Positions 1 through 64,000 of a stretch of DNA of 64,000 nt are shown here, piece by piece; position 1 is the stretch's first letter, and every line of letters starts with the position of its first letter. A program made the translations under genes and the position numbers. The notes under the pieces are model-generated. The model was not told the origin of the DNA. It worked only from the letters and a program-made list of their open reading frames with translations, and did not search any database. The stretch comes from Jannaschia rubra. Lineage in GTDB: Bacteria > Pseudomonadota > Alphaproteobacteria > Rhodobacterales > Rhodobacteraceae. Where the stretch lies: positions 10,001 through 74,000 of the forward strand of contig NZ_CXPG01000014.1 in the NCBI RefSeq assembly GCF_001403735.1. The letters run 5' to 3'.

Positions 1-181
1 ACGCTTCCAGTAATGACCATATATATCAGCGTATTAGGTGAACATCTTTTTGTCGAACCGATCCAGGTTGCCTCGCCGGCCTTCCGCTGGGTGATGTCTT
101 CGTTTGCACGAAAGTTGCCCCATAAACCTTACTTCCGGATGTTAAGTTACGAAGCCGGCAAAATCGTCCGACTCGCCGACG
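1..181. other. non-coding left edge, lower GC
   Basis: No gene is supported here. The stretch is visibly more AT-rich than the rest of the window and lies downstream of the msrQ stop codon. The one open frame running through it (13-279, plus strand) has no family resemblance and overlaps msrQ antisense. It may hold the promoter of a gene to the left of the window, but nothing specific can be named. Confidence 0.4.
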
Positions 182-793
182 TTACCAGCGGCGAATCCAG
201 GCGAATCTTGCCCCGACGAGGAGAATCGCCGCGCCGAGGTAGGTCAGCGATTCCACCGTCCAGACCTTCTCCTGCATGACGAAGTGCACTCCCCCCAACA
301 AAACGGCGACATAGACGAGTCGATGCAGGCGCCCCCAGGCCTTGGCGCCCAGCCTTCGGATCGCCCCCTGCCAAGACGTCGCCGCCAGCGGGATCAGAAG
401 AACGAACGCCGCGAAGCCTACCGTCAGATACGGGCGCTTCGCGATCTCCGCGCCGATCATGGTCCATCGGAGCTGAAGGTCGAGCGTGAGCCAGACAAGG
501 AAATGCAGGGCGATGTAGCCGAAGGCCAGAAGGCCGAGCACCTTGCGGAACTTCAGAAGGTTGATCCGGAAAAACCGCAGCAACGGACTGATGGTCAGCG
601 AGGCCAGAAGGAACTGCAGCGACAGCAATCCCAGCTCAAGTTCGAGCGTTTTGACAGGATCGAAACCCAACTGCCCTGCAACTGCGCGATACAGAAGCCA
701 TGCGCCCGGCATCATGCCGATGAGGTAGACGGGCCAGGCCGGAACCTTCCGGGCAACGCCCGTCACCGCGGGCCCGAACGCAGCCACCGCCAT
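182..793 (-). CDS. msrQ: MsrQ, heme-binding membrane subunit of periplasmic methionine sulfoxide reductase
   Basis: MsrQ is the inner-membrane b-type cytochrome that passes electrons from the quinone pool or flavin reductases to MsrP, which repairs oxidised methionines in periplasmic proteins. The 203-residue protein has about six hydrophobic segments of the ferric-reductase-like type. Histidines at 97, 157 and 170 keep the 60 and 13 residue spacing of the heme ligands known from E. coli MsrQ (His91, 151, 164). The start codon overlaps the msrP stop by one base (TAATG), so the two genes form one coupled unit with msrP first. Identification is firm; the electron donor cannot be read from sequence. 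Confidence 0.93.
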   Translation of the reverse strand: MAVAAFGPAVTGVARKVPAWPVYLIGMMPGAWLLYRAVAGQLGFDPVKTLELELGLLSLQFLLASLTISPLLRFFRINLLKFRKVLGLLAFGYIALHFLVWLTLDLQLRWTMIGAEIAKRPYLTVGFAAFVLLIPLAATSWQGAIRRLGAKAWGRLHRLVYVAVLLGGVHFVMQEKVWTVESLTYLGAAILLVGARFAWIRRW

Positions 794-1686
794 TAGAAGT
801 TCGCTCGCAGGTCCATCCCGTCATAGAGCGACGCCACCTGGTCTGCGTATCCATTGAACGGCAAGGTCGGAATCCGGCCACCGAACAGCCCCGCGCCGAT
901 CACGCGCTCGGATGCCTGGCTCCAGCGTGGGTGGTCCACCTCGGGATTCACGTTGGCGTAGAAACCGTATTCGTCGGCATTGGTATCCTGCCAGGTCGCG
1001 AACGGCTGGTCCTCCACCAGAGAGATGCGGACGATCGACTTGATCGACTTGAAGCCGTATTTCCATGGCACGACCAGCCGCATCGGCGCGCCGTTCTGGT
1101 TGGGGATCGGGCGGCCGTAGATGCCCGTCGCCATCATGGTCAGCGGATGCATCGCCTCGTCGAGGCGCAGCCCCTCGCGGTACGGCCAGTCGAGGATGGG
1201 GCGCCGCACGCCGGGCATCACCTCGGGAAGGACCGCCGTCTCGAAAGCCACGAACTTCGCATCATCCTGCACGCCCACCTTTTCAAGCAGACGGCTCAGC
1301 GCGAACCCGTTCCACGGAATGACCATCGACCAGGCTTCGACACAGCGGAACCGATAGATGCGCTCCTCGGTCGGGATATCGCCGATCAGATCGTCCAGAA
1401 GATAGTCGCCCGGCCTGTCGACCAGCCCGTCCACCTTGACCGTCCAGGGGGAGGTCTCCATCGCGGGGGCGTTCTTCGACGGGTCCCCCTTGCCGGTGCC
1501 GAACTCGTAGAAGTTGTTGTAGCCGGTGATCTCGTCCCATTCGTTGGGCTCCAGATCCTCCGCACGGGCCCGTGCACCCAGACCAGCAGCCAGCGACCCG
1601 GCCCCCAGCCCCGCGATGAGCTGCCGGCGGTTGAGCCAGAAACGCTCCGGCGTGACATCGCTGCGGGTCAGATCGGGCTTGAACAT
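793..1686 (-). CDS. msrP: MsrP, molybdopterin catalytic subunit of periplasmic methionine sulfoxide reductase
   Basis: MsrP reduces methionine sulfoxide in periplasmic proteins using a molybdopterin cofactor and electrons from MsrQ. The 297-residue protein begins with a Tat-type signal containing NRRQLIAG at residues 19-26 followed by an Ala/Gly hydrophobic stretch, so it is exported folded. Cys115 in [10 protein letters not shown] is the expected molybdenum ligand. The sulfite-oxidase fold is supported by PWNGFALS and RLVVPWKYG. The reading frame is open to 1794, but the start at 1686 is preferred because AGGAG lies just upstream and the Tat signal begins there. It overlaps msrQ by one base. 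Confidence 0.94.
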
Positions 1687-1812
1687 GGTCGCTCCTGCTT
1701 GCTGTCGGTCGAGGTTCACATCTAGGGCATCGGCCGCCTGCGTGAAACGAAAGCGGGCGACCCTCACGTGAATGTAACTCCTCATCGTCCACAAAGGATC
1801 GGTTCCTTCACG

Positions 1813-1840
1813 AAAAAGGCCCCGGAATCTCTCCGGGGCC
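1813..1840 (-). terminator. intrinsic terminator after the fasciclin gene
   Basis: A perfect 9-bp GC-rich stem (1818-1826 with 1832-1840) closes a 5-base loop. On the minus strand it is followed by five U residues (1817-1813). It lies 26 bases downstream of the fasciclin stop codon, in the correct orientation. Confidence 0.85.
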
Positions 1841-1865
1841 GTCTCATTTCAGGATGAAGTGCAGG

Positions 1866-2342
1866 TCACTCGGGCAGCATCACCGTGTCGATCACGTGGA
1901 TCACGCCGTTGGACGCCTCGACGTCTGCCTGCGTCACGGTCGCGTCGCCGAGCATGACGGCATCGCCGTCCATGGAGACGGTCAACGTCTGATCGCCCGC
2001 GGTGGTGGCTTCCATGCCGTCGGAAAGGTCGCCGGACATCACCTTGCCCGGAACGACGTGATACATCAGGATCGAGGTAAGCTGATCCTTGTTCTCCGGC
2101 ATCAGAAGCGTTTCGACGGTGCCATCGGGCAGGGCGGCGAAGGCTTCGTCGGTCGGCGCGAAGACCGTCAGCGGCCCCTCGCCTTTCAGCGTCTCGACCA
2201 ACCCGGCCGCTTCGGCGGCGGCCAGAAGGGTCGTGAAGTTGCCCTGGGCCGCTGCGGTGTCGACGATGTCCATGTCCTGCGCGAAGGCAGGTGTGGAAAG
2301 GGCGGTGACAGCGGTCAGTGCGATGAAGGTTCTGCGAAACAT
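1866..2342 (-). CDS. exported fasciclin (FAS1) domain protein
   Basis: This 158-residue protein has a cleavable signal peptide (about residues 1-21, ending in TPAFA before QD) followed by a single FAS1 domain. Recognisable FAS1 blocks are [21 protein letters not shown] and the C-terminal [14 protein letters not shown]1 proteins of this size are periplasmic or surface proteins implicated in adhesion; the bacterial ligand is generally unknown. GGGAG sits upstream of the start. The gene is monocistronic: it is followed by its own terminator and separated from clpB by about 225 bases. Confidence 0.9.
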
Positions 2343-2519
2343 ATCGGTATTCTCCCATCAGGTGATGTGCGGGGCCTTCTGGCATCCACATGGAACACTA
2401 CGGCCCGTACCCCGTGGCGGTTTCCGCCGATCGCGGTATTTCCCTATCACATCTGCGATTGTGCCTGTTTACGCACCAGAACCGGCGGAAACTCGCCCGT
2501 TCCGTGTTCAGCCCTCACG

Positions 2520-2545
2520 AAAGGGGGCGGCCCGAAGACCGCCCC
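2520..2545 (-). terminator. probable intrinsic terminator after clpB
   Basis: On the minus strand a 9-bp stem including one G-U pair (2537-2545 with 2524-2532) closes a UUCG tetraloop (2533-2536), a very stable hairpin. Only about three U residues follow directly. It begins 24 bases after the clpB stop. The short U run makes this less certain than the other terminators in the window. Confidence 0.65.
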
Positions 2546-2568
2546 TCATCTAGGTTCCGCAGCTCAGA

Positions 2569-5184
<2,616 letters not shown>

Positions 5185-5263
5185 GGGATACTCCTTCGAA
5201 AAGCGTCCGCATTCCTGCGCCCGCCCCTGTCGGGCACGGCCGCGTCGCGGACCTCAATGAGCA

Positions 5264-5292
5264 AGATGGGGGCCGCCCCCGCGCCCCGCAAG
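5264..5292 (-). promoter_or_regulatory. sigma-32 (RpoH) type promoter of clpB
   Basis: Read on the minus strand, the -35 element CTTGCGG (5292-5286) is separated by 14 bases from CCCCATCT (5271-5264). The known sigma-32 consensus is CTTGAAA, 13-14 bases, CCCCATNT; the -10 match is complete. The predicted transcript would begin near 5257 and carry a leader of about 70 bases to the clpB start. Confidence 0.7.
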
Positions 5293-5362
5293 CCCTGTTC
5301 CCCGAACGCAAACTGGTGCCGGACCGGTCGGTGGACACCCGTGGAAACGCGGTGATCTCGTA

Positions 5363-5704
5363 TCAGCCGTAGACGCTTTCCTTGCCGAAGTGCTTGGTCA
5401 AAAGATAGTAGACGACGGCCCGATATTTGCTCCGCTCGGACCTGCCGTATTTGTCCATGACGGTATCGATCCCCTCGTCCAGCTTCGGGCCGTCGCTCAG
5501 GCCCAGCTTCTTGATGAGGAAATTGTTCTTCAACGTCTCCATCTCGCCGGGCTGGCTCGCCGCGACGGTCTCGCTGTCGGAATTGTAGATCGAGGGTCCG
5601 CAACCGATGGTCACCTTCCGTAGAAGGTCCATGTCCGGCTCCTCGCCGATCTTGCCGCGGATGGTACCCGCGTATTTTCCGATCAGTTCGTCGCGTTTGC
5701 TCAT
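5363..5704 (-). CDS. DUF2853 family protein
   Basis: This 113-residue acidic, cytoplasmic protein matches the small DUF2853 family found mainly in alphaproteobacteria and Bacteroidetes. The recognisable feature is the C-terminal half, with KKLGLSDGPKLDEGID and RSERSKYRAVVYYLLTKHFG; no catalytic motif is apparent and the family has no settled function. The frame stays open to 5920, but the start at 5704 (MSKRDELIGKY) is preceded by AAGGGA and gives the family's usual length. It stands alone between clpB and the PRC-barrel genes. Confidence 0.82.
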   Translation of the reverse strand: MSKRDELIGKYAGTIRGKIGEEPDMDLLRKVTIGCGPSIYNSDSETVAASQPGEMETLKNNFLIKKLGLSDGPKLDEGIDTVMDKYGRSERSKYRAVVYYLLTKHFGKESVYG

Positions 5705-5826
5705 CGTTCGGTCCCTTCTGTCATGATGCGGAGGCCGGGCCTCCGGGCGGCATGATCGCGCCCGCTTCTGCGAAAAGAAAGTGAAACCTCGGGTCCGTCC
5801 CGATGCCCGGATCGACGGCCCAATAG

Positions 5827-5849
5827 AAAAGGCCCCCGAAACGGGGGCC
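5827..5849 (-). terminator. intrinsic terminator after the repeat/PRC-barrel gene
   Basis: A perfect 8-bp stem (5831-5838 with 5842-5849) and a 3-base loop are followed on the minus strand by four U residues (5830-5827). It lies about 25 bases after the stop of the PRC-barrel gene. Confidence 0.85.
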
Positions 5850-5873
5850 CCTCCTGTCACGATGGCGGTCGGC

Positions 5874-6959
5874 TTACAGGTCGCCGACGAGCGTGTCTGT
5901 GGGGACAAGCTCACCCGCATTGCTGTCCCAGGCGGGCATGCCCTGCAGTTCGCTTTCGGTCATCGAATTCAGGACGACGACACCGTCGCGCACCTCGAGT
6001 TCGTCGAGCGGAATGGCGACGCTGTGCTTGCCGAGCCCGAGGAACCCGCCGACACCGACCACGGCCGCGACTTCGTCGCCCATCATGACGACCCCGTCGA
6101 TCTTGCCGAGGTTGTTGCCGGTCTCGCCCATGACGTCGACACCGTTCAGGTCACCAACGCGATATTCCGCGAACATGGCATAGCGGCTGTCCATGTCGGC
6201 ATCGACCGCGACGTTCGCATCGCCCGTCTCCTCGATCTGGACTTCGGCCTCGGCCTGTTCCACGGCCACGTCGGCACCTTCGGCTTCCTCGATGTTCACC
6301 ACCGGATCGGCCTCGGTCACGTTGACGTCGCCGCCACCTTCCTGTTCGATCTGGACGTCGGCATCGGCCTGCTCGACAGCCACTTCGGCGGCGTCGGCGC
6401 GGTTCACGCGGACTTCGGGCTCAGCCGAGGTCACGTTCACCTGCGGTTCGGCCTCCTCGATCGTGATGCGCGGCTCGGGGCGCACGAAACGAACGATCGG
6501 CTCGGGCTGATCGACGGAGATCTCGGGCTGGGAAGTCGACACGTTCACGTCGGGCTCAGGCATCCGTACGGTGACGACCGGCTCGGGGATGGTCACCAGG
6601 ACCTCGGGCTGCGCCTGCTCGATCGTGATGATCGGAGCCTGCTGCTCGACCGTCACGGTCGGTTCGGCCACGGTCACGGTGATCTCGGGCTCGGCCTGTT
6701 CGACCAGAACCTCCGGACGCGCCTGATCGACGGTCACGGTGGGGTCGGCGACGGTGACGTCGACGTCCGCGTCGGGCTGTTCGACGACGATCTGGCCGCC
6801 CATCGCACCCGTGGTCGCATCGGCGTCGATCGGATTGCCGTCCGCGTCCAGAACGATCTGGGCGTCATCGGTTGGGGTCGTGGCGTCCTGGGCGAACGCG
6901 CCAGTGGCGAGCAGTGCAGCGGTGGCGACACTGCCGAGAAGCAGCTTGTGCGTGGTCAT
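5874..6959 (-). CDS. exported PRC-barrel protein with a long nonapeptide repeat
   Basis: The 361-residue protein has a signal peptide (residues 1-24, ending ATGAFAQ), a low-complexity linker, a repeat region at about residues 62-252, and a C-terminal PRC-barrel (about 267-345) with VVGVGGFLGLGKHSVAIP. The repeat unit is nine residues of the type PEVTVEQAE; prolines at 73, 82, 91 and so on to 181 fall exactly nine apart, after which proline is replaced by Ala or Gly but the alternating valines and acids continue. Alternating small hydrophobic and charged residues suggest stacked beta strands, an inference. PRC-barrels are small protein-interaction domains. A tandem paralogue lies upstream. The start at 6959 has GGGAG and an EcfG-like promoter 37 bases upstream. 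Function unknown. Confidence 0.85.
   Translation of the reverse strand: MTTHKLLLGSVATAALLATGAFAQDATTPTDDAQIVLDADGNPIDADATTGAMGGQIVVEQPDADVDVTVADPTVTVDQARPEVLVEQAEPEITVTVAEPTVTVEQQAPIITIEQAQPEVLVTIPEPVVTVRMPEPDVNVSTSQPEISVDQPEPIVRFVRPEPRITIEEAEPQVNVTSAEPEVRVNRADAAEVAVEQADADVQIEQEGGGDVNVTEADPVVNIEEAEGADVAVEQAEAEVQIEETGDANVAVDADMDSRYAMFAEYRVGDLNGVDVMGETGNNLGKIDGVVMMGDEVAAVVGVGGFLGLGKHSVAIPLDELEVRDGVVVLNSMTESELQGMPAWDSNAGELVPTDTLVGDL
6204..6776 (-). repeat. coding nonapeptide repeat array
   Basis: About 20 copies of a degenerate 27-base unit encode nine-residue repeats within the PRC-barrel protein. Thirteen prolines (residues 73 to 181) are spaced by exactly nine residues. The DNA copies have diverged, so the periodicity is held at protein level rather than by recent duplication. 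Confidence 0.85.
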
Positions 6960-6995
6960 CGGAATCTCCCGGTTTTCTGTTTGCAGTGCCATCTC

Positions 6996-7020
6996 AACAA
7001 GTGACTCTGCGACAGGTTCC
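6996..7020 (-). promoter_or_regulatory. EcfG-like general stress promoter of the repeat/PRC-barrel gene
   Basis: On the minus strand GGAAC (7020-7016) is followed after 16 bases by TGTT (6999-6996). The alphaproteobacterial EcfG consensus is GGAAC, 16-17 bases, CGTT, so one -10 base differs. It sits 37 bases before the chosen start codon. Confidence 0.5.
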
Positions 7021-7091
7021 TTACGTTCCGCGATCGGCATGATCCGGCCGGTGGCCGAACGGGCGGGCCGGGTCGCCCCGGCCCGTCGCGC

Positions 7092-7631
7092 TCACTCCGT
7101 GGGCGCGGTGGCCGGGTCGGCCGCGGGGTCGGCGGGAACGGCCTCAGGGACAGGCTCCCCCGAGACGGTGACATCCATGGGAAGCTCCTCGCCCATGCCA
7201 TCGTACTCCGGCATCGCCTCCAGCGCCTCCCGGTCGAGGGCCTGCAGCAGCAGCATCCCCTCCGCCGGGGCCAGTTCGGTCAGCGGCACGGCGACCTTGT
7301 GCTCGCCCAGTCCCAGGAACCCGCCGACACCCAGGACCGCCATGATCGTACCGCCCGCGGACACGAGGCTTTCCACCTCGCCCACCGAATCCCCGGCATT
7401 CGTGGTGACGTTCTGGCCGATAACATCGGCGACCGGCATGTCGGCGAAGGCGCCCGGCGCGTCCGTAGCGGCGGGGTCGGCGGGGGCGACCTCGGGCGCC
7501 GCGGTTGCGGCTTCGGGCGCGGCCGCTTCCGGCGCGGCGGGGTCCGTTGTCGTGGCGTCCTGTGCAAAGGCCGGCGCCAGGGAACTCGCCAGCAACAGGG
7601 CGCTGGCGCTCAGGGAAACGCGTAGGGACAT
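7092..7631 (-). CDS. exported PRC-barrel domain protein
   Basis: A 179-residue protein with a signal peptide (about residues 1-23, ending APAFAQ), an Ala/Pro-rich linker (to about residue 60), a PRC-barrel domain with VLGVGGFLGLGEHKVAVP, and an acidic Ala/Pro-rich tail. The PRC core is nearly identical in its central motif to that of the neighbouring repeat protein, so the two are tandem paralogues; this copy lacks the nonapeptide array. It is probably periplasmic. The start at 7631 gives the signal peptide directly, although the frame is open further upstream. No enzymatic motif is visible and the role is unknown. Confidence 0.85.
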   Translation of the reverse strand: MSLRVSLSASALLLASSLAPAFAQDATTTDPAAPEAAAPEAATAAPEVAPADPAATDAPGAFADMPVADVIGQNVTTNAGDSVGEVESLVSAGGTIMAVLGVGGFLGLGEHKVAVPLTELAPAEGMLLLQALDREALEAMPEYDGMGEELPMDVTVSGEPVPEAVPADPAADPATAPTE

Positions 7632-7831
7632 CGCAGGGCTCCTCAGAATGATCTGCACCGGCAGGATGGGCCGGCCGGGAAAGCCTAGGCCTCCCCCGCG
7701 CCCTTTCGCGCCCGCCATCCGTGCGGCATCCGCAAGCCGCTGCTTTCCGCTCAAACCGGCCCATGGCGCAGGCACGAAAACGCCGCGCCCCGGATCTCTG
7801 CGGAACGCGGCCGGAAATCGCCGACGACGCC

Positions 7832-9220
7832 TCAGTAGCGGTAGTGTTCCGGCTTGAAGGGCCCCGCCACGGTCACGCCGATATAATCGGCCTGCTCCTT
7901 GCGAAGTTCGGTCAGCTTCACGCCGATCCGCGCGAGATGCAGCCGCGCCACCTTCTCGTCGAGATGCTTGGGCAGGATGTAGACGCCGGGCTTGTAATCG
8001 TCGCCCTTCGTCCAAAGCTCGATCTGCGCCAGCACCTGGTTGGTGAAGGACGCGGACATGACGAACGAGGGATGTCCCGTCGCGTTGCCCAGGTTCAGAA
8101 GACGCCCCTGCGACAGCAGGATGATCCGGTTGCCGGACGGCATCTCGATCATGTCCACCTGATCCTTGACGTTGGTCCACTTGTGGTTGCGCAGCGACGC
8201 GACCTGGATCTCGTTGTCGAAGTGGCCGATGTTGCCGACGATGGCCATGTCCTTCATCTCGCGCATGTGCTCGATCCGGATGACGTCGCGGTTGCCGGTG
8301 GTGGTGATGAAGATGTCCGCCGTCTCGACGGCATCCTCCAATGTCACCACCTCATAGCCATCCATCGCCGCCTGCAGCGCGCAGATCGGATCGACCTCCG
8401 TCACCTTCACCCGCGCGCCCGCGCCCGACAGCGAGGCCGCCGACCCCTTGCCCACGTCGCCATAGCCGCAGACGACGGCGACCTTGCCGGCCATCATCGT
8501 GTCCGTGGCCCGCCGGATGCCGTCCACCAGCGATTCCTTGCAGCCGTACTTGTTGTCGAACTTCGATTTGGTGACGGAGTCGTTCACGTTGATCGCCGGG
8601 AACGGCAGCAGGCCCTTGCGGTGCAGGTCATACAGGCGGTGCACGCCGGTCGTCGTCTCCTCCGACACGCCGCGGATCGCGTCGCGGGTGCGGGTGAACC
8701 AGCCCGGGCTCTCCTCCATGCGCTGCCGGATCTGCGCGAAGATAGCCTCCTCCTCCTCCGAGGTGGGCACGTCGAGCAATTCGGTTTCGCCCCCCTCGAC
8801 CCGCGCTCCGAGCAGGATATAGAGCGTCGCGTCCCCGCCATCGTCCAGGATCATGTTCGCACCGTCGGCGAACTGGAACGAGCGATCGAGATAGTCCCAA
8901 TGCTCCACGAGCGACTGCCCCTTGACCGCGAAGACCGGCGTCCCGCCTGCCGCGATGGCCGCCGCGGCATGGTCCTGCGTCGAGAAGATGTTGCACGAGG
9001 CCCAGCGGACATCGGCGCCCAGGGCCACCAGCGTCTCGATCAGGACGGCGGTCTGGATCGTCATGTGCAGGCTTCCGACGATCCGCGCGCCGGCCAGCGG
9101 CTTCGCCTCGCCGAACTCCTCGCGCAGCGCCATCAGGCCGGGCATCTCGGTCTCGGCGATGTCCATCTCGCGGCGGCCGTATGCGGCCAGGTCGACGTCC
9201 TTGACGACGTAATCGCTCAT
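7832..9220 (-). CDS. ahcY: AhcY, S-adenosylhomocysteine hydrolase
   Basis: AhcY splits S-adenosylhomocysteine into adenosine and homocysteine, removing the product inhibitor of methyltransferases in the activated methyl cycle. The 462-residue cytoplasmic protein has the family's full length, with substrate motifs near the N-terminus ([20 protein letters not shown]), the NAD-binding [13 protein letters not shown] near residue 250, and the conserved C-terminal KPEHYRY. AGGAG lies upstream of the start at 9220; the extra upstream residues of the open frame are not family-like. No SAH riboswitch was recognised upstream. In Rhodobacter ahcY lies near the reg genes, and regA is 2.6 kb away here. 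Confidence 0.98.
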
Positions 9221-9352
9221 CACTCGCTCTCCTGCGGAAATCCGTTGCGGCGGGCCTAGCAGGCGCAGGATCACGGCACAACGCGGCCGGTGGCCTCACG
9301 CGGGGCGCGCTGCTAGCCTCCGCCCGTTGCACCCCCGACACGGACCCCGATC

Positions 9353-9922
9353 ATGCGCCTTCCCTTCGCCGTCCTCCTCGCGCTGTTTCCCCTGCCCGTC
9401 GCCGCCGACTGGACCCTGTCCGGCGACGCCTCGACGCTGGCCTTCGTGAGCATCAAGAACGGCAGGACCGCCGAGACCCACGGCTTCACCGACCTGACCG
9501 GCACCGTCTCCGATGCGGGCGAGGTCGAGATCTCGATCCCCCTCGCCTCGGTCGAGACGTCGAGCCGCGTCTACGGCGAGCGGATGAAGGCCTTCCTGTT
9601 CCGCGTCGCCCATTTTCCCGAAGCCACCGTCACCGCGACCGTCGACATGGACGCCTTGGCCCTCATGGCCGATGGCACGCGCCGCACGGCCCTCATCGAC
9701 CTGACCCTTACCGCGAACGGACGAACCGCCGAATACCCGGCGGAGGTCTCCGTCACCCGGATCGGCGAAGACGCCGTGACCGTCGGCACGACGCGCCCCG
9801 TGATCGTCGACGCACGCGACCTCGGCTATGAAGACGGCATCGAAAAACTGCGCGCGCTCGCCAATCTCGACGCCATCGCCTCCGCCGTGCCAGTCACCTT
9901 CGACCTGATGTTCAAGCGGTGA
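9353..9922 (+). CDS. YceI family periplasmic protein
   Basis: The 189-residue protein begins with a signal peptide (about residues 1-18, ending LPVAA) and continues as a YceI-like lipocalin-type beta barrel: WTLSGDASTLAFVSIKNG opens the domain, followed by SIPLASVETSSRVYGERMK and the closing VPVTFDLMFKR. Family members bind isoprenoid or fatty amphiphiles in the periplasm; the ligand cannot be predicted from sequence. It lies divergent from ahcY with about 130 bases between them and is followed after about 50 bases by the HD hydrolase gene. Confidence 0.88.
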   Translation: MRLPFAVLLALFPLPVAADWTLSGDASTLAFVSIKNGRTAETHGFTDLTGTVSDAGEVEISIPLASVETSSRVYGERMKAFLFRVAHFPEATVTATVDMDALALMADGTRRTALIDLTLTANGRTAEYPAEVSVTRIGEDAVTVGTTRPVIVDARDLGYEDGIEKLRALANLDAIASAVPVTFDLMFKR

Positions 9923-9974
9923 CGTGGCGCCCCGACGCGCTTGCATCGCCGGCCGTCGCCGCTACGACAGGGGC

Positions 9975-10586
9975 ATGACACGCAACGCCCCTCCCGCACG
10001 CGCCTGGCAGCGGATGCTGTCGGGCCGCCGTCTCGACCTGCTCGACCCGACGCCCATGGACATCGAGGTCGAGGACATCGCCCACGGCCTGGCCTTCGTC
10101 GCGCGCTGGAACGGCCAGACCCGCGGCGACTGGCCCTATTCGGTGGCCGAACACTCGCTGCTGGTGGTCGACATCCTCGGGCGCATCGACCCCGATGCAG
10201 GGCCCCGCGACCTGCTGACGGCCTTGCTCCACGACGCGCCGGAATACGTCATCGGCGACATGATCTCGCCCGTGAAGGCCGCCGTGGGGCCGGGCTACGG
10301 CGCGCTCGACGACAGGCTCCAGGCGGCGATCAATCTGCGCTTCGGACTGCCCGCCGCGACACCGCCGCGCCTCAAGGCGCGCATCAAGAAGGCCGACCGC
10401 CTCTCCGCCTGGCTGGAGGCGGTGCAGATCGCGGGTTTCGCGCAGCCCGAAGCCGACCGCTTCTTCGGTCGCCCGCCGCCTGACCTGCTCGCGGACCTGC
10501 ATATCACGCTCCGCCCCCCGGCCGAAGCGCGCGCCGCCTATCTGGCGCGACACGCGGCCCTGCTCGCCGACTGCGACGGCCGATGA
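9975..10586 (+). CDS. HD-domain phosphohydrolase (YfbR-like)
   Basis: The 203-residue protein has the metal-binding HD signature: His in YSVAEHSLLVVD, the HD pair in ALLHDAPEYVIGD, and a later Asp in KKADRLSAW. YfbR-type HD proteins are cytoplasmic 5'-deoxynucleotidases or related nucleotide phosphohydrolases; the substrate here is an inference. The start at 9975 (MTRNAPPARAW) was chosen because residues before it are not family-like. The stop overlaps the start of the next gene (ATGA), so it is translationally coupled to a GNAT acetyltransferase. Confidence 0.85.
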   Translation: MTRNAPPARAWQRMLSGRRLDLLDPTPMDIEVEDIAHGLAFVARWNGQTRGDWPYSVAEHSLLVVDILGRIDPDAGPRDLLTALLHDAPEYVIGDMISPVKAAVGPGYGALDDRLQAAINLRFGLPAATPPRLKARIKKADRLSAWLEAVQIAGFAQPEADRFFGRPPPDLLADLHITLRPPAEARAAYLARHAALLADCDGR

Positions 10587-11062
10587 CGCGCATCCACGTC
10601 CGCCCCGGCCGGCCCTTCGACGCGGGCGCCATGGCCGCCCTGCTCAACGCGATCATCGCGCGGGGCGGCTCCACCGCCTTCACCACGCCGGTCACGGGGG
10701 ACGTCCTGCGCGACTGGATGGCGGCAGGCGATGCCTGGCACGTGGCGGAGCAGGACGGCGACGTGATCGGCTTCCAATGGGTCGGCCCCCACGCCGACCT
10801 GCCCGCCGACACTTGCGACATCGCCACCTTCGTGGCGCTCGACCGTCACGGTCTGGGCGTGGGCTCGGCCCTGTTCGATGCCTCCCGCCGCGCCGCGCGC
10901 GACCGCGGTTACCGCTTCATCGTGGCCGTCATCCGCGCGGACAACGCGGGCGGCCTCGCCTACTACGGCTCCCGCGGGTTCGAGATCACGCGCCACCTGC
11001 CTTCGCAGCGCCTCGACGACGGCACGACCGTCGACAAAGTCTTAACCTCCTATCGCCTATGA
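10583..11062 (+). CDS. GNAT family N-acetyltransferase
   Basis: A 159-residue single-domain acetyltransferase of the phosphinothricin acetyltransferase-like branch. The acetyl-CoA binding motif A appears as LDRHGLGVGSALFDASRRAA and motif B as NAGGLAYYGSRGFE. It opens with TRIHVRPGRPFDAGAMAALL, the usual first strand and helix. The acceptor could be an amino acid or small amine; nothing in the sequence decides this. It overlaps the HD hydrolase by four bases and precedes the DUF2177 gene by about 30 bases. Confidence 0.88.
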   Translation: MTRIHVRPGRPFDAGAMAALLNAIIARGGSTAFTTPVTGDVLRDWMAAGDAWHVAEQDGDVIGFQWVGPHADLPADTCDIATFVALDRHGLGVGSALFDASRRAARDRGYRFIVAVIRADNAGGLAYYGSRGFEITRHLPSQRLDDGTTVDKVLTSYRL

Positions 11063-11093
11063 GGGCCCCCGACAGGCCATCGAAGGAACACCG

Positions 11094-11492
11094 ATGCAGT
11101 TCTTCCTCCTCTACCTGACCACGCTCACGGTCTTCGCCGTTCTGGATGCGGCGGGGCTGACCTTCGTGATGAAGCCCCTGTTCCAGCGTCATCTGGGCGA
11201 CCTCTTGCTCAGCCCGATCAACCTCGCGCCGGCCGTCGGCTTCTACCTGTTCTACATTGCCGGCCTGGTCTGGCTCGTCTCAATGCCCGCGCTGCGGGAC
11301 GGCTCGGTGGGTCAGGCAGCGCTGAACGGCGCGATCCTCGGGGCGCTGGCCTATGGCACCTATGAGTTCACCAACATGTCGACGCTCCGTGGATGGGACT
11401 GGACGATGGTTGCGGTCGATACGTCCTGGGGCACGCTGCTCACCGCCTGCTCGGCCGCCGCGGGGGTCTGGGCCGTGCGCCTGATGGCCTGA
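11094..11492 (+). CDS. DUF2177 family membrane protein
   Basis: The 132-residue protein has four hydrophobic segments (about residues 1-25, 45-65, 75-95, 105-130) and the family's conserved middle motif LAYGTYEFTNMSTLRGWDW. DUF2177 proteins are small inner-membrane proteins without an assigned function. It lies 31 bases after the acetyltransferase in the same direction, so co-transcription is likely. Its stop is only four bases from the end of the oppositely oriented lipoprotein gene. Confidence 0.85.
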   Translation: MQFFLLYLTTLTVFAVLDAAGLTFVMKPLFQRHLGDLLLSPINLAPAVGFYLFYIAGLVWLVSMPALRDGSVGQAALNGAILGALAYGTYEFTNMSTLRGWDWTMVAVDTSWGTLLTACSAAAGVWAVRLMA

Positions 11493-11496
11493 CCGC

Positions 11497-11838
11497 TCAG
11501 GCGCAGGACAAGCCCGCGCGGTCCGATACGCTGTCCCAGCCGACAAAGGTCCGGCCGCGGAACACGAGCCGCAGGCCGCCTGCCGTGGCATAGGCGTCGC
11601 GCCCGCTGCCGCAGGGGACGGGCCGGGGTGCGACCCCCTCGATCCGCGCGACGGTGTCCAGCACGCCAGGCCGGTCGCGCCCGAAGCCGATCTCGCGCCC
11701 GCCCGACCCCGCGACGTCGAGCCCGCCGGGCGCCGGAACGAGCGTCAGCCCGGCCAGCCGGGTTGACCCTCCGCCCGTCGCCCCCGGCGCGCAGGCCGTG
11801 AGCGCCACAACCGAAAGCACCGCGCAGGCTGCCCTCAC
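11497..11838 (-). CDS. small lipoprotein coupled to regA
   Basis: No family is recognised. The 113-residue product starts with a short hydrophobic leader and a lipobox LTAC with Cys16, so it should be a lipid-anchored envelope protein. The mature part is Gly/Arg-rich, includes two further cysteines in VPCGSGRDAYATAGG and the C-terminal GLSCA, and ends one residue after that cysteine. The start is GTG at 11838, overlapping the regA stop as GTGA, which indicates translational coupling to the redox regulator. The frame is open to 11955, but only the GTG start produces a lipoprotein signal. In Rhodobacter the gene next to regA is senC/prrC; this protein is not SenC. Confidence 0.75.
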   Translation of the reverse strand: MRAACAVLSVVALTACAPGATGGGSTRLAGLTLVPAPGGLDVAGSGGREIGFGRDRPGVLDTVARIEGVAPRPVPCGSGRDAYATAGGLRLVFRGRTFVGWDSVSDRAGLSCA

Positions 11839-12386
11839 CTCGGCGACCGCTTGGCCAGGATGCGCTGCAACGTCCGCCGGTGCATGTTGAGCCGACGTGC
11901 CGTCTCGGAGACGTTGCGTTCGCACAGCTCGTAGACCCGCTGGATATGCTCCCACCGGACGCGGTCGGCCGACATCGGGTTCTCCGGCGGCGGCGGCAGA
12001 CCCCCGTCACCGACGAGCAGCGCCTGCACGATGTCGTTGGCGTCCGCCGGCTTCGACAGGTAATCCGTGGCCCCGATCTTGACCGCCGCGACAGCCGTGG
12101 CGATCGCCCCGTATCCGGTCAGCACGACGACCCGCGCGTCGGGCCGCTTCTCGCGCAGCCGTTCCACGACGTCGAGCCCATTGCCGTCCTCGAGCCGCAG
12201 GTCCACCACCGCATAGGCGGGGGGGCGGGCCGTGGCGCGTGCGATCCCCTCGGTGACCGACAGCACGGCCTCGACCTCGAACCCCCGTTTCGCCATGGCC
12301 CGTTCCAGCCGCCGCAGGAACGGTTCGTCGTCGTCCACAAGAAGAAGGGTCCGGTCCGGTCCGATCTCCCGGATGGCGTCGTCCAT
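11835..12386 (-). CDS. regA: RegA/PrrA/ActR redox response regulator
   Basis: This is the DNA-binding response regulator of the global redox system that controls respiration, carbon and nitrogen fixation and, where present, photosynthesis genes. The 183-residue protein matches the family length of about 184. The receiver domain has the acidic pocket at residues 18-20 (LLLVDDDEP), phospho-acceptor Asp62 in YAVVDLRLEDG, and Lys112 in YLSKPAD. A Pro-rich linker (GGLPPPPENPM) precedes the Fis-type helix-turn-helix ETARRLNMHRRTLQRILAK, which is the highly conserved RegA recognition helix region. It is divergent from regB with about 80 bases between and is coupled to a downstream lipoprotein. Confidence 0.96.
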   Translation of the reverse strand: MDDAIREIGPDRTLLLVDDDEPFLRRLERAMAKRGFEVEAVLSVTEGIARATARPPAYAVVDLRLEDGNGLDVVERLREKRPDARVVVLTGYGAIATAVAAVKIGATDYLSKPADANDIVQALLVGDGGLPPPPENPMSADRVRWEHIQRVYELCERNVSETARRLNMHRRTLQRILAKRSPR

Positions 12387-12465
12387 TGCGTCTCTCCCGA
12401 AGGCCTTGTCCTTTTGGGGATATGTCGCTTTTCTGCATGCGGTCAAATGCGAGGGGCCTTCCGCC

Positions 12466-13824
12466 ATGCCGACCCAGCCCACCCGCAGCCTGCTCCCGCC
12501 CGAGACCGGCGCGCCCCACGTGCGGCTCGGCACGCTGGTCAACCTGCGCTGGCTGGCACTCGCGGGGCAATTCATCACCGTGCTGGCGGCGCATCTGCTG
12601 CTCGACCTCGACTTCGCCTTCGGCCTCTGCCTTCTGGCCATCGGGACGGGCGCGGTGGCGAACCTCACCACCTCCGCCACCCATCCAGCCAACACCCGCC
12701 TGCCGGAGCGCGGAACCTTCGCGTTCCTGCTGTTCGACCTCGTGCAGCTGTCGGCCCTGCTGTCGCTGACCGGGGGGCTGAACAATCCCTTCGCCCTCCT
12801 GTTCATGGCGCCGGTCACGATCTCGGCGACCTCCCTGTCGCTGCGCTCGACCATGACGCTTGGGGCCATCGGCATCGCGCTCATCTCTCTTGTCGGCGGG
12901 TATCACCTGCCCTTGCGGCTGCCCGACGGCGCGGCGTTGGAACTGCCCGACCTGAACCTCATCGGCTTCTGGATCGCCATCGTCATCGGCATGGTGTTCC
13001 TGTCGGCCTTCGCCTTCCGCCTCACGCTCGAGACGGAGCGGATGTCGAACGCGCTCCTCGCCACCCAGACCGCGCTGGCACGGGAACAGAAGCTCCACGA
13101 CCTGGGCGGGGTGGTGGCCGCCGCGGCACATGAACTCGGCACCCCCCTCGCCACGATCAAGCTGGTATCGTCGGAACTGGCCGAGGATCTGGCAGACCGC
13201 CCCGCGCAACGCGAAGATGCCGAACTCATCCGCTCGCAGGCCGACCGCTGCCGCGACATCCTGCAATCCATGGGCCGCGCCGGCAAGGCCGATCGCCAGG
13301 TGCGGTCCGCTCCCCTCGAGGCGGTGCTGGTCGAAGCGGCCGAACCGCATTCCGATCGCGGCATCGCCATCGCCTACAGCTGGGCGCCGCAGGGCGACGG
13401 CACGGACCGGATGCCCCGCATCCAGCGCCTGCCCGAGGTCATCCACGGCCTGCGGAACCTGATCCAGAACGCGGTGGATTTCGCCGCGTCGGAGATCTGG
13501 ATCGACGGCCGCTGGACGGCGGACGAGATCGTCGTGCGGATCATCGACGACGGCGCGGGCTATCCGCCCGAAGTGCTCAACCGTCTCGGCGATCCGTTCC
13601 TGCGCAGCCCCAGGCGACTGGGCTACGACGGGATGGGGCTGGGCCTCTTCATCGCCAAGACCCTGCTGGAGCGGACCGGCGCCACGCTGTCCTTCGCCAA
13701 CGGCACCGCGGGGGGCCGACGCCCGCCCGCGCGCGGCGGCGCCATCGCCGAAGCCGTCTGGCCCCGCGCCCGCATCGGCGCCGCAACCGGCGCGCTGGGC
13801 GAGAACACGCGCCTGTCGGAATAG
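12466..13824 (+). CDS. regB: RegB/PrrB redox sensor histidine kinase
   Basis: RegB is the inner-membrane kinase that phosphorylates RegA when the quinone pool is reduced. The 452-residue protein has six hydrophobic segments in the first 185 residues, including the quinone-binding motif GGLNNPF (residues 103-109). The phospho-accepting His222 lies in AAAAHELGTPLATIK, and Cys262 in DRCRDIL lies exactly 40 residues later, as do His225 and the redox-active Cys265 of Rhodobacter capsulatus RegB. N, G1 and G2 ATPase boxes follow (GLRNLIQNAVDF, DDGAGYP, GYDGMGLGLFIAK). The start at 12466 excludes upstream non-family residues that would overlap regA. Confidence 0.95.
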   Translation: MPTQPTRSLLPPETGAPHVRLGTLVNLRWLALAGQFITVLAAHLLLDLDFAFGLCLLAIGTGAVANLTTSATHPANTRLPERGTFAFLLFDLVQLSALLSLTGGLNNPFALLFMAPVTISATSLSLRSTMTLGAIGIALISLVGGYHLPLRLPDGAALELPDLNLIGFWIAIVIGMVFLSAFAFRLTLETERMSNALLATQTALAREQKLHDLGGVVAAAAHELGTPLATIKLVSSELAEDLADRPAQREDAELIRSQADRCRDILQSMGRAGKADRQVRSAPLEAVLVEAAEPHSDRGIAIAYSWAPQGDGTDRMPRIQRLPEVIHGLRNLIQNAVDFAASEIWIDGRWTADEIVVRIIDDGAGYPPEVLNRLGDPFLRSPRRLGYDGMGLGLFIAKTLLERTGATLSFANGTAGGRRPPARGGAIAEAVWPRARIGAATGALGENTRLSE

Positions 13825-13854
13825 GGCGTCGGGGACGGTTGACCCGGCGTGCCG

Positions 13855-13869
13855 TTAACGTCGCCTTAA
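13855..13869 (+). promoter_or_regulatory. CtrA-type binding box upstream of the PAS-domain gene
   Basis: Two TTAA half-sites (13855-13858 and 13866-13869) are separated by seven bases, and both continue with C, matching the CtrA consensus TTAA-N7-TTAA. It lies 48 bases before the PAS gene start and just downstream of a TTGACC (13839-13844) that could be a -35 element. AT-rich half-sites are rare in such GC-rich DNA. Confidence 0.5.
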
Positions 13870-13917
13870 CCAAAATCGATGAGGCTCCCGCCATTCGTCG
13901 AAATCCCGGAGCGTCCC

Positions 13918-15501
13918 ATGTCTTCTGCCCTTGAGATACTGGTTCCGGTGCTCGGCGGCTTTCTTGCGGCAGCGGGTGCTCTGCTGGCGGTTCTCTGGCT
14001 GGCGCCCGGCGGCCGCGCCGTCCGGCCCCCCCTCGACTCCGACAGCCTGTCCGAGCCGCGGCAGTTCCTGTTCCGCAACGGCTATCTCACCGAACACTCG
14101 CAGAACGTGTCGTTCCTGTTGCCCGACCCCATCGACCATCTGCGGGCCTGGGACGATCTGGTCGATGCGCTCTCCGACATCGGCGATGGCGTCGCAGCCG
14201 CCTTCGCCGCGCTGCGCGACGCGGGCCAGCCGTTCCGCCTGACGGGCGCCTTCGGACGCGACCGCGTCGTGGTCCTCGGGCTGCGCGACGGCCCCGAGAT
14301 GCGCATCACCGTCTCGACCGCGGAGGAGCGGCAGGGCTCGCTTCGCATCGACCTGCCCAGCCTGCGCGCCATGGAGACCGAGATGTCCATGCTCGCGCGC
14401 GCGGGCGACAGCAATCCGGCGCTGAGCTGGGCCATCGACGCCGAGGGACGGGTGATCTGGTCGAACGCGGCCTACCTCGATCTCGTCGGTCGCTGCGCCG
14501 GTCCCGACGCCGCGCGGGGCTGGCCGCTGCACGCGCTGTTCCCCGACACGGGCTCGGGTCAGCCCGACCGCTCCCGCCGCAAGGCGCGCGGCCGCGACGG
14601 GCAGGAATTCTGGTTCGACGTGACAACGACCGCCGCCGATGCCGACGGCATGCGCCACGGCCACGCCATCCCGCTCGACGCCGTCATCAAGGCCGAAGAC
14701 TCGCTTCGGACCTTCATCCAGACCCTGACCAAGAGCTTCGCTTTCCTGCCCAGCGGCCTCGCCATCTTCGACCGGCAGGGACAGCTCGCGCTGTTCAACC
14801 CCGCGCTCATGGACATGACCGGCCTCGACGGTGCCTGGCTGTCGCGGCGGCCGCGTCTGGCCGATTTCTTCGACGCCCTGCGCGACCGCCAGAAACTGCC
14901 CGAACCGCGCGACTACAAGACCTGGCGCGACAGCCTGACCGACATCGCCCGCACCGGAAGCCAGGGCACATACACCGAAACCTGGAGCATCGCCGACGGC
15001 ACCGTGTACCGCGTCACCGGCCGGCCGCAGGGCGACGGCGCCGTCACCCTGATGCTGGAGGACGTCTCCGCGGATGTCCGCGCCGACCGTACCCACCGGA
15101 CCGAGCGCGAGATGCTGGGCGGCCTGCTCGATGGGCTCGACGACGGGGTGATCGCCTTCGACGCCGAGGGGCACCGGCTGTTCTGCAACGACGCCGCGCG
15201 ACGGCTGTGGTTCGGCGAGGACGGCGACGCCATGCTTCCCGCGACGCTCGACGGCTGCATCGCCTTCTGGAAGACCGTCGCCGCCCCGACCCCTGCCTGG
15301 GGCGAGCTTCGCGGTTTCCTGTTGTCCCCGGAACGGGAGCGGGCCGAGTGGTCCGAGACCGTCCGTCGCCCGGGCCAGCCGGATCTGGACCTTCGGATCG
15401 CGCCCCTGCCCGGCAACCGGATCGCGCTGTTCTTCCGCCCCGATGTGGCCGGATCGGCTCATCTGCCCGATGCGCGCCCGCTTTCCCGGCTGCACGCCTG
15501 A
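13918..15501 (+). CDS. membrane-anchored multi-PAS protein without a kinase domain
   Basis: The 527-residue protein has one N-terminal membrane segment (about residues 5-28) followed by cytoplasmic PAS-like domains, recognised at about residues 165-250 (LSWAIDAEGRVIWSNAAYLD), 275-390 (SGLAIFDRQGQLALFNPAL) and 400-510 (DGVIAFDAEGHRLFCNDAAR). There is no H-box, ATPase, GGDEF or EAL domain, so it is a sensor or scaffold rather than an enzyme. Similar PAS proteins sit before tsaE in other Rhodobacteraceae. GGAG precedes the start. A CtrA-type box upstream suggests cell-cycle or CtrA-linked control, an inference. It is followed after 54 bases by tsaE. Confidence 0.8.
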   Translation: MSSALEILVPVLGGFLAAAGALLAVLWLAPGGRAVRPPLDSDSLSEPRQFLFRNGYLTEHSQNVSFLLPDPIDHLRAWDDLVDALSDIGDGVAAAFAALRDAGQPFRLTGAFGRDRVVVLGLRDGPEMRITVSTAEERQGSLRIDLPSLRAMETEMSMLARAGDSNPALSWAIDAEGRVIWSNAAYLDLVGRCAGPDAARGWPLHALFPDTGSGQPDRSRRKARGRDGQEFWFDVTTTAADADGMRHGHAIPLDAVIKAEDSLRTFIQTLTKSFAFLPSGLAIFDRQGQLALFNPALMDMTGLDGAWLSRRPRLADFFDALRDRQKLPEPRDYKTWRDSLTDIARTGSQGTYTETWSIADGTVYRVTGRPQGDGAVTLMLEDVSADVRADRTHRTEREMLGGLLDGLDDGVIAFDAEGHRLFCNDAARRLWFGEDGDAMLPATLDGCIAFWKTVAAPTPAWGELRGFLLSPERERAEWSETVRRPGQPDLDLRIAPLPGNRIALFFRPDVAGSAHLPDARPLSRLHA

Positions 15502-15555
15502 GGCCGCTCGCGTCACCCTTGCGCGTGGATGGCCCGCACGTCTAACTGCCGCCGG

Positions 15556-16047
15556 ATGACGCGCGCGACCCTGACCCTCGACCTTCCCACGCTCACGGCG
15601 ACCGCAGGCTTCGCGGGCCGCCTCGCGCCCCTCCTGCGCGGGGGCGACGTGATGCTCCTCTGCGGGCCGATGGGTGCCGGCAAGACGGCGCTGGCTCGTG
15701 CCCTGATCGGGGCATTGCGCGACCGGGCGGGTCTTCCGCCGGAAGACGTCCCCTCGCCCACCTTCACCCTCGTGCAGACCTACGACACCGGCCCGTTCGA
15801 GACCTGGCACGCCGACCTCTACCGCCTCTCCGACCCTTCGGAGGTGACGGAACTGGGCCTCGACGAGGCCTTCCGCGACGCGCTCTGCCTCATCGAATGG
15901 CCCGACCGGCTGGGGGCCGACGCGCCGACGGATGCGCTGCATGTCGCGTTGCAGCCGCTGGCGGACGAGACCCGGCGCCTGGCCCTGACCGGCCCGGACG
16001 ACACCCTCCGCCGCCTCGCCCCCGCCTTTGCGAAGGACAGCCGATGA
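15556..16047 (+). CDS. tsaE: TsaE, ATPase for tRNA threonylcarbamoyladenosine synthesis
   Basis: TsaE is the small ATPase that works with TsaD and TsaB to install the t6A modification at position 37 of ANN-decoding tRNAs. The 163-residue protein has Walker A GPMGAGKTALARAL at residues 37-50, SPTFTLVQTY, the conserved WHADLYRL, and ELGLDEAF and LCLIEWPDRLG further on. The start at 15556 (MTRATLTLDL) fits family length. The stop overlaps the amgK start (ATGA), placing it at the head of a tightly coupled set of genes. Confidence 0.95.
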   Translation: MTRATLTLDLPTLTATAGFAGRLAPLLRGGDVMLLCGPMGAGKTALARALIGALRDRAGLPPEDVPSPTFTLVQTYDTGPFETWHADLYRLSDPSEVTELGLDEAFRDALCLIEWPDRLGADAPTDALHVALQPLADETRRLALTGPDDTLRRLAPAFAKDSR

Positions 16048-17066
16048 CCGACCGCGCCGCCACCATCGCCGCCTTCCTCGACGCCGCGGGCTGGGGCGCG
16101 GCCCGGCGGGTGCCGCTCGCCGGCGACGCCTCGCTGCGCCGCTACGAACGCCTGCACCGGGGCCGCGACACCGCGATGCTGATGGACGCCCCGCCCGAGA
16201 CGGGTGAGGACGTGCGCCCCTTCCTGCGGATCGGAGACTGGCTGTCTGTGCGCGGCTTCTCGGCGCCCGCGGTCCTGGCGCGCGACCCCGATGCGGGGCT
16301 TCTCCTGCTGGAAGATCTGGGCGACGACCTGCTGGCCCGCCATGCCGCCGCCCGGCCGGAGGATGAGCCACGGCTCTACGCCGCCGCGGGCGACCTCCTC
16401 GCGCATCTGCACCGGCAGGCACCGCCGGACCTGCCGTCCTACCCCGACCAGATGCCCGACCTCGCGGCCACCGTCTTCGACTGGTACGCCCCGAAGGCCC
16501 GCGACCGGCGCGGCGCCCTGCGCGATGCCCTGCGCGATGCCATCGAGCGCACGCTGACCGGGCCGCAGATCCTGGTCCATCGCGATTTCCATGCCGAGAA
16601 CCTGCTCTGGCTCCCGAACCGCGACGGCCCCGCGCGCATCGGCCTGCTCGACCATCAGGACGCGATGCGCGGCCCGGCGGCCTATGACCTCGCCTCTCTC
16701 ATCCACGACCCGCGCCGCTCAGTGACGCCGGCAGCGCAGCAGGCGGCGACCGGTGCCTATCTCGCGGCCACCGGCACCGACCCCGACGCGCTGGCCGCGC
16801 AGATCGCCGTCTGCTCGGTCCAGCGGTCGCTCAGGATCATCGGGCGGGTGTTCACGCGCCTCTGCCTCCACTCCGGCCGCACCTCCTACCTCCGCTTCAT
16901 CCCTCCGACCTATGCGACGCTGCAACGCGAACTGCGCCACCCTGCGCTGACAGAGGTGCGCGCCGTCCTCGATGGACACCTGCCCGAACCCGATGCCGCC
17001 TGGCTCTCCGACACGGCCGCCCGCGCGGGCACGCTCCGGGGCCGCGACCACGCGGGCGCGCCATGA
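16044..17066 (+). CDS. amgK: AmgK-type sugar kinase (N-acetylmuramate/N-acetylglucosamine anomeric kinase)
   Basis: The 340-residue protein has the aminoglycoside phosphotransferase fold: nucleotide loop region PLAGDASLRRYERL, catalytic loop LVHRDFHAENLLWL, and the metal-binding LLDHQDAMRGPAAYDL. Together with the next gene, a MurU-like uridylyltransferase, it matches the AmgK/MurU pair known to phosphorylate recycled MurNAc at C1 and convert it to UDP-MurNAc, bypassing de novo synthesis. The function assignment comes from this pairing as much as from sequence. Both ends overlap neighbours by ATGA. A general phosphotransferase label would be the cautious alternative. Confidence 0.87.
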   Translation: MTDRAATIAAFLDAAGWGAARRVPLAGDASLRRYERLHRGRDTAMLMDAPPETGEDVRPFLRIGDWLSVRGFSAPAVLARDPDAGLLLLEDLGDDLLARHAAARPEDEPRLYAAAGDLLAHLHRQAPPDLPSYPDQMPDLAATVFDWYAPKARDRRGALRDALRDAIERTLTGPQILVHRDFHAENLLWLPNRDGPARIGLLDHQDAMRGPAAYDLASLIHDPRRSVTPAAQQAATGAYLAATGTDPDALAAQIAVCSVQRSLRIIGRVFTRLCLHSGRTSYLRFIPPTYATLQRELRHPALTEVRAVLDGHLPEPDAAWLSDTAARAGTLRGRDHAGAP

Positions 17067-17731
17067 TCGCCGCCATGGTCTTCGCCGCCGGCCTCGGGAC
17101 CCGGATGCGTCCGCTGACCTGCGACCGGCCCAAGGCGCTGGTGCGCGTCGCGGGGCGTGCGCTGATCGACCATGCGCTCGATCAGGTCGCCGGCGCCGAT
17201 CCCATCGTCGTCAATGCGCACCACTTCGCCCCCCTGCTGGCGGGGCACCTGGCGAGCCGCGACGTGAAAGTGCTGCACGAAAATCCCCTGCTCGAAACCG
17301 GCGGCGGCCTGCGGAACGCCCTGCCGCATCTGGGCGCGGGACCTGTGCTGACGATGAACTCCGACTCCGCCTGGACCGGCCCGCGTGCCCGCGACACCCT
17401 GCTCGCCGCCTGGGACGGCGACCGGATGGAGGGCCTGATGCTGATGGTGCCCCCCGCACGCGCCGTCGGGCGCGGCGGCCAGCGGTTCCGGATGGACGCG
17501 GACGGACGGCTGGCGCCGGACGATGCCGGCCTGATCGCCACGGGTGTCGGTATCTTCCGCACCGAAGGGCTGCTGGCCGACCCGCGACAGGTCTTCTCGC
17601 TGCGCGACCTCTGGTTCGACATGCTGGACCGGGGGCGCCTTCACGGCGTCGAACACCCCGGCCGCTGGGCCGACGTGGGCAGCCCCGATGCCATCGCCCC
17701 GGCCGAGGCGATGCTGGCGGCAACCCCATGA
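17063..17731 (+). CDS. murU: MurU-type nucleotidyltransferase (MurNAc-1-phosphate uridylyltransferase)
   Basis: MurU transfers UMP to MurNAc-1-phosphate to form UDP-MurNAc in cell-wall recycling. The 222-residue protein starts with the nucleotidyltransferase signature FAAGLGTRMRPLTCDRPKAL, followed by ETGGGLRNALPHLG and the metal-site NSDSAW, and ends with RWADVGSPDAIAPAE. It is shorter than typical glucose-1-phosphate nucleotidyltransferases, as expected for MurU. ATGA overlaps on both sides place it between amgK and addB. Confidence 0.87.
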   Translation: MIAAMVFAAGLGTRMRPLTCDRPKALVRVAGRALIDHALDQVAGADPIVVNAHHFAPLLAGHLASRDVKVLHENPLLETGGGLRNALPHLGAGPVLTMNSDSAWTGPRARDTLLAAWDGDRMEGLMLMVPPARAVGRGGQRFRMDADGRLAPDDAGLIATGVGIFRTEGLLADPRQVFSLRDLWFDMLDRGRLHGVEHPGRWADVGSPDAIAPAEAMLAATP

Positions 17732-20670
17732 TCCGGGGCCTCCACGCCGAACCCATGGGCGTCGACTTCAGCCGCACCTTCGCGGAAGGCCTGCGCGCGC
17801 GCCTGGCCCGCACCCCGCCCGAGGCGATGGCCCGCGTCACCCTGCTGGTGAACACCTCGCGCATGGCCCGCCGGATCGAGGCGGCGCTCGCGGAAACGGG
17901 AGCCACCCTCCTGCCGCGTATCGGGCTGGTGTCGGATCTGGCCCCCCTCCTGCCGCCGGGCGATGCTCCCGTGGCCGGCATCGCGCCACTGGCGCTGCGG
18001 CTGCGGCTGACGCGGCTGGTGGCGCACCTGCTCGAAGCGCGGCCCGACCTCTCGCCCCCCTCCGCCGCCTTCGACCTTGCCGGCAGCCTCGCCACGCTCC
18101 TCGCCGAAATGCAGGAGGAGGCGATGGATGCCGAGGCCCTGTCCCGCCTCGATGTGGCGGACCTCTCGATCCACTGGCAACGGTCGCTCGACTTCCTGCG
18201 GATCGCGACCGACTGGCTGGCCGCCGACGGCACGCTGACGTCCGCGGGCGCGCAGGCGTTGGCGCTCGACCGGCTGCTGGCGCTCTGGGCCGAGGTTCCG
18301 CCGTCCGATCCGGTGATCGTCGCGGGCTCGACCGCGTCGCGCGCGCCCACGCGGCGGCTGATGCGCGCGGTGCTGGACTTGCCGCAGGGTGCGGTGATCC
18401 TGCCGGGGCTAGACGACGCCATGCCCGACGAAGCCTGGGCCGGACTCACGGCAGGCGACGGGCCGGGCCAGCAGGACCATCCGCAGTACCGCCACGCGGC
18501 GCTCCTGGCCGACCTGGGGCTGACCCGCGCGCAGGTGCCGCGATGGGGCCATGCCGCCCCTGCCGTGGCCGCCCGCAACCGCCTGATCTCGCTTGCCCTC
18601 CGGCCCGCGCCCGCGACCGATGCCTGGCTGGAGGAGGGGCCGCTTCTGAACGACGTGGCCGGGGCCTGCGCGGGCATCACGCTCCTGCGCGCCCCCTCGC
18701 CGGGGGCAGAGGCCGCGGCCATCGCCACCGGCTTGCGCGCCGCGTTGGAACAGGGCCGTCGCGCTGCGCTCATCACGCCCGACCGGGTTCTGTCGCGACA
18801 GGTCACGGCGCAACTCGATCGCTGGGGCATCCTGCCCGACGATTCCGCCGGCCGCCCGCTGCACCAGTCGACCCCCGGGCGCCTTCTGCTCCAGACCGCC
18901 GCGATGCGCGGCCGCCCGGTCGAGGCCGAGGCGCTGGCCATCGTCCTCAAGCACCCGCTGACCCACGCGGGCGGCGACCGCGCGACGCATCTGGCCCGCG
19001 CGAGGGAGGTCGAGGTAGCGCTCCTGCGCAGCAAGCCCCTGCCCTTCCCCACCCGCGCCGCCTTCGACGCCTGGCTGGACGGGCGGGATACGCCCCGCGA
19101 CGGCTGGGACGACTGGCTCGGGCAGATGCTCGACGCGATGGGCGCACAACCGGCCACGGCGCCGCTCGCCGATCATGCCGCCGGCCACCGCGCCCTGGTC
19201 GAGGCGCTGGTGCGGGGCTGCGGCTCCGACGCCGGCCCCCTTTGGTCCGACGAGGCGGGGCGCAAGGCGCGTGCCGTGCTCGATGCGCTCGCCGATGCCG
19301 CGCCCGAACGGGGCGAGCCCGTCGAGGCGCGCGATTACGACCGCATCCTCCACGCCCTCCTCTCGGCGGAGGAGGTGCGCGAGACCTACAGCCCCCACCC
19401 CGACGTGATGATCTGGGGCGCGCTGGAGGCGCGGGCCCGCAACGCCGACCTGGTGATCCTGGGCGGGTTGACCGACGACGTCTGGCCCGGCCAGCCCACG
19501 CCCGACCCCTGGCTCAACCGCGCGATGCGGACGGCCTGCGGGCTGCGCCTGCCGGAACGCTCCGTCGGGCTGTCGGCGCATGACTTCCAGCAGGCCGCCG
19601 TCGGGCCCGAAGTCTGGCTCAGCCGCGCGATGCGGACGGCGGAGGCCGACACGGTGCCGTCGCGTTGGCTCAACCGGATCGAGGGGCTGCTGGCCGGCAT
19701 CGGGCCGGAGGGCGAGGCCGCGCTGGCCGCCATGCGCGCCCGCGGCGACCGATGGCTCGCGCTGGCCGACCGGCTTCACACGCCCGATCCGGCCCGCCAC
19801 GCCGCCGCGCGCGCCCCGCGCCCCGCGCCGCGCCTGCCTGCGGGCGTCACGCTCGACCGGCTGTCTGTCACGGGGGTCGAGACACTGATCCGCGACCCCT
19901 ATGCCATCTATGCGCGCCAGATCCTGCGCCTCTCCCCCCTCGACCCGCTGCGGCAGGGGCCGGACGCGCGGATGCGCGGCACGGCGGTCCATGACGCCAT
20001 GGAACGCTTCGCCCGCGCCACTCCCGACGCGCTGCCCGAAGACGCCGCGCGCCTGCTGCACGAGGCGCTGGAGCAGGCGCTGGACGCGACCGCGCCCTGG
20101 CCGGGCCACCGCCGGCTGTGGCTGGGCCGGTTCGGCCGCGTGACCGCCGACCTGGTCGCGGCGGAGGCCGTCCGACGTGCGCGCGGCCGCCCCCTGCACG
20201 TGGAGCGCAAGGGCGAACTGCGCTTCGCCGACCCGCCCTTCACCCTGACCGCCCGCGCCGACCGCATCGACGACCGCGGCACGGCGGTGGCGATCTACGA
20301 TTACAAGACCGGCACCCTGCCGTCGCACAAGCAGCAGGAGCATTTCGCCAAGCAGCTTCTGTTCGAGGCGCTGATGGTTACCGAAGGCGCCTTCCCCGAC
20401 ATCCCCCAGCGTGAGGTGGAGGAGGTGCGGTATCTCTCCGTCGGCTCCGGTTACGCCGAAACCGGTCCCAAATCGCTGGATGCCGACGTGCTGGCCGAAA
20501 CCCGGGTCCGGCTCCTCGACCTGATCCGGCGCTACGCCACCGGCGCGCCCTTCATCGCCCGGCTCGCCCCCGACATGATGACCTGGGCCAGCTCCTACGA
20601 CCACCTGTCGCGGCACGGCGAATGGGCCGACACCGACGCCGCCGTGGCCCTGTCCGTGGGCAACCCGTGA
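17728..20670 (+). CDS. addB: AddB, nuclease subunit of the AddAB double-strand break repair complex
   Basis: AddB partners AddA in resecting double-strand breaks to Chi-like sites before RecA-mediated recombination. The 980-residue product has the alphaproteobacterial AddB form: the N-terminus reads LVNTSRMARRIE where a helicase Walker A would lie, so it is not an active helicase. The C-terminal PDDEXK nuclease domain includes MRGTAVHDAMERF, ELRFADPPFTLTARADRID and IYDYKTGTLPSHKQ (about residues 850-870). The start at 17728 overlaps murU by ATGA; the stop overlaps the addA start by one base. Confidence 0.95.
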   Translation: MIRGLHAEPMGVDFSRTFAEGLRARLARTPPEAMARVTLLVNTSRMARRIEAALAETGATLLPRIGLVSDLAPLLPPGDAPVAGIAPLALRLRLTRLVAHLLEARPDLSPPSAAFDLAGSLATLLAEMQEEAMDAEALSRLDVADLSIHWQRSLDFLRIATDWLAADGTLTSAGAQALALDRLLALWAEVPPSDPVIVAGSTASRAPTRRLMRAVLDLPQGAVILPGLDDAMPDEAWAGLTAGDGPGQQDHPQYRHAALLADLGLTRAQVPRWGHAAPAVAARNRLISLALRPAPATDAWLEEGPLLNDVAGACAGITLLRAPSPGAEAAAIATGLRAALEQGRRAALITPDRVLSRQVTAQLDRWGILPDDSAGRPLHQSTPGRLLLQTAAMRGRPVEAEALAIVLKHPLTHAGGDRATHLARAREVEVALLRSKPLPFPTRAAFDAWLDGRDTPRDGWDDWLGQMLDAMGAQPATAPLADHAAGHRALVEALVRGCGSDAGPLWSDEAGRKARAVLDALADAAPERGEPVEARDYDRILHALLSAEEVRETYSPHPDVMIWGALEARARNADLVILGGLTDDVWPGQPTPDPWLNRAMRTACGLRLPERSVGLSAHDFQQAAVGPEVWLSRAMRTAEADTVPSRWLNRIEGLLAGIGPEGEAALAAMRARGDRWLALADRLHTPDPARHAAARAPRPAPRLPAGVTLDRLSVTGVETLIRDPYAIYARQILRLSPLDPLRQGPDARMRGTAVHDAMERFARATPDALPEDAARLLHEALEQALDATAPWPGHRRLWLGRFGRVTADLVAAEAVRRARGRPLHVERKGELRFADPPFTLTARADRIDDRGTAVAIYDYKTGTLPSHKQQEHFAKQLLFEALMVTEGAFPDIPQREVEEVRYLSVGSGYAETGPKSLDADVLAETRVRLLDLIRRYATGAPFIARLAPDMMTWASSYDHLSRHGEWADTDAAVALSVGNP

Positions 20671-23600
20671 TGGACGACGACGCACCCGAGTTCCGCCCCG
20701 ACGCCGCCACGCGCGCACAGATAGATGCGGCCGATCCCGCGGGGTCCGTCTGGCTGGCCGCGAACGCAGGCTCCGGCAAGACTCGGGTGCTGACCGACCG
20801 GGTGGCCTGGCTTTTGCTGAACGGGACGGCGCCCGAGCGCATCCTCTGCCTGACCTACACCAAGGCCGCGGCAGGCGAGATGCAGAACCGCCTGTTCGCG
20901 CGGCTGGGCCGGTGGACCATGCTCTCCGACGACGCGCTGCGGGTCGAGATCACGCATCTGGGCGCGGGGCGGGGCACGATCCCGACGGACGTGCTGCGCC
21001 GCGCCCGCACCCTGTTCGCCCGCGCGATCGAGACGCCGGGCGGCCTCAAGATCCAGACGATCCACGCCTTCTGCGCCTCGCTCCTGCGGCGCTTTCCGCT
21101 GGAGGCCGGGGTCTCGCCCGCCTTTTCCGAGATGGACGAGACCGCCGCCGCGCGCCTTCATGCCGAGGTGCTGGACGCCATGGCCTCCGATCCCGAGACG
21201 CAGCCGCTGGTCGATGCCGTGGCCGCGCGCCTGACCGACGGCGAGCCGAGCAAGTTCCTTGCCGCCGTGGCGAAGGCCCGCGACGCCTATTCCTCCCCGA
21301 CCGAAACCGAGTTGCGCGCCGCCCTGGGCATCGGCCCCGAAACAACCGAGGAGATCCGGCAGGAGGCGGCGGGCGAAGCCGCGCTCGACCTGCTCGACAC
21401 CTTCATCGAAGGGGCGAGCGGCGCGACCGGCAAGACGATGCTCGACCTGACCGAGCGGTTCCGGCAGGCGCGGCTGGCCGATCCCGATACGCGCTACGAC
21501 CTGCTCGTCGCGGCCTGCCTGACGGCCAAGCTGGAACGGCGCAAGACGGGCGGCTGGCCCAAGGCGGTGAAGGACGGCGACCACGGGCCGCTGGTCGAAA
21601 CCTTCGACGCGCTCGTGGACCGGATGCTCGATGCCGTGGCCCGCGTCGCGGCGCTCGACGCGCTGGCGCAGACGCGGGCGCTCCACGCCTTCGGCCCCGC
21701 CTTCGCCGCGCGGGTCGAGACGCGGAAGGCCGCGCGCGGATGGCTCGACTTCGATGACCAGATCGCGCGGACGCGGCGGCTCCTGTCCACCTCGGACATG
21801 GCGCAATGGGTCTTGTTCAAGCTCGACGGCGGCATCGACCACATCCTCGTGGACGAGGCGCAGGACACCTCGCCCGACCAGTGGCAGGTCATCACCCGGC
21901 TGGCCGCCGAATTCGGCGCGGGTCAGGGTGCGCGGCCCGACGTGGCGCGCACGATTTTCGTGGTGGGCGACCGCAAGCAGTCGATCTACGGCTTCCAGGG
22001 CGCGGACCTGACCGCCTATGAGCGGATGCGCGACACCTTCGCCGCCATGCTTTCCCCCGGCGGGCCGAAGCTGCGCGACCACGCGCTGCGCCATTCCTTC
22101 CGCTCCTCGCCGGTGATCCTCGATCTGGTCGACGCCACCTTCGCCGACGGCGGCGGCGTCGGCGCGCCGCCCGAACATCTGGCCTTCTTCGACGACCTGC
22201 CGGGCCGCGTCGATCTCTGGCCCGTGATCGAGAAGGAGACGGAAGACCACTCCGATCGCAAGTGGCACGACCCCGTTGACCGCCCCGCGCGCAACGACGC
22301 CGACGTGCTGCTGGCCGAACGGGTGGCGGACGCGGTCGAGGCGATGCTGCGCGACCGGGTGCCGGTGAAGCGCGGTGCCGATCGCCGCGCGATCCGGCCC
22401 GGCGACATCCTGATCCTGCTGCAACGGCGCAAGGCGCTGTTTCACCACATCGTCCGGGCGTGCAAGGCGCGGGGGCTCGACCTGGCGGGGGCAGACCGGC
22501 TCAAGCTGTCGGACGACATGGCGGTCAAGGATCTGGTCGCCGCGCTGACCTGGGCCGCCACACCCGACGACGACCTGTCGCTGGCCGAGGTGCTGCGCTC
22601 GCCGCTGTGCGCGGTGGACGAGGCGGGGCTCTTCGCGCTGGCCCACGGGCGGCGCGGGCGGCTCTGGGACGTGCTGCGCGACCGGGGCGGCGATCCGGCG
22701 GGCCTTGCCATGCTGACCGACCTTCTGCGCGTGGCCGACATCCTGCGCCCCTACGAGGTGCTGCAGCGCATCCTGATCCGCCACGACGGCCGCCGCCGCC
22801 TGCTGGGGCGACTGGGCCCGGAATCGGCCGAGGCCATCGACGCCCTGCTGGCGCAGGCGCTGGCCTACGAACAGCTGGAGACGCCCAGCCTGACCGGCTT
22901 TCTCGGCTGGCTCGCTTCAGCCGATGTGGACGTGAAACGTCAGGCCGGGTCAGGCTCGATCCGGGTGATGTCGGTGCACGGCGCCAAGGGGCTCGAATCG
23001 CCCGTCGTCATCTTGCCCGAAACCATGAAGCGCCAGGAGAAGGTTCCCTCGGGCATCCAGCGCCTGCCCTGCGGCACCCCGGTCTGGATGCCCCCCGCCG
23101 CCAACCGCTCTCCCGCGCTGCACGATCTGGTCGAGGCGCGGGCACAGGCCGAGGCGGAGGAGCGCGACCGCCTGCTCTATGTCGCGATGACGCGGGCCGA
23201 AAGCTGGCTGATCGTCGGCGCGGCGGGCGACACCGGGAAGGAGCGGACTTCGAGCTGGCACAACATGGTCGCGGCCGGGATGGAAGCGCGGGGGGCCGAG
23301 CCGCACGACTACGGCTTCGGCGAGGGTCTGCGACTGCAATCCGGCGACTGGGCGCCGGTGCAGGACGCAGTCGCCGACGTTCCGGACACGGCGGACACGT
23401 CCCCCGACTGGCTGGAAACCCCCGTTCCCCCCCCCGCGCGACCCGTCCTGCGCATCGCGCCCTCGGGCCTGCCCGGCGCCAAGGCGCTGCCGGGCGAAGG
23501 CGAGGGCGACCCCGCGGCGCTGCGGCGCGGCACGGCGGTCCACCTGCTGCTGGAGCATCTGCCCCGCCTGCCCCGCGCCGACTGGACCGTGCGCGCGCGG

Positions 23601-24038
23601 GCCATCCTGTCGGCGGCCGGGCTCGGTGATGTGGGCGACCCCGCCGACCTTCTGTCGGAAGCGCGCGCGGTGCTGGAGGCACCCGACCTCGCCCACGTCT
23701 TCGCGCCCGGGACCCTGGCCGAAGTGCCCTTCGCTCTGCCCGGCACCGATACCCGCCCCCCGGTCTTCGGCACCATGGACCGCGTGATCGTGACCGACGC
23801 CGAAATCCGCATCGTGGACTTCAAGACGAACCGCATTGTCCCCCACACCCCCGCCGACACGCCCGCCGGCCTGCTCGCGCAGATGGCCGCCTACCGCGAG
23901 GCCGCGATGGCGATCTGGCCGGGCCGCCGGGTCCGCGTGTCGATCCTGTGGACCCACGCTCCCTCGCTCATGGATCTCCCCGACGATGTTGTAACGGTCG
24001 CGCGCGCTGCCATTGACCCGGAGAGGCCGCCTGCCTAG
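20670..24038 (+). CDS. addA: AddA, helicase-nuclease subunit of AddAB
   Basis: AddA is the UvrD-like 3'-5' helicase and nuclease of the AddAB recombination complex. The 1122-residue protein has Walker A ANAGSGKTRVLTDRV (residues 29-43), motif Ia-type LTYTKAAAGEMQNR, motif II ILVDEAQDTSPDQW (about 393), motif III VGDRKQSIYGFQGAD, motif V VHGAKGLESPVV and motif VI LLYVAMTRAESWL. The C-terminal RecB-type nuclease has GTAVHLLLEHL and IRIVDFKTNRIVP (about residue 1050). It begins on TGATG with the addB stop. The last codons contain a possible promoter for trxA. Confidence 0.97.
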   Translation: MDDDAPEFRPDAATRAQIDAADPAGSVWLAANAGSGKTRVLTDRVAWLLLNGTAPERILCLTYTKAAAGEMQNRLFARLGRWTMLSDDALRVEITHLGAGRGTIPTDVLRRARTLFARAIETPGGLKIQTIHAFCASLLRRFPLEAGVSPAFSEMDETAAARLHAEVLDAMASDPETQPLVDAVAARLTDGEPSKFLAAVAKARDAYSSPTETELRAALGIGPETTEEIRQEAAGEAALDLLDTFIEGASGATGKTMLDLTERFRQARLADPDTRYDLLVAACLTAKLERRKTGGWPKAVKDGDHGPLVETFDALVDRMLDAVARVAALDALAQTRALHAFGPAFAARVETRKAARGWLDFDDQIARTRRLLSTSDMAQWVLFKLDGGIDHILVDEAQDTSPDQWQVITRLAAEFGAGQGARPDVARTIFVVGDRKQSIYGFQGADLTAYERMRDTFAAMLSPGGPKLRDHALRHSFRSSPVILDLVDATFADGGGVGAPPEHLAFFDDLPGRVDLWPVIEKETEDHSDRKWHDPVDRPARNDADVLLAERVADAVEAMLRDRVPVKRGADRRAIRPGDILILLQRRKALFHHIVRACKARGLDLAGADRLKLSDDMAVKDLVAALTWAATPDDDLSLAEVLRSPLCAVDEAGLFALAHGRRGRLWDVLRDRGGDPAGLAMLTDLLRVADILRPYEVLQRILIRHDGRRRLLGRLGPESAEAIDALLAQALAYEQLETPSLTGFLGWLASADVDVKRQAGSGSIRVMSVHGAKGLESPVVILPETMKRQEKVPSGIQRLPCGTPVWMPPAANRSPALHDLVEARAQAEAEERDRLLYVAMTRAESWLIVGAAGDTGKERTSSWHNMVAAGMEARGAEPHDYGFGEGLRLQSGDWAPVQDAVADVPDTADTSPDWLETPVPPPARPVLRIAPSGLPGAKALPGEGEGDPAALRRGTAVHLLLEHLPRLPRADWTVRARAILSAAGLGDVGDPADLLSEARAVLEAPDLAHVFAPGTLAEVPFALPGTDTRPPVFGTMDRVIVTDAEIRIVDFKTNRIVPHTPADTPAGLLAQMAAYREAAMAIWPGRRVRVSILWTHAPSLMDLPDDVVTVARAAIDPERPPA

Positions 24039-24041
24039 CTG
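24013..24041 (+). promoter_or_regulatory. possible promoter of trxA
   Basis: TTGACC (24013-24018) and TAGCTG (24036-24041) are separated by exactly 17 bases, resembling a housekeeping sigma-70 promoter. It overlaps the end of addA and lies 40 bases before the trxA start. Short motif matches of this kind arise by chance, so support is modest. Confidence 0.35.
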
Positions 24042-24080
24042 TTCAGCACAGCGCCCGGCGCATCAATGCAGGAGTATCCC

Positions 24081-24401
24081 ATGGCCACCATCGCAGCCAC
24101 CGACGCCACGTTCGACGAAATCGTCAAACAGTCCGACATCCCCGTCATCGTCGATTTCTGGGCCGAATGGTGCGGCCCCTGCAAGCAGATCGGCCCGGCG
24201 CTGGAAGAACTGTCCGCCGAATACGACGGCCGCGTGAAGATCGTGAAGGTCAACGTCGACGAGAACCCGTCGAGCCCTGCTGCCATGGGCGTGCGCGGCA
24301 TCCCCGCCCTCTTCATGTTCAAGAACGGCGAAGCCGTGGACCAGAAGATCGGCGCCGCGCCCAAGGCCGCGCTGAAGGACTGGATCGAAGGCGCCGTCTG
24401 A
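24081..24401 (+). CDS. trxA: TrxA, thioredoxin
   Basis: Thioredoxin 1 is the general cytoplasmic dithiol reductant for ribonucleotide reductase, peroxiredoxins and methionine sulfoxide reductases. The 106-residue protein carries the active site WCGPCK at residues 30-35 within [11 protein letters not shown], the cis-proline loop [12 protein letters not shown], and a normal C-terminus. AGGAG precedes the ATG at 24081. It is the last gene of the addBA run and is followed at once by a strong bidirectional terminator. The gene order addA-trxA is common in this family of bacteria. Confidence 0.98.
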
Positions 24402-24421
24402 TCCCTTCGCCCGATGCACCG

Positions 24422-24455
24422 AAGGCCCCCGTCGCCACCGCGACGGGGGCCTTTT
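24422..24455. terminator. bidirectional terminator between trxA and amtB
   Basis: A perfect 14-bp stem (24422-24435 with 24440-24453) closes a 4-base CACC loop. T residues follow on the plus strand and two A residues precede it for the minus strand. It sits between the convergent trxA and amtB stop codons and should stop transcription from both, though the minus-strand U run is short. Confidence 0.88.
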
Positions 24456-24459
24456 CCGT

Positions 24460-25818
24460 TCAGCCCCGCGCGAACTCGGGATAGGCCTCCATCCCGAGCT
24501 CCGCGATGTCGAGGCCGGTGACCTCGTCCTCCGGGCTCACCCTGATGCCGGTCAGCGCGGCCAGCACGGTCCAGGTCGCGAAGCTTGCGGCGAAGACGAA
24601 GCCGCCCACGGCCGCGACGCCCACGGCCTGCATCCCGAAGGACGCGTCGGCGGTATGGACGGGCACCACCAGCGTGCCCCAGACCCCCGCAAGCAGGTGG
24701 ACGGGAATGGCCCCCACCACGTCGTCGATGCCCATGCGGTCGAGCATCGGCACGGCCAGCACGACGATGCCGCCGCCCACCGCGCCGATCCACAGCGCTC
24801 CGAAGAGCGACGGGTCGAGCGGCCCCGCCGTGATCGACACCAGCCCCGCCAGCGCACCGTTCAGCACCATCGTCAGGTCCACCTTGCCGTAAAGTGCCTG
24901 CGTCAGCCCCAGCGCCGCCAGCGCGCCTGCCGCCGCCGCCATGTTGGTGTTGACGAAGATGCGGCTGATGTCGGCCGCGTCGGCAATCGTTCCGAGTGCC
25001 AGCTGCGACGCGCCGTTGAAGCCGAACCACCCCAGCCACAGGATGAAGGTGCCCAGCGTCACCAGCGCCAGGTTGCTGCCCGGCATCGCCACCACGCGCC
25101 CCTCGGCGTCGTATTTCCCCAGCCGCGGACCCAGCACGATGGCCCCGGCCAGCGCGGCGCAGCCCCCCGCGGCATGGACCAGCGTGGACCCTGCAAAGTC
25201 GCTGAATCCCGCCTGCGCCAGCCAGCCGGTGCCCCATTGCCAGGATGCGCCGATGGGATAGATCGCGCCCGTCAGGACCACGGTGAAGGCGAGGAATGGC
25301 CAGAGCCGGACCCGCTCGGCCAGCGCACCCGACACGATGGACGCCGTGGTCGCCACGAACATCAGCTGAAAGAAGAAATCCGACCCGACCGAGGCATAGG
25401 ACAGGTCGGCGATGGCCTCCGCGCCGGGCCCCACGGGCTCCAGCACGGTAGGGGCGAAGATCGCGCCGACCACGCCGGGGACGATCCATGCGTCGGGCCA
25501 GAGCCCCGTCGCGGCATCGAAGGCGCCCGGATACATCAGGCCGTAGCCGCAGATCCAGTACATCACCGCCGCCACCGAAAAGAGGGCCACGTTCTTGGTC
25601 AGCTGCATCGCCACGTTCTTGGACCGGACCAGCCCGGCCTCCAGCATGGCGAACCCGGCGGCCATCCAGAAAACGAGGAACCCGCCCACCAGAAACAGCA
25701 GCGTGTTGAAGATGAAGGCGGTATCGGCGGCGGTGGCGTATTCGATGTCGGCCGGTTGCGCGGCGGCCCAGCCGGGCGTCAGAACGACGGCGAGTGTCGT
25801 CAAGGTGCGGTATGTCAT
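24460..25818 (-). CDS. amtB: AmtB-type ammonium transporter
   Basis: An inner-membrane ammonium channel of 452 residues with a signal peptide (residues 1-20, ending PGWAAAQ) and eleven hydrophobic helices. The twin pore histidines are in STLVHAAGGCAALAG and IPVHLLAGVWGTLVVP; the ammonium-recruiting aromatic region is present near AGFAMLEAGLVRSKN. The start at 25818 excludes a non-family N-terminal extension. Unlike most proteobacterial amtB genes, no glnK (PII) gene precedes it; a penicillin-binding protein gene is divergent instead. Expression control is therefore not evident; no sigma-54 site was found upstream. Confidence 0.93.
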   Translation of the reverse strand: MTYRTLTTLAVVLTPGWAAAQPADIEYATAADTAFIFNTLLFLVGGFLVFWMAAGFAMLEAGLVRSKNVAMQLTKNVALFSVAAVMYWICGYGLMYPGAFDAATGLWPDAWIVPGVVGAIFAPTVLEPVGPGAEAIADLSYASVGSDFFFQLMFVATTASIVSGALAERVRLWPFLAFTVVLTGAIYPIGASWQWGTGWLAQAGFSDFAGSTLVHAAGGCAALAGAIVLGPRLGKYDAEGRVVAMPGSNLALVTLGTFILWLGWFGFNGASQLALGTIADAADISRIFVNTNMAAAAGALAALGLTQALYGKVDLTMVLNGALAGLVSITAGPLDPSLFGALWIGAVGGGIVVLAVPMLDRMGIDDVVGAIPVHLLAGVWGTLVVPVHTADASFGMQAVGVAAVGGFVFAASFATWTVLAALTGIRVSPEDEVTGLDIAELGMEAYPEFARG

Positions 25819-25859
25819 GGGCGTCTTCCCTCGGGGATTCAGGTCGGCCCATCCGGCCC

Positions 25860-25896
25860 CCGAAGGCGGCCGCGCGCAATGCGACGGGGCCTTCGG
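25860..25896 (-). promoter_or_regulatory. inverted repeat in the amtB leader
   Basis: CCGAAGGC (25860-25867) and its exact complement (25889-25896) flank a 21-base loop about 45 bases before the amtB start. Overlapping GGCGGCC and GGCCGCC segments could form an alternative pairing. This may be a leader hairpin or simply GC-rich noise. Confidence 0.3.
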
Positions 25897-26066
25897 CCGC
25901 CGCCCCCACGGACCGGTGCCGCATTTTCGATCACGGATCGCGCACGATGCCTGCATTTCGGGCACGACATGAATGCTGCGGACGCAAAGGAATCGCGCTA
26001 CGGGGTGCACAATCCGCGCCGACGTCGCTATGTTCGCGCAAAACCCGTCCAATGGGATGAGCAGTG

Positions 26067-28226
26067 ATGGCCAAGTCCGCCAAGACACGCCTGGTCGCAG
26101 ACAAGCGGCGCAGCGCCCCTCCGGCGGCCAAACCCGCCCCGAAGAAGCGTGTCCGCCGCAAACCCGCGCGCCGTCCGCGCGGCCTTTTGGGCTGGCTGCT
26201 GGCGCCGGTGCGCTTCCTGCTCCGTCTGGCCTTCGCGGTCGCCTGGCGCGGTGCGGCGGTGGTCGCGCTGATCCTCGCGGTGGCGACGATCTGGAACTAC
26301 ACCCGCATCCCCGACATGGCGACGCTGGCCGACGGGCGGGCGCGCGGCTCGGTCACGCTTCAGGACCGCGAGGGACGCACCTTCGCCTGGCGCGGCGACA
26401 ACTACGGCGGGCTCGTCACCATGGACGGTGTGGCGCCAGTGCTGGCTCAGGCCGTGATCGCCTCGGAGGACAAGCGGTTCTACGGCCATATGGGCGTAAG
26501 CCCGCGTGGCATCGCGGGTGCCATGCGGACGAACATCGCGGCGGGGCGGGGGCCGTTCTCCGGCTCGGGCGGCTCGACCATCACGCAGCAGGTCGCGAAG
26601 CTTCTCTGCCTCGGGCAGGACTGGGACCCCTCGCTCGGCATGACCGAGGCGGAGTTCGAAGACGACTGCCGCGCCGGCTCCGTCTGGCGCAAGCTCAAGG
26701 AAATTCCCTATGCCTTCGCGCTGGAGGCCAAGTTCACCAAGGACGAGATCCTGGCGATCTATCTCAATCGCGCCTATCTCGGCGCCGGCGCCCGGGGCTT
26801 CGCGGCGGCCAGCCAGCGCTATTTCGGCAAGTCGGTGGCGCAGCTCGACGCGGCCGAGGCGGCGATGCTCTCGGGCCTGCTGCCCGCGCCGTCCTATTAC
26901 GCGCCGACGAACAACCTGCAACGCGCGCAGGACCGCGCCGAGACCGTGCTGCGGCTGATGCGCGACCAGGGCTATCTCAGCACCGCGGAGTTCACCCATG
27001 CGGTCGAGACCCCCGCCACCCTGTCGCCCGCCGCGCGCCAGGACACCGGCGGCTATTTCGCCGACTGGGTCATGTCCGACGGCCCCGATTTCCTGACCGA
27101 CGACACGACCGAGGACGTGATCGTCCGCACCACGCTGGACCAGCGCATCCAGAAAGCGGCGGAGGAGGCGCTGGCCGAGGTCTTCGCCACCAAGGTCTCG
27201 CCCGGGTCGGAGGCGCAGGCGGCAATCGTGGTGATGTCCGCCGACGGTGCCGTGCGCGCCATGGTGGGCGGGCGCGACACGCGGGGCGGCGGGCAGTTCA
27301 ACCGCGCCATCCAGGCGGTCCGCCAGACCGGCTCCAGCTTCAAGCCGTTCGTCTATGCCGCCGCCCTCGATCTCGGCAGCCGGTTCGACGACTTCATCCT
27401 CGACGCGCCGCTCACCATCCAGGTACCGGGGTCCGGGCCCTGGTCGCCCGAGAATTACACCCGCAACTATTCCGGCGACGTCACGCTTACCGAGTCGCTG
27501 GCGCGATCGCTCAACACCTCGACGGTGCGCCTGTCGCAGCAGGTGGGCCTCGACATCGTGCGGAACGTCGCGCGCCAGTTCGGAATCGACAGCGACCTGG
27601 CCGAAGGCCCCGCGCTGGCCCTCGGCGTCAGCGAATCGACCCTGCTCGAGATGACGGGCGCCTATGCCGGAATCCTGAACGGCGGCACCTCGGTCACGCC
27701 CTACGGCCTGACCTCGCTGACGCTGCGCGGCGACACCGATCCGCTGCTGGACCACGACAGCGGGCTGGGCGAGCGGGTGATCCAGGAACAGGCGGCGCGG
27801 CAGCTCATCTACATGATGTACCGCGGGATCGAGGACGGCACCGGCCAGCGCGCCCAGCTGCCCGACGGCCGGCCCGCCGCGGGCAAGACTGGCACGACGC
27901 AGGCCGCGCGCGACGCCTGGTTCATCGGCTTCACCGGCGACTACGTCGCGGGCGTCTGGATGGGCTACGACGACAACACGCCGCTCAAGGGCGTGACCGG
28001 CGGCGGCCTTCCGGCCGAGATCTGGCGCGAGACCATGATGCGCGTCCACGATGGCCTGCCGATCCGGCCCCTGCCCATGATCGACCCGGCCGCGGAGGCC
28101 CGACCCGCCCCCCAGATCGTCCGCCAGGACCCCGTCCCGGAAGCGCAGCTGCCGGCCGAGCGGGAACCCGACCTGGCGGAACGCATCCTGATGGACGTGC
28201 TCGGCGGAATCTTCCGGCGGAATTGA
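26067..28226 (+). CDS. class A penicillin-binding protein (PBP1A family)
   Basis: A bifunctional peptidoglycan synthase of 719 residues: basic cytoplasmic tail, one membrane helix (about residues 60-80), glycosyltransferase domain with EDKRFYGHMG (about 133), GGSTITQQVAKLL, RKLKEIPYAFALE and LAIYLNRAYLGAG, then a transpeptidase domain with the SxxK serine in TGSSFKPFVY (about 421), SLNTST and KTGTTQ (about 606). It polymerises and crosslinks glycan strands on the periplasmic side. The protein is shorter than E. coli PBP1a and lacks its extra OB domain. ATG at 26067 is preceded immediately by an in-frame GTG that could also serve as start. Confidence 0.94.
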   Translation: MAKSAKTRLVADKRRSAPPAAKPAPKKRVRRKPARRPRGLLGWLLAPVRFLLRLAFAVAWRGAAVVALILAVATIWNYTRIPDMATLADGRARGSVTLQDREGRTFAWRGDNYGGLVTMDGVAPVLAQAVIASEDKRFYGHMGVSPRGIAGAMRTNIAAGRGPFSGSGGSTITQQVAKLLCLGQDWDPSLGMTEAEFEDDCRAGSVWRKLKEIPYAFALEAKFTKDEILAIYLNRAYLGAGARGFAAASQRYFGKSVAQLDAAEAAMLSGLLPAPSYYAPTNNLQRAQDRAETVLRLMRDQGYLSTAEFTHAVETPATLSPAARQDTGGYFADWVMSDGPDFLTDDTTEDVIVRTTLDQRIQKAAEEALAEVFATKVSPGSEAQAAIVVMSADGAVRAMVGGRDTRGGGQFNRAIQAVRQTGSSFKPFVYAAALDLGSRFDDFILDAPLTIQVPGSGPWSPENYTRNYSGDVTLTESLARSLNTSTVRLSQQVGLDIVRNVARQFGIDSDLAEGPALALGVSESTLLEMTGAYAGILNGGTSVTPYGLTSLTLRGDTDPLLDHDSGLGERVIQEQAARQLIYMMYRGIEDGTGQRAQLPDGRPAAGKTGTTQAARDAWFIGFTGDYVAGVWMGYDDNTPLKGVTGGGLPAEIWRETMMRVHDGLPIRPLPMIDPAAEARPAPQIVRQDPVPEAQLPAEREPDLAERILMDVLGGIFRRN

Positions 28227-28286
28227 CGAAATATTCATGTTAAGGGGCCACGAACCCCGAACGACCCGCAGCGGAGCCCCCACGGC

Positions 28287-30028
<1,742 letters not shown>

Positions 30029-30032
<4 letters not shown>

Positions 30033-31327
30033 GCGCGCCCGGCCGCTGGTCCGCCGTCCGCCCCATGACGCTGGGGCTGCTGGGGCTGCTTTTGCTGTTC
30101 GGCGGCTTCGGCACCTGGGCGGTGATGGCCGACATCTCGGGCGCCATCGTGTCGTCCGGCCGCGTCGCCGTCGACAGCAACCGCCAGGTCGTCCAGCACC
30201 CCGACGGCGGCGTCGTGACCGAGATCCTGGTGCGCGAGGGCGACCGGGTGGAGGCAGGCGAGGTGCTGATCCGCCTCGACCCGACCGACCTGCGCTCGCA
30301 GGCCGACATCCTGCGCGGCCAGCTTCAGGAGATCGCGGCCCGCACCGCACGCCTGACGGCCGAACGCGACGACCTCGAGGAAGTGACCTTCTCCGACGAC
30401 CTGCTGGAAGCGGCCCGGACGAACGCCGACGTTGCCGACATGATCGAAGGCCAGCGCAACCTCTTCGACGCCCGCGCCGAGACCCGCGCCCAAGAGGTCG
30501 AGCAACTCGCCCGCCGCAAGGAACAGATCGCGAGCCAGGTCGACGGCATCGCCGCCCAGTCGGAGGCGCTGGAGCTGCAACTGGGCTTCATCCGCGAGGA
30601 ACTCGACGCGCAGAAAAGCCTGCTGGAGCGCGGGCTGGCCCAGGCGCCCCGCGTCCTCAATCTTCAGCGGGAGGAAGCCGCGCTCCTGGGGCAGGCGGGG
30701 GAATTCACGGCCACCGTGGCCGAGTTGCGGGGCCGCACCACCGAAATCGACCTCGAGATCCTGAAACTGCGGACGCAGGCGCGCGAAGGTGCCATCACCG
30801 AACTGCGCGACCTCCAGTTCCGCCAGATCGAACTGGCCGAGCAGTACCGCGCCATCCTGCAACGGATGTCCCGGCTCGACATCACCGCGCCGGTGGACGG
30901 CGTCGTCTACGACATGCAGGTCTTCGCCGAACGCAGCGTGATCCGCGCCGCCGAACCGGTGCTCTATCTCGTGCCCCAGGACCGGCCCCTGGTGATCCAG
31001 ACGCGGGTCGACCCGATCCATATCGACCAGGTCTTCCCCGGCCAGCCCGCGACCCTGCGCCTGCCCACCTTCGACGCGCGCACCACGCCGGAGCTGTTCG
31101 GCTCCATCGTCCGGGTTTCGCCCGACGCCTTCACCGACGAGCAGACCGGCGCCACCTACTATCAGGCCGAAGTCCTGCCCGACGAGGGCGAGATCGACCG
31201 CCTGGGCGATCTGGTGCTGCTGCCGGGAATGCCGGTCGAGGCCTATCTGCGGACCGACGACCGCAGCCCGCTGGCCTATCTGGTCAAGCCGCTGGCCGAC
31301 TACTTCAACCGCGCCTTCCGGGAGTGA
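30029..31327 (+). CDS. HlyD family type I secretion adaptor
   Basis: The periplasmic adaptor that links the ABC transporter to a TolC-type outer membrane channel. The 432-residue protein has a short cytoplasmic N-terminus, one membrane helix (about residues 12-35), a half-lipoyl motif [19 protein letters not shown], a long coiled coil (about residues 85-275) with heptad-like Leu/Glu/Arg pattern, and a C-terminal beta barrel with [20 protein letters not shown]. Coupled by ATGA to the ATPase gene. A 14-base tandem duplication spans its stop codon. Confidence 0.94.
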
Positions 31328-31347
31328 TGGGCCGGGAGTGATGGGCC
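31320..31347 (+). repeat. 14-base tandem duplication at the hlyD stop
   Basis: GGGAGTGATGGGCC occurs twice in direct succession (31320-31333 and 31334-31347) followed by GGG. The TGA stop of the HlyD gene is inside the first copy; a second TGA, in another frame, is in the second copy. This is a probable replication-slippage duplication. Confidence 0.9.
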
Positions 31348-31417
31348 GGGCGGCGCTTGGCATCCCGCGCCGCCCGTGTCAGCAAAGGGACGACCAACCG
31401 ACAGGAGCCTGCGTCCC

Positions 31418-31873
31418 ATGTCCTTCACCGAAACCCTCGCCCGCATGGGCGTCACCCTGCCCGATGCCCCCGCGCCGGCCGCGAACTACGTCCCCGCGAT
31501 CCGGGCGGGCGACCTGCTGTTCGTCTCGGGGCAGATCTCCAGCGGCCCGGACGGCCTCATCAAGGGGCGGCTGGGTGACGGCATGTCCATCGAGGACGGC
31601 GCCGCCGCCGCGCGCCACTGCGCCATCAGCCTGCTGGCGCAGGTCCGCACCGCGATGGACGGCGATCTCGATCGGTTGCAGCAGGTGGTGAAACTCACCG
31701 GCTTCGTGAATTGCACCCCCGATTTCACCGACCAGCCCAAGGTCATCAACGGCGCCTCCGACTTCCTGGTCGAGGCCCTGGGCGAGTCCGGCCGCCACAG
31801 CCGCTCGGCCGTGGGCGCGGTCCTGCCTTTCGGCGTCGCGGTCGAGATCGAAGGCATCTTCCGCGTCCGATGA
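31418..31873 (+). CDS. RidA family protein
   Basis: A 151-residue member of the RidA/YjgF family. RidA proper hydrolyses reactive enamine/imine intermediates of PLP enzymes; this longer subgroup (about 150 residues, with VNCTPDFTDQPKVINGASD) is common in alphaproteobacteria and its substrates are less certain. The conserved Arg lies in RHSRSAVGAVLPFGVAVEIE. ACAGGAG precedes the ATG at 31418. The stop overlaps the start of the glycerophosphodiesterase gene by ATGA, starting a run of closely packed genes that extends through mscS. Confidence 0.9.
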   Translation: MSFTETLARMGVTLPDAPAPAANYVPAIRAGDLLFVSGQISSGPDGLIKGRLGDGMSIEDGAAAARHCAISLLAQVRTAMDGDLDRLQQVVKLTGFVNCTPDFTDQPKVINGASDFLVEALGESGRHSRSAVGAVLPFGVAVEIEGIFRVR

Positions 31874-32616
31874 CCCTGCCCGCGGCCTTCCTGCGCGGGC
31901 ACATCGCGCACCGCGGCCTGCACGGCCCGGACCGGCCGGAGAACTCCATGGCGGCTTTCCGGGCCGCCATCGACCAGGGCCTCGCCATCGAACTCGACGT
32001 GCAGCCATCGTCCGACGGCGTCGCCATGGCCTTCCACGATACGGACCTGCACCGGCTGACCGGACAGGCAGGGCGCACCGACGGAACCGACGCCGACACG
32101 CTGTCGCGGACGCGGCTTCTGGGCGGCGATGGCGGCGTGCCCCGCCTGTCCGAAGTGCTGGCGCTGATCGCGGGCCGCGTGCCCTTGCTGATCGAGATCA
32201 AGGACCAGGACGGCGCCATGGGCTCCGACGTGGGGCCGCTGGAGCGCGCGGTGATCGACGCGCTCGACGGCTATGCGGGCGACGTGGCGGTCATGTCCTT
32301 CAACCCCCATTCCGTCGATGTCTTCCGGCGCGAGGCGCCGCACATCCCCCGCGGCCTCGTGACCGCGCCCTTTCACGCGCACCAATGGCCCGACCTGCCC
32401 GACGCCACCCGCGCGCACCTTGCCGCCATCGCCGATTTCGACCGTACGGGCGCGTCCTTCGTCAGCCATCAGGCCGATGCGCTCGACATGCCCGTCGTGG
32501 CCGAACTGCGCGCACGGGGCGTGCCGGTCCTCTGCTGGACCGTCCGTTCCCCGGCGGAGGAGGCGCTGACCCGCCGCCATGCCGATGCCGTCACCTTCGA
32601 GGGCTACTTGCCTTGA
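31870..32616 (+). CDS. glycerophosphodiester phosphodiesterase
   Basis: GDPD enzymes hydrolyse deacylated phospholipids (glycerophosphodiesters) to glycerol-3-phosphate and an alcohol. The 248-residue protein has the TIM-barrel signature at its N-terminus, IAHRGLHGPDRPENSMAAF, with the catalytic His and metal ligand Glu, then ELDVQPSSDGVAMAFHDTDL with the second catalytic His, and VPLLIEIKD. No signal peptide is visible, so it is a cytoplasmic form of the UgpQ type. It overlaps ridA by four bases and precedes the acyltransferase-like gene by 25 bases. Confidence 0.92.
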   Translation: MTLPAAFLRGHIAHRGLHGPDRPENSMAAFRAAIDQGLAIELDVQPSSDGVAMAFHDTDLHRLTGQAGRTDGTDADTLSRTRLLGGDGGVPRLSEVLALIAGRVPLLIEIKDQDGAMGSDVGPLERAVIDALDGYAGDVAVMSFNPHSVDVFRREAPHIPRGLVTAPFHAHQWPDLPDATRAHLAAIADFDRTGASFVSHQADALDMPVVAELRARGVPVLCWTVRSPAEEALTRRHADAVTFEGYLP

Positions 32617-32641
32617 CGCGCCCGCGCCCCACCTGACGCGG

Positions 32642-33823
32642 ATGTCCGAGACCCAGATCGAGATCAGCGTCCTGCCTTCGCTGGAGGCCATCGACGCCGC
32701 CCAGTGGGATGCCTGCGCCCGTGCCACGGGCGACGGCCCCCCGCCCGACCCCTTCACCACCCACCGCTTCCTCGGTGCGCTGGAAACCAGCGGCAGCGTC
32801 GGCCCCGGCACCGGCTGGCAACCGCAGCATCTGGTCGCACGGGCGAACGGGCAGGTCATCGCCTGCGCGCCGATGTACGCCAAGGGCCACAGCCAGGGCG
32901 AATACATCTTCGACCACGCCTGGGCGCAGGCCTGGGAACGCGCGGGCGGCGATTACTACCCCAAGCTGCAGATCGCCGTGCCCTTCACACCCGCGACCGG
33001 TCCCCGCTTCCTGCTGCGTCCGGGCCTGGAGCAGGTCGGGTTCGAGGCGCTTGTGCGCGGCGCCACGCAGCTCACCGACGCGAACGACCTATCGTCGCTG
33101 CACGTCACCTTCTGCACCGAGGCCGAGCGCGCGGCGGGCGAGGCGATGGGTCTTCTGGGCCGGTCCAGCCAGCAGTACCACTGGTTCAACGACGGCTACG
33201 CCAGTTTCGACGACTTCCTCGCCGCGCTCTCCAGCCGCAAGCGCAAGACCATCCGCCGCGAACGCGCCGTGGCGCAGGGCTTCGGCGGCACGATCCGGTC
33301 CTATACCGGCGATGCCATTCGCCCCGAGCACTGGGACGCCTTCTGGCGGTTCTATCAGGATACGGGCGCGCGCAAATGGGGCCGCCCCTATCTGACCCGC
33401 GCCTTCTTCGACGAGATCCAGGCCCACATGCGCGACGACGTGCTGCTGGTGCTGGCCGAACGGGGCGGCGTGCCCGTGGCGGGCGCGCTGAACTTCATCG
33501 GGCGGGACGTGCTCTACGGCCGTTACTGGGGCGCTGTCGAACATCACCCGATGCTGCATTTCGAGCTCTGCTACTATCAGGCCATCGACCATGCCATCGC
33601 CCGCGGTCAGGGCCGCGTCGAGGCGGGCGCGCAGGGCGAACACAAGCTCGCCCGCGGGTATCGTCCCGTCACCTGCCACAGCCTGCACCACATCCCCAAC
33701 GCGGGCTTCCGCCGCGCGGTGGAGCAATTCACAACGGCCGAGGCCCGCGCCGTCGAACAGGACATCGAGGTGCTGACCGCCTGGGGCCCCTTCAGGCGCA
33801 ACACGGTGGAGGAACAGGAATGA
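32642..33823 (+). CDS. GNAT/FemX-like protein of the COG3146 family
   Basis: The 393-residue cytoplasmic protein belongs to the conserved COG3146 (PF04339) family, an acyl-CoA N-acyltransferase-like fold related to FemAB proteins. Recognisable blocks are [65 protein letters not shown] and [16 protein letters not shown]. The family is sometimes called peptidogalycan biosynthesis protein, but no reaction has been shown for it as far as I know. The ATG at 32642 was selected by family length. It overlaps the pterin dehydratase by ATGA. Confidence 0.87.
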
Positions 33824-34101
33824 CCCGACCGCAGATCCCCGACACCGCCATCCCCGACGGCTGGACGCGCGACGGCGACGCCATCGCCCGCCGCTTCACC
33901 TTCGCGAACTTTTCGCAGGCCTGGGGGTTCATGTCCCGCGTGGCGCTCCTGGCCGAGGCCGCCGATCACCATCCCGACTGGCGCAACGTCTGGAACCGGG
34001 TGGACATCCGGCTGACGACGCACGATGCCGGCGGCCTGACGGCGAAGGACACCGACCTCGCCCGCGCGATCAACGACCTGAAAGACGACCACCGCACATG
34101 A
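33820..34101 (+). CDS. pterin-4a-carbinolamine dehydratase
   Basis: A 93-residue PCD/DCoH protein, which dehydrates 4a-hydroxytetrahydrobiopterin formed by aromatic amino acid hydroxylases, or has a related role in molybdopterin or regulator chemistry in bacteria without such hydroxylases. The motif [18 protein letters not shown] carries the catalytic histidines, followed by [15 protein letters not shown]. It overlaps both neighbours by four bases (ATGA). No phenylalanine hydroxylase gene is in the window, so the physiological substrate is open. Confidence 0.92.
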
Positions 34102-34946
34102 ACGACTTCCTCTCGACCGAAATCTACGCCGGGCGCACGCTGGGCGATTTCATCTCGCTCGAATTCCTGGCCAGCATCTTCGGCAGCATCCTCGCCGCCA
34201 TCCTCGTGCTGTTCGCGGGCTTCCTCATCGCCGGCTGGACCGCCCGCCGGATCGAGGGCATCGCGCGCAAGCATCCCCGCCTCGACGCCACGCTGTTCGA
34301 CTTCCTGGCCAATATCGCGCGCTATGCGATCATCGGCCTGTCGTTCCTGATCGTCCTCAACACCTTCGGCATCCAGACGACCTCCCTCGTGGCGGTCATC
34401 GGTGCGGCGGGCCTCGCCATCGGCCTCGCCCTGCAGGGGACGCTGTCGAACGTGGCGGCCGGCGTCATGCTCATCTTCTTCCGGCCGCTCAAGGTGGGGG
34501 ACTATGTCACCATCAACGGCGAATCGGGCACGGTGAAGTCGATCAACCTGAACTTCACCGAGCTCGCCAGCATCGGGAACTTCCAGATCATCATCCCCAA
34601 TTCCGAGGTCTGGGGGAACACGATCATCAACTATTCCGCCTATGACACGCGGCAGGCGGAATGGACGTTCCAGGTTGCCTATTCCGCCGATCTGGAACTG
34701 GCCGAACGGGTGATCCACGACACGATCACATCCGACCCGCGCTTCCTACCGGACCCGCCGCCCCTCATCAAGGTGACGGAACTGGGGGCGAGCAGCGTGG
34801 ACATTCTCGTGCGGGCCTGGGTGGCACGCGCGGACTTCTTCATCTTTTCCAAGGACATGACGCGCGAGGTCAAGCTGGCTCTCGACCGTGCGGGGGTCGA
34901 GATTCCGTTCCCCAACCGCACCGTCCACATCGTGCGCGACGACTGA
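34098..34946 (+). CDS. small-conductance mechanosensitive channel (MscS family)
   Basis: The 282-residue inner-membrane channel has three membrane helices (about residues 22-48, 70-90, 95-118); the third carries the Gly/Ala-rich pore sequence [21 protein letters not shown] typical of MscS. The beta domain follows with [19 protein letters not shown] and [17 protein letters not shown]. It releases solutes on hypo-osmotic shock. Length is close to E. coli MscS (286). It is the last gene of the ridA-gdpd-COG3146-pcd-mscS run. Confidence 0.95.
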
Positions 34947-34979
34947 CGGACGGGGCGTCGTGCCCCGCCCGCCCCGGCC

Positions 34980-35468
34980 TCAGAGCTCGGCCAGCAACGC
35001 CTCGCCGCCGGACGTGTCGCAGACGCCGGGATTGTCCTCGACGTGCAGGGTGCGGATCACACCGTCCTCGACCAGCATCGCATATCGCTTCGACCGGTTG
35101 ACCAGCCCCTTCGGCGGGGCCGAGAAGGTCATGCCCACCGCGCGGGTGAAGGCGCCCTCGGGGTCGGCCAGCATGTGCAGCCCCGCCTCCGCCGCGCCGG
35201 TGGACTTGGCCCAGGCATCCATGACGAAGGGGTCGTTCACGGCCACGCAGACGATGGTGTCCACGCCCTTCTGCGCGAAATCGTCCTTCGTGCGGATGAA
35301 GCTCGGGACATGCGACGTGGTGCAGGTGCCGGTATAGGCGCCGGGCACCGCGAACAGGGCGATGGTCTTGCCAGCCGCCAGCCTGCCCAGCGACACCGTC
35401 TCCGGCCCCCCCTCGCCCAGCCGCATCAGCTCGGCCTCGGGCAGCTTGTCACCTTCGGAAATGGCCAT
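34980..35468 (-). CDS. peroxiredoxin (Prx5/AhpE-like, redoxin)
   Basis: A 162-residue thiol peroxidase of the Prx5 group that reduces hydrogen peroxide and alkyl hydroperoxides. The peroxidatic Cys49 lies in VPGAYTGTCTTSHVPSF; a C-terminal Cys in DNPGVCDTSGGEALL is the likely resolving cysteine. Glutaredoxin or thioredoxin would be the reductant. The start at 35468 has GAGGAG upstream; the residues before it in the open frame are not family-like. It is convergent with mscS, with about 33 bases between stops, and divergent from the FAD reductase. Confidence 0.93.
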   Translation of the reverse strand: MAISEGDKLPEAELMRLGEGGPETVSLGRLAAGKTIALFAVPGAYTGTCTTSHVPSFIRTKDDFAQKGVDTIVCVAVNDPFVMDAWAKSTGAAEAGLHMLADPEGAFTRAVGMTFSAPPKGLVNRSKRYAMLVEDGVIRTLHVEDNPGVCDTSGGEALLAEL

Positions 35469-35543
35469 GAAACGCCTCCTCGCGTTTGAAGTTTCCACGC
35501 GCCGGTTATAGCTGTCCGCCCATCCCGCCACCAGTGAGGCCGC

Positions 35544-36749
35544 ATGGATCATATCGCCGTCATCGGCGCCGGACAGGCCGGGGCCACCCTTGTCGAGACG
35601 CTGCGCAAGCAGGGCTTCGATCGCCGCATCACGCTCTGGGGCGACGAACCGCTGCCCCCCTATCAGCGCCCTCCGCTCTCCAAGGGGTATCTATTGGGCG
35701 AGATGGCGCGCGACCGCCTGCTGCTCCGGCCCGCGTCCTTCTACGACGATCAGCGGATCGAACTGCATACGGGCAGCCCCGTCCTGTCCATCGACCCCGC
35801 CGCCCGCACCCTGACCCACGGGGGCGGCACGATGGCCTGGGACGCGCTGGCGTTGACCACGGGATCGCGCCCCCGGACACTGCCCGCGACCGTCGGCGGC
35901 ACGCTCGGCGGCGTCTTTACCGTCCGCACGCTGGCCGACATCGACGCCATGGCGCCCGCCTTCCGCGAGGGCGCGCATCTTCTGGTCGTGGGCGGCGGCT
36001 ACATCGGGCTGGAGGCGGCGGCCGTCGCCCGCAAGCGGGGCCTGCGCGTCACCCTGATCGAATCCGCCGACCGCCTGCTGTCGCGCGTCTCCAGCCCCGA
36101 AACCGCCCGCTGGTTCGCCGAAAAGCACCGCGCGGAGGGCGTCACCATCCGCGAGAATGCCACGCTGGAACGGCTCACCGGAACCGGCCGCGTCGACGGC
36201 GCGGTGCTTTCCGACGGCACGCATCTTTCGGTCGATGCGGTGGTCTGCGGCATCGGCATCCTGCCCGACGTGTCGCTGGCGCAGGCGGCAGGCCTCGTCA
36301 TCGACGACGGCATCGCGGTGGACGGCCAAGGGCGTACCTCGGCCGCCGGCATCTGGGCCGCGGGCGACTGCTGCTCCTTCCCGTGGCGGGGGGGGCGGCT
36401 GCGCCTCGAATCCGTGCCCCATGCCATCGACCAGGCGGGCGTCGTGGCGCGCAACATCCTGGGCGCGGAGGAGACCTATGAACCCCGTCCGTGGTTCTGG
36501 TCCGACCAATACGACGTCAAGCTGCAGATCGCGGGCCTCAACACCGGCTACGACCGCGTCGTGGTCCGCGACGGCGACGGCCGGTCGCATTGGTATTTCC
36601 ACGGCGACACCCTGCTGGCCGTCGACGCCATGAACGACGCCCGCGCCTACATGGTGGGCAAGCGCCTGATCGAGGCGGAGCAGTCGCCTGACCCCGCCGC
36701 CGTGGCCGACCCGCAGGTGCCGGTCAAATCGCTGCTGCCCGCCGCATGA
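35544..36749 (+). CDS. NAD(P)/FAD-dependent ferredoxin reductase-like oxidoreductase
   Basis: A 401-residue flavoprotein of the rhodocoxin/putidaredoxin reductase family. The FAD Rossmann motif IGAGQAGATLVETLRKQGFD is at residues 6-25; PPYQRPPLSKGYLLG is the family's active-site loop; the NAD(P) motif VVGGGYIGLEAAAVARKRG is near 150; the second FAD motif is AAGIWAAGDCCSFPW; a C-terminal reductase domain follows (RPWFWSDQYDVKLQIAG). Such enzymes reduce 2Fe-2S ferredoxins for P450s or dioxygenases. No ferredoxin gene is adjacent. It overlaps rsmD by ATGA. Confidence 0.92.
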   Translation: MDHIAVIGAGQAGATLVETLRKQGFDRRITLWGDEPLPPYQRPPLSKGYLLGEMARDRLLLRPASFYDDQRIELHTGSPVLSIDPAARTLTHGGGTMAWDALALTTGSRPRTLPATVGGTLGGVFTVRTLADIDAMAPAFREGAHLLVVGGGYIGLEAAAVARKRGLRVTLIESADRLLSRVSSPETARWFAEKHRAEGVTIRENATLERLTGTGRVDGAVLSDGTHLSVDAVVCGIGILPDVSLAQAAGLVIDDGIAVDGQGRTSAAGIWAAGDCCSFPWRGGRLRLESVPHAIDQAGVVARNILGAEETYEPRPWFWSDQYDVKLQIAGLNTGYDRVVVRDGDGRSHWYFHGDTLLAVDAMNDARAYMVGKRLIEAEQSPDPAAVADPQVPVKSLLPAA

Positions 36750-37291
36750 GAATTGTGGGCGGCCTCTGGCGCGGGCGGCGGCTGACCCCGGTGGGTCAGG
36801 GCGATGCGGCCGCGCACCTGCGACCCACGGCCGACCGCGTGCGCGAGTCGATCTTCAACCTGCTCCTCAACGGCGGCCATGCCGACCGGCTCGACGGCAC
36901 GCGCGTCCTCGACGTCTTCGCGGGCACCGGCGCCCTGGGGCTGGAGGCGCTGAGCCGCGGCGCGGCGACCGCCACCTTCATCGAACAGGGCCGCCGCGCC
37001 CAGGCCATCCTGCGCGCCAACATCGCCCTGCTCGACGCCCCCGCCCGCGTCCTGCCCCGCGACGCGCGCAAGCCGGGGCCGGGCACGCCCCACGACCTGC
37101 TGTTCCTCGACCCACCCTATGGCAAGGGCCTGGGCGAAGCGGCCGTCGCGGCCCTCCTCTCCGCCGGCTGGATCGCCCCCGGCGCGCTGGTGGTGTGGGA
37201 GGAGGCGACGCCCCCCGCCCTCGGCCCCCTCACCCCCGTGGACCAGCGCCGCTACGGCGACACGCTGGTGACGCTCGCCACCGCGCCCTGA
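36746..37291 (+). CDS. rsmD: RsmD, 16S rRNA (guanine(966)-N2)-methyltransferase
   Basis: RsmD methylates G966 in the small ribosomal subunit. The 181-residue protein opens with MRIVGGLWRGRRL and has the RsmD-typical RPTADRVRESIFNLL, SAM motif VLDVFAGTGALGLEALSRGA, and catalytic LLFLDPPYGKGLG. Length is normal. Overlaps the reductase gene by four bases, and is followed after about 50 bases by recQ. Confidence 0.95.
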   Translation: MRIVGGLWRGRRLTPVGQGDAAAHLRPTADRVRESIFNLLLNGGHADRLDGTRVLDVFAGTGALGLEALSRGAATATFIEQGRRAQAILRANIALLDAPARVLPRDARKPGPGTPHDLLFLDPPYGKGLGEAAVAALLSAGWIAPGALVVWEEATPPALGPLTPVDQRRYGDTLVTLATAP

Positions 37292-37341
37292 TCGCCCGCT
37301 CACGCCTTGCCCGCGGCGGCCCCATGTGTGATTCCCCCACC

Positions 37342-39381
37342 ATGACCGCCACCGATCCCCGCACGCTCCTTGCCTCCGTCTTCGGCTTCGACGCCTTCCG
37401 TCCGGGGCAGGAGGAGATCGTGGAGGCCGTCTGCGCCGGCCGCGACGTGCTGGCGATCATGCCCACAGGGGGCGGCAAGTCGCTCTGCTTCCAACTGCCC
37501 GCGCTGGTGCGCGACGGGCTGACGGTGGTGATCTCGCCGCTCATCGCGCTGATGCGCGACCAGGTCCGCGCCCTGCAGGAGGCAGGCGTCTCCGCAGGCG
37601 CGCTGACGTCGGGCAACACCGAGGAGGAGACGGCACAGGTCCGGCAGGCCATCACCGAGGGGCGGCTGAAGCTCCTCTACATCGCGCCCGAACGGCTGGC
37701 CTCCACAGCGACGGAACGGATGCTGCGCCGCGCCGACACCCGCCTCATCGCCGTGGACGAGGCGCATTGCGTCAGCCAGTGGGGCCACGACTTCCGCCCC
37801 GACTACCTGCGGATCGGCGAGTTGCGGCGCACGCTCGGCGTGCCGCTCGCCGCCTTCACCGCCACCGCCGACGCCGAGACACGGGCCGAGATCGCCACCC
37901 GCCTGTTCGACGCCCCGCCGCAGGTCTTCCTGCACGGCTTCGACCGTCCAAACATCGCCCTGTCGTTCCAGCCCAAGGACGGACCCCGCCGTCAGGTCCT
38001 GTCCTTCGCCGCCGCGCGCAAGGGCCAGTCGGGCATCGTCTACTGCGGCACCCGCGCCAAGACAGAAAGCCTGGCGCGTGCGCTCCGCGAGGATGGGCAC
38101 TCCGCCTGCCATTACCACGGCGGAATGGACGCGGGCGACCGCCGCGAGGTGGAGCGGCGCTTCCAGCAGGAGGACGGGCTGATCGTCGTGGCCACCGTCG
38201 CCTTCGGAATGGGCATCGACAAGCCCGACATCCGCTGGGTGGCCCATGCCGACCTGCCCAAGTCGATCGAGGCCTATTACCAGGAGATCGGCCGCGCCGG
38301 CCGCGACGGGGCGCCCGCCGACACGCTGACGCTGTTCGGCGCCGATGACATCCGCTACCGCCGCCAGCAGATCGACGAGGGGCTGGCCCCGGCGGGCATG
38401 AAAGGCGCCGACCACGGCCGCCTGAACGCCCTTCTGGGGCTGGCCGAGGCGCAGAAATGCCGCCGCCAGACCCTGCTCGCCTATTTCGGCGAAAACACGG
38501 CCCCCTGCGGCAACTGCGACCTCTGCGAAAGCCCGCCCGACCTCTTCGACGCCACGACCGAGGTGCGGATGGCCCTCTCGGCCATCCTGAGGACGGAGGA
38601 ACGCTTCGGCACCGGCCACCTGATCGACGTTCTGACGGGCACCGACACCGACAAGACGCGCCGCTTCGGTCATGATGCGCTGCCCACCTGGGGCGTCGGC
38701 CGCGGCACCGCCCGCCCCCGGTGGCAGGCGATCTTCCGGCAGATGATGGGGCTCGACCTCGTGCGGCCCGACGCCGAGCGCCACGGCGCGTTGCGGATGA
38801 CCGACCCCGCCCGCCCGATCCTGCGGGGCGAGGCCAGCGTGACGCTCCGCCGCGACAGCGTGGCGCGAACCGAGCGGCGCCCCGCCGTCAAGCAACTCGT
38901 ATCGGAGGAGGACGCGCCGCTGCTGTCCGCGCTCAAGGCGAAACGCCGCGCCCTGGCCGAAGCGCAGGGCGTCCCCGCCTATGTCGTCTTCAACGACCGC
39001 ACCCTGATCGAGATGGCCGAGACGAAGCCCGCCACCCTCGACGCCATGGCGCGCATCACCGGCGTGGGTGCCACCAAGCTCGACCGCTACGGCGCAACCT
39101 TCCTCGCCGTCATCACGGGTGAGGCACCCGATCCCGTCCACCCCGCACGCCGCAAGCTCGCGGGGCGGGAGCAGGGGGCGATCTACGACCGGCTGCTCTC
39201 GGCGCAGAACGACCTCGCGCGGGGGGAGACCGGACAGGACAAGCCCATGACCTGCACCTCGGCGCAACTGGCCCGCGTCGCCCGCGCGCGCGCCGACGCG
39301 GACGAGGTGGCGCGCATCCTGGGCCCCCGCCACGCCGAACGCTTCGCAGATGCCTTCCTCGACATCCTGCAAGGCGGCTGA
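37342..39381 (+). CDS. recQ: RecQ, ATP-dependent DNA helicase
   Basis: RecQ unwinds DNA 3'-5' at stalled forks and in recombination. The 679-residue protein has Walker A IMPTGGGKSLCFQLPAL (about residues 38-54), motif II AVDEAHCVSQWGHDFRPDY, motif VI QEIGRAGRDG, a zinc-binding set CRRQ...APCGNCDLCE, a winged-helix region, and an HRDC domain at about 550-630 (YVVFNDRTLIEMAE). All parts of the canonical RecQ architecture are present. An ATG at 37324 in the same frame is an alternative start adding six residues; neither has a clear ribosome-binding site. Confidence 0.95.
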   Translation: MTATDPRTLLASVFGFDAFRPGQEEIVEAVCAGRDVLAIMPTGGGKSLCFQLPALVRDGLTVVISPLIALMRDQVRALQEAGVSAGALTSGNTEEETAQVRQAITEGRLKLLYIAPERLASTATERMLRRADTRLIAVDEAHCVSQWGHDFRPDYLRIGELRRTLGVPLAAFTATADAETRAEIATRLFDAPPQVFLHGFDRPNIALSFQPKDGPRRQVLSFAAARKGQSGIVYCGTRAKTESLARALREDGHSACHYHGGMDAGDRREVERRFQQEDGLIVVATVAFGMGIDKPDIRWVAHADLPKSIEAYYQEIGRAGRDGAPADTLTLFGADDIRYRRQQIDEGLAPAGMKGADHGRLNALLGLAEAQKCRRQTLLAYFGENTAPCGNCDLCESPPDLFDATTEVRMALSAILRTEERFGTGHLIDVLTGTDTDKTRRFGHDALPTWGVGRGTARPRWQAIFRQMMGLDLVRPDAERHGALRMTDPARPILRGEASVTLRRDSVARTERRPAVKQLVSEEDAPLLSALKAKRRALAEAQGVPAYVVFNDRTLIEMAETKPATLDAMARITGVGATKLDRYGATFLAVITGEAPDPVHPARRKLAGREQGAIYDRLLSAQNDLARGETGQDKPMTCTSAQLARVARARADADEVARILGPRHAERFADAFLDILQGG

Positions 39382-39385
39382 AGGC

Positions 39386-39703
39386 TCAGCGCAGCGCGTC
39401 CACCGCTTCGGCGATGGGCAGGTCCAGCGCCTCCATCCCCGCTTCCAGGTGGTCGGCGAAATGCGGCGTGCCCAGCAGGTAGTCGGCGGTGGGCGTGTTC
39501 GCCTCGGCCCGCGCGGTGGCGACCGCCTCGTCGAAATCCTCGGGCTGGAAGCTGTCGCGCCCGATCCACATGATGGCGATCAGCTCGTGATGCTCCTCCT
39601 CGTTCAGCGTCTCCAGGAACCCGCGCAGCTCCCCCTCGGCCCGGTCCATCTCCCAGCCGTAAAGGATGATCTGCGCGACCTTGGAGGTCGGTATCTCGGG
39701 CAT
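39386..39703 (-). CDS. DUF3775 family protein
   Basis: A 105-residue acidic cytoplasmic protein. Recognisable DUF3775 sequence includes EEEHHELIAIMWIGRDSFQPEDFDEA (quoted in parts) and GTPHFADHLEAGMEAL. The family is alphaproteobacterial, with no known function; the domain is all-helical by appearance. The start at 39703 is preceded by GAGGAGGAG. It is convergent with recQ (four bases between stops) and divergent from yaaA. Confidence 0.85.
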   Translation of the reverse strand: MPEIPTSKVAQIILYGWEMDRAEGELRGFLETLNEEEHHELIAIMWIGRDSFQPEDFDEAVATARAEANTPTADYLLGTPHFADHLEAGMEALDLPIAEAVDALR

Positions 39704-39842
39704 CGTCTCTCCTCCTCGGGGCTGCCGTCGCATCATGCTGCCCGCAGCGGCCCGCGTCGGCCATGATCTGCATCAACTGCCGGTTGCGACCCCCGCCCCT
39801 CCCGCTAGACTGCGCCGCTCCGCACCGATCAGGACCTGCCCC

Positions 39843-40613
39843 ATGCTCACCGTCATCTCGCCCGCGAAAAAGCTCGACCTCGGCCCGGCGGACCATGCCG
39901 CGACCGAGCCGCGCCTGACCGGAGACACCGACGCCCTGCTCGGGGTCATGCGGCGGCAGGGGGTGGAAGACCTGATGGGCCTCATGTCGATCTCCGAAAA
40001 CCTCGCCCGGCTCAACCGTGACCGCTTCCGCGACTGGGATACGGCGCCGGCGAAACCCGCCGTCTTCGCCTTCGCGGGCGACACCTACACCGGCCTCGAC
40101 GCCGCCACGATGTCCGACGACGCGCTGCGCCAGGCGCAAGGGCGGTTGCGCATCCTCTCGGGGCTCTACGGCCTTCTCCGCCCGCTCGACGGCATCCGGC
40201 CATATCGGCTGGAGATGGGCACGCGGCTCGCCACCGGGCGGGGCCGCAGCCTCTACGACTTCTGGGGTGACCGTATCGCGCACCTCCTGAACGACGACGC
40301 GCGGCAGGCGGGAACGGACCTGCTCCTGAACTGCGCCAGCCGGGAATATTTCGGCGCGGTGCGCCCCGACGCGCTGGCGCTGCGGGTCGTCACCCCCACC
40401 TTCCTCGAAGACAAGCCCGGCGGCCCCCGGGTCGTCGGCTTCTTTGCCAAGCAGGCCCGCGGCGCCATGGCGCGCTTCGTCGTGGACAACCGCATCGACG
40501 ATCCCGCGGGTCTCCGCGCCTTCGATGCCGGCGGCTACGCGTGGCAGGCGGATCGCTCGGCCCCCGACGCGCCGGTCTTCCTGCGCGCCGACCGCGCCCG
40601 CGCCGCGGCTTAA
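39843..40613 (+). CDS. yaaA: YaaA, peroxide stress protein
   Basis: YaaA lowers free intracellular iron and limits DNA and protein damage under peroxide stress; in E. coli it is under OxyR. The 256-residue protein starts MLTVISPAKKLDL, the diagnostic N-terminus, with MSISENLARLNRDRF, AFAGDTYTGLDA, GLYGLLRPLDGIRPYRLEMG and SREYFGAV following. Length matches the family (about 258). Recent structural work on the family shows a DNA-binding cavity, but the catalytic role, if any, is not settled. No OxyR site was identified upstream. Confidence 0.95.
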   Translation: MLTVISPAKKLDLGPADHAATEPRLTGDTDALLGVMRRQGVEDLMGLMSISENLARLNRDRFRDWDTAPAKPAVFAFAGDTYTGLDAATMSDDALRQAQGRLRILSGLYGLLRPLDGIRPYRLEMGTRLATGRGRSLYDFWGDRIAHLLNDDARQAGTDLLLNCASREYFGAVRPDALALRVVTPTFLEDKPGGPRVVGFFAKQARGAMARFVVDNRIDDPAGLRAFDAGGYAWQADRSAPDAPVFLRADRARAAA

Positions 40614-40895
40614 CGCTTTCTTCATCGCTCGGGCCGAGAACCGCACCGTCGCAACAGCGAAGACGACGGGTCGTTTCTGCCCGCCGGCATCATCGGGGAT
40701 CGCTCCCCGATCCTTCCGGGTGAACCCAGAGGGCAGGAAACGGGGTCTGACACGCCCCGGCATGACCCGCCCGCCCTGAAATGGCGCGGCGCCGGTTTTC
40801 CACCAATGCGGCTTCGGGGCTCCCAATCCCGTGGCCGCACCCCGAGACCGCCGCACCTCGACCGGACCCAAGGCCCGGACGCGGGCGAAGCCGTG
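40614..40895. other. intergenic region with no gene
   Basis: This is the longest gene-free stretch, between the convergent yaaA and dapE. A perfect 8-bp hairpin (40692-40699 with 40704-40711, loop TCGC) could end transcription from either side, but there is no T run next to it. No other feature is supported. Confidence 0.5.
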
Positions 40896-42035
40896 TCAGC
40901 CGAAATAACCCCGCAGGATGCGTCCGTAGATCGCTTTCAGCTGTCCGATCTGCTCCACCCGCACGCGCTCGTCCACGGCGTGCATCCGGTGGCCCACCAG
41001 TCCGAACTCCACCACCGGGCAATGGTCCCGCACGAAGCGGGCGTCCGAGGTGCCGCCGCTGGTCGAAAGCTCCGGGCTGCGATTCGTCTCGACCTGAACG
41101 GCCTCGGCCACAAGGTCCGACAGGGTGCCGGGCGGGGTCAGGAACGCCTCGCCCGACACGCGCACCTCGACGGAAACCGATACGCCGGTCCGGGCCTGGG
41201 TGCGGGCCGCCTCCGCCTCCAGCCAAGCCGTCAGGGACGCGCCGGAATGGCTGTCGTTGAAGCGGATGTTGACCGTGGCCCGCGCCTCGGCCGGAATGAC
41301 GTTCGTCGCCGGATTGCCCGTGTCCATCGTCACCACGGCCAAGGTCGAGGGGTCGAAATGCCCGGTCCCCCGGTCCAGGTCATGCTCCGACAGGTCGGCC
41401 ATCATCCGCGCCATCGCCGGCAGGGGGTTCAGAGCCCGATCGGGATAGGCCGCGTGCCCCTGCCGCCCGCGAAAGGTGAACCGCGCGTTCAGCGACCCGC
41501 GCCGCCCGATCTTTATCATCTGGCCCATGTGGTCGGGGCAGGTCGGCTCGCCCACCAGGCAGACGTCCATCGTCTCGCCCTCCGCCTCCATCCAGTCGAG
41601 CAGGGCCACGGTCCCGTCGGTCGCCTCCCCCTCCTCGTCGCCGGTGATGGCCAGGATGACGGCACCGTCGGGGGGCGTGCCTTCCACGAAATCGATGGCG
41701 GCGGCGACGAAGGCGGCGACCCCCGATTTCATGTCGGTGGCCCCCCGGCCGTAGAGCCAGCCATCCTCAATCACCGCGCCGAAGGGGTCGTGCGTCCAGG
41801 CGGCAAGGTCGCCCACCGGGACCACATCGGTGTGGCCGTTGAAGCCGAAGCTGCGGGCGTGACCCTTCGCGCCCCAACGCGCGAACAGGTTGGCGACGCC
41901 CCCCCGGTCCACGCGGGTGCAGGCGAAGCCCGCGGCGCCGAGCACCTCCTCCAGCAGGACGAGCGCGCCGCCCTCCTCCGGCGTGACGGAAGGGCAGCGG
42001 ACCAGCCGCGCGGTCAGGTCCACCGGGTCGATCAC
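40896..42035 (-). CDS. dapE: DapE, succinyl-diaminopimelate desuccinylase
   Basis: DapE removes the succinyl group from N-succinyl-LL-diaminopimelate in the succinylase branch of lysine and meso-DAP synthesis. The 379-residue protein is a di-zinc M20 peptidase-family enzyme: [13 protein letters not shown] holds the first metal ligand, [12 protein letters not shown] the bridging Asp, [11 protein letters not shown] the catalytic Glu, and [15 protein letters not shown] the C-terminal ligand. It starts with GTG at 42035, overlapping the stop of the upstream hypothetical gene as GTGA. dapD lies about 1 kb upstream in the same orientation. Confidence 0.96.
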
Positions 42036-42397
42036 GCGTCGTCCTCCGGCGCGTCGCCCACCTCGTCGCCCTCGCGGAACACCGTGGTCTGCGCCACCAC
42101 GACCGAGTTCTCGCGCAGCGCGCGCGCCATCAGCTTACGCTCATCCACCTCGATGTCGTGGCCTTCCGCCTCCCGCTCCTCCAACGAGCCGTAGCCAGTG
42201 ACTTCCAGCACGTTCAGGTCGGCCGTCTTGAGGACGGCGACCGTCTCGCGCACGGCCTCGTCCTCGTCCACGCCGGAGGCATAGCACATCAGCGCGGCGC
42301 CGGTCGCATCCGGGGGCAGGCCGTCGCCGGACTTGCGCCCGACCTCCACCAGCAGGGTGTAGACGTGGTGCGGGCGCTTGGGTTTTCTGTCGGTCAT
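42032..42397 (-). CDS. conserved hypothetical protein coupled to dapE
   Basis: I do not recognise a named family. The 121-residue product is acidic and cytoplasmic with no signal or membrane segment. It begins with a basic [20 protein letters not shown], has a central [20 protein letters not shown], and ends in an acidic tail ([13 protein letters not shown]). Alternating strands and helices in the first 70 residues suggest a small alpha/beta fold. The stop codon overlaps the dapE GTG start, so its expression is probably tied to dapE. A role in lysine/DAP synthesis is only suggested by position. Confidence 0.7.
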
Positions 42398-42447
42398 GGG
42401 GCGGGTGTCCGCCGCGCGCGAGCCGGTGTCAACGCCCCGAAACGCCA

Positions 42448-42477
42448 GACGCCGCGCCCGGGGCGGGGCGCGGCGTC
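42448..42477 (-). terminator. GC-rich hairpin downstream of glsB-like gene
   Basis: A perfect 12-bp stem (42448-42459 with 42466-42477) closes a 6-base loop, 20 bases after the stop of the GlsB-family gene. There is no clear U run beyond it, so it may be a terminator of limited efficiency or an mRNA-stabilising hairpin. Confidence 0.55.
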
Positions 42478-42496
42478 GGATCGTCCGGTGACGGAC

Positions 42497-42742
42497 CTAG
42501 CTGCGGATGGCGCGCACGCCGAAGATCAGGATGCAGGCGCCGATGATCCCGACGATCAGCTGCGGGATCCAGGCATCGGCGGCATAGATGCCCATGAGCC
42601 CCAGGATGAAGTTGAGGACCACGGCCCCGACGATCCCGAGGATGATGTTGAGAAACAGGCCGGTGTCGGCCTTCATGATCATGCTGGCGATCCAGCCGGC
42701 CAGTCCGCCGACGATGATCGATGCGAGAAATCCGAGACCCAT
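42497..42742 (-). CDS. GlsB/YeaQ/YmgE family stress membrane protein
   Basis: An 81-residue, very hydrophobic protein with three membrane segments separated by short loops: residues 3-22 (GFLASIIVGGLAGWIASMIM), 28-50 and 58-78. The Gly-rich first helix and MKADTGLFLNIILGIVGAVV identify the family formerly called transglycosylase-associated protein. Members are general stress proteins of the inner membrane with unknown mechanism. GGGAGG precedes the start at 42742. An EcfG promoter match lies about 40 bases upstream, which fits general stress control. Confidence 0.92.
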   Translation of the reverse strand: MGLGFLASIIVGGLAGWIASMIMKADTGLFLNIILGIVGAVVLNFILGLMGIYAADAWIPQLIVGIIGACILIFGVRAIRS

Positions 42743-42779
42743 TGAAGGTCCTCCCTTGTTGAGTGGTTGCGCACCCGAA

Positions 42780-42805
42780 AACGCACCCTCCCCCCGGGCA
42801 GTTCC
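42780..42805 (-). promoter_or_regulatory. EcfG general stress promoter of the GlsB-family gene
   Basis: Read on the minus strand, GGAAC (42805-42801) is followed after 17 bases by CGTT (42783-42780), a complete match to the alphaproteobacterial EcfG consensus GGAAC-N16/17-CGTT. It lies 38 bases before the start codon of a stress membrane protein, a typical target. Confidence 0.7.
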
Positions 42806-42851
42806 ACGTCCGCGTTTGACAGCGCCTTCCCGCCGACCCATCTCAAGCGCC

Positions 42852-43103
42852 ATGACCGATCCGCCCTCCCTTCGCCGGGCGCGCGACCGCAGGCGCGTGA
42901 TGGCCGATTACGACGCGCTGCCGCCCGCGCTGCGCGAATGGCTCGCGGGGGCGCGGCTGCAATGGTCCCCCGCCTCGGCCCGGCGGGCGTGGCGGCGGGC
43001 CATGTGGCAATCGCTCGGCCGCAAGCGTGCCGCCATGGCCCGCATGGACGCGCTGGAGGATGCGGCGCTGGCGCGCGAGGGGCTGCACCCGCCCCCCGAG
43101 TGA
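42852..43103 (+). CDS. small basic protein, DUF6525-like
   Basis: The 83-residue protein is rich in Arg, Ala and Trp, with MADYDALPPALREWLAGARL and SPASARRAWRRAMW. Small proteins of this pattern occur in Rhodobacteraceae and I believe correspond to DUF6525; that name is from memory. No catalytic or DNA-binding motif can be assigned, although the positive charge would allow nucleic-acid binding. It begins at ATG 42852 after an upstream region shared with the divergent GlsB-family gene, and converges on dapD with four bases between stops. Confidence 0.65.
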   Translation: MTDPPSLRRARDRRRVMADYDALPPALREWLAGARLQWSPASARRAWRRAMWQSLGRKRAAMARMDALEDAALAREGLHPPPE

Positions 43104-43107
43104 CCAG

Positions 43108-43935
<828 letters not shown>

Positions 43936-44044
43936 GGGACAGGTCCTTCGGGCCAGGGCTTTCGCGGTGATTGACCCGGGCGCTTCTATCGGTCACGCCG
44001 CAGTCAGGCAATCGCAGGCCGGACAATCGCGAAAGGCACCGCGC

Positions 44045-44500
44045 ATGAACTCCCTCTCTCCCGCCCTCCTCGTCCCCGTCGCGGTGGTCTTCGTCGCAGG
44101 GCTGGGCTTCGGGCTTCAGGCCCCGCTCAACGCCACGCTGGGCCGCCTGATCGGCAGCGGGCTCGGGGCGGCGACGGTGTCCTTCGGCGTGGGCTTCGCG
44201 GCGCTTCTGGTGCTGACCCTCGTCATCGGCGACCCAGCGTCGATCCTGCGGGCGGGCGGTGTCTCGCCGCTCTACTGGATCGGCGGGTTCCTCGGCGCGG
44301 TGGTGGTCTGGGCGATGCTCTGGTCGGTGCCGGTGACGGGGGTGCTGACGGCGATCTCGGCGCTGCTTCTGGGGCAGCTTACGGCGGCGCTTCTGCTCGA
44401 CGCGGTGGGGGCCTTCGGCGCGCCGGTCCACGCCATCACGCCGCAGCGGGTGCTGGCGATGGTCATGGTGGCGGGCGGCCTGATCCTCAGCCGCTTCTAG
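44045..44500 (+). CDS. DMT family transporter of the DUF606 (YdcZ) type
   Basis: A 151-residue membrane protein with five hydrophobic segments, half the size of typical ten-helix DMT transporters, so it likely works as a dimer. The N-terminal [20 protein letters not shown] and [19 protein letters not shown] are characteristic of the DUF606 family. The substrate is unknown. Its TAG stop shares the palindrome CTAG with the stop codon of the convergent ABC ATPase gene. Confidence 0.85.
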
Positions 44501-46107
44501 GCCCCCGCCTCGCCGAACCGCGTCACGTCCAATGCCGCGGACATCAGCGTGCGGGTGTAGTCGCGTTCGGGTCGGTCGAAGATTTCCTCCACCGGGCCTT
44601 CCTCGACGATCCGTCCGTCCTTCATCACCAGGATGTAGTCCGACACGGCGCGCACCACGGCCAGGTCGTGGCTGATGAAGACATAGCTCAGCCCGTGTTC
44701 GGCCTGAAGGTCGCGCAGCAGTTCGATGATCTGCTTCTGCACCGACCGGTCGAGCGCGCTCGTCGGCTCGTCCAGCACGATCACGCGGGGCCGCAGGATC
44801 ATGGTGCGGGCTATGGCGATGCGCTGGCGCTGCCCGCCCGAGAACTCGTGCGGATAGCGGTTGCGGACGGAGGGGTCGAGCCCGACCTCGGTCAGCGCCT
44901 CGCCCGCGCGGCGGTCGCGCTCGGCCGAGGACAGGTCGGGGGTATGGATCAGCAGCCCCTCGGTGATGATCCGCCCGATGGTCATGCGCGGCGAGAGCGA
45001 GCCGAACGGGTCCTGGAACACCAGCTGCAACTCGCGCCTGAGCGGCCGCATGACCGACGGCGCGGGGTCGAGCGGCTGGCCCAGATAGACCACCCGCCCC
45101 TCGGTCGGCACGAGGCGCAGGAGCGCGCGGCCCAGCGTCGATTTCCCCGACCCGGATTCGCCCACCACGCCGATGGTCTGCCCCTGCCGCAGGCGGACGC
45201 TGACGCCGTCGACGGCGTGGAAAAGCTCGGGCTTGCTGAACAACCCCTGCTTGTCGGTCCGGAACGACACCCGCAGGTCGTCGCCGCGCAGCAGTTCGGG
45301 CGCGTCCTCGGGCGGTGCGGGTTTCTCGCCCTCCGGCTCGGCGGCGAGCAGCATCCGGGTGTAGGGATGCGCGGGCGCGGCGAACAGCGCGGCCGTCTCG
45401 TTCGTCTCGACCACCTCGCCCGATTTCATGACGTAGATGCGGTCCGCGAAGCGCTGCACGATGCCGAGATCGTGGGTGATGAAGACGATGGCCATGCCGA
45501 GCTTCGCCTGAAGCCCCGCCAGCAATTCCAGGATCTGCGCCTGCACCGTCACGTCGAGCGCGGTCGTCGGCTCGTCCGCGATCAGCACGTCCGGGTCGCA
45601 GGCCAGCGCCATGGCGATCATCACGCGCTGACGCTGGCCGCCGGAGAGTTCGTGTGGATAGCTGTCGATCCGCCGCTCCGGCTCGGGGATGCCCACGAGG
45701 TCGAGCAGTTCGATGATGCGCGGCCGGGCGTCGCGCTTGCTGACGCCGCGGTGGTGGCGCATCGGCTCGGCCAGTTGGGTGCCGATCCGGTAGAGCGGGT
45801 CGAGCGAGGTCATCGGCTCCTGGAAGATCATGGTGATCTTCTCGCCCCGGATGCGGTTCAGCTGCCGGTCGGACTGCCCCAGCAGTTCCTTGCCGCGGTA
45901 TTTCGCCGACCCCCCGGCGCGGCCGTTCGACGCCAGAAGACCCATGATCGCCATGGTCGTCTGGCTCTTGCCCGAGCCGGATTCGCCGACGATGGCGACG
46001 GTTTCGCCGGGCATCACGTCGAGATCGATGCCCCGCACGGCGCGCACCACGCCGTCGTTGGTGTCGAAATCGACCGTCAGGTCGCGGACGGAAAGAACGG
46101 GGTCCAT
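44497..46107 (-). CDS. peptide ABC importer, double ATPase (YejF type)
   Basis: A 536-residue fusion of two ABC ATPase modules equivalent to OppD and OppF. First module: Walker [19 protein letters not shown] (about 38), signature [16 protein letters not shown], Walker [12 protein letters not shown]. Second module: [17 protein letters not shown] (about 317), [28 protein letters not shown]. All catalytic residues are present in both halves. It energises the two upstream-encoded permeases. Translation starts one base after the permease stop. The last base of the gene shares a CTAG with the neighbouring transporter stop. Confidence 0.95.
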
Positions 46108-46108
46108 G

Positions 46109-47242
46109 TCAGCGGTCCTTCGGGTCGAGCGAATCGCGCAGGCCGTCGCCCAGGAAATTGAGCGCGAAGAGGATCAGCGTGAGCGTCGCGGCGGGCCAGA
46201 TCAGAAGCCAGAGCGCGCCGCGCATGTTGGCCGCCCCTTCGGAGATGAGCAGCCCCAGCGAGGTCAGCGGGTCCTGCACGCCGAGGCCGAGGAACGACAG
46301 CAGGCTTTCAAGGAGGATCGCCTTGGGCACCAGCAGCGTGACAAAGACGACGACCGGGCCCAGCGTGTTGGGGATGATGTGGCGGAACAGGATGCCCGCC
46401 TTGGTCGCGCCCATCGCTTCGGCCGCCTGAACGAACTCCTGCCGCTTGAGGCTGAGCGTCTGGCCGCGCACGATCCGTGCCATGTCCAGCCATTCGGTCG
46501 CGCCGATGGCGATGAAGATGATGACCAGACTTCGCCCGAAGAACACCACCAGAAGGATGACGAAGAAGATGAATGGCAGTGAATAGAGGATGTCCACCAC
46601 CCGCATCATCACGTTGTCCACCTTGCCCCCGAGGTAGCCGGATACCGCGCCGTAGGTCACGCCCAGCAGCAGCGCCATGACCGAGGCGAGGATGCCGATG
46701 GAGAGCGAGATGCGGACCCCGATCATGATGCGCGCGGCCATGTCGCGCCCGATGGCATCGGTGCCGAGGTAGAAATGCAGCCGCTCCACCCGCGCCGTCA
46801 GCGTGCCGGTCAGGCCGTCGTCCGCAAGGTCGAGCGCGGGCGCGAAGAACAGGTCGGAGCGCTGGAAATAGCGCAGGATCCGGGGGTCGATCGCCTCGTC
46901 GGAGGTGAGACCCACGCTGATCTCGCTGCCCGAAAGCTCCGGTTCGCCGTGGTCGACGCGGGCGCGGGTGAGCAGGCGCTCGAAGGCGGGCAGGACGGCC
47001 TCCTCGCGCGGATAGGCCTCGAGGCTCGCGGGGACGCGGACGAACTGCTGATAGACGCGGTCGTAGGGATGCGGCCAGATCATCGGGCCGAAGGCGCCGA
47101 TCAGCGTCAGCACGGCGAGGACGATCATGCTCGCCACCGCCGCGCGGTTGCGCCGCAGCCTGAGCCAGGCGTCCTGCCAGAGCGACCGCCCCTGGGCTTC
47201 GCCGGCGGGAAGGGCCTCGGTCGGATCGGGTTTAATGGTCAT
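46109..47242 (-). CDS. peptide ABC importer, permease (OppC/YejE type)
   Basis: A 377-residue inner-membrane permease with an OppC-type N-terminal helix ([20 protein letters not shown]), a long periplasmic loop (about residues 60-165) and five further helices. The cytoplasmic EAA motif [21 protein letters not shown] couples to the ATPase. The large loop is typical of YejE rather than classic OppC. Part of the SBP-OppB-OppC-ATPase operon; the start is 12 bases after the OppB stop. Confidence 0.94.
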
Positions 47243-47254
47243 CGCGGGGCCCCT

Positions 47255-48178
47255 TCAGTCGAACCGGACGCGGGGGTCGAGCCACGCGTAGATGAGATCG
47301 ACCAACAGGTTGAACAGCACGATGAAGACGGCGATCACCACCACCGTTCCCATCACCAGCGTGTAGTCGCGCCCGAGCGCGCCTTGCACGAAATAGCGGC
47401 CGATGCCGGGAATGCCGAAGATCGTCTCGATCACGACCGATCCGGTCAGAAGGCCCGCGGCCGTCGGCCCGAGATAGCTGACCGCGGGCAGCATCGCGGC
47501 GCGGAGGGCGTGGACGCCGACCACCACCCGTGTGGGCAACCCGTAGGCCCGCGCCGTGCGGACGTGGTTCGAGCGCAGCGCCTCGATCGTGGCGCCGCGC
47601 ACCAGCCGCGCGATGATCGCCACCTGCGGCAGCGCCAGCGTCACCACCGGCAGCACCCAGTAGATCGGGTTCGCCTGGCTCCACCCGCCGGCGGGCAGCC
47701 AGCCCAGCACCACGCCGAAGAACAGGCTGAGAAGGGGCGCCACGACGAAGGTGGGTGTCGTGATCCCGAAGGTGGCCACGCCCACCACCGCGTAGTCCAC
47801 CGCCGAGTTCTGGCGCAGCGCGGCCCAGGCGCCGAAGAAGGTGCCCAGCACGGCGGCCAGCGACAGCGCGAGGGAGCCCAGCAGGATCGACACCGGCAGG
47901 CCCACGGCGAACAGGTCGTTCACCGAGAAGTCGCGGCGCGTGAAGCTGGGCCCGAGGTCGCCCTGCAGCAGGTTGCCCAGATAGGTCAGGTACTGCGACC
48001 AGAGCGAAGCGTCGAGGTTGTAGGCCCGGTTCAGGTTCGCGAGGATCAGCGGGTCGAGCGGGCGTTCCAGGTCGAACGGCCCGCCCGGCGCCAGACGGAT
48101 CAGGAAGAACGTCAGCGTCACGATGATGAACACCGTGGGCACCGCGCTCATCAGCCGTTTCAGGGTATAGGACAGCAT
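47255..48178 (-). CDS. peptide ABC importer, permease (OppB type)
   Basis: A 307-residue permease with six hydrophobic helices. It begins with the standard N-terminal helix MLSYTLKRLMSAVPTVFIIV and the OppB signature FFLIRLAPGGPFDLERPLDP, and contains the ATPase-coupling motif HVRTARAYGLPTRVVVGVHALR (given in part). Second gene of the peptide importer operon, about 60 bases after the binding-protein gene. Confidence 0.95.
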   Translation of the reverse strand: MLSYTLKRLMSAVPTVFIIVTLTFFLIRLAPGGPFDLERPLDPLILANLNRAYNLDASLWSQYLTYLGNLLQGDLGPSFTRRDFSVNDLFAVGLPVSILLGSLALSLAAVLGTFFGAWAALRQNSAVDYAVVGVATFGITTPTFVVAPLLSLFFGVVLGWLPAGGWSQANPIYWVLPVVTLALPQVAIIARLVRGATIEALRSNHVRTARAYGLPTRVVVGVHALRAAMLPAVSYLGPTAAGLLTGSVVIETIFGIPGIGRYFVQGALGRDYTLVMGTVVVIAVFIVLFNLLVDLIYAWLDPRVRFD

Positions 48179-48236
48179 CTCGTCCCTTTCACGCAGGCCG
48201 GCGGCAGGCCCATGCCCCTGCCGCCGGTGGTGTCGG

Positions 48237-49817
48237 TCAGTCTTCCAGCGTCAGCCAGCGCGTCGCGTGGTTGTTGAGGATGTTGTCCTCCCACCCCGAC
48301 ACGCGGTCCGAGACCAGCGCGCGCGACGAATAGTAGAGCAGCGGGATCGTCGGCACCTCGTCGAGATAGATGCGTTCGGCTTCGGCCAGGATCCTGGCCC
48401 GCTCGTCGAGGTCGAGCGTCTGCGCCGCCTCGGCCATCTTGGCGTCGTACTCCTCGTTCACCCACTTGGAGTAGTTGAACGAGACGTCGCCCTCGTTGAG
48501 GTAGAGGAAGTTCTGCGGGTCGCTGTAGTCGCCGATCCATCCCGCGCGCGCGATGTCGAAGTCGCCGTCTTCGCGCAGGTAGTTGAAGTAGCCCGTCCCT
48601 TCCATCTCGTTGAGGCTGGACTTGATTCCCACGTTCGACAGCATGTCGGCCACCGCCGCCATGGTGTTGCGATGGTTCTCGGAGGAATTGTACGACAGCT
48701 CGACCGTCAGGTCGGCCGGGTCCACGCCCGCTTCCTCGAAGAGTTCGAGCGCCCGGTCCTCGCGGTCGAGCAGGTCCATCTCGGCATAGTCGAGCATCGG
48801 CGGCTCATCGACGTAGTTGGCGATGCCCGGCGGCACGAGGCCGTAGGCCGGGATCATCGTCTCCTGCCAGACCTCGTCGGCCAGGAACTGACGGTCGATC
48901 AGCATGGAGATCGCCTGCCGCACGCGGGGGTCGGCGAACTTGTCCTTGGTGGTCTTCACCGGCAGGTAATAGGTGCCCAGATAGGGCGCGATGCGAAGCC
49001 GGTCGGGCAAATTGTCCTGCATGTAGGCCATCTGTTCGGCCGGAACATCGGAGCAGACATGCACCTCGCCCGCCTCGAAGCGGCGCAGGCAGGCGGAGCG
49101 GTCCTCGAAGGGGATCCACTGGATCTCCTCGATCTGGACGTTCTCCGCATCCCAGAACTCGGGGTTCTTCTTCATGACGATCTTGTCGTTCGGCACGAAG
49201 CTTTCGAGCATGTAGGCGCCGTTGCTCACGAGGTTGCCGGCACGGGTGAAGTTGACGCCATGCTCCTCGACGCTGGCCTGGTGCAGCGGCTTGCCCGTCT
49301 GGTGGGTCAGCAACTCCAGGAAATAGGGGGTGGGCTGCTTGAGGGTGATGACCAGCGTCTGCGGGTCGGGCGCGGCGACGCCCAGCTCCGCGGGCTCCAT
49401 CTCGCCCTTGGTGACGGCCTCGGCATTCTCGATGTCGAACAGGATGCTGGCATAGCCCGCCGCGGTGGCCGGGGTCATCATCCGGCGCAGCGTGAACAGG
49501 AAGTCGTCCGAGGTCACGGGGTCGCCGTTCGACCACTTGGCCCCTTCGCGCATCTTGAAGGTATAGGTGCGGCCGTCCTCCGACACCTCCCAGGATTCGG
49601 CGGCGCCGGGGATCACGTCGCCACCCGCGTCCTGCGTCACGAGCCCCTCGTAGAGGTCGCGCAGCAGGTTCGCCTCGGCCACGGTGGAGGTCTTGTGCTG
49701 GTCGAGCGTCGAGGGGTCGGTGTCGTTGCCGCGCATGAGCACCTGCGCGGAGGCCTGCATCCCCGGCAGGCAGAGCGCGGCGGCGAGCAGCCCCGGAAGG
49801 ATCGAAATGCGTTTCAT
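48237..49817 (-). CDS. peptide ABC importer, periplasmic binding protein (OppA/MppA type)
   Basis: The substrate-binding protein of the importer, 526 residues, family SBP_bac_5. A signal peptide spans about residues 1-24 (ending MQASAQ). OppA-like blocks include MRGNDTDPSTLDQHKTST, PGAAESWEVSEDGRTYTF, KWSNGDPVTSDDFLFTLRR and RVRQAISMLIDRQFLADEV. The likely ligand is an oligopeptide; MppA-like murein peptides are a possibility, not a prediction. GAGGAAA precedes the start. First gene of a four-gene operon running leftward. The frame is open far upstream of the signal peptide, but this is not coding. Confidence 0.94.
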   Translation of the reverse strand: MKRISILPGLLAAALCLPGMQASAQVLMRGNDTDPSTLDQHKTSTVAEANLLRDLYEGLVTQDAGGDVIPGAAESWEVSEDGRTYTFKMREGAKWSNGDPVTSDDFLFTLRRMMTPATAAGYASILFDIENAEAVTKGEMEPAELGVAAPDPQTLVITLKQPTPYFLELLTHQTGKPLHQASVEEHGVNFTRAGNLVSNGAYMLESFVPNDKIVMKKNPEFWDAENVQIEEIQWIPFEDRSACLRRFEAGEVHVCSDVPAEQMAYMQDNLPDRLRIAPYLGTYYLPVKTTKDKFADPRVRQAISMLIDRQFLADEVWQETMIPAYGLVPPGIANYVDEPPMLDYAEMDLLDREDRALELFEEAGVDPADLTVELSYNSSENHRNTMAAVADMLSNVGIKSSLNEMEGTGYFNYLREDGDFDIARAGWIGDYSDPQNFLYLNEGDVSFNYSKWVNEEYDAKMAEAAQTLDLDERARILAEAERIYLDEVPTIPLLYYSSRALVSDRVSGWEDNILNNHATRWLTLED

Positions 49818-49844
49818 CGTCGTTTCCTCACATATGAGAATGTC

Positions 49845-49854
49845 GGGATATCCC
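49845..49854. promoter_or_regulatory. palindrome in the promoter region of the peptide importer
   Basis: GGGATATCCC is a perfect 10-base palindrome 28 bases upstream of the binding-protein start. Its position in the leader or promoter region would suit an operator, but no known regulator is matched. Confidence 0.25.
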
Positions 49855-50045
49855 ACGTATCGTTGCCGCAAATCCCGGTGGGCGCAAGAATTCAATATTT
49901 CCCCGACGTCACCCCATCCGGACGCCAGCCCCTTGTTTCCCGGCACCTTTCCCGGCGCCGATGCCACGACCGGGGCGATACCGTGTCGCGCGCGCCCGCA
50001 TCGCCTGCTACACCGCCGCGGACCCATTGGACGCAAGGCAGGACC

Positions 50046-50891
50046 ATGAACGACACCGACCGCACCCATCCCCTGCGCGACTCGCGCGAGGATACGCGCA
50101 CCGCGCGCACCGTTCCCGACACGCCGCAGACCCGGTCGCCCGCCTATCGCCTGGCCTTCGCCGACGAGGACTTCCTGTGCCGGGCCGACCTGCGACCGGT
50201 GCGCCTGCAACTCGAACTGCTCAAGCCCACGCTGCTGATGGACGAGGCGGAGGTGATGTCGACGGTCGTGCTGTTCGGCGGCGCGCGCATCCCGAGCCCC
50301 GCCGAAAGCGACCGCGCCCGCACGCCCGCGCTGCGCGACCTCGCGGGCCAGTACGAGGAGGCGCGGCGCTTCGCGCGGCTGGTCACGGAGCGGTCCATGG
50401 CCGAGTCGGGCGGGCGCGAGAACGTCATCGTCACCGGCGGGGGCCCCGGCGTGATGGAGGCCGGCAACCGCGGCGCATGGGAGGCGGGGGGGCGGTCCGT
50501 CGGCCTCAACATCGTGTTGCCGCACGAACAGGCGCCCAACGAATACGTCACGCCGGAGCTTGCCTTCAACTTCCACTATTTCGCCATCCGCAAGATGCAC
50601 TTCCTGATGCGGGCCGCCGCGATCTGCGTCTTTCCGGGCGGTTTCGGCACATTGGACGAGCTGTTCGAGTCGCTGACCCTGATCCAGTCGGGACGGATGG
50701 AGCGGGTGCCCTTCCTCCTGTTCGGAGAGGATTTCTGGCGCAGCATCGTCAACTGGGAGGCGCTGCGCGATGCGGGCACCATCGGGGAGGACGACCTGGA
50801 GCTGTTCCGCTTCGTCGAGACGGCGGAGGACGCGCTGGCCTTGATGGAGGACTGGCCCCTGCCCCGGACCCGGCGCGACTATCCCCGCTGA
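50046..50891 (+). CDS. LOG family protein (Rossmann-fold nucleotide hydrolase)
   Basis: A 281-residue cytoplasmic protein of the LOG/YgdH family. The hallmark PGGFGTLDELFES lies near residue 197, and ENVIVTGGGPGVMEAGNRGA near 120. Family members release the base from nucleoside 5'-monophosphates; in plants and some bacteria this makes cytokinins, while the bacterial YgdH branch degrades purine and pyrimidine nucleotides. An N-terminal extension of about 70 residues places it closer to the longer proteobacterial type. The wrongly used name lysine decarboxylase should be avoided. Convergent with the phytase-like gene, nine bases between stops. Confidence 0.9.
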   Translation: MNDTDRTHPLRDSREDTRTARTVPDTPQTRSPAYRLAFADEDFLCRADLRPVRLQLELLKPTLLMDEAEVMSTVVLFGGARIPSPAESDRARTPALRDLAGQYEEARRFARLVTERSMAESGGRENVIVTGGGPGVMEAGNRGAWEAGGRSVGLNIVLPHEQAPNEYVTPELAFNFHYFAIRKMHFLMRAAAICVFPGGFGTLDELFESLTLIQSGRMERVPFLLFGEDFWRSIVNWEALRDAGTIGEDDLELFRFVETAEDALALMEDWPLPRTRRDYPR

Positions 50892-50900
50892 CGGGGGCGG

Positions 50901-51752
50901 TCAGTCGAGGATGTAGTCCACGAACTCGGTCCGCTGCACGGCGGGCCGCTGGTTGTCGTCCGAGATCATCGTGACCCGCATCCGGCCCCGGGCGTCGCGC
51001 CAGACGGCGATTCCTTCGAGGTTGTCATGGGTGGCGATCGCGGTCTCGATCTCGGTCCGCTCGTCCCCGCCGCCGAGGTCGAAGCTGCGGACGCGGGTGC
51101 GGAAGCCGAAGAAGGCGAAGTCCCGTTCCAGCAGGTAGAGCCGCCCGTCCGGGCCGATGTCGGCGCCCGACACGAGGTAGCGGCCGTCGCGGCGCAAGGC
51201 GAAGGGCACGTCCCAGACCCCGCCCCGGAAGCGGTGGACGGGGAACGGCCGGTCCACCGCGCCGGAGCGTTCGGGAATGGCGTAGAGCGTGCCGTCCGCG
51301 TCGGCGGCCAGCGCCTCGATCCCCGAATTGCCCTGAAGCCCGGCGAAGGCATCGGGCTGCGGGATGCGCCGGGGCGGGGCGGCGAGGTCGTCGTGGCGCA
51401 TGATGCGGTGCGTTCCCTCGAAGGCCACGAAAAAGGCGCCATCGGCGAAGGCCAGCGACTCGGCATCGGCCTCCCGCCCCTCCAGCGGCTCGCCGGTGGA
51501 GCGCAGGAGGGGGCCATGGTCGGCCACGGCGACATCCGCCACCCCGCCGGCCCCGTCGCGCAGGAGCCGCCCCCGGATCCAGCGGCCCCGGTCCGACAGG
51601 GTCACGAACTCCGCCCCCGCGTCGTCGAGCCACAGCGCCGAATACCCGCCCGCGCCGTCGAACGCGGGCTGCCAGGTATGGCTGCCCAGATGTTCGGCGG
51701 CGATGGCGGGTCCGGTCGCGGCGATCAGCGCGAGGAGAGGACCGAGGCGCAT
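50901..51752 (-). CDS. exported esterase-like/phytase-like beta-propeller protein
   Basis: The 283-residue protein has a signal peptide (about residues 1-18, ending GPAIAAEH) followed by repeats suggestive of a beta-propeller, recognised as the domain called esterase-like activity of phytase: [59 protein letters not shown] and [11 protein letters not shown]. The domain name reflects homology; no activity can be read from sequence. It overlaps the end of mepA by 28 bases, so it is probably translated from the same messenger as mepA and the MFS gene. Confidence 0.85.
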
Positions 51753-52573
51753 TGTTGCGGCAGATCGGCCAATTGCAACTCACGTCGCGGCGCGGGCGGT
51801 GGGGCGTTCGGATCGGCGGGCGGCGGGTTCAGGATGTTGGCCACCCATTGCCGCGCCTCGGCGCAGCCATCGCCGGGGGGCGGTGGGTCCTGGTTCTGAC
51901 ACCCGCGGGCGCCCGCCGGGCAGGCGATGCGGACGTGCATGTGATAGTGGTGCCCGTACCACGGCCGCACCTTCCGCAGCCACGACCGGTCGCCCGTCTC
52001 ATCGGCGCACATCTGCACCTTGGCGCCGGGGAAGATGAAGATGCGCGCAGTGCGCGGATCCTGCGCGGCGCGCTTGACCAGCTCGTGCTGCCCCCGCGTC
52101 CAGTTGGAATTGACGTAGGCGCCGTTCGCGCGGCGCATCGACACGGCGGACAGGTTCTCGCGCTGGCGCGGCGACAGGGTCATGTCTGTCGCGGGATAGA
52201 GCCAGACGTCGGCATCGAGGCCGATCTGGTGGCTGCGGTGCCCGTCGGTCATCGGGCCGCCGCGCGGCTGGCTCATGTCGCCCACGTAGACGCCGGCCCA
52301 GCCGATGCGGTCCATGTGGCGGCCGAGGTCCTGCACCAGGTCCACAAGCTCCGGGTGGCCCCAGTTGCGGTTGCGCGACAGGCGCATGGCCTGCCACGAC
52401 GGCCCCGTTTCGGGCAGCGCCACGAGGCCCGCCGCGCAGCCGCGCGAATAGCCGCCGAAGGGTTCGGGCGCCTGGGCCGAGGGGGCGCGGGCGGCGCCGA
52501 ACTGCGTCTTGGCGATCTGCGCCTGCGCGGGGGCCGCCAGAAGCGCGAGACATATGAAGAAAAGGCGGATCAT
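51725..52573 (-). CDS. mepA: MepA, penicillin-insensitive murein endopeptidase
   Basis: MepA is a periplasmic zinc endopeptidase that cuts D-Ala-mDAP crosslinks in peptidoglycan. The 282-residue protein has a signal peptide (residues 1-18, ending APAQA), substrate-site [18 protein letters not shown], and the LAS-family metal ligands: His and Asp in [18 protein letters not shown] and the [12 protein letters not shown] pair. The C-terminus is Pro-rich ([17 protein letters not shown]). The start at 52573 overlaps the MFS gene stop by ATGA; the 3' end overlaps the phytase-like gene by 28 bases. Confidence 0.94.
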
Positions 52574-53904
52574 GCGGGTTCCCCTTCCGGTTTCACCCAG
52601 ACTAGCAGGATCAGGCCGAGCGTGAACAGCCCGACGATGGGCAGGATGCCGATCTGCTGGCTGCCGGAGGCGAGCGTGACCGCACCGATCAGGACCGGGG
52701 CGAGAAAGGCCGTGGCCTTGCCGGCCAGCGCGTAGAGGCCGAAGCCCTCGGTCACATGGCCGGGCGCCACGACGCGCACCAGCATCGTCCGGCTCGACGC
52801 CTGAAGCGCGCCGCCCGCACCGCCGATGAGCGCACCGAGGACGTAGAAGGCCACGTCGGGCAGCGGCGAGCCCTCTGCCACCGGGATCAGCAGCACCGCC
52901 CCCGGCGTGACCGTGACCACGATCAGCGACACGGTGAGCAGGATGGCGACGCAGGCGACGATCACCGGCTTCGGCCCCCGCGCCCGGTCGGCGCGCCCGC
53001 CGGCCCAGGCGGCGATGGCGCCGGTGACGGCGGCGAGGATGCCGAAGACCCCGATATCCACCACCGACCAGCCCAGCACCCCCGCCGTGTAGATGCCCCC
53101 GAAGGTGTAGAGGCCGTTCAGCGCATCGCGGTAGAGCATCGACGCCCCGAGATAGGCCGCGAAGCCCGGCCTGCGCGGCAGCGAGCGGAGCGTCTGGCCC
53201 AGCCGCGCCAGCGCGGCCCGCACCGGCGTCACGGTTCGCGCGACGGGCCGGACAGGCCGGACCCAGAGGAAGAAGGGCACCATGAAGACCACGTACCAGA
53301 GCGCCGTGAACGGCCCCACGAACCGCGTCCCCGCCCGCGTGTCGGGGTCGAGACCGAAGGCGGGCGGCCGGCCCAGCAGCGTCGTGCCCACGGCGTTTTC
53401 CGCGAAGAACCCCAGCATGAGCACGAGCGCCAGCACCCCGCCGACGTAACCCAGCGCCCAGCCGGAGCCGGAGATGCGGCCGATCTCCTCCCTCGGGCCC
53501 AGCGCGGGGAGCATGGCGTTGGTGAAGATCGTCGCGAACTCCATCCCCACGAGGCCCGCGCAGAAGACGAGCAGGATCGGCCAGACCGGATCGGCCAGCG
53601 GCACCGCGAACCACAGCGATGCCGCCCCGAGGACGTAGAGCAGCGAGAAAAGCTTGATCCACGCCAGATGCCGCCCCGAAGCGTCGGCCATGGCGCCCAG
53701 CACCGGCGCGCCCAGCGCCATGACGACGCCCGCAAGACCCACCGCGAAGCCGAAGGTCGATTGCGCGCGCACCGGGTCGTCCATCACCGCCGAGGCGAAG
53801 TAGGGGCCGAAGATGAAGGTGAGCAGCAGCGTGTTGTAGGGCTGCGACGCGAAGTCGAACATCATCCAGCCGCGCACCCGGCGCCTGAGCGCGATGTCCG
53901 TCAT
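52570..53904 (-). CDS. MFS transporter of the UMF1/Atg22-like type
   Basis: A 444-residue inner-membrane transporter with about twelve helices. The N-terminal RGWMMFDFASQPYNTLLLTFIFGPYF is the signature of the UMF1 (Atg22-like) MFS branch (quoted here as RGWMMFDFASQPYN). The substrate is unknown; eukaryotic relatives export amino acids. Being translationally coupled (ATGA) to mepA and the phytase-like protein raises the possibility that it handles a cell-wall breakdown product, an inference. Confidence 0.88.
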   Translation of the reverse strand: MTDIALRRRVRGWMMFDFASQPYNTLLLTFIFGPYFASAVMDDPVRAQSTFGFAVGLAGVVMALGAPVLGAMADASGRHLAWIKLFSLLYVLGAASLWFAVPLADPVWPILLVFCAGLVGMEFATIFTNAMLPALGPREEIGRISGSGWALGYVGGVLALVLMLGFFAENAVGTTLLGRPPAFGLDPDTRAGTRFVGPFTALWYVVFMVPFFLWVRPVRPVARTVTPVRAALARLGQTLRSLPRRPGFAAYLGASMLYRDALNGLYTFGGIYTAGVLGWSVVDIGVFGILAAVTGAIAAWAGGRADRARGPKPVIVACVAILLTVSLIVVTVTPGAVLLIPVAEGSPLPDVAFYVLGALIGGAGGALQASSRTMLVRVVAPGHVTEGFGLYALAGKATAFLAPVLIGAVTLASGSQQIGILPIVGLFTLGLILLVWVKPEGEPA

Positions 53905-53978
53905 TCGGTCCCCCCATCCGGTCGCCCGACCTTGCGCGCAGGCTGCGCGGCGCGCAACAGGGATGGCGGGGGGACGTC

Positions 53979-54422
53979 ATGACCCGGCTTGCCGTGGCTC
54001 CGGGCGAAGGCGCCATCCGCGATTGCATCGAACGGGCCCATGCCCGCCGGGTCGATCCGATCGGACGGCGACCCGCGCCGATGGAGGCCGATTTCGCCGC
54101 GCTGATCGCGGTCGGGTGCGTCCGGGTTGCGCTGCGCGACGGCGCGGTGGCGGGCCATGTCGTGTTCGACCCCGAGGGTCGCCGCATGATCCTCGACAGC
54201 GTCGCCGTGCACCCGGGGATGGCCGGACAGGGCACCGGCCGGACCCCGGTCGAGACCTGCGAGGCGGAGGCGCGGCGGCTGGGGCTGGACGCGCCGCATC
54301 TGTTCACCGACGCGAAGATGACCGCGAAGCTGATGCTCTATCCGCATCTGGGCCACGTCGAGACGGGCGCGCCCGACAGGACAGCTTCGACCGCGTGTTC
54401 TTCGGGAAACGGCCGTTACGAA
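53979..54422 (+). pseudogene. broken GNAT acetyltransferase gene
   Basis: Up to about position 54372 the frame reads as a normal GNAT domain: PMEADFAALIAVGCVRVALR, the acetyl-CoA loop VAVHPGMAGQGTGRT, and HLFTDAKMTAKLMLYPHLGHVETG. The expected C-terminal block SFDRVFFGKRPL then appears in another frame (about 54380-54416), showing a frameshift. In that second frame there is no stop after RPL: the next codon is CGA where a TGA would be expected. If read on, either frame would run far into the antisense of the thioesterase gene. Frameshift plus lost stop suggests a decaying gene; a sequencing error could explain the first but not easily both. Confidence 0.65.
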
Positions 54423-54443
54423 GGGCGGCTTGCCCGGGAACGG

Positions 54444-54980
54444 TCAGTCCGGGGCTGCGGGGGGCCATGGGCGTATGGCCTCGGCATCGATCCAGGCGGC
54501 GATCCAATCGGGCATCTCGGGGGCGGGGCCGGTCCAGCCCAGTTCGGCCGCGACCTCCTGCGTGGGCACGGCGCGGCCGCGCGCCACCACCGCCGTCCGC
54601 AGCAACGCCTGCGACGTGCAGGTGTCGTCCACCCACATCGACTGCACGATGTAGAAGAACCGCTCGTCCCACCCGGCCACCCGCGTCCGCATCTCGATCC
54701 GCTGGAACAGGGTCACGCGGCGGCGGTAGCGGATGCTGGCCCCGGCCACGGCCAGGCCCCAGCGGCGGCGGCGCAGCGCGGCCAGAAGCCCGACCCGCGC
54801 GCCCAGCGTGAACCGCCCCAGGTCATAGAGCGTCAGCGTGCGGCCGTTGTTGAGCTCCCCGAACCCGTCGAGATCCCACGGCAGGCAGAGGTGGTGCGAC
54901 AGATGCGGGTCGAGCACGCCCAGCGGCGGCGCGGACCGGGTTTTCAGCATTTGCCAGCCAAGGCGGACGAAAGGATACAT
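54444..54980 (-). CDS. acyl-CoA thioesterase (hotdog fold)
   Basis: A 178-residue hotdog-fold protein. The conserved helix region LDGFGELNNGRTLTLYDLGRF follows the first strand, then a strand-rich half with GASIRYRRRVTLFQRIEMRT and FFYIVQSMWVDDTCTSQALL. This subgroup (Them6-like) is often annotated as acyl-CoA thioesterase; substrate chain length cannot be predicted. It converges with the broken acetyltransferase gene and is divergent from yggT with about 110 bases between. Confidence 0.87.
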   Translation of the reverse strand: MYPFVRLGWQMLKTRSAPPLGVLDPHLSHHLCLPWDLDGFGELNNGRTLTLYDLGRFTLGARVGLLAALRRRRWGLAVAGASIRYRRRVTLFQRIEMRTRVAGWDERFFYIVQSMWVDDTCTSQALLRTAVVARGRAVPTQEVAAELGWTGPAPEMPDWIAAWIDAEAIRPWPPAAPD

Positions 54981-55089
54981 GGCGGCCCCCTGACCCGCGC
55001 CGGTGCCCGCGTCAATCGCAACGGTGCGTCAGGTTGCGCGCGGGGCCGTGCGCGCATAGATCGGGACCGCACCGCAAGAAGGCACGCCC

Positions 55090-55380
55090 ATGTTCACGAT
55101 TATCCAGATCCTGCACCTGCTGCTGAACGTGGCCTGGTGGTTCGCCGTCGCGCACATCATCATGTCGTGGCTCATCAACTTCGGCGTGCTGAACCTGCAC
55201 CAGCCCATCGTCGCGCAGCTCTGGGACGGGCTGAACCGCATCCTGGAGCCGGCCTATTCGCGCATCCGCAGCGTGCTGCCGGCGACCGGGGGGCTGGACC
55301 TCGCGCCGCTGGTGTTCATCCTGGGCATCATCATCGCGCGGATGATCCTGACCAACGCGGCGATCTCGCTGGCGACCTGA
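55090..55380 (+). CDS. YggT family membrane protein
   Basis: A 96-residue protein with two long hydrophobic stretches (about residues 5-30 and 65-92) joined by the conserved NRILEPAYSRIRSVLPATGG. YggT proteins are inner-membrane proteins linked to osmotic tolerance and to division or septum placement in several bacteria; the mechanism is unknown. The N-terminus MFTIIQILHLLLNVAWWFA is typical. The gene precedes the aminotransferase by 50 bases in the same direction. Confidence 0.92.
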   Translation: MFTIIQILHLLLNVAWWFAVAHIIMSWLINFGVLNLHQPIVAQLWDGLNRILEPAYSRIRSVLPATGGLDLAPLVFILGIIIARMILTNAAISLAT

Positions 55381-55430
55381 CGGGCAGAAGGCGCTTGCAA
55401 ACCCCCCCGTCGTGACGGCACCAACGGGGC

Positions 55431-56339
55431 ATGGACGACGAACGCATCAGCACCCACGAGGCCGAGGAGGACGCGCGCAACGCGGGCATCCTGATCTGGG
55501 TGAACGGCGAGTTGCGGCCCCGCCACGCGGCCACGGTCTCGGTCTACGACAGCGGCTTCATGCTGGGCGACGGGGTGTGGGAGGGGCTGCGGCTCTATGA
55601 CGGGGGCTGGGCCTTCCTCGACGAGCATCTGGCGCGGCTGTTCGAGGCGGCGAAGGCCATCGACCTCGACATCGGCATGACGCCCGACCAGGTCGCCGCC
55701 GCGCTGGAGGAGACGCGCGCGGCCAACGCCATGACCACCGATGCCCACGCCCGGCTGATGGTGACGCGGGGCGTCAAGCGCCTGCCGTTCCAGCACCCGC
55801 GCCTGTCGGACCGGGGGCCGACCATGGTCATCATCATGGAACATTCGCGCCCCCGCATCCCCCGCCCCGTCACGCTGGCCACGGTGCCGCACATCCGCGG
55901 CCTGCCGATGACGCAGGACCCCAAGCTGAACTCGCACTCCAAGCTGAACTGCATCCTGGCCTGCATCGCCGCCGAAAAGGCCGGCGCGGACGAGGCGCTG
56001 ATGCTCGACGTCCATGGCTTCGTGAACACGACGAACGCCTGCAACTTCTTCATCGTGCGCCGGGGCGAGGTGTGGACCAGCACCGGCGACTACTGCATGA
56101 ACGGGATCACCCGGCAGAAGATCATCGACCTTTGCCGCGCCAACGCCATCCCCGTGCACGAGCGCAACTTCTCCCTCGTGGATACCTACGGCGCCGACGA
56201 AGCCTTCCTCACCGGCACCTTCGGCGCGCAGACGCCCGTGGGACTGGTCGACGGCCGGGTGATCGGCACGGGGGAGCTGGGACCGGTGACGGAGCGGCTG
56301 CGGGGGCTGTACAAGGGTTTGGTGGGGTCGCACCGATAG
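55431..56339 (+). CDS. class IV aminotransferase (branched-chain or D-amino acid type)
   Basis: A 302-residue fold-type IV PLP enzyme. The opening ILIWVNGELRPRHAATVSVYDSGFMLGDGVWEGLRLYDG (conserved core DSGFMLGDGVWEGLRLY) is typical; the PLP lysine is in LNSHSKLNCILACIAA; the cofactor Glu/Thr region is DEALMLDVHGFVNTTNACN, and LTGTFGAQTPVG closes the site. Both branched-chain amino acid and D-amino acid aminotransferases share these features, so substrate is open. Its last codons carry one of two imperfect 17-base direct repeats that flank the following glycosyltransferase cassette. Confidence 0.88.
   Translation: MDDERISTHEAEEDARNAGILIWVNGELRPRHAATVSVYDSGFMLGDGVWEGLRLYDGGWAFLDEHLARLFEAAKAIDLDIGMTPDQVAAALEETRAANAMTTDAHARLMVTRGVKRLPFQHPRLSDRGPTMVIIMEHSRPRIPRPVTLATVPHIRGLPMTQDPKLNSHSKLNCILACIAAEKAGADEALMLDVHGFVNTTNACNFFIVRRGEVWTSTGDYCMNGITRQKIIDLCRANAIPVHERNFSLVDTYGADEAFLTGTFGAQTPVGLVDGRVIGTGELGPVTERLRGLYKGLVGSHR
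56319..56335 (+). repeat. left direct repeat flanking the glycosyltransferase cassette
   Basis: TTGGTGGGGTCGCACCG at the end of the aminotransferase gene matches 57244-57260 (TTGGTGAAGTCGCACCG) at 15 of 17 positions, with nine identical bases in a row (GTCGCACCG). Confidence 0.6.
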
Positions 56340-56434
56340 AATCTGGATTGGCATCAGTCGGTGCCCTGGCTCTCGCGTCGACAGAACCTGTCCGATACAT
56401 GCGCGGAGATGACCGACACTGGAAATGAAGCCTG

Positions 56435-57250
56435 ATGCCGAAGAGTTCCGCTACCCCCAATATCTGTGCCATCGTGTGTATCCGCAATGAAGACAGGTAT
56501 CTGAAAGAACTTGTCGAGCATCTTGAGAAAGAGGGTATCGAAGCCTTCTTCATCGACAATGGATCGACCGACGGTTCTCGCGAGACGATCGAGAAGCACA
56601 TTGGCGGGAACGTCCTGGGCGTCAGGGATCTCCCTCACAGGGGATCGTTTTCCCTCGTGGATCAGCTTCAGGCAAAGGCGGAAGTGGAGCAGACCCTCCG
56701 CCACGAGTGGGTCATGCATGTCGATGCAGATGAAATCCATCACGCCAGTTCGGACGGGACCAGATTGGTCGACGTTGCCGGGCTATCCGACGAGGCGGGT
56801 TGCAACGTCGTCAACTTCGAGGAGTTCGTCTTTCTGCCGGAAGCGGATCACGATGGCACCGATGTCGGGGCACATCTTGACGTTCTCCGGTATTACTATT
56901 TTGCTCCGGTGCCCGAGCGGCTTTTGCGTCTTTACCGTCGTGGCCAGGGTCTGGACAACCGTCCCGGTGCCGGGCATCGGCTGCGAGGCGATGCAAGGAT
57001 ATATCCGCAACCTCAGGTTCTTCGGCATTACATCACGCTCGATCAGGACCATCTTCTGCAAAAATATGTCGGTCGCGCTTTCGACCCTTCCGAACTTGGA
57101 CAGGGCTGGCATCACAACAGGGTTGGATTGACTGCGGAGATGCTCTCGTTGAGCCGGGCCGACCATGACCAATTCGAGTATCTGCCCGCTCGGGAAAGCA
57201 GGGCGTTCATTCGCGATCGGCCCCGCAAGCGACATTTCTGGAGTTGGTGA
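56435..57250 (+). CDS. family 2-like glycosyltransferase, lower-GC inserted gene
   Basis: The 271-residue protein has a GT-A fold: CAIVCIRNEDRYLKELVEHL at the N-terminus, FFIDNGSTDGSRETIEKH, the DXD-type metal site WVMHVDADEIHH, and a C-terminal RLYRRGQGLDNRPGAGHRL and QPQVLRHYITLDQDHLLQKY. This pattern is shared by bacterial glycosyltransferases of capsule or surface polysaccharide loci. Base composition is clearly less GC-rich than its neighbours and codons such as TTT, TAT and AAA are frequent. It sits alone between unrelated metabolic genes, bounded by imperfect 17-base direct repeats. Acquisition by transfer is likely; the acceptor is unknown. Confidence 0.85.
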   Translation: MPKSSATPNICAIVCIRNEDRYLKELVEHLEKEGIEAFFIDNGSTDGSRETIEKHIGGNVLGVRDLPHRGSFSLVDQLQAKAEVEQTLRHEWVMHVDADEIHHASSDGTRLVDVAGLSDEAGCNVVNFEEFVFLPEADHDGTDVGAHLDVLRYYYFAPVPERLLRLYRRGQGLDNRPGAGHRLRGDARIYPQPQVLRHYITLDQDHLLQKYVGRAFDPSELGQGWHHNRVGLTAEMLSLSRADHDQFEYLPARESRAFIRDRPRKRHFWSW

Positions 57251-57260
57251 AGTCGCACCG
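57244..57260 (+). repeat. right direct repeat flanking the glycosyltransferase cassette
   Basis: TTGGTGAAGTCGCACCG overlaps the stop codon of the glycosyltransferase gene and matches 56319-56335 at 15 of 17 positions. The region from here to 57468 holds no supported gene. Confidence 0.6.
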
Positions 57261-57468
57261 CGCGTTTCGATCCCGCGGTGAAGGGCTCGTCGCGGCCGAA
57301 GCTGCGCCCCAGGATCTGATGACGCTGTCGCCTTCTGTCCTTTCCTCGAAGCCTGGCCCGCAGCTTCCGGCGCCCGCGACAGGATCGGGTCACGTGACAT
57401 AAGCCCCCTTGACCGATCCCGCCCCGACGTCCGACCTGAACCCGACCACCCCCACCCACGGAGTTCCC

Positions 57469-58158
57469 ATGCGCCTCATCGCCTGGTCCGGTCCCCGGAA
57501 CCTCTCCACCGCCATGATGTATGCCTTCGGCAGCCGGCCGGATTTCGAGGTGCTGGACGAGCCGTTCTACGCGGCCTTCCTCAAGGCGAGCGGGGCGGAT
57601 CATCCGATGCGCGACGCTGTGCTGGCGGATCAGCCGACGGACCCGGAGGAGGTGGCGGCGATCTGTGCGGCGCCGCCGAAGGTCCATTCCTATCAGAAGC
57701 ACATGGCGCATCACATGCTGCCGGGGTTTCCCATGGGCTGGGCGGAGGGGGCCGTGCATCTGCACCTGATCCGCCATCCGGCCCGCGTGATCGCGAGCTA
57801 CGGCGCCAAGCGCGCGGAGGCGACGGAGGCCGACATCGGGTTCGCCGCGCAGGCCGCGCTCTATGACCGGATCGGGGGACTGGTGCTGGACACGGGCGAT
57901 CTGCGGGCCGATCCGCCGCGGATGCTGGCGCGGCTCTGTGCCGAGGCGGGGGTGGCCTATGACCCTGCGATGCTGCGCTGGCCCGCGGGCGGGCACGCCG
58001 CCGACGGCGTCTGGGCCGCGCATTGGTACGGGGCCGTCCACCGGTCGACCGGGTTCGCCGGGCCGGAGGGGCCGCTGCCCGAGGTGGACCGCCCCGACCT
58101 GCTGGCCGCGGCGATGCCGTTCTACAGGGCGATGCGGTCGCGGGCGCTGCAACCCTGA
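57469..58158 (+). CDS. sulfotransferase-like protein
   Basis: A 229-residue cytoplasmic protein. The N-terminal LIAWSGPRNLSTAMMYAFGS forms the 5'-phosphosulfate loop seen in sulfotransferase-like P-loop proteins, followed by DFEVLDEPFYAAFL and the 3'-phosphate motif HLHLIRHPARVIASYG. Proteins of this kind are common in roseobacters and the acceptor is not known; binding of PAPS is an inference. The start at 57469 has GGAG upstream; a TTG at 57409 in frame is less likely. It is followed by an MFS gene in the same direction. Confidence 0.8.
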   Translation: MRLIAWSGPRNLSTAMMYAFGSRPDFEVLDEPFYAAFLKASGADHPMRDAVLADQPTDPEEVAAICAAPPKVHSYQKHMAHHMLPGFPMGWAEGAVHLHLIRHPARVIASYGAKRAEATEADIGFAAQAALYDRIGGLVLDTGDLRADPPRMLARLCAEAGVAYDPAMLRWPAGGHAADGVWAAHWYGAVHRSTGFAGPEGPLPEVDRPDLLAAAMPFYRAMRSRALQP

Positions 58159-58232
58159 ACGCGCAGGTCGCGCTTGCGGCGCCGGGGCGAACGGGCAATG
58201 TGGCGGCCGAGACATGGCGGGAGGGGCGCGCG

Positions 58233-59393
58233 ATGGGACCGGGGATCGCCGTCCTGACACTGGCTTATGTGCTGTCGCAGTTCTACCGCGCGTTCCTCGC
58301 GGTGCTGGCGCCGGACCTGACCGCCGACCTGGGGCTGACGGCGGCCGACCTGGGCCGGGCCTCGGGCATCTGGTTCCTGTCGTTCGCGGCGATGCAGTTG
58401 CCGGTGGGCTGGGCGCTCGACCGGGTGGGGCCGCGGTGGACGGCCGGTGTCCTGCTGGGGGCGGCGGGCGGGGGCGGCGCGGCGCTGCTGTCGGTCGCGG
58501 GCGCGGCCTGGCACGTGGACCTTGCCATGGCGCTGATCGGGGCAGGCTGCGCGCCGGTGCTGATGGCGGGCTATGTGATCCTGGCCTACGGCGTCCGCCC
58601 TGCAATCTTCGCCACGCTGGCCGGGGCGATGGTCGGGGTGGGCAGTCTGGGCAACATCGCCGCGTCGGTGCCCCTGGGCTGGGCGGCCGAGGTGCTTGGC
58701 TGGCGCGGTGCGATGCAGGCGTTGGCGGGGGTGACGCTGGCCACGGCGGCGGGCTGCCTCGTGCTGGTGCGCGATCCGGGGGTGCAGGGCGGCGGGCGGC
58801 GGGGGTCGCTTCTGGACGTGCTGCGGGTGCCGGCGCTCTGGCTGGTGCTGCCGATGATGCTGGTGAACTACGCGCCGGCCGCGGGGCTGCGGGGCCTCTG
58901 GGCCGGGCCTTACGTCGCGCAGGGGTACGGGCCCGCGCATGTGGGGATGGTCACGCTTGTCATGGGCTTGGCGATGATCGCGGGCAATTTCGCCTATGCG
59001 CCGCTCGACCGGATCTTCGGCACGCGCAAGGGCGTGGTGCTGACCGGCAACCTGGCAGGGGCGGCGGTGCTGGCGGGCCTGTGGTGGGTGCCGCTGCCCG
59101 GGCTTGTCGTATCGACGGCGGCGCTGGCGGCGGTGGGGTTCCTCGGCGCGTCCTATGCGATGTGCATGGCGCACGGGCGCGCGTTCCTGCCGCCCGGATC
59201 GGTGGGGCGGGGGGTGACGCTGCTCAACCTGTTCTCGATCGGCGGCGTGGGGATCATGCAGTTCGCCACCGCACCGCTGTTCGATGCGGCAGGCGGGGGG
59301 GAGGCAGGGTTCCGGGCGATCTTCGGGGTCTTCGCGCTGATCCTGGTGGCGGGCTGCGCGATCTATGCCTTCGCGCCCGATTCCACGGACTGA
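58233..59393 (+). CDS. MFS transporter
   Basis: A 386-residue protein with about twelve hydrophobic helices. The cytoplasmic loop between helices 2 and 3 reads GWALDRVGPRWTAGVLLGAAG, the MFS motif A region; YVLSQFYRAFLAVLAPDL is typical of the nitrate/sugar-phosphate-like NarK/ACS groups. No substrate can be assigned. GGGAGGGG precedes the ATG at 58233. Transcribed with the sulfotransferase-like gene (75 bases apart); asd follows after 67 bases. Confidence 0.87.
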   Translation: MGPGIAVLTLAYVLSQFYRAFLAVLAPDLTADLGLTAADLGRASGIWFLSFAAMQLPVGWALDRVGPRWTAGVLLGAAGGGGAALLSVAGAAWHVDLAMALIGAGCAPVLMAGYVILAYGVRPAIFATLAGAMVGVGSLGNIAASVPLGWAAEVLGWRGAMQALAGVTLATAAGCLVLVRDPGVQGGGRRGSLLDVLRVPALWLVLPMMLVNYAPAAGLRGLWAGPYVAQGYGPAHVGMVTLVMGLAMIAGNFAYAPLDRIFGTRKGVVLTGNLAGAAVLAGLWWVPLPGLVVSTAALAAVGFLGASYAMCMAHGRAFLPPGSVGRGVTLLNLFSIGGVGIMQFATAPLFDAAGGGEAGFRAIFGVFALILVAGCAIYAFAPDSTD

Positions 59394-59460
59394 CGGGGCG
59401 CGGCCTTTACCCCACGGGCCGCGCGGTATACCCCCGGCGCGTCCCCTTCAGGAGGTTTCG

Positions 59461-60483
59461 ATGGGTTACAAGGTCGTCGTCTGCGGCGCCACGGGGAACG
59501 TGGGCCGCGAAATGCTGAACATCCTGGCCGAGCGTCAGTTCCCCGTGGACGAGATCGCGGCGCTCGCGTCGCGCAAGTCGATGGGAACCGAGGTGAGCTT
59601 CGGCGACAAGACCCTGAAGACCAAGGACCTGGAGCAGTTCGACTTCACCGGTTGGGACATCGCCTTCTTCGCCGTGGGGTCGGAGGCCACGAAGAAGTTC
59701 GCGCCCATGGCCGCGAAGGCGGGCTGCATCGTGATCGACAATTCGTCGCTCTACCGCTACGACCCGGACGTGCCGCTGGTGGTTCCCGAAGTGAACCCCG
59801 AGGCGGTCGAGGACTATGCCAAGAAGAACATCATCGCCAACCCCAACTGCTCCACCGCGCAGATGGTCGTGGTGTTGAAACCGCTGCACGACCGGGCGCG
59901 GATCAAGCGGGTCGTGGTCAGCACCTATCAATCCGTCTCGGGCACCGGCAAGGAGGCCATCGACGAGCTGTGGGACCAGACCAAGGGCATGTACGTGCCG
60001 GGTCAGGAGCGGGAGCCGAAGGTCTATCCCAAGCAGATCGCCTTCAACGTGATCCCCCATATCGACAGCTTCATGGACTCCGGCGACACCCGCGAGGAAT
60101 GGAAGATGGTCGCCGAGACCAAGAAGATCGTGGATCCCGCGATCAAGGTGACGGCCACCTGCGTGCGCGTGCCGGTCTTCGTGGGCCATTCGGAGGCCGT
60201 GAACATCGAGTTCGAGGACTTCCTCGACGAGGACGAGGCCCGCGACATCCTGCGCGAGGCGCCGGGCATCCTGGTCGTCGACAAGCGTGAGGACGGCGGC
60301 TATGTCACGCCCGTCGAATGCGTGGGAGAGTTCGCCACCTTCGTCAGCCGCATCCGGCAGGACAGCACCATCGAAAACGGGCTGAACCTGTGGATCGTGT
60401 CCGACAACCTGCGCAAGGGCGCGGCGCTCAACGCGGTGCAGATCGCCGAGACGCTGGGCGCACGGGTGTTGAAGAAGGGTTGA
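59461..60483 (+). CDS. asd: Asd, aspartate-semialdehyde dehydrogenase
   Basis: Asd reduces aspartyl-4-phosphate to aspartate semialdehyde, the branch point to lysine/DAP, threonine and methionine. The 340-residue protein has the NADP-binding VVCGATGNVGREMLNIL, the catalytic Cys in NPNCSTAQMVVVLKPL, YQSVSGTGKEAIDEL, and the substrate His in RVPVFVGHSEAVNIE. A strong AGGAGG lies before the ATG. With dapD and dapE elsewhere in the window, three DAP-pathway genes are present. It is followed by a terminator that abuts the next gene. Confidence 0.97.
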   Translation: MGYKVVVCGATGNVGREMLNILAERQFPVDEIAALASRKSMGTEVSFGDKTLKTKDLEQFDFTGWDIAFFAVGSEATKKFAPMAAKAGCIVIDNSSLYRYDPDVPLVVPEVNPEAVEDYAKKNIIANPNCSTAQMVVVLKPLHDRARIKRVVVSTYQSVSGTGKEAIDELWDQTKGMYVPGQEREPKVYPKQIAFNVIPHIDSFMDSGDTREEWKMVAETKKIVDPAIKVTATCVRVPVFVGHSEAVNIEFEDFLDEDEARDILREAPGILVVDKREDGGYVTPVECVGEFATFVSRIRQDSTIENGLNLWIVSDNLRKGAALNAVQIAETLGARVLKKG

Positions 60484-60525
60484 TATCCGATACGGGCTGA
60501 CAGGGCCCGGCGGAGTTGCCAGAGT

Positions 60526-60557
60526 GGCCCCCGGACATCATCCTTCGGGGGCCTTTT
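60526..60557 (+). terminator. intrinsic terminator after asd, abutting the next start codon
   Basis: A perfect 8-bp GGCCCCCG/CGGGGGCC stem (60526-60533 with 60546-60553) and 12-base loop are followed by four T residues (60554-60557). The start codon of the DUF4139 gene begins at 60559, a single base after the T run. Confidence 0.85.
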
Positions 60558-60558
60558 C

Positions 60559-62169
60559 ATGCGCTGCGCCATCTTTCTCTGTCTTCTGCCGGGCATGGGC
60601 CTGGCCGAGGATTTCACGCTGACCGCACCCGCCACCGGGGCGGTGATCTACCCGCAGGGCGCGACCGTCACGCGCGCCGCCTCCGTGCAGGTGCCGCAGG
60701 GGACGCACCGCCTGATGGTGCCCATGACGAACGGCCGGATGCCCCGCATCGCGGTGGAAGGCGCGGCGCTGGGGGCGACGCAGGTGATGGCGCGCGGCGT
60801 GATCGACGGCCGGCGCCTGTTCACGCCCGCCCAGGCCGCGGCGCACGAGGCCCTCCTCGACGCGCGGGAAGCGCAGGCCAGGGCCGAGGATGCCCGGATC
60901 GCGGCCTCGGCCGCGCTGGAGGCGGCGGAGGCGCGGATGGCCTTCCTGAAATCGGTGTCGGGCGCGCAACTGGCCGGGCTGGACGCCGAGGCCGTGATCG
61001 CGACGGCGGGTTCCGTGGCGGAGGGCGTGGTGCAAGCGCAGGGCGCGCTGGCCGAGGCGCGCGCCGCGACGCGCGATGCCGTGCGCGAGGTCGAGGAGGC
61101 CGCGCGGGTCGTCGCACAGGCGGAGCGCGATTTCGAGGCGACTGCCGCCCAACTCGGCCCCGTGGACATGCTGGCCGTGACCGTGACGGCGGCCACCGCG
61201 GGCGAGGTCGCGCTGACGCTGGAGGATCAGGTGCCCGAGGCGGGCTGGAGCGTCGCCTATGACGCGATGCTGGAGGACGAGGCCCTGTCGCTGCGCCGCA
61301 ACATCAGGATGTATCAGTCGAGCGGGCTGGCGCTGGAGGACATCGACCTGACGCTGAGCACCGCTTCGCCCGCAGGCCAGTCCGGCCCGTCCGAGGTCTA
61401 TCCCGATCAGGCGACCATCGTCCCGCCGCCCGATCCGAAGGAACGGGACGCGCCCGCCGGCGCCCTGCTGCGGAGCGCGCCGGAGATGGCCGTCGCGGCC
61501 GATACGGCCTTCGCGCCCACGGTCCTGGCGCAGGCGAACCTGGACGGCCCGGTCGTCACCTATTCCTGGCCCGAGCCGATCAGCCTGCCCGCGGGCGGGG
61601 CGGAGGTGACGCTGACGCTCGACACGCTGGACCTCGACGCGCGCGTCTTCAACCGCGCGGTGCCGCGCCGGGACGAGACGGCGTTCCTGATGGCCGAGGT
61701 GACGAACGACACGGGCGAGCCGCTCCTCTCCGGTCCGATGCAGACGTTTCGCGACGGGGCGCTGATGGGCGAGACCATGCTGCCGCAGGTGCCCGCGGGC
61801 GACGAGGCGGAGTTGTCCTTCGGTCCGCAGGAGCATCTGCGCCTCGAATACCGCAGGCTCGACAACACCACCGGGGATCGCGGCATCTTCGTCACCTCGG
61901 GCACGCGGCAGCAGGATCTGGTGTTCCGCGTCCGCAACCTGTCGGATGCGCCCGAGGTCGTCGAGACGATCTTCGCCCTGCCCTTCTCGGAGCAGCAGGA
62001 CCTGGAGATCACGCTCGACGCCGCGCCCGAACCCGACCGGCGCGACCTCGACGAAAAGCGGGGCGTGGCGCAATGGACGCTGGACGTGGCGGGCGGCGAG
62101 GAGGCCGAGGTGCGGCTCGACATCCGCATGGAATGGCCGGAGGGGCAGCAGCTCCAGTGGTATCCCTGA
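60559..62169 (+). CDS. DUF4139 (mucoidy inhibitor MuiA-like) exported protein
   Basis: A 536-residue protein with a signal peptide (residues 1-16, ending GMGLAED), an N-terminal DUF4140-like segment (VIYPQGATVTRAASVQVPQG), an Ala/Glu-rich coiled coil (about residues 90-195), and the C-terminal DUF4139 domain beginning near GWSVAYDAMLEDEALSLRRN and ending VEVRLDIRMEWPEGQQLQWYP (given in part: EWPEGQQLQW). MuiA-family proteins were named for suppression of mucoidy; the biochemical role is unclear. No normal ribosome-binding site is visible, because the asd terminator occupies that position. Convergent with the P450 gene, three bases between stops. Confidence 0.85.
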   Translation: MRCAIFLCLLPGMGLAEDFTLTAPATGAVIYPQGATVTRAASVQVPQGTHRLMVPMTNGRMPRIAVEGAALGATQVMARGVIDGRRLFTPAQAAAHEALLDAREAQARAEDARIAASAALEAAEARMAFLKSVSGAQLAGLDAEAVIATAGSVAEGVVQAQGALAEARAATRDAVREVEEAARVVAQAERDFEATAAQLGPVDMLAVTVTAATAGEVALTLEDQVPEAGWSVAYDAMLEDEALSLRRNIRMYQSSGLALEDIDLTLSTASPAGQSGPSEVYPDQATIVPPPDPKERDAPAGALLRSAPEMAVAADTAFAPTVLAQANLDGPVVTYSWPEPISLPAGGAEVTLTLDTLDLDARVFNRAVPRRDETAFLMAEVTNDTGEPLLSGPMQTFRDGALMGETMLPQVPAGDEAELSFGPQEHLRLEYRRLDNTTGDRGIFVTSGTRQQDLVFRVRNLSDAPEVVETIFALPFSEQQDLEITLDAAPEPDRRDLDEKRGVAQWTLDVAGGEEAEVRLDIRMEWPEGQQLQWYP

Positions 62170-62172
62170 CGC

Positions 62173-63423
62173 TCAGGCCGGGCGCAGGTCGCACAGGCGG
62201 AAGCCCCCCTTGGGAAGCGCCGGAAGCGCCGTCATGTCGAGACGCGCATCCGGCGTCGCCACCCGGTAGCGGACGGCCCCGGTCAGCCAGTCGGCCGCCG
62301 CCCGCATCTGCGCCACGCTGACCCATTCGCCGGCACAGCGATGGTTGGCCAGGAAGTCGCCGCCACCCTGCGGGATCATGTCGAAAGGCCCGACCTCGCG
62401 GCCGAGGTGCCGGTCGGGGCGGAAGTCGTCGGGCGAGTCCCAGACGGAAGGGTCGCGGTTCGTGCCGTAGAGCGACAGGACGCAGCGCGTGCCGGGGGCT
62501 ATTGGTGCCCCGTCCCACTCCACCCCCTCGCCCGCGATGGCGGCCACGACGGGAAAGAACGGGTAGAGGCGGCGCACCTCGCGCACGAAGGCGTCGCGGC
62601 GGTCGGGGTCGCCCGTGATGCTCTCCGCCGCCGTGGGGTGGACGTGGAGCGCATGGGCGAGGAACACGACCCAGGCCGCGTTGGCGACGATGGGCCGCAG
62701 GAACGACAGGAAGTCGCCCGCCACGACATCGAGCGGCAGGGGCATGCCGTCGGCGTGGGTCCAGCCCGCCGCGCGCACCACCGGCGCCTCGGGCGGCAGG
62801 TCGGCGCGGCCCTTGCGGATGTCGTCGATCAGCCCGCCGATCCACTTCTGCCCGCCGTGGCGCGCGCGCATGGCGCGGATGCGGCTGGCGGGCGACATCT
62901 CGCCCGCCTGGTTGAACATGTCGGTCAGGATCCGCGTCCGGTCGTCCAGATCCCCGGGCGGCAGGGGCACGCCGTTCCAGCCGCAGGCCACGACGGTCAG
63001 GATGCGGCACATCTCGGGGAACAGGTCCACGGTGCCGGCTGCGGCCCAGCGCGGCAGCGCCGCGTCGAGTTCCTGCCGGAACCGCCGCGCCAGATCGTCA
63101 GGCGCGCCGTGCGCCATGAGGTCCATCCCCTGCTTCTTGCGATGCAGATGTTCGGCCCCGTCGGTGCCCTGTATCACGCCTTTCGGCCCGAACAGGATGC
63201 CGCCAACCGCGCGCGGCACCGCGCCTTCGCGCGTGAAACGGTCGGTGTCATAGAACATCCGGGCCGCACGACGCCCGGTCAGGGCGCAGGCCGGGCTGCC
63301 CATGAGGCGCATCCGGAACGCCTGCGTCCGCATCGCCCGCGCCCGTCGGGGGATATAGCGATAGGGGTCGTGGAGCAGTGGCAGGGTGGAATCGGGCCAG
63401 CGGTCGTGGGGAAGGTCGGGCAT
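62173..63423 (-). CDS. CYP152-type cytochrome P450 fatty-acid peroxygenase
   Basis: CYP152 enzymes use hydrogen peroxide directly to hydroxylate or decarboxylate fatty acids and need no redox partner. The 416-residue protein aligns without shifts to Bacillus P450-BSbeta as I recall it: Gln85 in GVIQGTDG, Arg243-Pro244 in SFLRPIVANAA (carboxylate-binding Arg242-Pro243 in BSbeta), and the heme ligand Cys363 in NHRCAGEWVS. Gln at 85 resembles the hydroxylase BSbeta rather than the decarboxylase OleT, which has His there. No signal peptide. CGGAGG precedes the start at 63423; the frame is open upstream. Confidence 0.9.
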   Translation of the reverse strand: MPDLPHDRWPDSTLPLLHDPYRYIPRRARAMRTQAFRMRLMGSPACALTGRRAARMFYDTDRFTREGAVPRAVGGILFGPKGVIQGTDGAEHLHRKKQGMDLMAHGAPDDLARRFRQELDAALPRWAAAGTVDLFPEMCRILTVVACGWNGVPLPPGDLDDRTRILTDMFNQAGEMSPASRIRAMRARHGGQKWIGGLIDDIRKGRADLPPEAPVVRAAGWTHADGMPLPLDVVAGDFLSFLRPIVANAAWVVFLAHALHVHPTAAESITGDPDRRDAFVREVRRLYPFFPVVAAIAGEGVEWDGAPIAPGTRCVLSLYGTNRDPSVWDSPDDFRPDRHLGREVGPFDMIPQGGGDFLANHRCAGEWVSVAQMRAAADWLTGAVRYRVATPDARLDMTALPALPKGGFRLCDLRPA

Positions 63424-63488
63424 GGGGCATCCTCCGGGCGGTTCCCGACCCATAACCCCGATGCATGCGGACCGTTCCGGCCGCCCGG

Positions 63489-63800
63489 TCAGAACCGGTC
63501 GGCGCGGACGACGTCGCAATCGGTGACGGAGACGAGCCCGATATGCGTCTCGACCACGGCGAAGGCGGCCTCGAGCAGGGCATCCAGCCGGTCGGCGCGC
63601 ACGATGCACATGACCGCGACCATGCCCCCCGCGCGCCCCACCTGCCCCGCCCGCGACCAGAGGCCCGACCGGCCGGACCCGCCGCGCACCGGCAGCACGG
63701 TGAAGCCGGTGACGCCCGCCTTGAGCAGGGTATCGGTCAGGCGGCGCTGCATGACCTCCTCGATCACGATCTCGACGCGCTTGGCGGGGTGGGTCTGCAT
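63489..63800 (-). CDS. PII-like signalling protein, probable SbtB-type partner of the SbtA-like permease
   Basis: A 103-residue PII-like protein with a ferredoxin-like beta-alpha-beta pattern: KRVEIVIEEVMQRRLTDTLL at the start, a short T-loop region with GGSGRSGLW, and a closing VETHIGLVSVTDCDVVR. The GGSGRSGLW loop and the adjacency to an SbtA-type permease identify the SbtB-like group, which binds adenine nucleotides and controls the bicarbonate transporter. GGAGG lies upstream of the start at 63800. The start is four bases after the permease stop, so the two are co-transcribed, permease first. Confidence 0.85.
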   Translation of the reverse strand: MQTHPAKRVEIVIEEVMQRRLTDTLLKAGVTGFTVLPVRGGSGRSGLWSRAGQVGRAGGMVAVMCIVRADRLDALLEAAFAVVETHIGLVSVTDCDVVRADRF

Positions 63801-63804
63801 CGGC

Positions 63805-64000
63805 TCAGCCTCCGGCGATCATGCGGGACACGGCCAGGTAGAGCGGCAGGCCCAGCGTCAGGTTGAAGGGAAACGTCACCCCCAGCGACAGGGTGAGATA
63901 GATCGACGGGTTCGCATCGGGCAGCGCCACCCGCATCGCGGCGGGCACGGCGATATAGCTGGCCGAGGCGCCCAGCACCATGAACAGCATCCCGCTGCCG
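63805..64000 (-). CDS. sbtA: SbtA-like sodium-dependent bicarbonate transporter, C-terminal part (runs off window)
   Basis: Only the last 64 or so residues are in the window; the gene continues past 64000. The visible part, ASASYIAVPAAMRVALPDAN and LTLSLGVTFPFNLTLGLPLY, is the conserved C-terminal block of the SbtA/DUF897 permease family: two membrane segments and a Pro-rich loop. In cyanobacteria SbtA imports bicarbonate with sodium under SbtB control; the heterotrophic homologues are less studied. Completeness cannot be checked. Confidence 0.8.
   Translation of the reverse strand, partial: GSGMLFMVLGASASYIAVPAAMRVALPDANPSIYLTLSLGVTFPFNLTLGLPLYLAVSRMIAGG

Follow-up and report, generated by a model that had tools for sequence, protein, structure and literature searches.

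Gene organization and domain layout

The window, a stretch of 64,000 nt from Jannaschia rubra, carries on its minus strand a gene (5874–6959) for a presumably exported PRC-barrel protein of 361 amino acids, the central part of which is built up of nonapeptide repeats. The gene was delineated from the frame list and from homologues; the mechanical frame starts at position 7040, and the start codon was selected on the basis of the signal peptide and the homologous proteins. The putative signal peptide, read from the sequence, comprises residues 1–23 (MTTHKLLLGSVATAALLATGAFA; 6891–6959, minus strand) and is followed by QDA, the junction being GAFA/QDA, which supports the proposed export. After a linker of 31 residues, a strict array of 15 nonamers without any insertion or deletion extends over residues 55–189 (6393–6797, minus strand). 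It merges into a tail array (residues 190–255; 6195–6392, minus strand), in which the spacing of the strands alternates between 10 and 9 residues, and the protein is completed by a PRC-barrel domain (residues 265–335; 5955–6167, minus strand) recognized by Pfam PF05239 with 28.7 bits (cut-off 21.2, E 1.4e-6). The peptide MPEPDVNV (residues 133–140; 6540–6563, minus strand) lies inside the strict array. The original prediction of about 20 repeats between positions 6204 and 6776, corresponding to residues 62–252, agrees with the 15 strict nonamers plus 7 or 8 further strands in the tail.

Behind the stop codon, a terminator-like hairpin with a 14-bp stem, a 3-nt loop and a T-rich 3' side is found (5825–5855, minus strand; z −3.07, with 2 of 200 shuffles folding equally well), which is absent from the list of a simple terminator scan. 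The opposite strand contains a frame of 407 amino acids (5781–7004, plus strand), but reading the repeat as an antisense artefact was rejected because the minus strand is the one that encodes signal peptide and PRC-barrel and shows the conservation. A second PRC-barrel protein (7092–7631, minus strand; 179 amino acids from ATG) is encoded just upstream in the same direction; it has a signal-like N-terminus and no nonamers, and shares 39% identity in its PRC part with residues 249–358 of the 361-residue protein. Downstream, a DUF2853 protein (5363–5710, minus strand; 144 bits) is encoded.

The nonapeptide unit

The array of the 361-residue protein follows the pattern P-x-V/I-x-V/I-x-Q-A/P-E. 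As originally claimed, the prolines from P73 to P181 (6417–6743, minus strand) are spaced by exactly nine residues, 13 in a row, which was reached in 0 of 2000 composition shuffles. The mean BLOSUM62 scores at lags of 9, 18, 27 and 36 residues are 9.3 to 12.2 standard deviations above those of 300 shuffles. In a wider set of 57 proteins (see below), 771 nonamers have P at position 1 (75%), V/I at positions 3 (97%) and 5 (93%), Q at 7 (55%), A/P at 8 (68%) and E at 9 (37%), whereby the search itself demanded a hydrophobic residue at 3 and at 5 and left the other positions free. The longest strict run amounts to 15 copies in 21, 11 in 12 and 12 in 11 of these proteins, and to 26 in two, 28 in one and 6 to 14 in ten; the 57 are not all independent, as paralogues were counted separately and several genomes contribute two or more.

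For the tail, a persisting hydrophobic/charged alternation without proline had been described. The strands indeed persist, and the description can be refined insofar as their spacing is regular, alternately 10 and 9 residues. The 57-protein set contains 60 ten-mers ending with A-G/E-x and 46 nine-mers ending with Q-A-E/D, and the succession 10-9-10-9-10-9 is realized in 18 of the 57 proteins and in 0 of 1800 tail shuffles. This alternation suggests that the strands may act in pairs. A higher-order period within the strict array obeys no common rule across the sequences analysed, namely 12 close sequences and seven groups. The 12 close sequences gave a superperiod of three repeats (z 3.6), the highest value in 18 tests, which did not recur in any of the seven groups (z −1.5 to 1.3); among the latter, a superperiod of two repeats was detected for L024 (z 4.2) and L088 (z 3.0) and a similarity between neighbours for L089 (z 2.8), the remaining four reaching at most 1.9.

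Selection acting on the protein

The claim that the DNA copies have diverged was substantiated. The 15 copies share a mean nucleotide identity of 0.51, pairs of codons for the same residue are identical in 0.50 of 336 cases, and Tandem Repeats Finder reported nothing at a score of at least 30 in the repeat DNA. Compared with four Jannaschia relatives, among which the strict array is free of indels, the dN/dS of the array ranges from 0.11 to 0.29. Resolved by position of the unit, pN is 0.000 at position 1, 0.03–0.09 at positions 3 and 5, 0.17–0.28 at positions 2, 4 and 6, and 0.04–0.13 at positions 7–9. Purifying selection, strongest at P1, V3 and V5 and acting also on the turn, therefore preserves the period, in line with the maintenance at the protein level postulated before. 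The dN/dS of the tail against the Jannaschia locus L009 (0.73) was not used because an indel puts this alignment out of register.

Occurrence and end modules

Six peptide patterns searched against named genomes yielded 14 further loci, which belong to Jannaschia (4), Tranquillimonas (3), Notoacmeibacter, Rhizobium, Pelagibacterium, Pseudorhizobium, Microvirga, Roseomonas and Hyphomicrobium. A lag of nine is among the top three lags in all 15 proteins, being weakest in L021 and L022, so that the homologues keep the period, as do the 57 proteins of the wider set. Within the genus, 12 of 20 genomes possess the array. The initial tallies are 24/295 for the family, 8/385 for the class and 8/398 for the phylum, which include genomes dropped later as well as that of J. 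rubra itself; leaving out the dropped genomes they become 22/295, 5/385 and 7/398, respectively. Genuine arrays outside the class are present in four genomes of the phylum (L095, L096, L098 and L099). The patchy occurrence (12/20 in the genus, 24/295 in the family) implies that the protein is dispensable. Five copies reside on plasmids of Paracoccus (4) and Pelagibacterium (1) and are annotated just as “PRC-barrel domain-containing protein”.

The 57 proteins remained from 63 unique frames after removal of L028 and L033 (both G390), L029 (G300), L030 (G357), L085 (G503) and L086 (G512), judged by eye to be PPVTVSLPS-like and probably antisense frames, or short chains; L086 was discarded on chain length alone. 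L100 (G721) and L107 were dropped as well. The 63-member set considered below consists of the 57 and six further proteins; L027 and L080 are truncated at contig ends. The long PPVTVSLPS repeat frames of L028 and L033 also show a period of nine and are probably antisense to another repetitive gene. L100, judged by eye, resembles CheA and has a linker in which APVVEVQAP-type repeats follow each other at a period near nine. A phage origin was discarded, as both the 361-residue protein and the L089 array are without match in phages; in viral contigs, a single seven-residue pattern matched five stretches, none of which was confirmed.

In the 63-member set, Pfam matches at E 0.001 comprise PRC (54), DUF6470 (44), DUF4097 (5), OmpA (2) and EF-hand_1 (2), and in another domain scan no PRC match was obtained for L074, L083 and L084. 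L088 (397–2370) and L089 (835–2628) contain 26 uninterrupted nonamers and then, at the place where the 361-residue protein has its PRC-barrel, a domain of the OmpA family, which scores 44.8 bits in L088 and 49.7 bits in L089. The Asp of the GYTD motif in OmpA-like domains serves peptidoglycan binding; aligned OmpA-like members read GYTD, whereas L088 and L089 both read GYAS. L024 has EF-hands ahead of its repeats, and L095 contains two adjacent genes, of which one ends in a PRC-like part and the other has an EF-hand-like segment and lacks a PRC motif (by eye). A helical-looking segment with two cysteines is visible by eye between signal peptide and repeats in L017, L018, L025, L054, L074, L077, L083 and L088.

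Predicted structures

The C-terminal domain is confidently predicted to adopt the PRC-barrel fold. AlphaFold2 with 15 sequences gave pLDDT values of 84–92 per ten-residue block over residues 261–340, with one block at 73, and in a Foldseek search of this model against the PDB the top match and the only one below 0.001 was 3htr, a PRC-barrel protein of solved structure (E 2.8e-4). Together with the Pfam assignment, this corroborates the domain named originally. In the context of the whole protein, block means over residues 51–250 are 31–45, and the first repeats show strands nine residues apart at low confidence. The repeat alone, modelled with nine sequences, reached 50–68 over the first 50 residues and 28–59 beyond; Foldseek returned two matches in the PDB for this model (E 5.9 and 6.9, with a match probability of 0.01) and thus no credible solved relative. 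The stiff rod or solenoid proposed before is therefore plausible but unproven: strands predicted at low confidence follow the period in the first repeats, the low values would fit disorder as well, and the shape is left without a solved counterpart. A PDB sequence search yielded tobamovirus-type capsid matches (6 of 7 rows, best E 2.9e-5, residues 119–211), which were judged to be composition matches and rejected.

Relationship to known repeats and families

Among known families, the array resembles DUF6470 (PF20074), the first ca. 50 columns of which match the oriented nonamer in 44 of the 63 proteins at E 0.001 or better. The matches mostly occupy profile columns 1–60 (columns 3–51 in the 361-residue protein), and the best one amounts to 51.4 bits (L089). 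After a column-preserving shuffle of the L089 array the score was 61.7 bits, after reversal 13.2 bits, and a full shuffle produced no match; the array of the 361-residue protein scored 30.3 bits in its native form and 34.0 after column shuffling, and lost the match upon reversal and full shuffling. The DUF6470 profile recognizes the oriented nonamer itself. The curated cut-off of 28.9 bits is exceeded by this array alone, not by the whole protein (26.4), and by L017, L018, L088, L089, L024, L031 and L034. However, the nonamer array covers only about 50 of the 178 columns of DUF6470. Among 14 control genomes, a match was found in Bacillus subtilis only, in a protein which we take to be the yviE product. 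In the source excerpt on this gene, yviE adjoins flgL.

The toastrack family DUF4097 (PF13349) matches residues 60–254 with 24.4 bits (cut-off 22.9) and the array alone with 26.1 bits. As 19.8 bits survive column shuffling, this match partly reflects the V-x-V pattern; reversal and full shuffling abolish it. Just 5 of the 63 members match at E 0.001, L013 and L016 fall below the cut-off, and Foldseek gave no credible match of any kind in the PDB for the low-confidence repeat model. The C-terminal domain is akin in sequence and predicted fold to other PRC-barrel proteins such as the RimM C-domain, reaction centre subunit H and CdpB, from which the 361-residue protein differs by its apparent signal peptide. 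To our knowledge, these three are devoid of a nonamer array.

In the titles and abstract beginnings listed by searches of open-licence papers, no description of the repeat was seen, the one paper listed on a nine-residue periplasmic repeat dealing with RTX, and neither a paper on DUF6470 nor one on a nonapeptide repeat combined with a PRC-barrel was found. The earlier remark that no named nonapeptide beta repeat of this composition was known has to be corrected insofar as the first ca. 50 columns of DUF6470 match the oriented motif.

A putative general stress promoter

Upstream of the gene, an EcfG-like promoter site GGAAC-N16-TGTT is located at 6996–7020 (minus strand), its first base being 61 nt before the start codon. 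Read as GGAAC-N17-GTT, it falls into the range of the EcfG motif given for Sphingomonas melonis in the source excerpt (GGAAC-N17-20-GTT). The pattern GGAAC-N15-17-NGT[TC] recurs in 8 of the 15 upstream regions, compared with a mean of 0.33 and a maximum of 3 in 1000 shuffled sets and with 10 of 128 upstream regions of mechanical ORFs; among these eight sites, those of L013–L015 carry GTC and that of L021 lies at −128. The stricter form ending with [CT]GTT is present in 4 of 15 regions (shuffles 0.066, controls 5/128). GGAAC alone is present in all regions except those of L017, L020 and L022, namely 12 of the 15 (3.4 in shuffles, at most 8; controls 30/128). With 6/15, GTTCC, the antisense control, likewise exceeds its shuffles (2.7; controls 31/128). 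Moreover, GGAAC-N15-17-YGTT occurs four times in the whole window compared with 1.52 expected, and 5 of 100 shuffles contain as many. The case for a promoter therefore rests on recurrence and position, because the pattern is not rare across the window. The sequence CACTGCAAAC (6979–6988, minus strand), which lies downstream of the promoter-like site and ahead of the start codon, is common to the window gene and three of the four Jannaschia relatives (upstream of L009, L011 and L012).

The genome encodes NepR (54.6 bits), next to which lie an EcfG-like and a PhyR-like frame; these two were named by eye from their sequences rather than by a profile. The PhyR-like frame is preceded by GGAAC-N16-GGTT, in which the distance between GGAAC and GTT equals that of the site at 6996–7020. 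PRC-barrel genes are among the EcfG targets in S. melonis (excerpt of PMC6599016) and among the RpoE2 targets in Sinorhizobium meliloti (excerpt of PMC6180224). The nonapeptide-repeat PRC-barrel gene is probably a general-stress gene.

Discussion

Based on these data, we tentatively favour, at somewhat less than even confidence, a general-stress envelope protein in which the beta-strand repeat presents the PRC domain, acting as a spacer or scaffold of defined length. In this scenario, EcfG would transcribe the gene under stress as a single-gene unit, and the protein would leave the cytoplasm by way of its signal peptide. Its nonamers might then line up as short beta strands (x-V-x-V-x) in a ladder, with P/A-x-P turns between them and with V3 and V5 being buried. 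This ladder could be either a rod resembling a solenoid, each coil of which comprises two strands, or a sheet which becomes ordered only upon assembly or partner binding; the two-repeat superperiod in L024 and L088 speaks for this scenario, and the three-repeat superperiod of the 12 close sequences does not fit a two-strand coil. The PRC-barrel at the C-terminus, presumably an interaction domain, would thereby be kept at a defined distance from the partners of the N-terminus or of the array. The data show the sequence architecture, the register under purifying selection, the confidently predicted PRC fold, the exchange of end domains between relatives, the promoter-like site and the regulator genes of the genome, whereas the EcfG induction, the periplasmic location, the strand ladder, the spacer function and the role of the PRC-barrel as an adaptor are inferred.

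The array might alternatively be an intrinsically disordered, extended spacer with a loose x-V-x-V-x preference and no fold of its own, comparable to the proline-rich region of TonB or the PEVK segment of titin, which are disordered extended spacers. We consider this rather unlikely, although the pLDDT values of the repeat are mostly below 50 and residues 55–255 are rich in E, A, P, Q and D with a net charge of −41. A disordered spacer would not be expected to retain a strict array free of indels in the Jannaschia relatives, nor nearly invariant P1, V3 and V5 beside variable positions 2, 4 and 6; two regular types of tail unit and copy numbers clustering at 11, 12 and 15 are likewise unexpected for it.

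A wider interpretation, quite doubtful at present, regards the nonamer as a stand-alone, calcium-independent envelope repeat with a new beta architecture including two types of tail strand. It would act as a fixed-length ruler of 11, 12, 15 or 26 units joining exchangeable ends (PRC-barrel, OmpA-like, EF-hand or two-cysteine helical segment) and also be present in DUF6470 proteins from Bacillota.

The low confidence of the monomer models would also be compatible with a multivalent binding ladder, in which each nonamer, as a short linear motif, adds a strand to a partner and becomes ordered only in the complex, MPEPDVNV being the strongest site. This peptide is invariant across the alignment of the 361-residue protein and the 14 loci, but its invariance is partly due to ascertainment because MPEPDVNV itself was one of the six search patterns by which the other 14 members were found; among the proteins found by profile it is missing in L024 and L034 and altered in L025. 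Furthermore, no neighbouring gene, as judged from mechanical frames, is common to more than three of the 15 loci. Such a binding ladder appears improbable.

The nine-residue tandem unit is shared with the RTX beta-roll, one coil of which holds two nonamers and in which one-residue insertions have been described (excerpt of PMC6891781). However, a calcium-binding RTX-like roll was rejected on sequence grounds and its likelihood is close to nil, as GGxGxD is absent from the 361-residue protein, no RTX family turned up in Pfam at E values up to 1, the turns hold P, A, E and Q instead of the calcium-binding glycine/aspartate, and the unit has two hydrophobic positions (3 and 5) compared with one in RTX.

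Returning to the favoured spacer or scaffold, the preservation of the nine-residue spacing in the relatives suggests that selection maintains the repeat as a structural module, perhaps as an envelope spacer induced by stress. Exported PRC-barrel proteins carry a real and selected nonapeptide module which is apparently without a name so far. The persistence of the period across otherwise diverged proteins, the clustered copy numbers and the exchangeable ends point to a structural module. Solving the structure would reveal if strands punctuated by proline are able to stack as a rod in the absence of glycine or calcium turns, and would provide a handle on the role of the exported general-stress PRC-barrel proteins.
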